A program made the position numbers and the translations under genes. Positions 1-42,050 of a DNA stretch of 42,050 nt are shown one piece after another (position 1 is the stretch's first letter; every line of letters starts with the position of its first letter). The notes under the pieces were generated by a model. That model was not told the origin of the DNA, made no database searches, and saw nothing but the letters and a program-made list of their open reading frames with translations. Source of the stretch: Flavobacteriales bacterium (GTDB lineage Bacteria > Bacteroidota > Bacteroidia > Flavobacteriales_D > Crocinitomicaceae). The DNA lies in the NCBI GenBank assembly GCA_947453715.1, contig CANGHX010000004.1, positions 1 through 42,050 of the forward strand, given 5' to 3'.

Positions 1-2
1 CA

Positions 3-1826
3 GGTAAAGATGAAGCAGGTTACCGTTGGAATTGGGATGCACCGCTTTTAATCTCTCCTCATGATCCAAAAACACTTTATTTTGCTGCGAACAAAGTTTT
101 CAAAAGCACCAACAAAGGTGATGATTGGCAAACAATTTCTTCAGATTTAACGCAACAAATAGATCGTAATAAACTGAAAGTCATGGGGCAAGTTTGGTCT
201 ATGGAATCAGTAATGAAAAATGCTTCGACGACTATCTACGGAAATATCATTGCATTAGATGAATCACCAAAAAAGAAAGGTTTGTTATACGCAGGAACAG
301 ATGATGGATGTATCCAAGTTTCAGAAAACGATGGTTCAAATTGGACAAAATACACAACGTTTACAGGAGTTCCACAGAATACAAGAGTCAATATGATTTG
401 TGCTTCATTACACAATGAAAATGTAGCTTTTGCTGTATTCAACAACCACCGTTCAGGTGACTTTAAACCATATATTTTCAAAACAAGTGATAAAGGAAAA
501 ACTTGGACTTCAATTGCTGGAAACCTTCCTGTTAGAGGTTCTGTTTATTGCGTAAGACAAGATTTTATTGATCCAAATTTACTTTTTATCGGAACTGAAT
601 TTGGAGCTTATTTTTCAAAAGATGGCGGCATAAAATGGATTAAAATTGGAGGATTACCAACCATTGCTGTTTACGATTTAGATATTCAACAAAGAGAATG
701 TGATTTAGTTGGCGCAACATTTGGAAGAGGTTTTTATGTATTAGATAATTATGCACCTTTAAGAGATTTAAACGCAACTATTTTAGATAAAAAAGTGCAT
801 TTATTTCCTGTGAAAGATGCTTTATTATATGTTCCTTCTGCTCCACTTGGTTTAACAGGAACTGGTTCACAAGGTGCTGATTTATGGGCAGCTGAAAACC
901 CTGCTTTTGGTGCAACTTTCTCTTTATATATTAAAGAAACTGAGAAAAGTTTAAAAGAAAAAAGACAAGAGACTGAGAAAAAATTAGAAAGCGAGAAAAA
1001 AGATGTCTTCTACCCTACTTTTGAAGAAATTCGTAAAGAAGAAAATGAAGAAACTGCTCAATTAATTTGGATAATCAAAGATAAATCGAACAAAGAAATT
1101 AAACGTTTGATTACTACTCCATCAAAAGGAATCTCAAGAATTAACTGGAATTTAAGAACAGAAACAACTTCTGCTATTAAAATTTCTAAATCTGCTCCTG
1201 GTAGATATGAAAGTGCGGATGATGGTTTTTTAATTAGCGAAGGCGAATACTCTGTTGAAGTAATTCAATTAAAAAATGGAATTAGTGAAAAATTAATTGA
1301 ACCGACAAAATTCAATGTAAAATCACTTTTCCCATCGATGACTACTCCTAAAATGAATGAGGATTTAACAAGCTTCCGTAAAGAAGTTTCAGAATTAAAA
1401 AGAAGCCTTGCTGGAAGTGAAAAGATAATGAGTGAGACAAATGAAAAATTAGAATTAATCAATTATGCATTAACAAATTATCCAAATGCTCCAATCAAAT
1501 TAATTGAACAAACGAAAGTAATAAAGCATAATTTGGAACAGTGTTCAATTTTACTTTATGGAGATAATTTAATCGCTCATTTAGAATTTGAAACTCCAAC
1601 TAGTATCATGAATCGTTTTGGAACAGTTGAATATCAATTATTCGAAACAACAACTTCAGTTACAGCAACACAACGCAAAAACATCGAGATAACAAAAGAA
1701 GAATATGCTGTTTTCCGTTCAAAATTAAACGAGCAAATCATCGCTTTAGAACAAATTGAAAAACAATTACAAGATATTCAATTACCTTATTTAAAAGGTG
1801 CTGATCAAAATTGGAAAGAAGATTGA
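3..1826 (+). CDS. Secreted Asp-box (BNR)/sortilin-like beta-propeller protein, 3' part
   Basis: The reading frame is open from the first bases of the window, so this is the last 607 residues of a longer protein whose start lies outside. The N-terminal third holds at least four Asp-box motifs, the short S/T-x-D-x-G-x-x-W turns of beta-propellers: STNKGDDW, SENDGSNW, TSDKGKTW and SKDGGIKW. This is typical of the sortilin/Vps10-like and BNR glycosidase-like proteins common in Bacteroidota, often annotated as glycosyl hydrolase without proof of activity. A lysine/glutamate-rich, probably coiled-coil stretch follows (about 963-1060 in nucleotides), then a beta-rich domain and a second helical region near the end. 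No T9SS sorting domain is visible at the C-terminus (it ends WKED). The class is secure; substrate and enzymatic role are unknown. Confidence 0.82.
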   Translation, partial: GKDEAGYRWNWDAPLLISPHDPKTLYFAANKVFKSTNKGDDWQTISSDLTQQIDRNKLKVMGQVWSMESVMKNASTTIYGNIIALDESPKKKGLLYAGTDDGCIQVSENDGSNWTKYTTFTGVPQNTRVNMICASLHNENVAFAVFNNHRSGDFKPYIFKTSDKGKTWTSIAGNLPVRGSVYCVRQDFIDPNLLFIGTEFGAYFSKDGGIKWIKIGGLPTIAVYDLDIQQRECDLVGATFGRGFYVLDNYAPLRDLNATILDKKVHLFPVKDALLYVPSAPLGLTGTGSQGADLWAAENPAFGATFSLYIKETEKSLKEKRQETEKKLESEKKDVFYPTFEEIRKEENEETAQLIWIIKDKSNKEIKRLITTPSKGISRINWNLRTETTSAIKISKSAPGRYESADDGFLISEGEYSVEVIQLKNGISEKLIEPTKFNVKSLFPSMTTPKMNEDLTSFRKEVSELKRSLAGSEKIMSETNEKLELINYALTNYPNAPIKLIEQTKVIKHNLEQCSILLYGDNLIAHLEFETPTSIMNRFGTVEYQLFETTTSVTATQRKNIEITKEEYAVFRSKLNEQIIALEQIEKQLQDIQLPYLKGADQNWKED

Positions 1827-1853
1827 TCTTTTAAATATTAAGAAAATAATAAA

Positions 1854-1892
1854 ATTCAGAATTTCTTCAGAATTGTAAACTAAATTTACAAT
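1854..1892 (+). promoter_or_regulatory. Predicted operator/promoter of the two-component genes: tandem TTCAGAATT repeats and palindrome at the start codon
   Basis: TTCAGAATT occurs twice, at 1855-1863 and 1866-1874, exactly 11 bp apart, the spacing expected when an OmpR-family dimer binds head-to-tail on one helix face. Nineteen bases after the start of the second copy lies TTTA of a -7-like TAAATTTA (1881-1888). An 8-bp perfect inverted repeat, ATTGTAAA (1872-1879) and TTTACAAT (1885-1892), ends directly at the ATG. The same half-site and -7 geometry recurs at 3844-3877. No -33 TTG is found at normal spacing, as expected for an activator-dependent promoter. Binding by the adjacent regulator is inferred. 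Confidence 0.55.
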
Positions 1893-2570
1893 ATGAAGAT
1901 ATTAATTGTCGAGGATGAACAAGAATTAGCAAAATCGATTGCTGCTTATTTATCATCAAATGATTTCGTCTGTGAAGTTGTTAATAGTTATAAATTGGGA
2001 CTAGAGAAGGTGTCAATTTATAATTATGATTGTGTTTTACTTGATTTATCTTTACCTGATGGAAATGGAATCGAAATTCTAAGTCATTTAAAAGAAATTC
2101 ATAAGACAGAAGGTATTATAATTATTTCAGCGAAAGAAACTTTAGACAATCGCATTGAATGTTTTCAAAAAGGTGCCGACGATTATTTAACAAAACCTTT
2201 TCACTTATCCGAATTATTAGTACGAATCCAAGCCTTAATAAGAAGGAAAAACTTTCAAGGTTCTAATGTTATTAAATTCAACGAAATTTCAATAGATTTA
2301 TTAGCAAAAAGCACACAAGTCAATGAGAAAGAAATTGATCTAACAAAAAAAGAATTTGAATTATTATTATTCTTAATTGGTAATAATAATAAAGTATTAT
2401 CAAAAAGTGCAATTGCGGAACATTTATCAGGCGACATGGCTGATATGTTAGATAATCATGATTTCATCTATGCGCATATAAAAAATCTAAAGAAAAAATT
2501 AAACGACTCAAATTGTACAGATTACATCAAAACAGTCTATGGTTTGGGATATAAATGGCAAAATGACTAA
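1893..2570 (+). CDS. OmpR-family two-component response regulator
   Basis: 225 residues. A receiver domain (about 1-115) has the acidic pocket at E7-D8, the phospho-acceptor D51 in the string VLLDLSLPDG, the switch residue S79 and the conserved K101 in YLTKPF. A winged-helix DNA-binding domain (about 127-225) ends in the classic KTVYGLGYKW wing. It is phosphorylated by the kinase encoded immediately downstream, whose start codon overlaps this stop codon by 8 bp (ATGACTAA), indicating translational coupling. Tandem repeats at 1855-1874 suggest autoregulation. The -7-like element lies only four bases before the ATG, so the mRNA may be leaderless. The downstream PepSY-like gene carries the same sites and is a probable target. 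The stimulus is unknown. Confidence 0.95.
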   Translation: MKILIVEDEQELAKSIAAYLSSNDFVCEVVNSYKLGLEKVSIYNYDCVLLDLSLPDGNGIEILSHLKEIHKTEGIIIISAKETLDNRIECFQKGADDYLTKPFHLSELLVRIQALIRRKNFQGSNVIKFNEISIDLLAKSTQVNEKEIDLTKKEFELLLFLIGNNNKVLSKSAIAEHLSGDMADMLDNHDFIYAHIKNLKKKLNDSNCTDYIKTVYGLGYKWQND

Positions 2571-3831
2571 AAAACTTTTACAAAGAACACTAAGGAATTA
2601 CATTGTCTTCTCATTCATTGTATTGATCGTTTCAGCTCCATTATTTTATTTTTTTACTGAAAATCTATATCTTAAAGATGCTGATGAGACATTGTATTTA
2701 AGGCGAAATGAATTTGTTAAGTTTACTATGCCTACAATGAAAAAATCAGATATTTCCATTTGGAATAAAATAAGTAAAGATGGTAAAATTATTAATTTCA
2801 AGAATTCTCACACCAACAATAAATTGTTTTTTGCAACTGAATATGATCATTATACGAAGGAAAATGAACCATATCATGTTCTTGAATCGAAAATATTAAT
2901 TGATAATGAAAAATACACCTTAGTATTAAGAGTAAACTTAATCGAATCTGAAGATTTGATTATAAGCGTATTTTTATTGTTTTCTGTCATTCTCATTTTA
3001 CTATTAACTGGTTTATTCATTATTACGAAAAAACTATCTTCTAATCTTTGGAAACCTTTTTATGATACTTTGAATCAAATCGAACAATTTGAAATAGATA
3101 AACATAAAATTCCTTATTTTTCCGAATCCAAAATAGAAGAATTTCATCGACTGAATGATGCGCTGTCAAAATTAATTGAAAACAATATTATCATTTTCAA
3201 AAGCCAACGAGAATTTGTTGAAAATGCGGCACATGAACTACAAACTCCTTTAGCTATTTTCCAATCAACAATTGACAATCTAATCCAAAACCCAACAATT
3301 TCACAAGATCAATCCGAATTATTAGCCCAACTAAACGATTCTGTAAGTCGATTAAATCGCTTGAATAAGAATTTACTGTTACTATCAAAAATAGATGGAA
3401 ATCAATACAATAGCAATGAATTAGTGTTTTTCCATCGTACAATTGAAAAACAGCTTGAATTTTTCACCGAACAAGCAAAATCAAGAAATATTACAATAAA
3501 TTACAGTATTCAAGAAACAATTCCATTAAAGGCAAATCCAGTTCTAATTGAAATATTAATTAGTAATTTATTTTTAAACGCAATAAAACACAATCACCAA
3601 GATGGTTTTATTGCTATTGAATTAGTAAATAATTCGCTTATTTTTTCCAATTCAGGGCAGACAAAAAAGTTAGACACTGCAAAATTATTTCAACGCTTTT
3701 CTAAAATCAATCCCTCTACTCATGGAAATGGTTTAGGATTAGCTATAATTAAAAAAATTTCAGATATTAATAATTGGTCCATTACATACGATTTTGCAAA
3801 AAACTCTCATTTTTTCACTATAAAATTCTGA
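2563..3831 (+). CDS. Membrane sensor histidine kinase
   Basis: 422 residues from the ATG at 2563. An in-frame ATG at 2539 lies deep in the regulator gene and would add MVWDINGK before the normal n-region, so 2563 is preferred. Two membrane helices (about 14-32 and 133-155) flank a periplasmic sensor of about 100 residues. The HisKA H-box is around H224 (NAAHELQTPLA). In the HATPase_c domain the N-box is LISNLFLNAIKHN (N339) and the glycine box is HGNGLGLAI (about 387-395). It should autophosphorylate on H224 and pass phosphate to D51 of the overlapping response regulator. The periplasmic domain has no recognised ligand-binding motif. The downstream periplasmic PepSY-like protein could modulate it, which is inference from neighbourhood. 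Confidence 0.94.
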   Translation: MTKKLLQRTLRNYIVFSFIVLIVSAPLFYFFTENLYLKDADETLYLRRNEFVKFTMPTMKKSDISIWNKISKDGKIINFKNSHTNNKLFFATEYDHYTKENEPYHVLESKILIDNEKYTLVLRVNLIESEDLIISVFLLFSVILILLLTGLFIITKKLSSNLWKPFYDTLNQIEQFEIDKHKIPYFSESKIEEFHRLNDALSKLIENNIIIFKSQREFVENAAHELQTPLAIFQSTIDNLIQNPTISQDQSELLAQLNDSVSRLNRLNKNLLLLSKIDGNQYNSNELVFFHRTIEKQLEFFTEQAKSRNITINYSIQETIPLKANPVLIEILISNLFLNAIKHNHQDGFIAIELVNNSLIFSNSGQTKKLDTAKLFQRFSKINPSTHGNGLGLAIIKKISDINNWSITYDFAKNSHFFTIKF

Positions 3832-3842
3832 ATAGATTTAAA

Positions 3843-3877
3843 ATTCAAAAAAAATTCAAAATTGTAGACCAACTTTG
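3843..3877 (+). promoter_or_regulatory. Predicted operator/promoter of the PepSY-like gene, same layout as the regulator's own promoter
   Basis: TTCAAAA occurs at 3844 and 3855, again exactly 11 bp apart, followed by AATTGTAGAC and a -7-like CAACTTTG (3870-3877). The TTTG starts 19 bases after the second half-site, the same offset as at 1866/1885. Across about 36 aligned bases the two upstream regions share ATTCA-AA, TTCA-AATTGTA-AC and the final TTT-C. The poly-A between the half-sites here rules out simple carry-over of one repeat sequence. A predicted start of transcription near 3882 gives a leader of about 20 bases. Recognition by the 1893-2570 regulator is inferred. Confidence 0.55.
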
Positions 3878-3903
3878 CCTCATATTAATAAAAACATAAA
3901 ACT

Positions 3904-4320
3904 ATGAAATCTATTACACTATTATTTTTTGTTGGAAGTTTCGCAACAATCTCAATTGGCCAAACAATCAATGAATCCAAAGTTCCAGAAGCAGTAAAAA
4001 AAGCGATGAAGAAAAATTATGCTTCTGTAAAAGAAATTAAATGGGAAAAAGAAGACGGAATGTATGAAGCAGGATTTGAAGTAAATAAGGTTAAAAATTC
4101 AGTTTTACTTGATGCTGAAGGAAATGTTAAAGAAACTGAACATGAAATTTCAATCACAGATTTACCAAAAGCTGTATCTGAATATGTGAAAAAAAATCAT
4201 CCTAAATCAAAAATTATTAGTGCTGCAAAAATAACCGATTCAAAAGGTGTGGTGAAATTTGAAGCTGAAATCAAAGGAAAGGATTTATTCTTCGATTCAA
4301 ATGGAAAATTTATAAAATAA
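3904..4320 (+). CDS. Periplasmic PepSY-like (BLIP-like fold) protein
   Basis: 138 residues with a Sec signal peptide (about 1-20, ending SIGQ). The mature part is two similar halves: VPEAVKKAMKKNY...EAGFEV...LLDAEGNVKE and LPKAVSEYVKKNH...KFEAEI...FFDSNGKFIK, each an amphipathic helix followed by beta strands. This is the duplicated PepSY-like/beta-lactamase-inhibitor-like architecture that in Bacteroidota commonly accompanies two-component systems. It probably sits in the periplasm and binds a protein or ligand; no enzyme motif is present. It lies 72 bp after the kinase and has its own promoter with the regulator's tandem sites, so it is the best candidate regulon member and possible feedback component. 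A terminator-like hairpin follows its stop. Confidence 0.8.
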   Translation: MKSITLLFFVGSFATISIGQTINESKVPEAVKKAMKKNYASVKEIKWEKEDGMYEAGFEVNKVKNSVLLDAEGNVKETEHEISITDLPKAVSEYVKKNHPKSKIISAAKITDSKGVVKFEAEIKGKDLFFDSNGKFIK

Positions 4321-4330
4321 GTATATTGTG

Positions 4331-4361
4331 GTATACTATTCTTAAAAAATAGTATACTTTT
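4331..4361 (+). terminator. Rho-independent-like terminator or attenuator after the PepSY-like gene
   Basis: A perfect 10-bp inverted repeat, GTATACTATT (4331-4340) and AATAGTATAC (4348-4357), with a 7-base loop is followed by TTTT. The stem is AT-rich, so termination may be partial, allowing read-through into the outer-membrane barrel gene 34 bp further on. Confidence 0.6.
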
Positions 4362-4394
4362 AAAAAAAAATATTTTTACAAAAAAGCAATCTTC

Positions 4395-5744
4395 ATGAAA
4401 AATTCAATTCAATTACTATTCGTTTTAGTTTTAACAAATTTTGTTTCAAAAAGTGTTTTAGCTCAAACAGCAACTGATACGCTAAAATTACCTTTTGCAA
4501 TAAGTGATGAAAAAAAATTATCAGATGAAGATTTAGCCAATAAAAAAGAAGGAACTTACGTAACAGGTGTTCCTGATTTAAGTTCTGATCCTATCAATGG
4601 TTTTGGTTATGGTGGAGAAGGTACAATCTATTTTAACGGAAAAAAATCGGATCCTTTTTTCAATTATACTGCTTACAGAGCAAAAATGGATATTGTGCTT
4701 TTTAACACAACAAAACAACAACGAGAAATTAAAATTGCTGTCGATATACCTTATATTTTCAATACGAAATGGCGTTTAAGAGGCGAAGCAGCTTATGAAA
4801 TCAATCCAAACCTTCTTTATTTTGGTATAAATCAATCGACAACTTTACCAAATTTAAGTTACTATCCAAATAGTGATAGTTCTCAAGCAAGAGTCGATAA
4901 TGCTTCTTACCAAAATTATAGCAGCAATTTGATTGGTGCTAATAAGTTATACAATACCTACACAAAACAAGAAGCGATATTGAACTTAAGTATGGAACGT
5001 TCGTTTTTAGAAGGACGTTTGAGAGCTTTAATTGGTTACGAATATGCAGCATTGAAATTAACTCCATTTACTGGAAACTCAATGTTACAAAATGATAATG
5101 CAAAAGGTTTGATTACAGGTGTGGGAAAGAATAATGTTTCCTTTGTTCAAGTGGGTTTGATTTATGATACGCGTGATTTAGAAACGGATCCATCTCAAGG
5201 TTTTTTTGCTGAATTAACGAATGAATTGTCTTTAAAAGCACTTGGTTCTCAATACAACTTCAATAAAACATTTGGACATGTTAATTACTATCATAAATTA
5301 TTGCCAAATGTTTTCAAAAAATTAGTTTTTGCTGGAAGAATTGCAATGGGATACACAGCCGGAAATTCTCCTTTTTACGAATACCAAGATCAATGGAGTT
5401 CTGAAGGAAGTATTGAAGGTCTCGGTGGTGGTGGTACTTTAAGAGGATATAAACAAAGCCGTTATTTAGCTAGAGTAATGCAATTTAGCAATTTCGAATT
5501 AAGATATCGTTTTGCTCAATTCAAATTATTAAACCAACATTTTGCATTAAGTGCCGTTCCTTTTTTTGATTTTGGTGGTGTTTGGGACAATTATTCAAAC
5601 TTCGCTAAACAATTTAAAAACTATCGATACAATGAAGGTTTAGGCCTAAGAGTTGCTTGGAATGTCAATACCATTTTACGTTTTGATTACGCTATTTCAA
5701 AAGAAGATCATCAGTTTTTCTTTAGTTTGGAACATGCGTTTTGA
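4395..5744 (+). CDS. BamA/D15-like outer-membrane beta-barrel protein
   Basis: 449 residues with signal peptide MKNSIQLLFVLVLTNFVSKSVLAQ. The C-terminal two thirds resembles the Omp85/bacterial surface antigen (D15) barrel: the strand VQVGLIYDTRDLETDPSQG, the glycine-rich GLGGGGTLRGYKQSRY (the conserved RGY/RGF of loop L6), FDFGGVWDN, and a final strand ending in phenylalanine (FSLEHAF), the usual BAM-recognition end. There are no clear POTRA repeats in the short N-terminal region (about 60-110), so it is shorter than BamA (about 800) and closer to stand-alone Omp85-like barrels. Placement after the two-component genes suggests an envelope-stress or outer-membrane remodelling role, which is inferred. 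A convergent terminator follows. Confidence 0.8.
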   Translation: MKNSIQLLFVLVLTNFVSKSVLAQTATDTLKLPFAISDEKKLSDEDLANKKEGTYVTGVPDLSSDPINGFGYGGEGTIYFNGKKSDPFFNYTAYRAKMDIVLFNTTKQQREIKIAVDIPYIFNTKWRLRGEAAYEINPNLLYFGINQSTTLPNLSYYPNSDSSQARVDNASYQNYSSNLIGANKLYNTYTKQEAILNLSMERSFLEGRLRALIGYEYAALKLTPFTGNSMLQNDNAKGLITGVGKNNVSFVQVGLIYDTRDLETDPSQGFFAELTNELSLKALGSQYNFNKTFGHVNYYHKLLPNVFKKLVFAGRIAMGYTAGNSPFYEYQDQWSSEGSIEGLGGGGTLRGYKQSRYLARVMQFSNFELRYRFAQFKLLNQHFALSAVPFFDFGGVWDNYSNFAKQFKNYRYNEGLGLRVAWNVNTILRFDYAISKEDHQFFFSLEHAF

Positions 5745-5792
5745 TATAACAAAATAAGAAATCTAGTTTGACTTTGATTTTATACCCTAAAA

Positions 5793-5837
5793 TTGACTAT
5801 TATTTTGAATTGCATTTAATTTCAAAATAATAGTCAA
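5793..5837. terminator. Bidirectional terminator between convergent genes
   Basis: A perfect 17-bp inverted repeat, TTGACTATTATTTTGAA (5793-5809) and its exact complement (5821-5837), with an 11-base loop. It lies 48 bp after the D15 gene stop and 4 bp before the stop of the leftward kelch-like gene. It is the longest perfect stem I found in the window. Confidence 0.75.
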
Positions 5838-5841
5838 CATT

Positions 5842-8001
5842 CTATTTCCCCTCATTACTCATTAAATGAAAAAAGGAGGTTCCCTCTGACTTTTTACCAG
5901 TTAAGAATTCAACTTGATAGTTAACAAAGTACACTCCGTCAGGACATAATTCATTTTTAAACTTTCCATCCCATTCAAGTTGTGTTTCGGATGATGTAAA
6001 TACTACTTCTCCCCATCGATTAATAATAGTAAAATTCAAAGTTTTATAGTTAGAAAAATTAAGCTTAAAAAAATCGTTAACCTGATCTTGATTTGGTGTA
6101 AAAACATTTGGAATTGATAAATATTGACAAGAATTATCTGTCATAGAAGCTAATGGGTTAAAATTACTTGCTGAAGGATCTGTACATCCACAAATAACAG
6201 CATAAATATTAATACTATCACTGCAAACCCCATTTGATATGATAAATGAAAAAGTGTCCATTTGAGAAGTGAAAATAGAAAAATCATAGTCATTTATTTT
6301 TGTGACTCCAGTTTGTGGATTCCATTGGGTCAAGTTTGGATTACTAGAATTAATAGATATTAAATTATCATTATTTACACAGATCATTTGAGAATTCGAA
6401 CTAATTTCTGTAGGAGGCAAAACATGTATTATTTTTACTATCGTATCAGAAGCAGTTGATGCACAACTTGGTAAATCAGTATAAAGTTGTATTGAGTAAG
6501 TTCCTTCTTGTGTATATGTATAAGTTGGTAAATTCAAAATTGAAGTATCTCCTTGTAAATTTAGAACACCAAAATCCCAATGCCAATGATACGAGGCATT
6601 AGTATCAATAAAATTTGGAACAAGTTGAATACTTTGCCCCAAACAAATACTATCAGATTGCAAATTAATATTTATTTTAATTCCACTATTTATTGGAATA
6701 TAACGCCACATAGCAGAAGAATTGAATTGAGCTGACGACATAATACCTGTAATTTTTGTTTCAAACATCCAGAAATAACCGTTTAAATCCGTCCAATGTG
6801 GTACGCCAAAGCATGATAATTCTGTATTTGTAGAATGGTTACTACTTGGTGAATTTAGAGCTGAGGAAATCCCTTGAACACCATATACTGAATTGTTTTC
6901 CTGTAAATCTCCATCCATCCATGCAAATTGGTCAATTGCTGGATCATAACACCATAGAAATCCTGTCAATACATTATATCCCCAAAATCGGTTACACTCA
7001 TCTTTCCAATTATTTATTTCCTCAATTGATGTAGCTGGTATATTATTTGGAGAGAATTCTCCTAAAGAACTAAAAATTGAAGATGAAATTTGTCCTTGAG
7101 CGCCACCAACCCATGCCCACAGATTAATTGAAGGATCAAATTCCCACATATCACTTAACATTTCTTGAGTGTAATTAGAAAAGCTTCCAAACATATAAAA
7201 TTTTCCATCATCTGATTTCCAATATTGATACGTCCATCTATTACCAGGAGAATTTGAAGGTGAAAAGACACCTTTCATCCCATAATTTGGAGGGATAAAA
7301 CTAGATGAAATTCCATTCATTCTAGTCCATTGATTATTATTCGTATCAAACTTCCACATTATACTCCCATTATATCCATCTAAAAACCAAAGGTAACCTA
7401 AGTCATCAACCCATGAAATTGAAGATTCACCAAAGAAACCAGGATTATTCAAAGGAGAAGATATACCTAATGTACCATCATTTTGAGGGAAATTGCCGTG
7501 CATCCATGCCCATTGATTTAATGAAATACTATATTTCCACATAGAACTATATCCTTCAATACACGATAAAATCCAAAAATCTCCATTTAAATCTACCCAA
7601 CTATTAGTTTGTCCAAATCCAGATGCAGGTGGATTAGTAGTACTTGAAAATTGTCCTAAGGTTCCATAGCTAGCTACACTATTTGTATTGCCTGAACCTT
7701 TCATCCATGTCCATTGATTAGAATTAACATCATACTTCCATAAATTATTGAAATAAATTTGATTATTAATATCCGTACCTCCATACAACCAAAAATTACC
7801 ATTCTGATCTACCCAATTTCTAGATTCGTAAATATATCCCCCTCCTGGTGAATTAGTCGATGATGGAATTCCCTGTGTACCTAAAATTATTGCATCTGAA
7901 GTATTACTTCCACTCATCCAAGTCCATTCTCCTTGAACTTGCGAAAATGAGTATGCGTACATTATCAATGTAACAACAATTAAACTGAACTGTAATTTCA
8001 T
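5842..8001 (-). CDS. Secreted six-repeat kelch-like/PKD protein with T9SS type B sorting domain
   Basis: 719 residues with a signal peptide ending near Y18-SQ. Six repeats of 61-70 residues carry a W-x-W-M-x-G-type signature at positions 27, 97, 164, 225, 295 and 360, each followed by a G-x-x-S-x-x-N-x-P turn and W-x-D-x-x-G-x-F-W; this matches the kelch/galactose-oxidase-like propellers of Bacteroidota. A PKD-like domain covers about 450-525 (HWHWDFG, EGTYSIQLY). A Cys-rich linker GCTDPSASNFNP is at about 605. The C-terminal 90 residues (IPNVFTPNQDQVNDFF, INRWGEVVF, WDGKF, CPDGVYFV) are the gliding-motility-associated CHU_C/type B sorting domain, so PorU/PorV-dependent export to the cell surface is expected. 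It lies 19 bp after the WG-repeat gene, probably in one operon. Ligand unknown. Confidence 0.9.
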   Translation of the reverse strand: MKLQFSLIVVTLIMYAYSFSQVQGEWTWMSGSNTSDAIILGTQGIPSSTNSPGGGYIYESRNWVDQNGNFWLYGGTDINNQIYFNNLWKYDVNSNQWTWMKGSGNTNSVASYGTLGQFSSTTNPPASGFGQTNSWVDLNGDFWILSCIEGYSSMWKYSISLNQWAWMHGNFPQNDGTLGISSPLNNPGFFGESSISWVDDLGYLWFLDGYNGSIMWKFDTNNNQWTRMNGISSSFIPPNYGMKGVFSPSNSPGNRWTYQYWKSDDGKFYMFGSFSNYTQEMLSDMWEFDPSINLWAWVGGAQGQISSSIFSSLGEFSPNNIPATSIEEINNWKDECNRFWGYNVLTGFLWCYDPAIDQFAWMDGDLQENNSVYGVQGISSALNSPSSNHSTNTELSCFGVPHWTDLNGYFWMFETKITGIMSSAQFNSSAMWRYIPINSGIKININLQSDSICLGQSIQLVPNFIDTNASYHWHWDFGVLNLQGDTSILNLPTYTYTQEGTYSIQLYTDLPSCASTASDTIVKIIHVLPPTEISSNSQMICVNNDNLISINSSNPNLTQWNPQTGVTKINDYDFSIFTSQMDTFSFIISNGVCSDSINIYAVICGCTDPSASNFNPLASMTDNSCQYLSIPNVFTPNQDQVNDFFKLNFSNYKTLNFTIINRWGEVVFTSSETQLEWDGKFKNELCPDGVYFVNYQVEFLTGKKSEGTSFFHLMSNEGK

Positions 8002-8020
8002 ATTAGATTGATTTTAGTGA

Positions 8021-8716
8021 TTATTTCTTCTTTCTACGTTGATGCGCTTCCCTTTCTCGTTCTTCGTTAGATTCCAGTTTTTTCAATTTTTTATTTTTTG
8101 AATTGATGATCCAAGAACTTTTTCCTTCAGTTACAGTTGCAGTTCCATTAATAAAAGCAGTCGCATTATTATATTCAAAAGGTATTATAGTCTGATTGAA
8201 ATGATCTATGAATCCCCATTTCCCTTCTTTTTTTGCTGTTATTAATTTTTCTGAAGAGTTCAAAAGCCAATCATATTCAATTGGAATTTTAATTTCTCCT
8301 TGATAATTAATCGCTCCCCATTTTGTCCCCAACTGAACACGAGCCAATCCTTCATGAAAATCATCTGCTTGTGTGTATATCAAATTGATAATTATTTCAC
8401 CATTTGAATTAATAAAACCGTATTTGCCATTTATTGCTACTTTAGCTAAACCACCAGCAAATACACCCGCATCATCATAAGTTAAAGGAATTATTTCTTT
8501 ACCATTTTCATCAATAAATCCTCTCTTATTATTTTTTATTACAAGTGCTTTTCCTTCATAAAATTCACTACCAAAATCATACTCTGCTGGAACAACAATC
8601 ATATTTTGATTGTTTTTATATCCAACCTTATACTTTTCATAAAAACGAATCAAATCTTGAGAATAAAGATTATTGAAAGAAGTTAAAAACAGAATTATAG
8701 GTAGTAATTTATGCAT
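8021..8716 (-). CDS. Secreted WG-repeat protein
   Basis: 231 residues with signal peptide MHKLLPIILFLTSFNNLYSQ. At least four WG-type repeats are visible, each a beta hairpin of form K-x-G-F/A-I-x-x-x-G-x-x-I-I-P-x-x-Y-D: RGFIDENGKEIIP, YGFINSNGEIIIN, WGAINYQGEIKIP and WGFIDHFNQTIIP. The protein ends in a strongly charged lysine/arginine/glutamate tail. WG repeats are thought to mediate binding; no catalytic motif is present. There is no sorting domain, so it is probably periplasmic. It is the first gene of a likely two-gene operon with the kelch-like protein. The 206 bases upstream, to recG, hold no ORF, clear promoter or hairpin that I can recognise. Confidence 0.85.
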   Translation of the reverse strand: MHKLLPIILFLTSFNNLYSQDLIRFYEKYKVGYKNNQNMIVVPAEYDFGSEFYEGKALVIKNNKRGFIDENGKEIIPLTYDDAGVFAGGLAKVAINGKYGFINSNGEIIINLIYTQADDFHEGLARVQLGTKWGAINYQGEIKIPIEYDWLLNSSEKLITAKKEGKWGFIDHFNQTIIPFEYNNATAFINGTATVTEGKSSWIINSKNKKLKKLESNEEREREAHQRRKKK

Positions 8717-8922
8717 TTTTTTATATGTTTATTATCACAATAATAGTAATATTAAACTATAACTATAGGATTAAATGATTAATAGGTAATATCTTCTATT
8801 GAAAAGTATCTTCTGTTAATTGAAGTGTGTCTTATTTAAATAATAATATCATCATTTCTTAGATTTAGAAATTATTTTAAATAGTTTGCAAATTTTGGTG
8901 CAGTATCTAGAATGAATACATT

Positions 8923-11019
8923 TTAAGAAATCTGACTCCAATTCGGTTTTGCTTTCATCACTTTTCGTAATTGTTCTTTAACGATGTGATTTTTGGGTAA
9001 TTCTAAAAATGGATCTTCTTGAAGAATTTTTCGAGCATATTCTCTTGCTTGAGAAACCAATTGTCCATCTTTGGCTAAATCAGCTATTTTTAAATCTAAC
9101 TCTCCACTTTGTTGCGTTCCCATGATATCTCCTGGACCTCTCAATTCTAAATCAACTTCAGCAATTTCGAAACCGTCATTGGTACGAACCATTGTTTCCA
9201 TTCGTTTTTTGGATTCTTTCGATAGTTTGATTCCAGTCATCAACACACAATAGGATTTTTCAGCTCCACGTCCTACTCTACCTCTTAATTGATGTAATTG
9301 AGACAAACCGAATCGCTCTGCACTTTCGATAATCATGATGGAAGCATTCGGTACATTTACACCAACTTCAATCACCGTTGTAGCAACCATAATTTGCGTT
9401 TCACCTTTAATAAAGCGTTGCATTTCAAACTCTTTATCTTCAGCTTTCATTTGACCGTGAACAATACTCACTCTAAAATTCGGCAAAGGAAATGCTCTTG
9501 AAATAGCTTCATAACCATCCATTAAGTTATTGTAATCCATCGATTCCGATTCTTTTATCAATGGATAAACGATGTACACTTGTCTCCCGAGAGTGATTTC
9601 TCGTTTCATAAATCCAAAAACCTCTAATCGACTCGCTTCAAACTTGTGCATGGTTGAAATTGGTTTCCGACCAGGAGGTAATTCATCTATCACTGAAACA
9701 TCCAAATCTCCATAAAATGTCATCGCCAAGGTTCTCGGAATTGGAGTTGCTGTCATGACTAATACATGCGGAGGAACAATGTTTTTCTTCCAAAGTTTAG
9801 CACGTTGAGCCACACCAAAACGATGTTGTTCATCAATAACAACAATTCCTAAATTTTGAAATTTCACAACATCCTCCAATAAAGCATGCGTTCCAATCAG
9901 AATTTGAGTTTCACCATTTTCTAATCGCTCGTGAATTCCTTTTCTATCTTTCTTTTTAACTGACCCCGTAAGCAACTCAACGTTAACCTTCATTTCTTTC
10001 AAAAAATCTTTGATCGTAATAAAATGCTGATTTGCTAATATTTCTGTTGGAGCCATTAATGCTGCTTGAAATCCATTTCCAATTCCAAAAAGCATAGTTA
10101 ATAAAGCGACCAATGTCTTTCCACTTCCCACATCACCTTGTAACAAACGATTCATGTGATGTCCTGTCATGAAATCTTTTCGAATTTCTTTCAATACTCG
10201 TTTTTGAGCATTTGTCAATTCAAAAGGTAAATGATGATCGTAAAACTTCGTAAAATGTTCACCAACTTCTTTAAAAATATGCCCTTTTGTTTTGGACATA
10301 CTTATTTGTTTTCGCATCAACATTTCCAATTGAAGAAAAAATAATTCTTCAAATTTCAAACGTGTTCGAGCTGAATGAACAATTTGCTCATTGGAAGGGC
10401 AATGAATTTGAAATAAAGCTTCTTCTCTCGATATTAAATGAAAGTCTCGAAGCAATTCATCTGGAAGATTTTCTGGAATTTTACCTCTAATTTGTTCAGC
10501 TAAGGCTTTCGTGATTTTTTCAATTCCTTTCGAACTGAAACCTTTCATTCCTAATTTCTCCGAACTTGAATAAATCGGTTGAAATCCAACTTCGTTTTTT
10601 ACTTTTTCAAGTTCAACGATTTCAGGATGAGGAATATTCCATGAAGAACCAAAAATTTTAGCCTTACCAAATATTTGATATTCCGTTCCTATTTTCAACA
10701 TTGGTTTGATCCATTTCGCACCTTGAAACCAAACCAAATCAATCATTCCTGTTTGGTCTTGAAATTTAGCTGTTAAACGACTTTGTTTTCCAACTGGGGT
10801 TTCACTTATTTGAATGATTCGCCCTTTAATCTGAGCATATGAATCCAAATAAGGTAATTCAGAAATCGTTTGATACTGCGAACGATTGATGTAACGAAAT
10901 GGAAAATAAAACAATAAATCTTCAAAGGTCCGAATACCCAATTCTTTTTTAAGAATTTCAGCACGTTGCGGACCAACACCTTTTAAATATTCAATGGGTG
11001 TTTGAAGAAAAACATTCAT
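8923..11019 (-). CDS. recG: ATP-dependent DNA helicase RecG
   Basis: 698 residues, the normal length for RecG, the monomeric branch-migrating helicase that remodels stalled replication forks and recombination intermediates. The N-terminal wedge/OB domain includes a helix-hairpin-helix-like LKGVGPQRAEIL. Walker A is GDVGSGKT (295-302) and the DEAH-type box is DEQH (396-399, DEQHRFGVAQR). Motif III is VMTATPIPRT, and the C-terminal helicase motifs are ATTVIEVGVNVPNA and QLRGRVGRG. All key motifs are intact. The start is well placed: a -7-like TACCTTTA (minus strand, 11031-11024) sits four bases before the ATG and overlaps the U-tract of the dsbD terminator. Confidence 0.98.
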   Translation of the reverse strand: MNVFLQTPIEYLKGVGPQRAEILKKELGIRTFEDLLFYFPFRYINRSQYQTISELPYLDSYAQIKGRIIQISETPVGKQSRLTAKFQDQTGMIDLVWFQGAKWIKPMLKIGTEYQIFGKAKIFGSSWNIPHPEIVELEKVKNEVGFQPIYSSSEKLGMKGFSSKGIEKITKALAEQIRGKIPENLPDELLRDFHLISREEALFQIHCPSNEQIVHSARTRLKFEELFFLQLEMLMRKQISMSKTKGHIFKEVGEHFTKFYDHHLPFELTNAQKRVLKEIRKDFMTGHHMNRLLQGDVGSGKTLVALLTMLFGIGNGFQAALMAPTEILANQHFITIKDFLKEMKVNVELLTGSVKKKDRKGIHERLENGETQILIGTHALLEDVVKFQNLGIVVIDEQHRFGVAQRAKLWKKNIVPPHVLVMTATPIPRTLAMTFYGDLDVSVIDELPPGRKPISTMHKFEASRLEVFGFMKREITLGRQVYIVYPLIKESESMDYNNLMDGYEAISRAFPLPNFRVSIVHGQMKAEDKEFEMQRFIKGETQIMVATTVIEVGVNVPNASIMIIESAERFGLSQLHQLRGRVGRGAEKSYCVLMTGIKLSKESKKRMETMVRTNDGFEIAEVDLELRGPGDIMGTQQSGELDLKIADLAKDGQLVSQAREYARKILQEDPFLELPKNHIVKEQLRKVMKAKPNWSQIS

Positions 11020-11030
11020 AAAGTAAAGGT

Positions 11031-11060
11031 AAAAAAAATCCCCCGAAAATTTCGAGGGAT
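11031..11060 (-). terminator. Rho-independent terminator of the dsbD operon
   Basis: On the minus strand, 11-base arms (11060-11050 and 11048-11038) pair with one G-U wobble and a minimal loop. They are followed by eight T residues (complement of the A run 11031-11038). It lies 36 bp after the dsbD stop and immediately upstream of recG. Confidence 0.8.
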
Positions 11061-11096
11061 CTTACAAACTGAATATTTAATTTATGTTTATGTTAA

Positions 11097-13187
11097 TTAT
11101 TTTGCTTCGTTGAAAGATTTTAGACCTGCATCTAACCATTTTTGGAAATCTGAAGTCTTACTTGTGTGTTCATAATCAGCAGAACCGTTTGTTAAATCTT
11201 TACCGTCCACATCTTGCATCACATAATATGGTTGAGCTAAGATGTTATATCGATTAATTTGCATCAACTTCCATTTATCACCAGCAGTTTTTACGGTCAT
11301 ATTTCTACCGTCTATTGTTTTAAAAACACCTTGTTCGCTTTTCGGTAATTCTTCACGATCATCAACGTGTAAAGAAACAATTACAACATCATTTGTCAAT
11401 TTGTTTAATACACCTTCTTCTCCCCAAACTTGTTGCTCCATTTTACGACAATTTACGCAATTGATTCCAGTGAAATCTACGAATAATGGTTTGTCTACTT
11501 CTTTTGCATATGCTAATGCTTTATCGTAATCATGAAAAACATTTATGTTTTGAGGTCCTAAATGTGTTCCTTCAGGACCACCTTTTTGAGCCACTGAGAT
11601 TCCACCACCAAATCCTGTTGGAGATTCACTGTATTGTAATGGAGGTGGAAATGCACTCATGATTTTTAAAGGCGCTCCCCACATACCAGGAACCATATAA
11701 ATCACAAATAATAAAGTTGTAGTTCCTAATAAAACTCTACCAACAGATAATTTTTCAATTGGACTATCATGTGGCATTCTTATTTTACCGAATAAATACA
11801 ATGTCAAGACTGTAAATACTGCAATCCAAACTCCAATAAACATTTCTCTTTCCAATAAATGTAAATTCCAAGTCATATCAGCATTAGATAAGAATTTAAA
11901 AGCTAAAGCCAATTCTAAAAATCCTAATACTACTTTTACGGAGTTTAACCAACCACCCGATTTTGGCATTGAATTTAACCATCCTGGAAACATAGCAAAT
12001 AAAGCAAATGGCAATGCTAATGCTAATGAAAATCCAAACATCCCAATAATTGGTGTAATACCTCCAACACTTGCTGCTTCAACTATTAATGAACCTACTA
12101 TTGGACCTGTACAAGAAAAAGAAACCAATGCTAATGCTAAAGCCATGAAGAAAATTCCAACTAAACCACCTTTATCTGCTTTTGCATCTGCTTTGTTAAC
12201 CCATGAATTTGGCATTCTAATCTCAAATGCACCAAGAAATGAAACGGCAAAAACAACTAATAAAACGAAAAATATAAAATTGAACCATGGATCTGTTGAC
12301 ATTTTATTTAATGCATCAGCTCCAAATATTGCAGTTACAGCAGTTCCTAAAGTGATGTAAATTAAAATTATTGAGATTCCAAAAATTGAAGCATTTTTAA
12401 TTCCTTGCGCTTTAGATTTACTTTGTTTTGTAAAAAAACTAACTGTCATTGGGATCATAGGGAAAACGCATGGAGTAAATAACGCTGCTAATCCACTAAT
12501 AAATGATATAATAAAAATAGCCAATAAAGATTTATGTTCTTCTTTTTTAGGGGCTATTTTAACTGTTTTTTCTTCAGGTTTTGAAATTACTTCAGCTTGT
12601 GTTTCAATTTCTCCCTCAACTGTTTCAATTACAGAATCTCCAGAATTAGCCTGATCATTTACAGGATTAACTTCTGAAGTCGCACTTGATTTCAAACCTT
12701 TAACATTCACTTTAAAAGTTCCTTCATAAGGCGCTAAACAATGAGTTTCATCACATGTTTGAAATGAAAAAGTTCCATTTAACACGAAATCTTTTTCAGA
12801 AGTAACTTTGATCTTTTGTTTTAAGAAAATTTTTCCTTCATGATAACTTAAATCTTCATCAGAAGCATCGTCATGTTTAACAATTGGCTTTGGCTCAACA
12901 ACACTTCCAACTGTTTTAAATGTTGATGCTTTCGTTAATTTAAAAGTTGTTGGTAAACCAAATACCCCTTTCGGTAAAACGATTGAATTAATATGCCAAT
13001 GCGTTTCCATCTTTACTTCAGCAATAATTGTTGCTTCGTCACCTTTTTGTTCTATAGAAAATTTCCATTTCGCTTTATCTTCTGGATACTCAATTTGAGC
13101 TAAAATAGCGTTTGAACTGAACAGAACAAAAAACATCATGATCATTTTCATGACATTGAAAGCATTTTTATTTTTCATCTTTGGCAT
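11097..13187 (-). CDS. dsbD: Thiol:disulfide interchange protein DsbD (cytoplasmic membrane electron transporter)
   Basis: 696 residues with all three DsbD modules. The N-terminal periplasmic alpha domain (about 31-165) has the cysteine pair C145/C150 (CDETHC). The central membrane domain has about eight helices from residue 220 and its cysteine pair in LFTPC (C240) and FSCTGP (C359). The C-terminal thioredoxin-like gamma domain (about 550-690) has CVNC (C577/C580). It moves reducing power from cytoplasmic thioredoxin to periplasmic partners such as those of cytochrome c maturation. A Glu/Lys-rich linker (about 165-220) joins alpha to the membrane part. It lies 17 bp after a stand-alone alpha-like protein. 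The start could also be M4 or M13 of MPKMKNKNAFNVMKM; the signal peptide ends near LAQ31. Confidence 0.95.
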   Translation of the reverse strand: MPKMKNKNAFNVMKMIMMFFVLFSSNAILAQIEYPEDKAKWKFSIEQKGDEATIIAEVKMETHWHINSIVLPKGVFGLPTTFKLTKASTFKTVGSVVEPKPIVKHDDASDEDLSYHEGKIFLKQKIKVTSEKDFVLNGTFSFQTCDETHCLAPYEGTFKVNVKGLKSSATSEVNPVNDQANSGDSVIETVEGEIETQAEVISKPEEKTVKIAPKKEEHKSLLAIFIISFISGLAALFTPCVFPMIPMTVSFFTKQSKSKAQGIKNASIFGISIILIYITLGTAVTAIFGADALNKMSTDPWFNFIFFVLLVVFAVSFLGAFEIRMPNSWVNKADAKADKGGLVGIFFMALALALVSFSCTGPIVGSLIVEAASVGGITPIIGMFGFSLALALPFALFAMFPGWLNSMPKSGGWLNSVKVVLGFLELALAFKFLSNADMTWNLHLLEREMFIGVWIAVFTVLTLYLFGKIRMPHDSPIEKLSVGRVLLGTTTLLFVIYMVPGMWGAPLKIMSAFPPPLQYSESPTGFGGGISVAQKGGPEGTHLGPQNINVFHDYDKALAYAKEVDKPLFVDFTGINCVNCRKMEQQVWGEEGVLNKLTNDVVIVSLHVDDREELPKSEQGVFKTIDGRNMTVKTAGDKWKLMQINRYNILAQPYYVMQDVDGKDLTNGSADYEHTSKTSDFQKWLDAGLKSFNEAK

Positions 13188-13204
13188 TTATATTAAATTC
13201 TTAA

Positions 13205-13633
13205 TTATTTTAATTCTATTTTGAAAGGTATATCTGTTGGTGGTAAACACATGGTTTCATTACACACCATGAATGTCACAAAACCTTCAATTATTTGAGA
13301 AGATTTAAATTCAACTTTTTGTTTAAATACCACTTCGCCTTTATAAAAATCTAATGTAGCTTCAAAATTCTCATCGTATTCTTTAATAGGCGTTGGCTCT
13401 TCTGTTTTTCCAACTAATTTAATCTTATCATTTGGAGTAAAGACAAAAGCAGACGGGACAGGTCCTATTTTATTATTGATGTATTGGCTATATAAATGCC
13501 AACCTTCTGCAATTGAAGCTTTCATTTCAATTGTTTTGCTGTTTGTATTGTAAGTAAAATCCCATTTCACTTTTTCTTGTGAAAATAGTACTTGACTTAA
13601 AATCAACACTAAAAATGTAACAAGTAATTTCAT
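13205..13633 (-). CDS. Stand-alone DsbD-alpha-like periplasmic protein
   Basis: 142 residues with signal peptide MKLLVTFLVLILSQVLFSQ. The mature part matches the N-terminal domain of the adjacent DsbD: EGWHLYSQYI against THWHINSIVL, LDFYKGEVVFKQKV against LSYHEGKIFLKQKI, and the cysteine motif C124-NETM-C129 against CDETHC. It has neither membrane helices nor a thioredoxin domain. It is therefore an extra alpha-type module, most likely a periplasmic thiol-redox partner loaded by DsbD. It is the first gene of the operon, with a perfect TACATTTG -7 element upstream and dsbD 17 bp downstream. The 230 bases upstream hold this promoter and the terminator of the next gene, nothing else that I can see. 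Confidence 0.85.
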   Translation of the reverse strand: MKLLVTFLVLILSQVLFSQEKVKWDFTYNTNSKTIEMKASIAEGWHLYSQYINNKIGPVPSAFVFTPNDKIKLVGKTEEPTPIKEYDENFEATLDFYKGEVVFKQKVEFKSSQIIEGFVTFMVCNETMCLPPTDIPFKIELK

Positions 13634-13650
13634 ATTTGTAATTTACAACT

Positions 13651-13658
13651 CAAATGTA
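13651..13658 (-). promoter_or_regulatory. -7 element of the DsbD-alpha/dsbD operon
   Basis: TACATTTG on the minus strand is a perfect match to TAnnTTTG, placed 17 bases before the start codon, so the leader would be about 10 bases. No TTG is found at -33 spacing. Confidence 0.5.
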
Positions 13659-13812
13659 CAAAAAGCATTTCTTTAAAACCGTTTGAATTAACAAAAAGCT
13701 TGTATTCCTATTTCAATTAAAACCAAATCACAAATTCATTAAGTTGCTAAAAAACTTAACATTAGAACTAAACAATTTTAATAATCATAGATGTAATATG
13801 GTTTTTTTAAAC

Positions 13813-13843
13813 AAAAAAAAAGAGGAAGTAAATTCCTCTTTTT
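13813..13843 (-). terminator. Rho-independent terminator of the small conserved gene
   Basis: A perfect 11-bp stem, AAAAAGAGGAA (13817-13827) with its complement (13833-13843) and a 5-base loop. On the minus strand it is followed by a long T run. It sits 20 bp after the stop of the 94-residue gene. Confidence 0.85.
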
Positions 13844-13863
13844 AACATATTTTTAACTGTAAA

Positions 13864-14148
13864 TTATAATTTCACATCCACAATTCTAGCAATTGGAATC
13901 CAAACGCCTCCTTTTAAACAAATATATTTTGCTCCATTTGCCCATATTGTTGTATCAACTCTTTTCAATCCTGAATCGTCTTGAAAAATAATAGACACTT
14001 TACTATGGTGAGCATTCCCTAACAAAGTTGCTTTCTCAATCAACTTCATTATTTCTGGATTTTGGTCAACATGAATTGAATTATCATGAAACGACAAAGA
14101 AGCTACTAGTTCTTTCTCGATAAGTTCTGGTGTCGATGTCTCTTTCAT
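13864..14148 (-). CDS. Small conserved hypothetical protein
   Basis: 94 residues without signal peptide or membrane helix. Predicted features are a short N-terminal acidic helix, a helix around EIMKLIEKATLLGN, and a beta-rich C-terminal half with SKVSIIFQDD, RVDTTIWANG and CLKGGVWIPIARIVDV. It resembles small cytoplasmic proteins I associate with other Flavobacteriales that carry the phrase KGGVWIPI near the C-terminus, but I cannot name the family. It has its own terminator. Its start is about 100 bp left of the tsaD stop, so it may be transcribed with tsaD or alone. Function unknown. Confidence 0.75.
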   Translation of the reverse strand: MKETSTPELIEKELVASLSFHDNSIHVDQNPEIMKLIEKATLLGNAHHSKVSIIFQDDSGLKRVDTTIWANGAKYICLKGGVWIPIARIVDVKL

Positions 14149-14254
14149 ATCTAATTGGTTTTAGTAATCTTTAATCTTTATTCGTTCCTCTTACTGAACT
14201 AAATTTAAATATAAAGAATTTTTTTAATAAATAAAATTTTTGGCAAAAATAATA

Positions 14255-15277
14255 TTAAATTTTTAATCTTGCAGTTGCAGTTACAGTTTGGTCGGCAAAT
14301 ATACCATTTTTATACATATATTTTCCAGTTATTGCAATCATTGCTGCATTATCAGTGCAAAATTCAAATTTTGGAATATAAACATCCCATTTTTTTTGAG
14401 CACCGACTTCCATTAATTTTGTTCTCAAACCAGAATTTGCCGAAACACCACCAGCAATCGCTATTTGATTTATTTTCAAATCTTTTGCAGCTAAAACAAG
14501 CTTTTTAAATAAAATTTCGATAATCGTTTTTTGAATTGAAGCACATAAATCATTTATATTTTCTTCTATGAAATTTGGATTTTCCTTAACCTGTTTTTGA
14601 ATAAAATATAATATAGAAGTTTTTAAACCACTAAAACTATAATCATAGTCCTTAATTTGTGGTTTCGAAAATTCAAATCTATCTGGATCACCTAATTTAG
14701 CATGCTTATCAATCAATGGTCCACCAGGATATGGAAACCCTAATGTTTTAGCAGCTTTATCAAATGCTTCACCAGCTGCATCATCAATCGTTTGACCAAT
14801 AACCTCCATTTCCAAATGATCCTTTACCAAAACGATTTGAGTATGTCCTCCTGAAACTGTCAAACAAATAAATGGAAATTTAGGTTTCGACTTACCATCA
14901 TCATCAATAAAATGAGCCAAAACATGTCCATGCATATGATTTACATCCAACATTGGAATATTCAATGCTAAAGCAAATGATTTTGCAAAAGAAGTCCCTA
15001 CAACTAAAGAACCTAACAATCCTGGACCTTTTGTAAATGCAATTGCATCAATATCTTGCAAAGTAATTCCAGCTTTCTTTATTGCAGTATCTACAACAGG
15101 AATAATGTTTTGTTGATGTGCTCTACTTGCAAGCTCAGGAACAACTCCACCATAAATTTTATGGATCTCTTGTCCAGCTATAATATTTGATAAAATGGCT
15201 TCGTTTTTGATAACTGCAGCAGAAGTATCATCACAAGATGACTCAATACCTAGTATTATTATATCTTTTTGACTCAA
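14255..15277 (-). CDS. tsaD: tRNA N6-adenosine threonylcarbamoyltransferase TsaD, TTG start
   Basis: 340 residues, normal for TsaD, which with TsaB and TsaE transfers threonylcarbamoyl to A37 of ANN-decoding tRNAs. The signature GIESSCDDTSAAV is at residues 10-22. The metal-binding histidines are H114 and H118 in HMHGH. Nucleotide-binding loops include VSGGHTQIV, FSGLKTSI and AIAGGVSANSGLR. The start codon is TTG at 15277-15275: an in-frame TAA lies one codon upstream and no ATG occurs in frame until residue 109, past the essential N-terminus. Its start is 22 bp from the divergent tamB start, and the two promoters overlap. The TTG start may limit expression. Confidence 0.97.
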   Translation of the reverse strand: MSQKDIIILGIESSCDDTSAAVIKNEAILSNIIAGQEIHKIYGGVVPELASRAHQQNIIPVVDTAIKKAGITLQDIDAIAFTKGPGLLGSLVVGTSFAKSFALALNIPMLDVNHMHGHVLAHFIDDDGKSKPKFPFICLTVSGGHTQIVLVKDHLEMEVIGQTIDDAAGEAFDKAAKTLGFPYPGGPLIDKHAKLGDPDRFEFSKPQIKDYDYSFSGLKTSILYFIQKQVKENPNFIEENINDLCASIQKTIIEILFKKLVLAAKDLKINQIAIAGGVSANSGLRTKLMEVGAQKKWDVYIPKFEFCTDNAAMIAITGKYMYKNGIFADQTVTATARLKI

Positions 15278-15284
15278 CTTTTAG

Positions 15285-15311
15285 TAAATTTGTATCTGAA
15301 TGACAAAAATA
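15285..15311. promoter_or_regulatory. Interlocked promoters of divergent tsaD (-) and tamB (+)
   Basis: A plus-strand TAAATTTG at 15285-15292 should start tamB transcription at about 15297-15300, that is, at its ATG (15300). A minus-strand TATTTTTG at 15311-15304, inside the tamB coding start, should start tsaD transcription near 15297-15299. The two -7 elements face each other with almost the same start point, so one polymerase should exclude the other. Both are perfect TAnnTTTG matches; neither has a -33 TTG at normal spacing. Confidence 0.45.
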
Positions 15312-18300
15312 ATTAAAATAATAGGAAGAATAGTCGGAATTTCATTTGAATGGATTCTTATTTTTATTCTATTATTTGCCTTTGTAATTCGCACGAGCCC
15401 TGTTCAAACTTATTTAGCTGGTTTTGCAACAAATTTTCTTTCAAATGAATTAAAAACTGAGTTTAGGATAGGGAAAGTTTCTATTGTATCACTAGACAGA
15501 TTAGCTTTGGAAGAAGTGCTTGTTAGGGATCAAAAACAAGACACGTTAGCATATATTCCAAGAGTTTACGTAACACTCCAAAGCTTAAATTTAAAATCAA
15601 ATAAAGTTGTTTTAAACGAACTCGAACTTGACAAAGGTGTAATAAAGTTAAATAGAGATAAAAAAACGGGGGACTATAATTATTGGTTTATTACTGATTA
15701 CTTTGCAAGCGGTGGAAGTTCTGGTGGCAAAGCTATTGACTTGTATTTAAATGAAATTCGATTGAATGATGTCAAATTTAATTATGACGATAATCGAAAG
15801 TATTATTCCACTTTTGGTGTTGATTACGATCATATTCATTTAAAACATGTAAACATTATTGCAACAGACATTTCCGTTATTGGAGAAACGATTAAAGCTT
15901 CAATCAAAGAAATTTCTGCAAAAGATAAATCTGGTTTTGAATTAACTAAATTCAAAACAAACTGTGAAGTCTCACCAAAAGGTGTATTGATGAAAAATCT
16001 GAGTATAAAAACTCCTTTCTCCAATCTTTACGCAAAAAAACTAGATCTATTAATGAACCGCTACGAATGTTTTTATTCATTTGAAGACAGTGTTTCTTTT
16101 GATTCTCATATAAACCCAAGTTCAATTTCGATGAAAGACATTGCCTATTTTGCAACGGCACTTGAAGGAATGGATCAACAAGTTTTTTTATCAGCTGATG
16201 TTACTAGAAAAGTAAAAGATTTGAAAATTGCCAATTTAAATTTAAAAACGGGGGACAATATTCAATTATTAGGAACACTTAATTTACCTGACTTTAGAAA
16301 TTTTGAACACGCTTTTTTCCAAGAAAAAATTGACTATTTAAATCTTCCTTTGGTTGATTTAAAAAAAATAAAAATGCCCAAAGATAATGGTGGAGGGTAT
16401 TTAAGCTTCGATAAATATGTCGAACGATTAGGGTATTTCAATGCGAAAAACTTAAAATTAGATGGATTTTATTCTCAATTTGTAATCGCAGCGAATCAGT
16501 TGAACACATCGCTTGGCTCAATTAAGTTTGATAACGGCATTATGTTTACCGAAAACAAAATTAATAATTCATATTTCTTTGAACGTTCACAATCGAGTGA
16601 ATACGATGTGAAAATTGAGAAGTTCCAATTGGACAAATTTTTAAATGATTCAAATTTTGGTGAAGTTGATGGGACAGTCTTTTTAAGCGGGGAAGCATTT
16701 TCTATCAATAACATAAAGTTTAATGACATAGAAGGAAACATCAATCATTTTCATTATTTAGATTACACCTATGAAAATGTATTTGTTGAGCAAGGAAAAT
16801 TCGTAGATAACATTTTTGATGCTAAAATTGAAATCAAAGATGATAATTTAAATCTTGTTTATGATGGATTTATCGATTTCAATGGAAATCAACATATGAA
16901 TTTTAATATTGATTTGACAAAAGCAATTTTAGACAATTTAAATATAACGCATATAGACAACACAAAATTATCTTCAAATTTCACAATAGACTTAACAGGT
17001 TCAACTTCAAATTCGCTTTTTGGAACAATCAAAATGAATGGATTAGTTTACACGGAAGGTGACAAAAAAATCAATATTCCTGCTTTAACAATAAAAGTTG
17101 ACCGTTCAATCGAGGAAGATATATTAACGATTAATAGTAGTATTTTAAATACAACCATAATAGGTAAAGTAGATTTCGGAACTGTTGTAAATGATTTTAA
17201 AAATCAATTTAGTAAAATATTCCCAGCAATTGTAAAACCGCAATTAGCTGTTAATTCTAAAAAAGGCAAAAAGAAAAAAGCAATCATTAAACCTAAAAAT
17301 CATTTTCAATATTCTATCGAAATAAAGGAAGCAAAAGACTTTTTAAGCATTTTTGTTCCTGACTTAATGATTTCAAGTGGAACTAAAATCAGTGGAAATT
17401 ATGTTGGTCAAACTGAAGATTTTTCAATGAAAATAACTTCTCCTTCTATCAATTATCAAAACATCAAAATGCAAAACATTGCTGTAGATCAAAAAGTAAC
17501 CTCTAATGAATTAACAGCAAGCTATTCAATTAAAAAGTTCCATTTAAACGATAGTATAAACGTTGATAATTTGAATTTTAAAACAACAGGAACTAAAGAT
17601 ACTTTAACATCTCAATTAACATGGAATCCTGAAACTAAAAATGATTCAAAAATAAGTTGGAATACAGTTGTATTAGATTACGACAAATATAAAATCCTTC
17701 TTGATCCCTCTTATTTCGCATTACGTGAAAAAAGATGGGATATCAAAAATCAATCATTCATTGGAATCGATGGCTTAAACATTGAAGTAGATAACTTTTT
17801 ATTAGCTAGAAACGATCAATATATTGCAATTGATGGTAAAATTTCAACGAATGATGAAGAAAAATTAAACTTTAAAGTCAATGATTTACTTCTCGACGAA
17901 TTTACATACTTAATAGGCTCTCCAATTAATGTAAGTGGTTTAGTAAATGGTTGGGGATACATATCAAATCCTTATAAAAATTTAAATTACATTGGAGATG
18001 CAAACATTCAAAATCTGTTTGTAGACAATAGAGAAGTTGGTAATGTTTTTGTCCAATCTCAATGGAATAAAAACTCAAATAGCTTTGGGTTAACAGGTGA
18101 TTTAATTTATAAAAATGTTGAAACGTTTGCTTTTGAAGGAAATTATTCAGTCGATAAAAAAGATAATAATTTAGATTTCAATTTATTATTCGATCATACG
18201 GATATTCAATTTACCAATGCATTCATGGATCCAGATGTTATGTCAAATATTAAAGGACTTATTAATGGCAGTTTGAAAGTAACAGGAAATATTGATGAGC

Positions 18301-19919
18301 CTGTAATCGAAGGTGAAGTTGAATTATTAAATGGAAATACGAAACTTGATATTTTAGGAGTTAATTTTGGATTAAATGGAAAAATTTCATCAGATAAATA
18401 CGGATTCTACATCAATAATATGCCTGTCAATGATGAGGAAGGAAATACTGGATCTTTAAACGGTTCTATTTACCATACAAATTTTAAAGACTGGAACTTT
18501 GATCTTCTTTTCAATTTAGAAGATGATTATATCCACAAAGATCCACTTTTAGGTTGGAAACCAGCACCACTTGATAAATTCTTAGTATTAAATACAACTT
18601 TCAAGGAAGGTGATATTTATTACGGAAAAGGATATGGTACAGGAACAGCAAATATTTTTGGGTATGCTGATAATATTGAAATTACGGTAAATCTACAAAC
18701 TGAAAAAGATACTAAAATCATTTTCCCGATGTATGAAGCAGCTCAAGTTGAAGAAGAGGAAAGTTTCATCAAATACACTGCAAAAAATGACACAATAAAA
18801 TCCCTCGTTCCTGAAATTGATTTCACAGGTGTAGATTTAGATTTAAATTTTGAAATTACTCCTGATGCAAATCTAAAAGTCATTTTCAACGACAAAACTG
18901 GTGACCAAATTACCGCTAAAGGAGCAGGTAACATCGCTGTAAAATTGGATAATTTAGGCGACGTTGAAATGGAAGGTACGTTTAATGTGAAAAATGGTAT
19001 GTACAATTTTGTTATGGGTTCTGTCCGTCAACCTCTTTTCATTCAACAAGGCTCAATCACTTGGACTGGTGACCCTTACAATGCCTATATTGATCTGAAA
19101 ACATATTTTGATGTTAAAGCGAGTATTAGCGAAATCTCTCCTGATAATATTACAGGTACAGCCAATTCAACTCCACAAGATATTCAATGCTTTATTAATT
19201 TATCAGAATCACTGTTTAAACCAGCAATTGCTTTTGATATTAAAGCACCTAAAGCTACCGATGAAGGACAAAGCTTAATTAATCGAATTGTAAGTGATCC
19301 CGACGAAAAAAATCGACAATTCTTCTCCTTATTATTATGGAAGCATTTCCAACCTTTACAAGGATCCGCTGGTGCTGGAGGAGGAAGTGCTGCATTGGAT
19401 TTAGTTGCAAACCAAATAAATTCGATGTTATCTCAAGTTTCTAAGGATTACAAATTAAAATTAGATTTAGGGGCAGATGCCAATGGAGGCAATACTGTTG
19501 CTTTAGATGTATCCAAGCAATTTTTAGATAATCGACTAATATTAACCGGTAGTTTTGGCGTAGATAACTCTGGAAGTGCTACCAATTCCAGTTCTTCAAG
19601 CTCAACATCAACAAAAACAAGTTCTACTGCACAAAGTTCATTAATTGGTGATGTAAACTTAGAATATTTATTAAATGAATCAGGTACCTTTAGAGTAAAT
19701 GTATTTAATGAATCGAATGATAATACCATTATTCAACAAAAATCATTAGGTCTTTTCACACAAGGTGCTGGTCTTCATTACCAAGAAGATTTTAACAATA
19801 TTGAAAACTTTAAGATGATTCAATATGCTTTAGATGTATTTAGACCAAAGACAAAGAAAAAATTCATTAATAAAAAGAAACGAAAATTAACCGCCGTTCC
19901 GGTTGATCAAAAGAAATAA
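15300..19919 (+). CDS. tamB: Translocation and assembly module protein TamB (AsmA-like, inner membrane anchored)
   Basis: 1539 residues. A single N-terminal membrane helix (about 15-32, FEWILIFILLFAFVI) is followed by TSPVQTYLAGFATNFLS and a very long beta-rich periplasmic body of the AsmA/TamB type. The C-terminal DUF490/TamB domain covers roughly 1000-1500, with VTGNIDEPVIEGEVEL, IPFEL-like strands and QQGSITWTGDPYNAYIDL. In the family this protein bridges inner and outer membrane and helps insert barrels or move phospholipids. Two low-complexity patches stand out: a lysine-rich one near 655-665 and a Ser/Thr run near 1423-1445. The C-terminus ends in a basic KKKFINKKKRK tail. The ATG is 7 bases after a perfect -7 element. 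No partner tamA is adjacent. Confidence 0.93.
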   Translation: MTKIIKIIGRIVGISFEWILIFILLFAFVIRTSPVQTYLAGFATNFLSNELKTEFRIGKVSIVSLDRLALEEVLVRDQKQDTLAYIPRVYVTLQSLNLKSNKVVLNELELDKGVIKLNRDKKTGDYNYWFITDYFASGGSSGGKAIDLYLNEIRLNDVKFNYDDNRKYYSTFGVDYDHIHLKHVNIIATDISVIGETIKASIKEISAKDKSGFELTKFKTNCEVSPKGVLMKNLSIKTPFSNLYAKKLDLLMNRYECFYSFEDSVSFDSHINPSSISMKDIAYFATALEGMDQQVFLSADVTRKVKDLKIANLNLKTGDNIQLLGTLNLPDFRNFEHAFFQEKIDYLNLPLVDLKKIKMPKDNGGGYLSFDKYVERLGYFNAKNLKLDGFYSQFVIAANQLNTSLGSIKFDNGIMFTENKINNSYFFERSQSSEYDVKIEKFQLDKFLNDSNFGEVDGTVFLSGEAFSINNIKFNDIEGNINHFHYLDYTYENVFVEQGKFVDNIFDAKIEIKDDNLNLVYDGFIDFNGNQHMNFNIDLTKAILDNLNITHIDNTKLSSNFTIDLTGSTSNSLFGTIKMNGLVYTEGDKKINIPALTIKVDRSIEEDILTINSSILNTTIIGKVDFGTVVNDFKNQFSKIFPAIVKPQLAVNSKKGKKKKAIIKPKNHFQYSIEIKEAKDFLSIFVPDLMISSGTKISGNYVGQTEDFSMKITSPSINYQNIKMQNIAVDQKVTSNELTASYSIKKFHLNDSINVDNLNFKTTGTKDTLTSQLTWNPETKNDSKISWNTVVLDYDKYKILLDPSYFALREKRWDIKNQSFIGIDGLNIEVDNFLLARNDQYIAIDGKISTNDEEKLNFKVNDLLLDEFTYLIGSPINVSGLVNGWGYISNPYKNLNYIGDANIQNLFVDNREVGNVFVQSQWNKNSNSFGLTGDLIYKNVETFAFEGNYSVDKKDNNLDFNLLFDHTDIQFTNAFMDPDVMSNIKGLINGSLKVTGNIDEPVIEGEVELLNGNTKLDILGVNFGLNGKISSDKYGFYINNMPVNDEEGNTGSLNGSIYHTNFKDWNFDLLFNLEDDYIHKDPLLGWKPAPLDKFLVLNTTFKEGDIYYGKGYGTGTANIFGYADNIEITVNLQTEKDTKIIFPMYEAAQVEEEESFIKYTAKNDTIKSLVPEIDFTGVDLDLNFEITPDANLKVIFNDKTGDQITAKGAGNIAVKLDNLGDVEMEGTFNVKNGMYNFVMGSVRQPLFIQQGSITWTGDPYNAYIDLKTYFDVKASISEISPDNITGTANSTPQDIQCFINLSESLFKPAIAFDIKAPKATDEGQSLINRIVSDPDEKNRQFFSLLLWKHFQPLQGSAGAGGGSAALDLVANQINSMLSQVSKDYKLKLDLGADANGGNTVALDVSKQFLDNRLILTGSFGVDNSGSATNSSSSSSTSTKTSSTAQSSLIGDVNLEYLLNESGTFRVNVFNESNDNTIIQQKSLGLFTQGAGLHYQEDFNNIENFKMIQYALDVFRPKTKKKFINKKKRKLTAVPVDQKK

Positions 19920-19992
19920 GACAATTTGATTAAAAAATGTCTTTCTGTTTGAAGTTTCAAGTTAAATAAATTCAATCAAAGCGAACTTTTAT

Positions 19993-20000
19993 TATTTTTG
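19993..20000 (+). promoter_or_regulatory. -7 element of the biotin carboxylase gene
   Basis: TATTTTTG is a perfect TAnnTTTG match. Transcription from about 20006 gives an 88-base leader, the longest predicted in the window. In it I see only a small TCCT-tag-AGGA stem near 20032-20042. No -33 TTG at normal spacing. Confidence 0.45.
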
Positions 20001-20093
20001 CACAACTGTGAAATAAGCTAAAACAATATACTCCTTAGAGGAAGATTTTTAATTAGCAATTCACTTTTTGACTTTCAAACATATCAAATACAT

Positions 20094-21578
20094 ATGAAAA
20101 AAGTATTAATTGCAAATAGAGGTGAAATTGCTAGAAGAGTAATTCGCACATTAAAAAAAATGAATATTGCCAGTGTTGCAATATATTCAGATGCAGATAG
20201 AAACGCACCACATGTATTAGAAGCTGACGAAGCAGTATATGTAGGAGAAAGTCCATCTTCTGAAAGTTACCTTAAACAAGATGTCATTTTAGATTGTTGT
20301 AAAAAACTAGGAGTTGATGGTATTCATCCAGGATATGGCTTTTTGTCAGAGAATGCTGTATTTGCTCGTAAGGTAAAAGAGGCTGGAATTACTTTCATTG
20401 GTCCTTCTCCAGAAGCAATGGAAATAATGGGAGATAAATTAAGTGCGAAACAAGCCGTAAAGAGTTACAATGTCCCTTTAGTTCCAGGAGTTGATAGCGC
20501 CATTTCAGATGTAAATGAAGCTATAAAAATTGCAGAAGAAGTTGGATACCCCATTTTAATAAAAGCATCTGCTGGTGGAGGTGGAAAAGGGATGCGACTT
20601 GTTGAAAATTCCGCAGAATTTGCTGAACAAATGAAATTAGCTCAAAACGAAGCAAGATCATCATTTGGAGACGATGCCGTTTTCATTGAAAAATTTGTAA
20701 CAAAACCAAGACATATTGAGATTCAAGTTTTCGCTGATAGAGCTGGAAATACAGTTTATCTATTTGAAAGAGAATGTAGTATTCAACGAAGACATCAAAA
20801 AGTAATTGAAGAAGCTCCAAGCGCTGTGTTAACACCCGAATTAAGAAAACAAATGGGTGAAGCTGCAGTTGCCGTTTGTAAAGCTTGTAACTATGAAGGC
20901 GCTGGAACAGTAGAATTTCTATTAGATGCTGATTTAAAGTTTTATTTCCTAGAAATGAATACACGTCTTCAAGTTGAACATCCAGTTACTGAAGAAATAA
21001 CAGGTTTAGATCTAGTGGAATGGCAAATTCTTGTTGCAAGAGGTGAAAACTTACCTAAAACCCAAGAAGAATTACACATAAAAGGACATGCAATCGAAGT
21101 CCGTGTATACGCTGAAGACACATTAAATGGATTTGTTCCAGATATCGGTAATTTAAAACGTTATAGAATTCCTTCAGGAAGAAGCGTGAGAGTTGATGAT
21201 GGATTTGTAGAAGGAATGGATATTCCTATATATTATGATCCTATGATTGCTAAATTAGTTGTTTGGGGGAAAACGAGAGAAGATGCTATCAGAAGAACAA
21301 TTCAAGCAATAGATCATTATCAAATTTCAGGCATCAAAACAACTTTAGATTTTGGTAAATATGTTTTAAAACATGAAGCATTCGTAAGTGGAAACTTTGA
21401 TACCAACTTTGTAAAACATTATTTTCAAGATCCAAAAATCATGTACACAGCCATGGAAGAAGAAAAAGAAGCTTTAGAACATGGAATTGATGAGATTTGG
21501 GAATCAATAAAAAAACACAAATCCAAAGAATATGCATCTAGAGAAATTAGCAGTTCTTGGATAAACACTAGAATTTAA
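20094..21578 (+). CDS. accC: Biotin carboxylase subunit of acetyl-/acyl-CoA carboxylase
   Basis: 494 residues. The N-terminal domain starts KKVLIANRGEIARRVIRTL. ATP-grasp follows with the glycine loop ASAGGGGKGMR (159-168), and the metal-binding/catalytic stretch EMNTRLQVEHPVTE (287-300) and the biotin carboxylase C-domain (HAIEVRVYAED) are intact. It carboxylates biotin on a carrier protein using ATP and bicarbonate. It is about 45 residues longer than E. coli AccC (449). The tail is helical and charged, as in biotin carboxylases of propionyl-/acyl-CoA carboxylases of Bacteroidota. Neither a biotin carrier nor a carboxyltransferase gene is adjacent, so AccC against PccA-like use cannot be decided here. 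A strong terminator follows. Confidence 0.93.
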   Translation: MKKVLIANRGEIARRVIRTLKKMNIASVAIYSDADRNAPHVLEADEAVYVGESPSSESYLKQDVILDCCKKLGVDGIHPGYGFLSENAVFARKVKEAGITFIGPSPEAMEIMGDKLSAKQAVKSYNVPLVPGVDSAISDVNEAIKIAEEVGYPILIKASAGGGGKGMRLVENSAEFAEQMKLAQNEARSSFGDDAVFIEKFVTKPRHIEIQVFADRAGNTVYLFERECSIQRRHQKVIEEAPSAVLTPELRKQMGEAAVAVCKACNYEGAGTVEFLLDADLKFYFLEMNTRLQVEHPVTEEITGLDLVEWQILVARGENLPKTQEELHIKGHAIEVRVYAEDTLNGFVPDIGNLKRYRIPSGRSVRVDDGFVEGMDIPIYYDPMIAKLVVWGKTREDAIRRTIQAIDHYQISGIKTTLDFGKYVLKHEAFVSGNFDTNFVKHYFQDPKIMYTAMEEEKEALEHGIDEIWESIKKHKSKEYASREISSSWINTRI

Positions 21579-21582
21579 TTTT

Positions 21583-21625
21583 AAAAATGGTGTCTTCTAT
21601 ACTGAGAAGACACCATTTTTTTTTT
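21583..21625. terminator. Strong bidirectional terminator between accC and murF
   Basis: Perfect 16-bp arms (21583-21598 and 21605-21620) with a 6-base loop and a GC-containing core TGGTGTCTTCT. A T run follows on the plus strand (to 21625), and an A run on the other side serves the minus strand. The murF stop overlaps the distal T run. Confidence 0.92.
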
Positions 21626-22907
21626 AAAATAAACTTTCAAGTTTTTCTAAACCAATCCCTCTCGATCCTTTAAGTAATATAAGTTGATCTTTAATTTGAT
21701 TTACATTGAAAAATACTTCTGCATTTTCTCGTGAGTCGAAAGCATTACTATTTTCACTTAAGATTGTCTTAAAAATTGAACCTACAAAAAATCCTTTTAA
21801 ATTCAGTTTATCTATCAAATTAATGATATTCTCGTGCTCTTTTATTGATTCCTCTCCTAACTCCAGCATATCTCCAATTATAAAAGTTTTCTCATTTGTT
21901 GGAATTTGAGCAAAACTTTCAAGTGCTGATTTCATACTTGTTGGATTAGCGTTGTAGCAATCTAAAATTAACTTGTTTTTAGCTGTTTCTTTTACTTGAG
22001 AACGATTATTTGTTGGATTATATGATTCTAATGCTTCGTTAATTAATTGCGGATCTATTTCAAATTGAATACCAAAAGCAATGGCCGCTAAAAAATTATA
22101 AAAATTATATTTTCCGATCAAATTTGTTGAAATAATAGGCGAAGTATAATTATTCGATTTCCATTTAAATTCAACAAATGGTGTCATATTAACTAATTCA
22201 CCTTGTATTTCAGAATTACTTGCTTCACCATATGATAAAACGTTTATCCCAGAAGGTAAAATGTTTTTTAAAATCGAATCATCATTGTTTATAATAATTT
22301 TTCCTTTAGAAATTTCAATTGAATCATACAATTCTTTTTTTGTTTTTAATACACCTTCAAAATTTTTAAAACCTTCTAAATGTGCTTTACCAATATTGGT
22401 GATTATTCCTAATGTAGGTTCTGCAATTTCAGTTAATTCTTGGATATCAAAGAATTTATTTGCACCCATTTCAATCACTGCTATCTCATGTTCGGCGTTC
22501 AATCGTAGCAAAGTTAATGGCACACCTATATGATTATTTAAATTACCTTCTGTAAAAAGCACATTGTATTTTGTGGCTAAAACACAACTTATTAATTCTT
22601 TTGAAGTTGTTTTACCATTACTCCCCGTGATTCCTATAACTGGAATTGAAAATTGATTCCTGTGGTAATTAGCTAATTTTTGAAGAAAAATTAATGCGTT
22701 ATCAACGTAAAAAATAGATGTCTCATTACAATAATTTCGTTCATCACTTATTACATATTTAGCACCATTTTCAATTGCTGATTCGGCAAAAACATTTCCA
22801 TTAAAATTGTCTCCTTTCAAACAAATAAATAAGCAATCATTAGTGATTTTTCTTGAATCTGTACAAATACCAGATGTTTCGTAAAACAATTTATATAATT
22901 TCTCCAT
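21624..22907 (-). CDS. murF: UDP-N-acetylmuramoyl-tripeptide--D-alanyl-D-alanine ligase MurF
   Basis: 427 residues from the ATG at 22907. A longer frame reaches an ATG at 22937, but its first ten codons (MKDGFFLCLK) are encoded by the gldJ terminator stem, so the internal start is chosen. The Mur ligase N-domain has the substrate loop CTDSRK (15-20) and FICLKGDNFNGN. The central ATPase domain has P-loop GITGSNGKTTSKE (92-104) and IEMGANKFFDI. The C-domain has DCYNANPTSMKSAL and IGDMLELGEES. It adds D-Ala-D-Ala to the UDP-MurNAc-tripeptide, the last cytoplasmic step of the peptidoglycan precursor. It lies directly downstream of gldJ in the same direction but after a terminator. Confidence 0.96.
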   Translation of the reverse strand: MEKLYKLFYETSGICTDSRKITNDCLFICLKGDNFNGNVFAESAIENGAKYVISDERNYCNETSIFYVDNALIFLQKLANYHRNQFSIPVIGITGSNGKTTSKELISCVLATKYNVLFTEGNLNNHIGVPLTLLRLNAEHEIAVIEMGANKFFDIQELTEIAEPTLGIITNIGKAHLEGFKNFEGVLKTKKELYDSIEISKGKIIINNDDSILKNILPSGINVLSYGEASNSEIQGELVNMTPFVEFKWKSNNYTSPIISTNLIGKYNFYNFLAAIAFGIQFEIDPQLINEALESYNPTNNRSQVKETAKNKLILDCYNANPTSMKSALESFAQIPTNEKTFIIGDMLELGEESIKEHENIINLIDKLNLKGFFVGSIFKTILSENSNAFDSRENAEVFFNVNQIKDQLILLKGSRGIGLEKLESLF

Positions 22908-22917
22908 TTTTAAACAT

Positions 22918-22944
22918 AAAAAAAACCCGTCTTTCAACGGGTTT
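22918..22944 (-). terminator. Rho-independent terminator of gldJ
   Basis: A perfect 8-bp stem AAACCCGT (22923-22930) with ACGGGTTT (22937-22944) and a 6-base loop. On the minus strand it is followed by an eight-T run (complement of 22918-22925). It sits 17 bp after the gldJ stop and explains why the longer murF start is wrong. Confidence 0.85.
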
Positions 22945-22961
22945 AATTAAAAAAATATTTT

Positions 22962-24989
22962 TTATTTCTTTTTTCTGTCATTAGCAACTCCCATTCCGAT
23001 AGGACTTCCTAAACGATCCATACAACATCTGAAACCAATAGTTGAAAGTGATTTATCTTCATCTAAGAATCTTCTAGAACCACCTACTAACCAATAAGCT
23101 CTGTCTTTCCATGAACCACCTTTGTAAACTCTTGATTTATCAGAAACCAATGTTGTTGGCCATGAAGTTCTATCACCTGGTTTAACTTGTTGACCATCTA
23201 AACCAAACTCTTCGTGTTGGCTTTGGTACATAATTAAATTAGGGTCACGACTTGCTTGATTAATTTTGTTTTTAATGTCATCATTTTGGTAATAAATTGA
23301 ACTTTCAATATCACCATCTAAGTAATCAATATAATCGTCTTTTCTATAATTCAAACGACCGATGTTTTCCTCTTCAGTTACATTTCTGTATTTCAATTTT
23401 CCTGGAGTATCAGTAATGAAAGCTGTAAAACCTTCTCTCAACATAGAGATGATTTCGAAAGCATACTCTTCTCCACTAGGCCCTACTCTTAATTCTTCAG
23501 CAAAAATACCATCAAATAACTCATCTTGAATTCTAGCTGCAGCCTCATTATCGTGTTTGTTATTTTTATCAATAATTGATAAATCGATGATGTGATTGAT
23601 TTTAGCTAATAATTTCAACTCAACTGAATCTTTTACATTTCCATGAGAAACGTAGAAAGGATCTGGAGCATGTCCTTTAACATCTGGATTTCTAGATTGA
23701 ACATTTTTAGAAATTCCTACAGGTATAACAGTATCATTTGGATCATGTTTTTGAGCAGAAACTCTTTGGTAACGAACTCTTTCAAATTCATTCAAATATT
23801 CTTTCATGCCATGAACATCAAATTGTACAGTTGCATTTTTGATCTCTGTAGAACCCGCATTGTTCAATAATTTTGTCCTAAATACATTTCCTCTAAAAGG
23901 TCTGAACTCATCAAAATCTTCTGAAGACAATGGTCTGTAAACATCTAATACCCATTCAGAAACGTTACCTGCCATATGGTATAAACCATAATCATTTGGC
24001 CAATAAGACTCCACTGGAGCTGTAACATCTGCCTGATCGTTCAAGTTTCCAGCAACCCCCATGTAATCCCCTGTTCCACGAACAAAGTTAGCACGAATAG
24101 AACCTTGAAATTGTTCTTCATCATTACGAACCCAGTGACCATCCCAAGGATATAATCTTCTGTCAGTAATTAATTCTGTTCCTTCTTGTAAGTTACCTAC
24201 TAAACCATAGTAAGCAAATTCCCATTCAGCCTCAGTTGGTAGCCTGTAACGTGGTAATAAGATACCATCTTCCATTCTCACAATACGTGTTCCTAATTTT
24301 TTACCATTCGCTTTAGATGGATTCAAATCTTGTAAATTATTCAATACTTTTTCTTCGTATTGACCAGCTAAATAAGATTCTGTATTAAATGTAGCCTCGT
24401 CTTTTTGCTCAATATTAAAATCTAATACACCTTCACGAATTAAGATATACTCATTCACACGGTCAGTTCTCCATTTACAGTAATCAGATGCTTGCAACCA
24501 AGTTACACCAACGACAGGATAATCTCTGTAGGCAGGATGTCTTAAGTAGTATTCAACAAATTTCTCTTGAAATCCTAAAGGAGACCTCCAAGCATTTGTA
24601 TCAGGTAATGCATTTTTGTAAACGATTGGATACGTTTCGTATGCTCTAGAGATCCAATACAAATATTCACACCAGTGAAAGTTAGTTACCTCTGTTTGAT
24701 CCATGTAGAATGAAGAAACAGATACTCTAGCAGGACGATTGTTCCAATCATACATAACATCTTGTTCTGCACGCCCCATTGTAAATGTACCACCTTCAAT
24801 CATTACTAAACCTGGTCCAGTTTCTTGATCTACAAATGGCATTTTTTGGAAACCTCCAGTTCTTGGATCATTATACTCCCAACCTGTAGAAGATGATCGT
24901 TCACGTGTACAAGAACTCAAAATCATTGTACCGATGAATACTGCCGCAAAATAGTGAAGTAATTTCATATGTTTATTTTGTTTATTCAT
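22962..24989 (-). CDS. gldJ: Gliding motility / type IX secretion lipoprotein GldJ (SUMF1-like)
   Basis: 675 residues. The lipoprotein signal ends in the lipobox ILSSC (C27). The first part of a formylglycine-generating-enzyme-like (SUMF1) fold is clear: MIEGGTFTMGRAEQD, MDQTEVTNFHWCEYLYWI, VVGVTWLQASDYCKWRTD, RLPTEAEWEFAYYG and HMAGNVSEWVLDVYRP. A segment of about 220 residues then interrupts the fold before its last part (RVYKGGSWKDRAYW, STIGFRCCMD). GldJ is required for gliding and stabilises the GldK/GldN ring components. GldK is a paralogue, but proximity to porU/porV supports GldJ. The start may be M8 (24968), which leaves a 28-base leader from the predicted promoter; M1 leaves about 7 bases. 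Confidence 0.88.
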   Translation of the reverse strand: MNKQNKHMKLLHYFAAVFIGTMILSSCTRERSSSTGWEYNDPRTGGFQKMPFVDQETGPGLVMIEGGTFTMGRAEQDVMYDWNNRPARVSVSSFYMDQTEVTNFHWCEYLYWISRAYETYPIVYKNALPDTNAWRSPLGFQEKFVEYYLRHPAYRDYPVVGVTWLQASDYCKWRTDRVNEYILIREGVLDFNIEQKDEATFNTESYLAGQYEEKVLNNLQDLNPSKANGKKLGTRIVRMEDGILLPRYRLPTEAEWEFAYYGLVGNLQEGTELITDRRLYPWDGHWVRNDEEQFQGSIRANFVRGTGDYMGVAGNLNDQADVTAPVESYWPNDYGLYHMAGNVSEWVLDVYRPLSSEDFDEFRPFRGNVFRTKLLNNAGSTEIKNATVQFDVHGMKEYLNEFERVRYQRVSAQKHDPNDTVIPVGISKNVQSRNPDVKGHAPDPFYVSHGNVKDSVELKLLAKINHIIDLSIIDKNNKHDNEAAARIQDELFDGIFAEELRVGPSGEEYAFEIISMLREGFTAFITDTPGKLKYRNVTEEENIGRLNYRKDDYIDYLDGDIESSIYYQNDDIKNKINQASRDPNLIMYQSQHEEFGLDGQQVKPGDRTSWPTTLVSDKSRVYKGGSWKDRAYWLVGGSRRFLDEDKSLSTIGFRCCMDRLGSPIGMGVANDRKKK

Positions 24990-25002
24990 TATTTCAGAAA
25001 TG

Positions 25003-25031
25003 CAAATTTACTATATAAACGTTAACTACAA
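25003..25031 (-). promoter_or_regulatory. gldJ promoter with -33 TTG and -7 TAAATTTG
   Basis: On the minus strand, TTG (25031-25029), 18 bases of spacer, then TAAATTTG (25010-25003). This is the only place in the window where I found both consensus elements at normal flavobacterial spacing. Transcription should start near 24996. Confidence 0.65.
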
Positions 25032-25058
25032 TAAAAGTTACACTTTTTTTTATTTTTT

Positions 25059-26030
25059 TTAAAAAGAAGGACAAGCAATTGTTCTAAATGTTGTTGGTTT
25101 TGCTTTACAATTTAAGTTTAAACCTAAGGAAATTTCATGCGAACCATGCGAAGTTCCATTATTTAACTTTGAAACTGTCACATCATAACTATAACCTATT
25201 TTAAAATTTTTAGAATTTATTCCTAAAGAAACAATAAATGCATCTTTATTTCTAAACCAAATACCTGTTGTAAAAACATTGTGCTTTATATAAGTACCAA
25301 TACACAACTCTTGAAAGCCTTGCTGGTATTGATAAATAATATTAGGCATTATAGATGTACCATTATTATATCTTGATTTTTTACCTAATTTAATTTCAGC
25401 TCCCATATGACCTGTTAAACGCATTGGTAGTTTCGAATTTCCAATAATCATAGATTCATTCGGCTCATTCAAATGATGTGCAGCAAATCCAAAAAAGAAA
25501 TTTTTACTATATCCAACAACTCCAGCTGAAGCATCGAAAAAACCTCTCTTCCCACCTCTTGGAACATCGCCAGTTGAATAAATAAACCCTTTTCTAGGAT
25601 CAATCATGTCACCAAAAGTTAATTTATCCCAATCCAATGTTTTTTGATACCATGAAGCTCTTGCACCAAACATTAAAGAAAATTTACGTGTAACCTTAAC
25701 GTGATATGAATAAACTAAACCTAACATTGAAGTCTGAATAGTGCCTTTTCCTTGTTGATCATTTGTTACTAAAATACCAATTCCACCAGAAATATTTTTC
25801 ACATATTGATCATAAGAAGCACTTGTTGTAACGTAATTCCCTGATAAATTAGGCCATTCATTTCGGTAATTCATCGCAAATCTTGGGCAATTATTTGAAC
25901 CAGCAAAAGCAGGGTTTAAATATATTGGATTTGCATAAAACTGAGTAAACGTAGGGTCTTGAGCCAACAATCGTTGCCCAGCAAAAATCACCAAAACCAC
26001 TATTATAATTTGTCTTATATTCTTCATCAA
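25059..26030 (-). CDS. PorP/SprF-family type IX secretion outer-membrane protein
   Basis: 323 residues with a signal peptide ending LLAQ. The mature N-terminus DPTFTQFYANPIYLNPAFAG is the hallmark of the PorP/SprF family, a 14-stranded outer-membrane barrel that works with T9SS cargo, especially proteins with type B sorting domains. The remainder alternates short amphipathic strands and glycine turns (GGIGILVTNDQQGKG, FGFAAHHLNEPN). Bacteroidota encode many paralogues, each often beside its own cargo gene; this one sits between gldJ and divergent porU, so it may be the general copy. Its start is 114 bp from the porU start; no clean TAnnTTTG is visible on its own strand. Confidence 0.9.
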   Translation of the reverse strand: MMKNIRQIIIVVLVIFAGQRLLAQDPTFTQFYANPIYLNPAFAGSNNCPRFAMNYRNEWPNLSGNYVTTSASYDQYVKNISGGIGILVTNDQQGKGTIQTSMLGLVYSYHVKVTRKFSLMFGARASWYQKTLDWDKLTFGDMIDPRKGFIYSTGDVPRGGKRGFFDASAGVVGYSKNFFFGFAAHHLNEPNESMIIGNSKLPMRLTGHMGAEIKLGKKSRYNNGTSIMPNIIYQYQQGFQELCIGTYIKHNVFTTGIWFRNKDAFIVSLGINSKNFKIGYSYDVTVSKLNNGTSHGSHEISLGLNLNCKAKPTTFRTIACPSF

Positions 26031-26165
26031 CTTGACTTATAGAAATAAATGAAATTCAATAACCTATAACGTTTATCAACACTAAAAGGTTACAAATATT
26101 GTAAAACGTTTAAAATATTCAAAGATTAATTACGTTTTTATTTTATGTTTTTTAGAAATGATACC

Positions 26166-26173
26166 CATATTTG
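26166..26173 (+). promoter_or_regulatory. -7-like element of porU
   Basis: CATATTTG differs from TAnnTTTG at one base and ends four bases before the ATG at 26178. If used, transcription would start at or inside that ATG, giving a leaderless mRNA or making the ATG at 26202 the real start. In either case the upstream ATG at 26145 would not be in the mRNA. Confidence 0.35.
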
Positions 26174-26177
26174 CAGT

Positions 26178-29100
26178 ATGAAGTTACAAATAAGTTTAAA
26201 TATGATAAAATATTTTTTTATCCTTTACATATTCGTTGGAATAAAATCCACAATTGTTGCTCAAGAAACAATAACAATACCATGGGACTCTCCTAAAGAA
26301 ATAATATTAAATGGTGAAAAAGTAAAAATACCTGTAATTCAAAACCAACCTTATTCAAATAACAAACCATTTTTTTTCTGGGAAAAAGAACTAAATAATT
26401 TCAATTATGTGACATTAACATCTTTCACAACTACCTCGTGTACATCAGACGAACTCAATTACTTAAAAAAAGAAGTCATTAATATTCCGCAAGAACTTGA
26501 CTATAAATTAAAAATTATTAATTCTGGTAACACAAAAAAAATTACACTACAATTATTTCCATTTATTACAGAAAATGGTGCATTAAGAAAAATTGCAACT
26601 TTCAATTTAGATTTTTCAAATTCTAAAAAAAATGATAAATCGCTTGAAAAGAGTTATCAAGTAAATTCAGTGTTGGCAGCTGGTAGTGGAACGTGGTATA
26701 AAATTAAAGTCAATAATAGTGGGATTCATAAGATTGACAAAGCTTTTTTAGAGTCTTGTGGAATCAATACTTTAAATTTAAATCCAAATAATATAAATAT
26801 TTTCGGAAATGGGGACGGGAAATTGCCTGAATTAAATTCTGTGCCTTCAACTGATGACTTAGCTAAAAATGCTATTTATGTCGCAGGAGAAAGTGACGGA
26901 CAGTTCAATGATAATGACTACATTCTTTTTTACGCTTGGGGACCTACTAGATGGTACCCAAATTCTACATTAACTAGTTTTAATTACGATCAAAATATTT
27001 ATTCAGATTACTCTTATTATTTCATCAATATAAATCCTTCAGAATCCCCTCTGAGAATTACAAATATTAATTCTTCATTAGGAATCATAACAGATAATGT
27101 TTCAAGTTATTCATATTTCACCAATCATGAAGTTGATACAAAATCACTTGTAAGTGGCGGTCAAAGATGGTATGGTGAAGAATTTGACACAGAACTTACC
27201 AAATCTTTTAATTTTGACATACCGAGTATTGTTAATGCAACACCTGTTAATTTCTCAATTTCACTAGCTACAAACTCAAGTTCATCAAGTACTTCTACTC
27301 ATAAATATTTAATTAATGGTAACCAAGTTTATTCTGCAAATCTACCTTCAGCAGCATCCGATTCTTACAGTAGAGCCAATGTAGCTTTTCAATTCAATGC
27401 CAATTCAAGTTCAATTCCATTAAGCATAACTGTTACTCGCTCAAACCCATCAACTCTAACATACTTAGATAATATATTAATAAATACTCGTAGAAATTTA
27501 TCACAATTAGGGAGCCAATATAATTTTAGAGATTTAATTTCTGTTGGAACATCAAAAATAAGTGAATTCACACTTACTAGTTTTTCGCCTAGCGGTTTTG
27601 TTTGGGATATAACAAATAGACATCAACCATTACAAATAAATGGCACTAATGCAAATTCAACATTCGTTTTTAGATTAGAAACTGACAGTTTAAGAGAATT
27701 TGTAGCAAGTGATGGAATCAATTTCTTCACTCCTGAAAAAGTTGGAAGTATCTCCTATCAAAATTTACATGCTTTGCCACAAGTAGATTATGTGATCGTG
27801 ACACATCCTGATTTTACATCTGAAGCTAATCGACTTGCGAATCTTCATAGAGCAAACGGAACAACGGTTCATGTCGTAACAACAGAACAAGTATATAATG
27901 AATTCAGTTCAGGCATGCTTGATCCAACTGCAATTAAGCGCTTTATGAAAATGTTTTATGATCGCTCACTTCTCATACCTAACTCAGCACCGAAATATCT
28001 TTTACTATTTGGTGATGGGACTTATGACCCAAAAAATAGGGTCGCAAATAATAATAACTATGTTCCAACTTATCAAGCGCTAAATTCTGAAAACCATATA
28101 TCAGCCTTAGTATCAGATGATTATTTTGGATTGTTGGATGACACTGATTCTTTTGACGATGTTGATCAGCTTGATATTGGTGTTGGTAGATTATTGATTT
28201 CTTCATCTCAAATTGCAACTGAGCAGGTAAATAAAATTGAGCATTATATGAAAAATGGATCCAATTTATATTCAACTTCAAATTGTTGCTCTTCCAATTT
28301 AGCTAGCAATACTTTTGGGGATTGGAGACAAAAATACGTATTGATTGCAGATGATGAACAAGGTGGACAATTTGTCTCAGTGGATGCAGAGCCGAATTAT
28401 AATTATGTGAAAACAAACCATACCGATTTAAACTGTGACAAATTATACTTAGACGCCTTTACACAGGTCACAACAGCTGGTGGACAAAGATATCCTGATG
28501 TTTTTAATGCAATTACAGATCGAGTCCAAAACGGTGCATTGATCGTCAATTATATTGGGCACGGTGGTGAGGTTGGTGTTGCTGAAGAAAGAGTAATTAC
28601 AATTCCACAGATACAAAGTTGGAGCAACATTAACAAACTTAACCTATTAGTGTCTGCAACTTGTGAATTTACAAAATTTGACGATCCAAGTCGTGTTTCT
28701 GCTGGCGAATGGGCTTCTTTAAACCCTACGGGTTCTTCAATTGCACTAATGACAACCACACGTTCAATTTACATTTCAATTAATACAGATATTATAACGA
28801 AATTTTATGAAAATGTATTTAATCGAGATCTAAATTATAAACCCCAAACGTTTGGAGAAATAATAAAAATCACAAAAAATCAAGCTTCTGCATCTGAAAA
28901 TAAAAGATGTTTTACTTTAATTGGGGATCCTGCATTAAAAATCGCACTTCCAACAATGAAAGTATTAACAGATAGTATTAATTCAACATCTCCAAGTATA
29001 CAAATCGACACTTTAAAAGCTTTAAGCAAAGTAACAATTAAAGGACATATTACTGACATGAATAACAATATACTCTCTAATTTTAATGGCATTTTAAGCC

Positions 29101-30047
29101 CTACTATTTTTGACAAACCGAAAGCATTATCAACATTAGGTCAAGACCCTGCATCACCCATTATTCCTTTTGAACTTCAAAAAAGTGCAATATTTAAAGG
29201 TCAAGTCAGTGTGAAAAATGGTTTCTTTTCATTTTCATTTATTATCCCTAAAGACATTAATTTCAGTTATGGCAATGGTAAAATAAGTTATTATGCAAAT
29301 ACAACCGATTTAACTACAAATTATGATGCTGGCGGAGATGATAAACGAATAATTGTAGGAGGTATTGATCCAAATGGTATTGTTGACAATCAATCTCCTA
29401 CTATAAAAATGTATCTAAACGAAGAAAAATTTGCTGATGGAGGAATAACAAACGAAACACCAACTTTATTTGCAAAAATTGAAGATGACAATGGTATAAA
29501 TACTGTTGGTAATGGAATTGGACATGACATTACTGCAATTTTAGATGGCGAAACTGCGAATCCAATAATATTAAACAATTACTACACCGCTGATTTAGAT
29601 TCATACCAAAAAGGACAGGTTACATATACATTCCCTGCTATTCCTGCTGGAGAGCATAAATTAACGTTAAAAGCGTGGGATATTAATGACAATTCTGTAG
29701 AAAGCTCTATTAATTTTACGGTTAAAGAAAAACAAAATATTGCTCTAGATCATGTATTAAATTATCCAAATCCATTCACGACAAAAACATCTTTTTTCTT
29801 TGAACACAATCAAGTTTGTTCTGAATTAGAGGCACAAGTTCAGATTTTTACCATTTCAGGCAAAGTTGTTAAAACAATTAACCAAACAGTAAACACAATA
29901 GGCTTTCGTTCAAATGGAATTGACTGGGATGGCAAGGATGATTTTGGAGATCAATTAGCAAAAGGAGTCTATATTTACCGATTAATGGTTAAATCTTCTA
30001 CAGGTGAAATTGCAGAAAAAACAGAAAAATTAGTATTATTAAAATAA
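26178..30047 (+). CDS. porU: Type IX secretion C-terminal signal peptidase/sortase PorU
   Basis: About 1289 residues from ATG 26178; ATG 26202 gives a neater signal peptide (MIKYFFILYIFVGIKSTIVAQ region) and 26145 is disfavoured by the promoter position. The gingipain-like C25 peptidase domain has the catalytic histidine in NYIGHGGE (about H795) and cysteine in SATCEFTKFDDP (about C829). Other family signatures are YLLLFGDGTYDPKN, SDDYFGLLDD, DIGVGRLLISS and FTLIGDPALKI. The C-terminal 90 residues (LNYPNPFTTKTSFFFEH, GIDWDGKDDFG, KGVYIYRL) are a sorting-type domain. PorU cleaves sorting domains of T9SS cargo on the outer surface and links them to lipopolysaccharide, in a complex with PorV, the next gene (58 bp downstream). 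Confidence 0.96.
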   Translation: MKLQISLNMIKYFFILYIFVGIKSTIVAQETITIPWDSPKEIILNGEKVKIPVIQNQPYSNNKPFFFWEKELNNFNYVTLTSFTTTSCTSDELNYLKKEVINIPQELDYKLKIINSGNTKKITLQLFPFITENGALRKIATFNLDFSNSKKNDKSLEKSYQVNSVLAAGSGTWYKIKVNNSGIHKIDKAFLESCGINTLNLNPNNINIFGNGDGKLPELNSVPSTDDLAKNAIYVAGESDGQFNDNDYILFYAWGPTRWYPNSTLTSFNYDQNIYSDYSYYFININPSESPLRITNINSSLGIITDNVSSYSYFTNHEVDTKSLVSGGQRWYGEEFDTELTKSFNFDIPSIVNATPVNFSISLATNSSSSSTSTHKYLINGNQVYSANLPSAASDSYSRANVAFQFNANSSSIPLSITVTRSNPSTLTYLDNILINTRRNLSQLGSQYNFRDLISVGTSKISEFTLTSFSPSGFVWDITNRHQPLQINGTNANSTFVFRLETDSLREFVASDGINFFTPEKVGSISYQNLHALPQVDYVIVTHPDFTSEANRLANLHRANGTTVHVVTTEQVYNEFSSGMLDPTAIKRFMKMFYDRSLLIPNSAPKYLLLFGDGTYDPKNRVANNNNYVPTYQALNSENHISALVSDDYFGLLDDTDSFDDVDQLDIGVGRLLISSSQIATEQVNKIEHYMKNGSNLYSTSNCCSSNLASNTFGDWRQKYVLIADDEQGGQFVSVDAEPNYNYVKTNHTDLNCDKLYLDAFTQVTTAGGQRYPDVFNAITDRVQNGALIVNYIGHGGEVGVAEERVITIPQIQSWSNINKLNLLVSATCEFTKFDDPSRVSAGEWASLNPTGSSIALMTTTRSIYISINTDIITKFYENVFNRDLNYKPQTFGEIIKITKNQASASENKRCFTLIGDPALKIALPTMKVLTDSINSTSPSIQIDTLKALSKVTIKGHITDMNNNILSNFNGILSPTIFDKPKALSTLGQDPASPIIPFELQKSAIFKGQVSVKNGFFSFSFIIPKDINFSYGNGKISYYANTTDLTTNYDAGGDDKRIIVGGIDPNGIVDNQSPTIKMYLNEEKFADGGITNETPTLFAKIEDDNGINTVGNGIGHDITAILDGETANPIILNNYYTADLDSYQKGQVTYTFPAIPAGEHKLTLKAWDINDNSVESSINFTVKEKQNIALDHVLNYPNPFTTKTSFFFEHNQVCSELEAQVQIFTISGKVVKTINQTVNTIGFRSNGIDWDGKDDFGDQLAKGVYIYRLMVKSSTGEIAEKTEKLVLLK

Positions 30048-30074
30048 TCATACAATAAAATTTGTTGTTTTACG

Positions 30075-30082
30075 TATATTTG
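30075..30082 (+). promoter_or_regulatory. -7 element of porV
   Basis: TATATTTG is a perfect TAnnTTTG match, 23 bases before the porV ATG and inside the porU-porV gap. porV can therefore be made separately from porU, fitting its need in larger amounts. No TTG at -33 spacing. Confidence 0.5.
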
Positions 30083-30105
30083 ACAACTCAAATGAAAAAT
30101 TAGAA

Positions 30106-31359
30106 ATGAGACAACACTTTGCTTTAATACTGTTTTTAACTTCTTTTATTGGAAATAATTTTGCACAAACTCCTGCTAAAGAAACTTTATTACAACTAAA
30201 TACGATTACAACTGCATTACCCTTCATGTCAATCACGCCAGACTCAAGGGCTGGTGGAATGGGTGATGCTGGTACAAGTTTAAGTGCCTCGTGTAATTCT
30301 ATTTATTGGAATACTTCGATGCTTAGTTTTGCTAAAGATCCTTCTGAAATTGGTGTTTCCTATACACCTTGGCTTCGTCAGTTAACGAATGACATGAGTA
30401 TTTCCTATTTGTCTGGTTATAAAAGATTAAGTGAAAAACATGCGATTGGAGGTTCATTAAGATACTTTAGTTTAGGAGATATCACTTTCACTGATGCGCA
30501 AGGAAATATTACAAGACATGATAAACCGAGTGAATGGGAAATAACAGGCGGTTATGCTTTTAAATTAAGCCCAAGATTAAGTGTCGGTTTAAATGGGAAA
30601 TTTGCCTATTCAAACCTTACAGGTGGTTTAGTTGTTGGAGGCGTTAATACTAAAGCTGCTGTAGCTGGTGCAACCGATATTTCATTTACCTATTTAAATG
30701 ATGATGCAAAAATCGGAAACACTAATGGCGTGTATACATTTGCGACTACTATAAATAACATTGGGAATAAAGTAAATTATTCATCTAGTTCTACGCAACG
30801 TGATTTCATACCAATGAATTGGAAATTGGCAAATTCATTTAAAGCTGAATTAGATAAATACAACAGTGTTGCGATTGCAGTTGAATTTCAAAAATTATTA
30901 GTCCCTACCCCTCCAAAGTATATTGACAATGTAATGGTTGCTGGTATGGATAATAATGTGGGGATTATCTCTGGTATTATGCAATCTTTTCATGATGCGC
31001 CTGGTGCTTTAGCTAAGGATGCTAGTGGGAATTACATTAAAAATTCAGATGGAACTTATCAAATTGTGAAAAACTCAAAATTAAAAGAAGAACTGTCTGA
31101 AGTCAATATTTGTACTGGTTTAGAATATTGGTACAACAATTTATTTGCACTAAGAGGTGGTTTCTTTTACGAAAGTAAAAACAAAGGAAATCGTAAATAT
31201 GCAAATATTGGTGTTGGTTTGAAATATAACAAATTTGGAATCGATATCTCCTATTTATTAGCTGTAAATGGAAAAAGCAGTCCATTAGCGAATACCTTAC
31301 GTTTTTCACTTCGCTTTACATTAGGAAAAGATAAACAAGTAGCTGACGACACAAAATAA
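30106..31359 (+). CDS. porV: Type IX secretion outer-membrane protein PorV (LptO)
   Basis: 417 residues with a signal peptide ending NNFAQ. The mature protein is a FadL-like outer-membrane barrel with the PorV signature at the start: TALPFMSITPDSRAGGMGDA, then SIYWNTSMLSFAKDPSEIG, GVSYTPWLRQLTNDM and GYKRLSEKHAIGGSLRYFSLG. It carries cargo from the Sov translocon to PorU in the attachment complex. The chain ends in charged residues (DKQVADDTK) after the last strand FSLRFTLGK. It lies 58 bp after porU and 4 bp before ispF. No unusual gap or truncation is visible. Confidence 0.96.
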   Translation: MRQHFALILFLTSFIGNNFAQTPAKETLLQLNTITTALPFMSITPDSRAGGMGDAGTSLSASCNSIYWNTSMLSFAKDPSEIGVSYTPWLRQLTNDMSISYLSGYKRLSEKHAIGGSLRYFSLGDITFTDAQGNITRHDKPSEWEITGGYAFKLSPRLSVGLNGKFAYSNLTGGLVVGGVNTKAAVAGATDISFTYLNDDAKIGNTNGVYTFATTINNIGNKVNYSSSSTQRDFIPMNWKLANSFKAELDKYNSVAIAVEFQKLLVPTPPKYIDNVMVAGMDNNVGIISGIMQSFHDAPGALAKDASGNYIKNSDGTYQIVKNSKLKEELSEVNICTGLEYWYNNLFALRGGFFYESKNKGNRKYANIGVGLKYNKFGIDISYLLAVNGKSSPLANTLRFSLRFTLGKDKQVADDTK

Positions 31360-31363
31360 TCTT

Positions 31364-31858
31364 ATGAATATTCGAATTGGGTTTGGGGTTGATGTCCATC
31401 AATTAAGAGAAGGATATCAGTTATTTATTGGCGGAAAACACATCCCTTCTGAAATTGGAGCCGTTGGTCACTCAGATGCAGATGTCTTAATTCACGCAAT
31501 TTGTGATGCTCTTCTTGGTGCTGCAAATCTAAGAGACATTGGATATCATTTCTCAGATAAAGATCCCAAATACAAAGGAATTGACAGTAAAATTTTACTT
31601 CGTGAAGTCGTTACTTTAATTGAGAACAAAGGATACTCTGTTGTAAATATTGATTGCACTGTCATCTTAGAAACTCCAAAATTAAATCCACACATTCCCG
31701 ATATGCAGGCTATTTTAGCTGAAATTCTAAAAGTGGAATTAGATGCTGTTTCACTGAAAGCTACAACCCATGAAAAAGTAGATTCATTTGGCGAAGGTAA
31801 AGCGATAAAAGCTTATGCTGTTTGTTTGTTGGATAAGTCAATAGAAATTAGTCAGTAG
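31364..31858 (+). CDS. ispF: 2-C-methyl-D-erythritol 2,4-cyclodiphosphate synthase IspF
   Basis: 164 residues, normal for IspF. It converts CDP-ME 2-phosphate to the cyclic diphosphate with release of CMP in the non-mevalonate isoprenoid pathway. The start RIGFGVDVHQL supplies the metal ligands D10 and H12, with H44 in GHSDADVLIHAICDALLGAA as the third. FSDKDPKYKG and the C-terminal ATTHEKVDSFGEGKAIKAYAVCL are the substrate loops. It starts 4 bp after the porV stop and must be co-transcribed with it, although the functions are unrelated. Presence of ispF implies this organism uses the MEP pathway. Confidence 0.97.
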   Translation: MNIRIGFGVDVHQLREGYQLFIGGKHIPSEIGAVGHSDADVLIHAICDALLGAANLRDIGYHFSDKDPKYKGIDSKILLREVVTLIENKGYSVVNIDCTVILETPKLNPHIPDMQAILAEILKVELDAVSLKATTHEKVDSFGEGKAIKAYAVCLLDKSIEISQ

Positions 31859-31886
31859 TCAATAGTTAGTATAACTTTTAACTCAA

Positions 31887-32315
31887 TCAAAGTTTTTTCT
31901 CCATTAAATAATGTTGTAAGACATCAAAAAGTTTGTAAGATTCTCCAATTAAAGTATAATCTAATTTTTTATAGAATTCTACCGCGTAATCTCTAGCATG
32001 AAGTATTAATTTATTATAACCTATTCTTCTACCCTCCTCTTCTACTGCTTGCATAATCATCTTACCGTATCCTTTCCCTTGAAGTTCAGTTGAAACAGCT
32101 ACAAATCGAACTTGACATGTTTTTTCATCCACTTCATCTAATCTGGCAATTGCTCTTAAAATAGTATCATCGTAAAGTGCAAAATGGATGCCTGTCTCAT
32201 CTCCTTCATTTCGTTCACTTCCAACTGGTTTTCCAAGAGGTTTTCTAAGAACTTCATAACGCAATTCATAATAAACTTCCCATTCCTTCTCTGTTTGAGG
32301 CGACCTTATTTCCAT
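31887..32315 (-). CDS. GNAT-family N-acetyltransferase
   Basis: 142 residues, a single GNAT domain. Acetyl-CoA is bound by the motif A segment VRFVAVSTELQGKGYGKMIMQAVEEE, with Q/G-x-G-x-G/A as QGKGYG. The later strand NKLILHARDYAVEFYKKLDY is typical of the ElaA/YbbJ-like subgroup. The substrate is not predictable. Its ATG overlaps the end of the CaiB/BaiF gene by 10 bp, indicating translational coupling as the last gene of the leftward run from rlpA. It converges on ispF; only a weak 6-bp stem lies in the 28-bp gap. Confidence 0.88.
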   Translation of the reverse strand: MEIRSPQTEKEWEVYYELRYEVLRKPLGKPVGSERNEGDETGIHFALYDDTILRAIARLDEVDEKTCQVRFVAVSTELQGKGYGKMIMQAVEEEGRRIGYNKLILHARDYAVEFYKKLDYTLIGESYKLFDVLQHYLMEKKL

Positions 32316-33370
32316 TTGAATGCAATTGTAGATACTCTTTTTGTTTCTATTCCGTCGATCTTTTCTGTTAAAACTGAATTGTTTACACGTTCTGATTGAA
32401 ATACTTCATCCATCGCTTTAATTTTTCCTACTGGAACGTTTTCAGAAAGCATCTTAGAAAGTATTTCTTCTGTCGATAATAATTCAATTTTAGCTTGAAT
32501 CAATTGCTCCAATTCAATTCTATTTGAAACTCGATTTTGATTGGTATTGAATTTAGGATCAGAAGTAATTTCTTGCAATCCAAGAAAAGTTGTCAATTTT
32601 AAAAAATGGGCTTCGCTTCCGATTGCAAAAGTGATTAAATCTTCATCCTTTGTTTTAAAGATCTCCCCATAAGGAGCAATATTTGGATGTAAACTTCCTA
32701 TTCTTTTGGGAATATGATGATTCATTAAATAGTTAGATGCTTGATTGACCAAACTTGAAACAGCAGCATCATATAACGAAACTGTTATTGTATTAGCAGT
32801 TCCACCCTTTTGTCTATTCAACAATCCAAGTAACAATCCTTCTTTCAAATGATGGGCTGCCAAAACATCAATTAATGCAACTGGCATTTTTACAGGACCA
32901 CTTTCAGGTGTTCCATTCATCGACATATAACCTGTTTCTGCTTGAAGAATTAAATCATAAGCTACACGATCACTTTCTTCTCCAAATCCATTTATTTTGC
33001 CAATAATTAAATTCGGATTAATTTCTCTTAAAATGGTATCGGTAAGCTTTAACTTTTCTTCATCTCCAAATTTAAAATTACTGATCAAAATGTCAGCACC
33101 TTTAATTAACTCCAAAAAGGAAATGTAGTCAACTTGATCTTTAAAATCGAAAGAAAGATATTTTTTATGATAATTGATACTTGAAAAATAAGCTGAAACT
33201 GTTGCTTCCTTATTTTCATAAGGCAATTTCCAAGAACGAGTTACATCAGGTGTTTTTTTATTTTCAACTTTTATTACTTCAGCGCCTAATTCAGCAAAAA
33301 AAGTAGCCACTGATGGTCCAGCTAAAACAGTTGAAACATCAATGACTTTTAAGTTTGAAAATAAATTCAT
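32306..33370 (-). CDS. CaiB/BaiF family CoA-transferase (family III)
   Basis: 354 residues, a little short for the family (about 380-430). The N-terminus LKVIDVSTVLAGPSVATFFAELGAEVIKVEN is the standard CoA-binding Rossmann start. The catalytic aspartate is D139 in VAYDLILQAETGYMS, which in this family forms the acyl-enzyme anhydride. GRIG-like HPNIAPYGEIFKTKD and the C-terminal domain with LLSTEEILSKMLSENVPVGKI are also present. It moves CoA between carboxylic acids, or acts as an alpha-methylacyl-CoA racemase-like enzyme; substrate unknown. It lies 7 bp after the cytochrome lipoprotein gene and overlaps the GNAT gene. Confidence 0.9.
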   Translation of the reverse strand: MNLFSNLKVIDVSTVLAGPSVATFFAELGAEVIKVENKKTPDVTRSWKLPYENKEATVSAYFSSINYHKKYLSFDFKDQVDYISFLELIKGADILISNFKFGDEEKLKLTDTILREINPNLIIGKINGFGEESDRVAYDLILQAETGYMSMNGTPESGPVKMPVALIDVLAAHHLKEGLLLGLLNRQKGGTANTITVSLYDAAVSSLVNQASNYLMNHHIPKRIGSLHPNIAPYGEIFKTKDEDLITFAIGSEAHFLKLTTFLGLQEITSDPKFNTNQNRVSNRIELEQLIQAKIELLSTEEILSKMLSENVPVGKIKAMDEVFQSERVNNSVLTEKIDGIETKRVSTIAFKWK

Positions 33371-33377
33371 TTAAGAA

Positions 33378-33671
33378 TTATTTTAACTCTTCTAAAACGT
33401 ATGTTAAGATGAAACTTTCTTGTTCATCATTTAATTTTGATTTTTTCGCCATATCAGGAACAATTCTTTTCCATCTTGCTTCTGAAAACTCGTGAATTGG
33501 TTCTAATTTATGACATTTACCACAATGCTCGATATATAATTTTTCACCTTTCATTGCACTTTCAGATAAAGACTTTTTACTTGGCTCAAATTTCATTGGA
33601 GCTTCTGTAGTCTTAGGTGAACAAGCAATCAAAAAAGAAATACAAGCACCAAATACGATTATTTTATTCAT
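33378..33671 (-). CDS. Small cytochrome c-type lipoprotein
   Basis: 97 residues. A lipoprotein signal ends FLIAC (C17). One haem-binding motif CGKCH (50-54) gives covalent c-type haem attachment with H54 as proximal ligand, and M74 in VPDMAKKS is the likely distal ligand. The size and the phrase KLEPIHEFSEARWKRIVPDM match small monohaem cytochromes of Bacteroidota, probably anchored to a membrane leaflet and acting as an electron carrier. It lies between an unlisted small ORF (7 bp upstream) and the CoA-transferase (7 bp downstream), so it is inside one operon. Haem attachment would depend on reduced thiols, which links it functionally to the DsbD operon. Confidence 0.88.
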   Translation of the reverse strand: MNKIIVFGACISFLIACSPKTTEAPMKFEPSKKSLSESAMKGEKLYIEHCGKCHKLEPIHEFSEARWKRIVPDMAKKSKLNDEQESFILTYVLEELK

Positions 33672-33678
33672 ATGAATA

Positions 33679-33771
33679 TTATTTATTTTTTTTTATTGTC
33701 AAATGGACCGCAAAGCAGCCACGTAGTGAATCGCCATCGTAAAATTCATCTTTGTTGGTGATGTTTCCCAT
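33679..33771 (-). CDS. Candidate 30-residue small protein between rlpA and the cytochrome gene
   Basis: An ATG at 33771 opens a frame of 30 codons ending TAA at 33679. The peptide begins MGNITNKDEFYDGD, continues with GCFAVHL and ends in a lysine-rich tail. It starts 12 bp after the rlpA stop and ends 7 bp before the next ATG. The 71 bases 33701-33771 contain 31 G/C (about 44%), clearly higher than normal for gaps here, which suggests selection. No signal peptide or membrane helix is visible. I do not recognise it. It may be a real small protein, the remnant of a longer gene, or a structured RNA. Confidence 0.4.
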   Translation of the reverse strand: MGNITNKDEFYDGDSLRGCFAVHLTIKKNK

Positions 33772-33783
33772 ATGGCTTATTCA

Positions 33784-34137
33784 TTATTCTAAAATTTCAA
33801 TTAACACTTTAGCACTTCCGTCTCGAACAAAGTTTAAATGCTCAGCAGCTTTTCTTGTAACATCCAATGTATGTCCTGAAGAACGGCCTAAACGATCATT
33901 TACTTTTAAGACAATTGTCGAATCATTTGACAAATTTGTGACTTTAACAAATGTACCTAATTTAATTGTTTTATGAGCTGCTGTTAAAAATTCTTGATTA
34001 AAAATTTCACCTGAACTTGTTCTTCTTCCGTTAAATTTATTCGCATAAAAACTAGCTCTCCCTGTTTCTGAATAAATTGCATCAAACGAAAAGCTAAAGA
34101 TTGTTGCAAAAAGAACAGTTAAAAATAAATACTTCAT
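33784..34137 (-). CDS. RlpA-like double-psi beta-barrel protein
   Basis: 117 residues with a signal peptide (about 1-20). The mature protein is one RlpA-type double-psi barrel: TGRASFYANKFNGRRTSSGE, then the AAHKTIKLGTFVKVTNL segment with H55, and KVNDRLGRSSGHTLDVTRKAAEHL with D81. RlpA proteins bind or cleave peptide-poor glycan strands at the septum. There is no SPOR domain and no lipobox, so it is much shorter than E. coli RlpA (362). The usual DRGPF stretch is replaced by DRLGRSS, which could affect activity. It is the first gene of the leftward run, with a perfect TAAATTTG -7 element upstream. Confidence 0.88.
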   Translation of the reverse strand: MKYLFLTVLFATIFSFSFDAIYSETGRASFYANKFNGRRTSSGEIFNQEFLTAAHKTIKLGTFVKVTNLSNDSTIVLKVNDRLGRSSGHTLDVTRKAAEHLNFVRDGSAKVLIEILE

Positions 34138-34156
34138 ATTTTTTTATGTTGGATGG

Positions 34157-34164
34157 CAAATTTA
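34157..34164 (-). promoter_or_regulatory. -7 element of the rlpA-like operon
   Basis: TAAATTTG on the minus strand is a perfect TAnnTTTG match, 19 bases before the start codon. It is the only promoter-like signal I see for the five-gene leftward run down to 31887. Confidence 0.5.
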
Positions 34165-34290
34165 GTGATTTTTAGGCAATGAATGAAATTTTTAAGATTG
34201 ATTAACAATTAGATAGCTTTAAAATACGCAATTTCAATTAGAAAATCATGAAAATTTTATAGCTTTATAAGATATTTTTAGCTCAAAAAC

Positions 34291-36408
34291 ATGAACGTAA
34301 TTTCATTTATTCAAAACACGAATTCAATTTCTGAAAAGTCAATTTCTCAAACTTTACAATTATTAAAAGAAGGCGCTACAGTTCCTTTTATCGCTCGTTA
34401 TCGTAAAGAAATGACTCAAGGATTAGATGAAGTTCAAATAGCTGACATTCGTGATTATGCGAAAAAATATGATGAAATTATTCAACGTCAACAAACGATT
34501 ATATCTTCTATTGAAGAACAAAATAAATTAACACCAGAACTAAAAGATAAAATCCTTTCAACTTTTGATAGCACGATTTTAGAAGATATCTATTTGCCTT
34601 TTAAACAAAAGCGCCAAACAAAAGGAGATAAAGCTAAAAAATTAGGATTGGAACCGTTAGCGAAAATGATCATGTCCCAACGTGGTGGTGATACGTTTTC
34701 AATGGCTTCTAAATTTGTGAAAGGTGAAATCAATGATGATGATGAAGCTTTAAGTGGAGCAAAAGATATCATTGCGGAATGGATTAACGAAAATGCTTCA
34801 GCAAGAGCAAGAATTCGTCAATTGTTTCAACGAAAAGCCATATTACAATCTAAACTTTCGAAAGGAAAGGAAATTGAAGGAGAAAAGTATAAAGATTACT
34901 TTGACTTTTCAGAACCTTTATACAAATGTGCTTCACATCGTTTTTTAGCATTATATCGAGCTGATCGAGAAGGAATTTTATCCATTAAAGCTCAACCTCA
35001 ACAAGAAGATGCGATTGAAACATTAGAACGCTTTTTTGTTAAATCAAACGATTCTTGTGGTGAATTGGTAGCTGATGCTTGTAAAGAATCCTACAAACGC
35101 TTGATGTGTCCTTCGTTGGAAAATGAATTATTAAACGAAGCAAAAGAAAAAGCAGACAAAGAAGCGATAAAGGTATTTTCATCGAATTTAAGACAATTGC
35201 TTTTGGCTCCTCCATTGGGATCAAAACGTATTTTAGCAATCGATCCGGGATTTAGAACAGGTTGTAAAGTGGTTTGTTTGGATGAAAATGGAACACTATT
35301 AAATAATATAACTATTTATCCGCACCCACCACAAAATGAAAGTGCTCAAGCTCAAGCAAAATTAGCTCAATTGGTTCAAATGTATAAGATTGATGCGATT
35401 GCAATTGGTGATGGAACAGCTGGAAGAGAAACTGAATTTATTGTCAAAAAAACACGTTTTGATAGAGATTTGGATGTTTTCGTAGTTCGTGAAGATGGTG
35501 CTTCTATTTATTCAGCAAGTTCAATTGCTAGAAAAGAATTTCCAGATTATGATGTTACTGTTCGTGGAGCAGTTTCTATCGGAAGAAGATTAATGGACCC
35601 ATTAGCTGAATTGGTTAAAATTGATCCAAAATCTGTTGGAGTTGGACAATACCAACACGAAGTTCAACAAACTCTTTTGAAAGACGCATTGGACGATGTG
35701 GTCGTTTCATGTGTGAATAATGTTGGAGTAGATTTAAATACTGCATCTCCTTATTTATTGAGTTATGTTTCTGGTTTAGGGAATACTTTAGCAGAAAACA
35801 TCGTTGAATTTAGAAAAGAAAACGGAGGGATTTTTTCTCGTGAAGAATTAAAAAAAGTAAAACGTTTAGGGGATAAAGCATACGAACAAGCTGCTGGATT
35901 CTTGAGAATTAGAGATGCAAAAAATCCATTAGACAATTCTGCAATACATCCTGAAAATTATAAAACGGTTGAAAAAATAGCGAAGTTTTTGAAAGTTGCT
36001 GTTGCCGACTTAATTGGAAATGATGAATTGTTAAAATCAATTCAAAAAACGGACTTTCCAGAAATAGACAATTATACGTTTGAAGACATCATCAAAGAGC
36101 TTAAAAAACCAGGAAGAGATCCTCGCAAGAAGGCAAAAGTGTTAGAATTCAGTTCGAAAATAAAAACAATTGCTGATTTAGAAATTGGAATGAAATTAAC
36201 AGGTATCGTAACAAACGTAACTGCTTTCGGAGCTTTCATCAATATCGGAATCAAAGAAAATGGATTGATTCACAAATCAAATCTAGCAAACGAATACGTT
36301 GAAGATCCTTCCAAATACATTTCACTTCACGAACATGTGGAAGTTGAAGTAATGGAAGTGGATACCGCTCGAAAAAGAGTTGGGTTGAAGAAGGTTTTGA
36401 ATAATTAA
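34291..36408 (+). CDS. tex: Tex-family RNA-binding transcription accessory protein
   Basis: 705 residues, normal for Tex. The N-terminal helical domain has VPFIARYRKEMTQGLDE. A YqgF-like RNase H fold begins near 313 with ILAIDPGFRTGCKVVCLD. Helix-hairpin-helix segments lie near 485-545 (LSYVSGLGNTLAENIVEFR, VKRLGDKAYEQAAGFLRI). A C-terminal S1 domain runs from about 632 (GIVTNVTAFGAFINIGIKENG). Tex binds nucleic acids and RNA polymerase and is the bacterial relative of Spt6. It stands alone. The 153 bp upstream contain a TATTTTTA (34273-34280), only a weak promoter candidate in such AT-rich DNA. Confidence 0.95.
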   Translation: MNVISFIQNTNSISEKSISQTLQLLKEGATVPFIARYRKEMTQGLDEVQIADIRDYAKKYDEIIQRQQTIISSIEEQNKLTPELKDKILSTFDSTILEDIYLPFKQKRQTKGDKAKKLGLEPLAKMIMSQRGGDTFSMASKFVKGEINDDDEALSGAKDIIAEWINENASARARIRQLFQRKAILQSKLSKGKEIEGEKYKDYFDFSEPLYKCASHRFLALYRADREGILSIKAQPQQEDAIETLERFFVKSNDSCGELVADACKESYKRLMCPSLENELLNEAKEKADKEAIKVFSSNLRQLLLAPPLGSKRILAIDPGFRTGCKVVCLDENGTLLNNITIYPHPPQNESAQAQAKLAQLVQMYKIDAIAIGDGTAGRETEFIVKKTRFDRDLDVFVVREDGASIYSASSIARKEFPDYDVTVRGAVSIGRRLMDPLAELVKIDPKSVGVGQYQHEVQQTLLKDALDDVVVSCVNNVGVDLNTASPYLLSYVSGLGNTLAENIVEFRKENGGIFSREELKKVKRLGDKAYEQAAGFLRIRDAKNPLDNSAIHPENYKTVEKIAKFLKVAVADLIGNDELLKSIQKTDFPEIDNYTFEDIIKELKKPGRDPRKKAKVLEFSSKIKTIADLEIGMKLTGIVTNVTAFGAFINIGIKENGLIHKSNLANEYVEDPSKYISLHEHVEVEVMEVDTARKRVGLKKVLNN

Positions 36409-36416
36409 TTCTGCAA

Positions 36417-37097
36417 TTAAAAAAACATACCTACTTTTAAAGAATAATATATATTTAATCCGAAATTAGGATAGGGAAAAACTGATGTTAATTTATCTCC
36501 TTTTTCTTTCAAATGATATCCCCCAATAGAACCTGTAACATCTGCATAATATTTTTTTGAAAATAATTTCTTGTAACCTACTCCCAAGGTAAAATCTGTA
36601 ATGACTCGTTTTTGATTATAAACATCAAATGCAGATGAAATATAACTATTTGAATTTGTGGTCTGATCAATACCTGAAATATTAAATACTTTTTGTTGAA
36701 ATGAAGCAGTACAATAAACAGTTTTAAATATATCTCCAAAAAAATACTTTAAATCGAATGAATAACAATGTCCCAATTTAAACTGAAAATTATTATGAAC
36801 ATCTGATGGAATATGTAAGATAAAATTTCTATATAAACCTTTATTTTTAAGAAAATTTTGATTTGTTAAACCAAAACCTATTTCAGCAACAAATTTATTT
36901 AAAATTTTATGCTCAAATGTTAATATATAATCTCCATACAAAAGATCAACTATGCTAATATTAACAGCTCTATATTTAATATCAACTTCACTTTTATTAG
37001 TACTTTGATCTTCTTTATCAAACACAACCTCTTTGGGAGCTTGGCAATATGAATAATTATAAAAGAAGAAAATGATACAGTAGAAAAAAAATTTCAT
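36417..37097 (-). CDS. Predicted outer-membrane beta-barrel protein, unknown function
   Basis: 226 residues with a very hydrophobic, phenylalanine/tyrosine-rich signal peptide (about 1-19, ending SYCQ). The mature part shows alternating amphipathic strands, for example GDYILTFEHKILNKFVAEIGFGL, trimmed here to its ends DYILTFEH and AEIGFGL, plus FDLKYFFG, TDFTLGVGYKKLF and a last strand YYSLKVGMFF ending in phenylalanine, as outer-membrane barrels do. The size fits an 8-10 stranded barrel similar to DUF3575-like small porins of Bacteroidota, but I do not assign a family. It converges on tex with 8 bp between stops. It is strongly AT-rich, like its divergent neighbour. Confidence 0.65.
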   Translation of the reverse strand: MKFFFYCIIFFFYNYSYCQAPKEVVFDKEDQSTNKSEVDIKYRAVNISIVDLLYGDYILTFEHKILNKFVAEIGFGLTNQNFLKNKGLYRNFILHIPSDVHNNFQFKLGHCYSFDLKYFFGDIFKTVYCTASFQQKVFNISGIDQTTNSNSYISSAFDVYNQKRVITDFTLGVGYKKLFSKKYYADVTGSIGGYHLKEKGDKLTSVFPYPNFGLNIYYSLKVGMFF

Positions 37098-37123
37098 CTT
37101 AAATTAGTAAAACATTTTTTTTT

Positions 37124-37131
37124 TAATTTTG
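37124..37131 (+). promoter_or_regulatory. -7 element of the 525-residue secreted protein gene
   Basis: TAATTTTG is a perfect TAnnTTTG match; predicted transcription from about 37137 gives a 36-base leader. The surroundings are almost pure A/T, so a chance match is possible. Confidence 0.35.
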
Positions 37132-37172
37132 CAAAATTAAATAAACTTTTCATCAATCTATTATATTATATC

Positions 37173-38750
37173 ATGATAAAATCAAAATTATTTTTATTAC
37201 TTATATTCACTTTTGTTTTTCAAAATTATTATTCCCAAGATTACAAAATATTATCTGATAATATTAAATCTTTTAATTCTAAACCTGAAAAAATTGTATC
37301 AATTTTAAAAAAGGAAACAAAAAAACAAATATTCGTTACTAAAGTTATGCCTACAGGAAAGCTTGAAGAACTTGATATTACTGCATTAAAGGAATATAGT
37401 AAATATGATGATGACAAAATTTCAATTTACAGTGACGATTATGAAAATAATATTTTCAAATCAAATAAAATTAACTTACCAAATATTGGAAACAATCAAG
37501 TTAAATATATCAATTCATTTATAAGTAAAGGCAATGCATTTCTTTATAGTTACATAGTAATTGACAAAGAACTAAAAATTTATGCTTCAAAGATCAATCT
37601 TGATTCATTAATCCTTGAAAAACATTATGAAATAGCTACATTTAAAAATGAAAATTTTAATAATATTAAAATTTTCATTAATCAAAGTGAAGACTCTTCA
37701 AAAATATTAGCCACAATATTAAATAGTGAATTATCAAAAAATGAAACATCAATTAAAGAAATAGTTTTTGACTATGAACTCAATAAGCTTTGGTCGAAGA
37801 AAATAATTCTTAATGAAGATTTGGAAGATATATATATAAATAATATTCAAATACTTGACAATGGGAATTCATTTTACTTACTTTCAAAAACTTTAAATTC
37901 AAAAGATGTGAAAGATAGATTAAAAAATCATTTTTCATATTCCAAATTGTATTTTCATGATTATCAAAATGATTTAGATTATTCAAAATTAATTCAAAAT
38001 GAAACTTATAACTTAATGCTTTCTAAAATCATTTTTAATACCAAAAGTAATGAAATTGTGATTCAGACAATGACTTGTAATAACAAGAATCGTTTTTCTG
38101 GATATATCCTAAAGAAAATTAATGTTGAAAATTTTGAAGAAATATCAAATTTTGAAAAAGTTTTTTCAGAAAGCCAAATTGATAATTATACAATATCAAA
38201 AGTATTTAATACTACACAATATTTAAAATGTTTTTATTTAAGAGATTTATTTATTCTTCCAAATGGTAATTTATGCTCAATAATTGAGAATTATTTTGAA
38301 ATAAGTAATTCAACTTATGAATCATTTTTTAGAGGTAATATTATATTATTGAACATGAGTGAAAATGGTGAAATTATTAATGAGAAAATATTGTTTAGAA
38401 GTGAAATTTTAACACACTATGATGGTTCATATGATTTAGGTCTTTTTCTTCATAAAGATAAGGTCAAAATATTAGTGAATGATTGTCCAGAAAATATGGA
38501 AAGTATACAAAAAAATGATAAAACAAAAAGCACTAACTATAAAAATAGTATTATGTATTTGTTAACTTTTGAAAGTGATTTTTCGAATTATAATATTCAA
38601 AAACTAATTCCCGAATTTGAATCAAAAAATCGTTATTCATATATCATGTATCCGAAGAATTTTAGTTTTTATGGTAATAATCTATTTCTATACTATAGCG
38701 TTTATGATAGATATAGAACCATCGAAATAGAGAATGTATTAAACAACTAA
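37173..38750 (+). CDS. Secreted protein of unknown function
   Basis: 525 residues with signal peptide MIKSKLFLLLIFTFVFQNYYSQ. I recognise no domain. The body repeats short strands with Asn/Lys/Glu-rich turns, for example VFDYELNKLWSKKIIL, IQILDNGNSFYLLSKTL, IIFNTKSNEIVIQTMT and LFILPNGNLCSII, which resembles blades of an irregular beta-propeller. There is no T9SS sorting domain, no lipobox and no membrane helix, so it is probably periplasmic. It is AT-richer than the core genes, consistent with fast evolution or acquisition. It is divergent from the 36417-37097 barrel and convergent with the CocE-like hydrolase, overlapping a terminator hairpin at its end. Confidence 0.7.
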   Translation: MIKSKLFLLLIFTFVFQNYYSQDYKILSDNIKSFNSKPEKIVSILKKETKKQIFVTKVMPTGKLEELDITALKEYSKYDDDKISIYSDDYENNIFKSNKINLPNIGNNQVKYINSFISKGNAFLYSYIVIDKELKIYASKINLDSLILEKHYEIATFKNENFNNIKIFINQSEDSSKILATILNSELSKNETSIKEIVFDYELNKLWSKKIILNEDLEDIYINNIQILDNGNSFYLLSKTLNSKDVKDRLKNHFSYSKLYFHDYQNDLDYSKLIQNETYNLMLSKIIFNTKSNEIVIQTMTCNNKNRFSGYILKKINVENFEEISNFEKVFSESQIDNYTISKVFNTTQYLKCFYLRDLFILPNGNLCSIIENYFEISNSTYESFFRGNIILLNMSENGEIINEKILFRSEILTHYDGSYDLGLFLHKDKVKILVNDCPENMESIQKNDKTKSTNYKNSIMYLLTFESDFSNYNIQKLIPEFESKNRYSYIMYPKNFSFYGNNLFLYYSVYDRYRTIEIENVLNN

Positions 38751-38781
38751 AATTATTTAATTTATTTGATAATAATTTTTT
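38749..38781. terminator. AT-only hairpin between convergent genes
   Basis: A perfect 9-bp stem AAAATTATT (38749-38757) with AATAATTTT (38771-38779) and a 13-base loop, followed by T residues. It overlaps the last codons of both convergent genes. The all-AT stem makes it a weak candidate. Confidence 0.35.
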
Positions 38782-40621
38782 GGTTATTTACTAATCCATA
38801 ATTAGCAATTATTTGAATAAAATAAAGCCCTTTTTCTAGTTTATTAATATTAATTATTTGCTCATTTTTATTTGTTTCAGACTGAACAATTTGTCCATTC
38901 AAGTCATAAATAACATATGATTCAAAAGGCACAGAAACGTGAATTTCAGATTCTGCAGGATTTGGATAAATATGGATTTGTTCGTTTGCAATTAATTCGT
39001 TTGTTCCTAAAACTAAATTTTGACCGGCCAATGTTATTTTACTAGGATTGATTGCATTGTGATGAATTTGAATTGTTGCAGTATTTGTATCACCAGCAGC
39101 ATACATTGTCCCTCCATTTTGAAGATTTACATCCCATCTAGTTGAATTATTTGCACTAACAAAAATTTTAATTTTATGCCCTGCTTTCCAAGTATAATTT
39201 ACAAATGGTAATTCAACATTTACTGGATAAATTTGACTTGACTGCAAGAATGATTCATCTGCTTGTGTATACCCATTTCTCAAACGCATTCTTCTAATTC
39301 CATCATTGATTAACATATTTCTACCATCTGGATAAACATCTACCAAACGAACCGCGATATCAGCATCAGGTTGATTGCATTCAATAGACAAATTAGCTAC
39401 GATATTTCCTGTCGAAGTAAAATCACTCGCCAACGCTGTTGTTTCAAATGTTTTTAAATCCGATCGACTATCCAATGATACTTGGTCGTATGGTCCTTGA
39501 TCTAAATTTGGATTTAAAGTTGCTCCACCTATTGTTGGAGTTGGATTTTTTGGATCGGAAACAAAAGTATCAGAACCAATACCTGAAGTTGTTATTAAAT
39601 TACCATTTTCAGAAAGAAATAAATCTGTTATTTGTGAATTTGCAATTGTTGTTCCGTTAGAATAATTCCAGACATTTTCTCCTAGTTGATAATACGTGAT
39701 TTTTGAAGTTGCCTCCCAATTATTGACGCTATCCAGCAAGTAGAAATTGAAAAAATCCAATGCCATTGAATCACTTTTATGTTCAGCATTCGGATAACTT
39801 AATTCTCCTTGAGTGGCTGAACCTACATTTGCTATACCTGTTCCTCCATGAACCCAAGGTCCAACTAATAACCATTGTTTATCTCTAACTGCCAAAGCTG
39901 ATTGAGTTCTGGTTGCAGGATACCAATCCAACATTTTATCAATTGTATGATCGTACCAACCTCCAACTTGTAGCGTTGGAATTAAAATATTTTGAGGATA
40001 CCAAGTTGTATTTGCTGTGTATTGCCATGAGACATTATCGTATGGATTTGCTAATACAACAGGAGATAATCCATAACCTAATGCATCTAATTGTTCTAAT
40101 CTAGATTTTTCTAATACTCCTCCGTAATAATAACTATCATAAGCCGTTTGAGGTTGTGCAACTAAAGGTACTGCACAAACATGATTCGGATGACCTTCCT
40201 TCATCGTGTTGTATTGAACTTGTCCAAGCGCTGAAGGACCCCATGTTCCAACTTTTCCATTTGACCAAGTTTGTGAACTAATCCATTCAATAACATCATA
40301 ACCGTCTTCTCCCCTATTTGGCTGAGCAATTGTTGCTGCATTTGAACCGTAAAAACCTCTCCAATCTACAACCACCCAAATAAAATTACTTGAATTCAAA
40401 TTTTGAATTACTCCCAGAGGTAAGCCACTTCTAAAATTATTTTTGTTGTAAGGTGTTTGAATTAAGATCGTTGATCCATTTGTAATTGTATTTGGAATAT
40501 AAATGTCTGCTGCCAATGTTTTCCCATCTCTCATAGGAATCATAACCACTTGAGTTGGTGTCATCAAACCAAATAATTGAGAAAAAGTCATTACAAACAA
40601 AAGAATAATTAAGGTTTTCAT
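38762..40621 (-). CDS. Secreted CocE/NonD-family hydrolase with T9SS type A sorting domain
   Basis: 619 residues with a signal peptide near 1-19. The X-Pro dipeptidyl-peptidase (S15)-like alpha/beta-hydrolase domain starts MIPMRDGKTLAADIYIP. The nucleophile is S130 in GTWGPSALGQ, the aspartate lies in QVGGWYDHTID and the histidine in LVGPWVHGG, so the triad is complete. A jelly-roll C-domain follows (about 350-540; FVNYTWKAGHKIKIFVSANNS-type segment). The last 75 residues (IHIYPNPAESEIHVSV, YDLNGQIVQSE, KGLYFIQI, QKIIIK) are a type A T9SS sorting domain, so PorU should cleave it at the surface. Relatives hydrolyse esters, amides or glutaryl-7-ACA-like substrates; the natural substrate is unknown. 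Confidence 0.92.
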   Translation of the reverse strand: MKTLIILLFVMTFSQLFGLMTPTQVVMIPMRDGKTLAADIYIPNTITNGSTILIQTPYNKNNFRSGLPLGVIQNLNSSNFIWVVVDWRGFYGSNAATIAQPNRGEDGYDVIEWISSQTWSNGKVGTWGPSALGQVQYNTMKEGHPNHVCAVPLVAQPQTAYDSYYYGGVLEKSRLEQLDALGYGLSPVVLANPYDNVSWQYTANTTWYPQNILIPTLQVGGWYDHTIDKMLDWYPATRTQSALAVRDKQWLLVGPWVHGGTGIANVGSATQGELSYPNAEHKSDSMALDFFNFYLLDSVNNWEATSKITYYQLGENVWNYSNGTTIANSQITDLFLSENGNLITTSGIGSDTFVSDPKNPTPTIGGATLNPNLDQGPYDQVSLDSRSDLKTFETTALASDFTSTGNIVANLSIECNQPDADIAVRLVDVYPDGRNMLINDGIRRMRLRNGYTQADESFLQSSQIYPVNVELPFVNYTWKAGHKIKIFVSANNSTRWDVNLQNGGTMYAAGDTNTATIQIHHNAINPSKITLAGQNLVLGTNELIANEQIHIYPNPAESEIHVSVPFESYVIYDLNGQIVQSETNKNEQIININKLEKGLYFIQIIANYGLVNNQKIIIK

Positions 40622-40762
40622 CTATATAAAATATTGTATGATTGAAAAAAAATCCATTTTAAAATTACCACTCAAAATCTAAAATTCAAAATCAAAATTC
40701 AAAACAGCTTGTAACCAATTACTAATTTTACAGTTATACCTAAAATAACTAAAATCAGATTT

Positions 40763-41827
40763 ATGAAAAAAACCTTTCTTATCATCACCTTGTTGACTTT
40801 AAAATCAACCATTTTTAGTCAATACTATCAATTTCAAATGAATTATTCAATCTATTCCATCTCCAACAATCTTGAATATGGTAACTCTGTGGAGGACAAA
40901 AAAGTAATTCAATATCGAATTGATCACAAAATCAAAGAACGTAAATCTATCGATGTTTTAAAAAAAGGAAAGATTGATAAAAACCCAGCAATTGAGACCT
41001 ATAATCAAGCGGGGAGAATAATTTCTGTTAAATCAAAAAACTATCATTTTACAACAACCTATTTAAACGATACAATTGTTACTCAATCAAGAAGCATCTA
41101 CAAAAAAGATACTACTGAAAACATTTACGAATATGACAAATGGAATAAATTAAAGGGCTATAAATCATTTCGAAATGGGAAAATAATATCAGAATTAATC
41201 ATAACAAAAAATGAAGCAGGAATTGTTACCAATCGATTAAATAAGTTCGGGAAAAACTTAAAACACAGCTCTGAAATGAAGTATTATTTAGATGCTGATA
41301 ATAAACTAACAAAATCTGAACGATATGTAAATGGAAAATTGAAGAATGTCTGGAATTATGATTGTAAACCTGAAGGAGAAATCGTTCCTAATAAAAAAAT
41401 TGATGAAAAAAGTGTTTGTAAATGGAATGAAAACAGCTCAAATGGAAGTTACATCATTTACAATAGAACAACAGATAAAGAAAAGACCTATTTGCATAAA
41501 TCTTATTTCACAAAAGATTCTGTTTTTTATAAATCTGAACAATTTTTAAATGATACAATTAAAGTATATGAATCAGAGAAAAATGATTTCAAGTCAATTT
41601 ATAAAACATTCAGTGAAAATGGAAAATTGCGATTTGAAACGATTCAACTTTACAATGAAATGAAACTATTAACTTCAAATTATAGCATTCGCTACACTTT
41701 CAGAAAATCAATTGTTTCAGAGAGAAACTACACCTATAACAATCAAAATTTAATAGCTACTTCTAATTTTTTTCACAATCGAAAAATGAACAGTCAATCA
41801 AAATTTGAATATACATTTTTTGAATAA
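40763..41827 (+). CDS. Secreted repeat protein, YD/MORN-like, unknown function
   Basis: 354 residues with signal peptide MKKTFLIITLLTLKSTIFSQ. Much of the protein is a run of short beta hairpins with aromatic and G-K/N-G turns: YNQAGRIISVKSKNYHF, YEYDKWNKLKGYKSFRNGK, MKYYLDADNKLTKSERYVNGK and YKTFSENGKLRFETIQLY. This is reminiscent of RHS/YD and YwqK/MORN-type repeats, but I cannot assign a family. There is no sorting domain or lipobox; periplasmic location is likely. It has its own terminator. Upstream (40668-40705) lies a tract of imperfect TCAAAAT repeats that may be simple AT-rich DNA. Confidence 0.65.
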   Translation: MKKTFLIITLLTLKSTIFSQYYQFQMNYSIYSISNNLEYGNSVEDKKVIQYRIDHKIKERKSIDVLKKGKIDKNPAIETYNQAGRIISVKSKNYHFTTTYLNDTIVTQSRSIYKKDTTENIYEYDKWNKLKGYKSFRNGKIISELIITKNEAGIVTNRLNKFGKNLKHSSEMKYYLDADNKLTKSERYVNGKLKNVWNYDCKPEGEIVPNKKIDEKSVCKWNENSSNGSYIIYNRTTDKEKTYLHKSYFTKDSVFYKSEQFLNDTIKVYESEKNDFKSIYKTFSENGKLRFETIQLYNEMKLLTSNYSIRYTFRKSIVSERNYTYNNQNLIATSNFFHNRKMNSQSKFEYTFFE

Positions 41828-41850
41828 ATCTTTCACCTAACCCTTAAAAC

Positions 41851-41884
41851 AAAAGTCATTCATGTAAAAATTGAATGACTTTTT
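41851..41884 (+). terminator. Rho-independent terminator after the YD-like repeat gene
   Basis: A perfect 12-bp stem AAAAGTCATTCA (41851-41862) with its complement (41872-41883) and a 9-base loop, running into TTTTT. It lies 24 bp after the stop. Confidence 0.85.
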
Positions 41885-41980
41885 GTGTTTATGGATTAAA
41901 AGAATAGATGATTTTTGTATCTTGAGAAGTTGTATTTATCATTATTTTAGACTTACTATTAATTACTTCAACTTTTTGTG

Positions 41981-42050
41981 ATGAAAAATCTTTTTCTCTG
42001 TATTTTATTATTGTCACTTTTCTTCAGTTGTGAACAAAAAAAGAAATCTA
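41981..42050 (+). CDS. Start of a lipoprotein gene, cut by the window edge
   Basis: An ATG at 41981 opens a frame that runs to the end of the window: 23 codons forming a lipoprotein signal peptide MKNLFLCILLLSLFFSC with the lipobox cysteine at position 17, then EQKKKS. This is a typical Bacteroidota lipoprotein N-terminus; the lysine-rich residues after +2 do not decide the leaflet. The product cannot be named from 23 residues. The 97 bp between the preceding terminator and this ATG must hold its promoter; I see no clean TAnnTTTG there. Confidence 0.75.
   Translation, partial: MKNLFLCILLLSLFFSCEQKKKS

Follow-up and report, generated by a model that had tools for sequence, protein, structure and literature searches.

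The closest working analogue of the locus analysed here is the DbfQRS system of Vibrio cholerae, in which DbfQ, by binding to the DbfS sensor domain, switches DbfS to its phosphatase state. In passages of PMC12714742, its promoter is described as autoregulated and the signal in Vibrio as outer-membrane stress, and the groups named are Proteobacteria, Terrabacteria and Fusobacteria; the word 'Bacteroid', searched for in the main text of that paper, has no match. PorY of Porphyromonas gingivalis, a second point of reference, reportedly signals to PorX, to which it is not linked (PMC4800418, PMC8050853, PMC10951265), and porX and porY are described there as orphan genes (PMC4800418).

The window of this study, by which I mean the whole stretch of 42,050 nucleotides of DNA from a Flavobacteriales bacterium, contains a pair of two-component genes and a PepSY-like gene, with one and the same type of direct repeat in front of both. 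From the comparison of sequences I consider it likely that this is a self-contained two-component cassette, in which a kinase-activated response regulator (RR) would drive its own gene and a PepSY-like output from twin operators. The features are listed below in their order along the DNA.

1855..1872, + strand: operator 1, direct repeat TTCAGAA-N4-TTCAGAA with an 11-bp period; exact match; scored 34.9 by the matrix, the highest value in the window
1881..1888, + strand: -7 box TAAATTTA of the RR promoter (TAnnTTTR), placed by the box position rule of PMC9723704
1893..2570, + strand: OmpR/PhoB-family RR, 225 aa, with Response_reg and Trans_reg_C domains and His195 in the recognition helix; start codon at the predicted +1
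2563..3831, + strand: PorY-family membrane histidine kinase, 422 aa, ATG at 2563, with HisKA and HATPase_c domains (NF052314)
3844..3861, + strand: operator 2, direct repeat TTCAAAA-N4-TTCAAAA; scored 25.7 by the matrix, the second-highest value in the window; conserved 3' of the kinase
3870..3877, + strand: -7 box CAACTTTG before the PepSY-like gene, its TTTG offset conserved in relatives
3904..4320, + strand: PepSY-like (PF11396, DUF2874) protein, 138 aa, by Pfam match, model fold and a signal-like N-terminus seen by eye
4330..4358, + strand: AT-rich terminator-like hairpin with an 11-bp stem between the PepSY-like and D15 genes (-9.8 kcal/mol, z -3.95)
4395..5744, + strand: DUF5982/Omp85-family outer-membrane barrel (D15), by profile match; found behind operator 2 in relatives

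Twin repeats in the window and in relatives

The half-sites of operator 1 (TTCAGAA) occupy 1855-1861 and 1866-1872, and those of operator 2 (TTCAAAA) 3844-3850 and 3855-3861, with 12 bases between the kinase stop codon and the latter repeat. TTTA at 1885-1888 and TTTG at 3874-3877 both start 19 nt from the start of the second half-site. The preliminary description of this DNA had placed pairs of TTCANAA half-sites with 11-bp spacing at 1855/1866 and 3844/3855, each pair followed by TTT(A/G) at that distance, at 1885 and 3874, and these coordinates are all exact; its estimate that about two thirds of 36 aligned bases match comes to 26 identical bases of 36 when 1853-1888 is counted against 3842-3877. 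Operator 2 is the weaker match in the window, with an A-run between its half-sites and a CAnnTTTG box. Scores are those of a matrix of 38 columns, built from 75 non-redundant sites of relatives (39 of operator 1 and 36 of operator 2) with the window and the locus L029 excluded; its ranking is not fully independent, as a training site had to have no more than two mismatches to the pattern of the preliminary description and the half-site columns therefore lean to that pattern.

The relatives comprise 80 orthologous loci from named genomes, and a search of 60 genomes of the same family found RR matches in 22 of them, 26 in all when that of the window is counted; L109 and L110 were dropped as duplicates of L029 and L067, and L112 has no upstream DNA. 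Allowing at most one mismatch, TTCANAA-N4-TTCANAA is present in 45 of the 103 RR upstream regions of 100 bp, versus about 0.7% of their Markov versions, and with at most two mismatches in 74, versus about 6%, so that 29 regions lack it at this stringency. After removal of redundancy these counts become 21 and 33 of 60 regions, respectively. As to their placement, the distance from the end of the repeat to the start codon is 19-22 bp in 50 of the 74 and 8-9 bp in 13, which is the same location with the register shifted by one half-site; the other 11 end elsewhere. Pairs of TTCA in the 103 regions are spaced by 11 bp in 54 cases and by 10 or 12 in none; the additional peaks at 7 (26) and 18 (28) stem from an extra downstream TTCA in many Flavobacterium promoters. 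Operator 1 is absent from the sister locus L067 of genome G058.

Behind the stop codon of the kinase, operator 2 is found with at most two mismatches at 58 of 101 kinase 3' ends (43 of 72 when non-redundant), the repeat being absent at this stringency from the other 43. The spacing was surveyed in 138 loci, counting only repeats with a score of at least 12 (87 of operator 1 and 82 of operator 2). The gap between stop codon and repeat is 1-4 bases in 60 of the 82 operator-2 sites, and in 62 of them TTTG starts 19 nt from the start of the second half-site; as the register was set by the repeat alone and the -7 box was not used for it, the 19-nt rule is a conserved property. Genic control regions contain the repeat with at most one mismatch in 5.8% of 362 upstream and 11.7% of 308 downstream regions, figures that overstate the background because these controls include operators themselves, from genes behind operator 2 and genes before the RR.

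An evenly drawn sample of 148 genomes of the phylum, which may share species with the training set of the matrix, yielded 34 RR-kinase pairs besides that of the window. At a score of at least 15, operator 1 is present in 18 of the 34, operator 2 in 14, either in 22 and both in 10, and the Markov control gives 0 of 680 regions for each operator. Twelve of the 34 loci have neither operator at this score, so the twin-operator layout is common but not universal; among these twelve only L217 clearly has TTCC half-sites, the others being without a clear repeat. The conservation of both upstream regions that the preliminary description had asked about thus holds for many of the relatives, but not for every one, and concerns the position of the sites as well as their spacing; because the layout recurs in so many related bacteria it is very probably a real self-reinforcing circuit and not a product of chance.

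The predicted binder and the geometry of its promoters

The RR matches the receiver domain profile with 92.4 bits and Trans_reg_C with 65.8 bits, both above cut-off, and the 11-bp spacing of TTCA in its predicted binding site agrees with the head-to-tail operators of 10-11-bp period that are a feature of OmpR/PhoB-family regulators. Two assignments to known regulators were rejected at the NCBIfam cut-offs, RprY (NF051850) with 114.1 bits against 370 and PmrA (NF007928) with 153.5 bits against 330; BasR is the second of the PDB matches to the RR.

Residue 195 of the recognition helix varies among the relatives together with the half-site. With His at this position, 78 of 101 single exact sites read TTCA/TTCA and none TTCC/TTCC, while with Gln 9 of 11 read TTCC/TTCC, 2 read TTCC/TTCT and none TTCA/TTCA (not counted are 13 sites that can be read in several ways and one for which the residue is missing). 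A looser site rule blurs this association, giving 3 sites of the TTCA/TTCA type with Gln and 4 of the TTCC/TTCC type with His. A single change on one branch of the tree, the bootstrap of which is not settled, suffices for the distribution of His and Gln, so that common descent alone could explain the association, which is not a repeated co-change. The tracking of TTCA and TTCC by His and Gln is suggestive of the RR as the binder, and the linkage of repeat and RR across distant taxa points in the same direction.

It is unlikely that the repeat is the operator of another regulator, which would control the whole cassette while the RR acts elsewhere. Some orthologous RR loci without the repeat would fit such an arrangement, but the repeat accompanies the RR in Flavobacteriaceae, Sphingobacteriaceae, Chitinophagaceae, Leadbetterellaceae and Cyclobacteriaceae, the loci of the seven nearest full-length RR paralogues in the own genome lack it (L002-L008, matrix scores of at most 6.0), and half-site letter and recognition-helix residue differ together.

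The sigma-A box TAnnTTTG of Flavobacterium psychrophilum is reported to sit at -12 to -5 (PMC9723704). If the box of the RR promoter spans the same positions, the predicted +1 is 1893, the A of the RR start codon, and operator 1 would lie at -38 to -21; behind operator 2 the predicted +1 is 3882, with a leader of about 22 nt to the PepSY-like start. In the relatives the RR start codon lies 26-28 nt from the start of the second half-site in 70 of 87 operator-1 sites, and the first ATG (taken with the gene start unchecked) 40-60 nt from it in 57 of 82 operator-2 sites. The simplest reading is that the RR mRNA is predicted to be leaderless, and to be so in the relatives as well. Many Flavobacterium RR promoters contain TAAATTGC, which fits the shorter SM5 box TAnnTTGY given in PMC9723704, and at these promoters the +1 predicted by the same rule falls one base inside the ATG. 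An RR mRNA starting at its own AUG would belong to a small class in this group, as leaderless mRNAs make up 5.5% of the F. psychrophilum mRNAs examined in PMC9723704, and the transcripts of F. johnsoniae are reported to be mostly leadered (PMC6847099).

The circuit that I propose would work as follows. The PorY-family membrane kinase would sense a change in the envelope and phosphorylate the OmpR-type RR encoded just upstream, and two phosphorylated RRs would then bind head to tail on TTCA-N7-TTCA, at about -38 to -21 and in place of a -33 element, from where they could recruit RNA polymerase to the TAnnTTTR-like -7 box (class II activation). At the operator before the RR gene this would result in positive autoregulation, and at the operator before the PepSY-like gene in expression of the output; D15 and a distant DUF347 gene are probably targets too. 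The PepSY-like protein may in turn bind the sensor domain of the kinase and damp it, a negative loop as with DbfQ in Vibrio. The central proposal of the preliminary description, that the RR activates itself and the PepSY-like gene, is supported by these comparisons.

Alternatively, the RR could be a repressor on the -33 region that blocks the polymerase until relieved by the kinase, which would amount to negative autoregulation. I regard this as improbable: the predicted -38 to -21 region, which the repeat overlaps, would suit a repressor as well, but inspection by eye finds no TTTG -33 element at the expected place in either promoter, for which reason an activator is needed more than a repressor, and the distance to the -7 box is fixed, as is typical of class II activators.

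With at most two mismatches to the full pattern of repeat and TTT(A/G), the window contains 5 matches versus 1.71 expected, a count reached in 3 of 100 shuffles, and the exact matches are operators 1 and 2 only. These two are also the only exact matches in the own assembly (3,307,677 bases, 92.67% complete), where at most one mismatch gives 16 matches versus 7 with a reversed-pattern control. The best matrix score in 20 window-sized Markov sequences is 19.25, and a simulation of 3.3 Mb stays below 20.9 throughout. Real coding DNA outscores the simulation at two sites, one at 37982 of the window (20.9) within a 525-aa open reading frame and one at G000:C27:12725 (28.0) within a 411-aa open reading frame, both of which were judged to be chance occurrences and rejected as further targets because of their location inside reading frames. 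The remaining one-mismatch matches, among them those on contigs C19 (13.9) and C51 (10.9), are coding or low-scoring; of the three-mismatch matches, those on C117 (19.5) and C198 (16.1) overlap reading frames of 450 and 173 aa, and those on C8 (10.5) and C147 (4.9) score low. Measured against own-assembly scan, matrix and simulation alike, the two operators lie far above background, which answers the question of chance occurrence raised in the preliminary description. That AT-rich intergenic DNA produced their resemblance by chance is a notion to which the AT-richness itself, the shuffles that equal the window's count and the two chance-looking coding sites lend something. Its probability is nevertheless very small indeed, since sequence and spacing are conserved in relatives, which speaks strongly against it, and the matrix ranks the two sites first and second in the window.

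A search with at most three mismatches gave one more candidate, an intergenic site at G000:C225:4603 (score 27.0) with TTTG at the right offset and an ATG behind it. Behind it lies a gene for a DUF347 membrane protein, truncated where the contig ends. DUF347 occurs in 3 of 12 genomes of the genus; in the sister genome G009 (L029) it lies between PepSY and D15, and in another sister genome, G454, it follows the tail of a D15 gene that is 74% identical to the window D15 over 47 residues, the stretch examined there containing no operator of its own for DUF347. The distant DUF347 gene is probably also a target of the RR.

Output genes and the linked kinase

The PepSY-like protein matches PF11396 with 46 bits (cut-off 28.3), and its model (pLDDT 88.7) has a BLIP-like fold with query-normalised TM values of 0.60-0.71 to 4hbr, 4k61, 4ipb and 4fr9, thereby matching solved Bacteroides DUF2874 and BLIP-like periplasmic proteins. 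The protein is probably secreted to the periplasm, and by analogy with DbfQ it is a possible feedback partner of the kinase. The hairpin behind its gene is equalled in stability by 1 of 200 shuffles, and a longer segment (4318-4394) has a z of -2.18. The preliminary description had included D15 in the circuit by read-through of this hairpin, and the first half of that suggestion finds support: D15 lies directly behind operator 2 in L070, L074, L076, L082 and L189, after PepSY in L067 and after PepSY-DUF347 in L029, which makes D15 in the window a probable further output. D15 in the window may be reached via read-through of the 4330-4358 hairpin or from a promoter of its own.

The outputs were tallied as the first open reading frame of at least 70 aa within about 250 bp after the kinase, whether or not an operator is present, in 81 loci (the 80 named and the window). 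An OMP_b-brl_3/TonB-receptor-like barrel is found in 37 of them, a PepSY-like protein in 23, D15/DUF5982 in 4, PAP2 in 2, a sulfatase-like protein in 2, a TolC-like OEP in 1, another protein in 6 and none in 6; 69 of the 81 have outputs of the envelope type, and PepSY is followed by a barrel in 14 loci. PepSY follows the kinase in 4 of the 34 pairs of the phylum sample (L186, L211, L214, L217) and D15 in 1 (L189), and 9 other downstream proteins scanned in this sample are cytochrome b561 (2), sulfatase (2), PAP2 (2), barrel (2) and OEP (1). A third copy of the operator (33.4) precedes a sulfatase-like gene in L070. Since the gene behind operator 2 varies in this way, the RR-kinase unit looks like a portable autoregulated cassette with exchangeable, mostly envelope-type outputs.

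The start of the kinase gene and the end of the RR gene share 8 bp. As a query lacking the initial Met (2566-3828), the kinase passes the cut-off of the NCBIfam family NF052314 (T9SS_HK_PorY) with 417.4 bits against 350; its model has a pLDDT of 82.5, and the structure comparison covers mainly the catalytic core and barely the sensor domain. In 395 genomes of the phylum, 94 of the 98 kinases over the cut-off have the RR on the same strand and at most 200 bp upstream, with a median gap of 12, and the remaining 4 have it at 214-2584 bp (2 kinase matches below the cut-off were dropped from this tally, and RR matches were considered up to an E value of 2.8e-54, leaving out 20 weaker ones). Elsewhere in the own genome, on contig C1, lies a gene for a protein that, like PorX, combines a PglZ domain with a receiver domain. 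From its name I take the family to include PorY of P. gingivalis. As a tentative idea, on which I would not insist, the native partner of PorY-family kinases may be this OmpR-type RR, the two belonging to a portable envelope cassette that activates itself, has a leaderless RR mRNA and carries interchangeable outer-membrane outputs, and the orphan PorY of P. gingivalis may be a rewired derivative that lost its own RR. On the present results, whether PorY is an orphan kinase of type IX secretion becomes a testable question.

Comparison with known systems

In the titles and abstracts of openly accessible papers, to which the literature search extended, I found no description of the operator or the cassette. 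Among the Proteobacteria, the PmrA/BasR and BqsRS/CarRS systems resemble the window in the family of their RR, in having direct-repeat boxes and in directing their output at the envelope, but they differ from it in half-site sequence, promoter type and output genes. RprXY of Bacteroides and Porphyromonas likewise has an OmpR-family RR of the Bacteroidota, but the RR of the window stays far below the RprY cut-off (114 versus 370 bits) and is not RprY. The kinase resembles PorY of the PorX/PorY pair of P. gingivalis in passing the family's cut-off, whereas it is not an orphan apart from its RR: it adjoins an OmpR-type RR directly upstream, with the PorX-like protein encoded elsewhere.

DbfQRS comes closest, as in both cases a small PepSY protein is encoded beside the RR and the kinase, the one in the window being PepSY-like and probably periplasmic, and the promoter is autoregulated in Vibrio and predicted to be so here. 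The two differ in that DbfQ is encoded upstream within one operon and has no operator of its own, whereas the gene in the window lies downstream with its own operator and -7 box, and in that the protein of the window belongs to the PF11396 PepSY_like/DUF2874 family, many relatives having other genes in its place. New here are the predicted leaderless RR mRNA, the RR-linked PorY-family kinase and the tracking of TTCA and TTCC by His and Gln; the preliminary description mentions neither the PorY-family identity of the kinase nor the probably leaderless RR mRNA nor the third target. The analysis supplies a predicted operator, a promoter geometry and a list of targets for a widespread two-component cassette of the Bacteroidota, and the locus is best described as the Bacteroidota form of an OmpR-type system that regulates itself and has a PepSY-type partner, distinguished by twin operators and exchangeable outputs.

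Operator copies beyond the kinase

In the relative's locus L070, a third copy of the operator (the direct repeat TTCANAA-N4-TTCANAA) is found at L070:7629, between the gene of the outer-membrane barrel D15 on its 5' side and a sulfatase-like gene on its 3' side, with a score of 33.4 on the matrix trained on relatives' sites, and the operator is thus repeatable along the cassette. A strong-looking copy at window 37982-38015, located within a 525-aa open reading frame, was judged to be a chance occurrence. On its minus strand, at 5842-8001, the window also encodes a protein of 719 aa that contains kelch-like repeats and ends in a CHU_C type IX secretion signal domain.

Other genes behind the kinase

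At L095:5943-7286, a repeat with 0 mismatches lies close to the start of the glutamyl-tRNA reductase gene (hemA) behind the kinase, which is an output other than an envelope protein. Two loci from the phylum sample carry a cytochrome b561 gene next after the kinase, and operator 2, the copy behind the kinase stop codon, was looked for at both and not found:

L197:892-1551: cytochrome b561 (PF01292)
L199:2137-2802: cytochrome b561 (PF01292)

Promoter boxes of the regulator and output genes

Upstream of the response regulator gene, many Flavobacterium loci (e.g. L036, L055-L059) carry the promoter box TAAATTGC. While the operator-2 promoters contain TTTG, this box agrees with motif SM5 (TAnnTTGY), which PMC9723704 ascribes most likely to an alternative sigma factor. 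Judged from these promoter sequences, different sigma factors may serve autoregulation and output.
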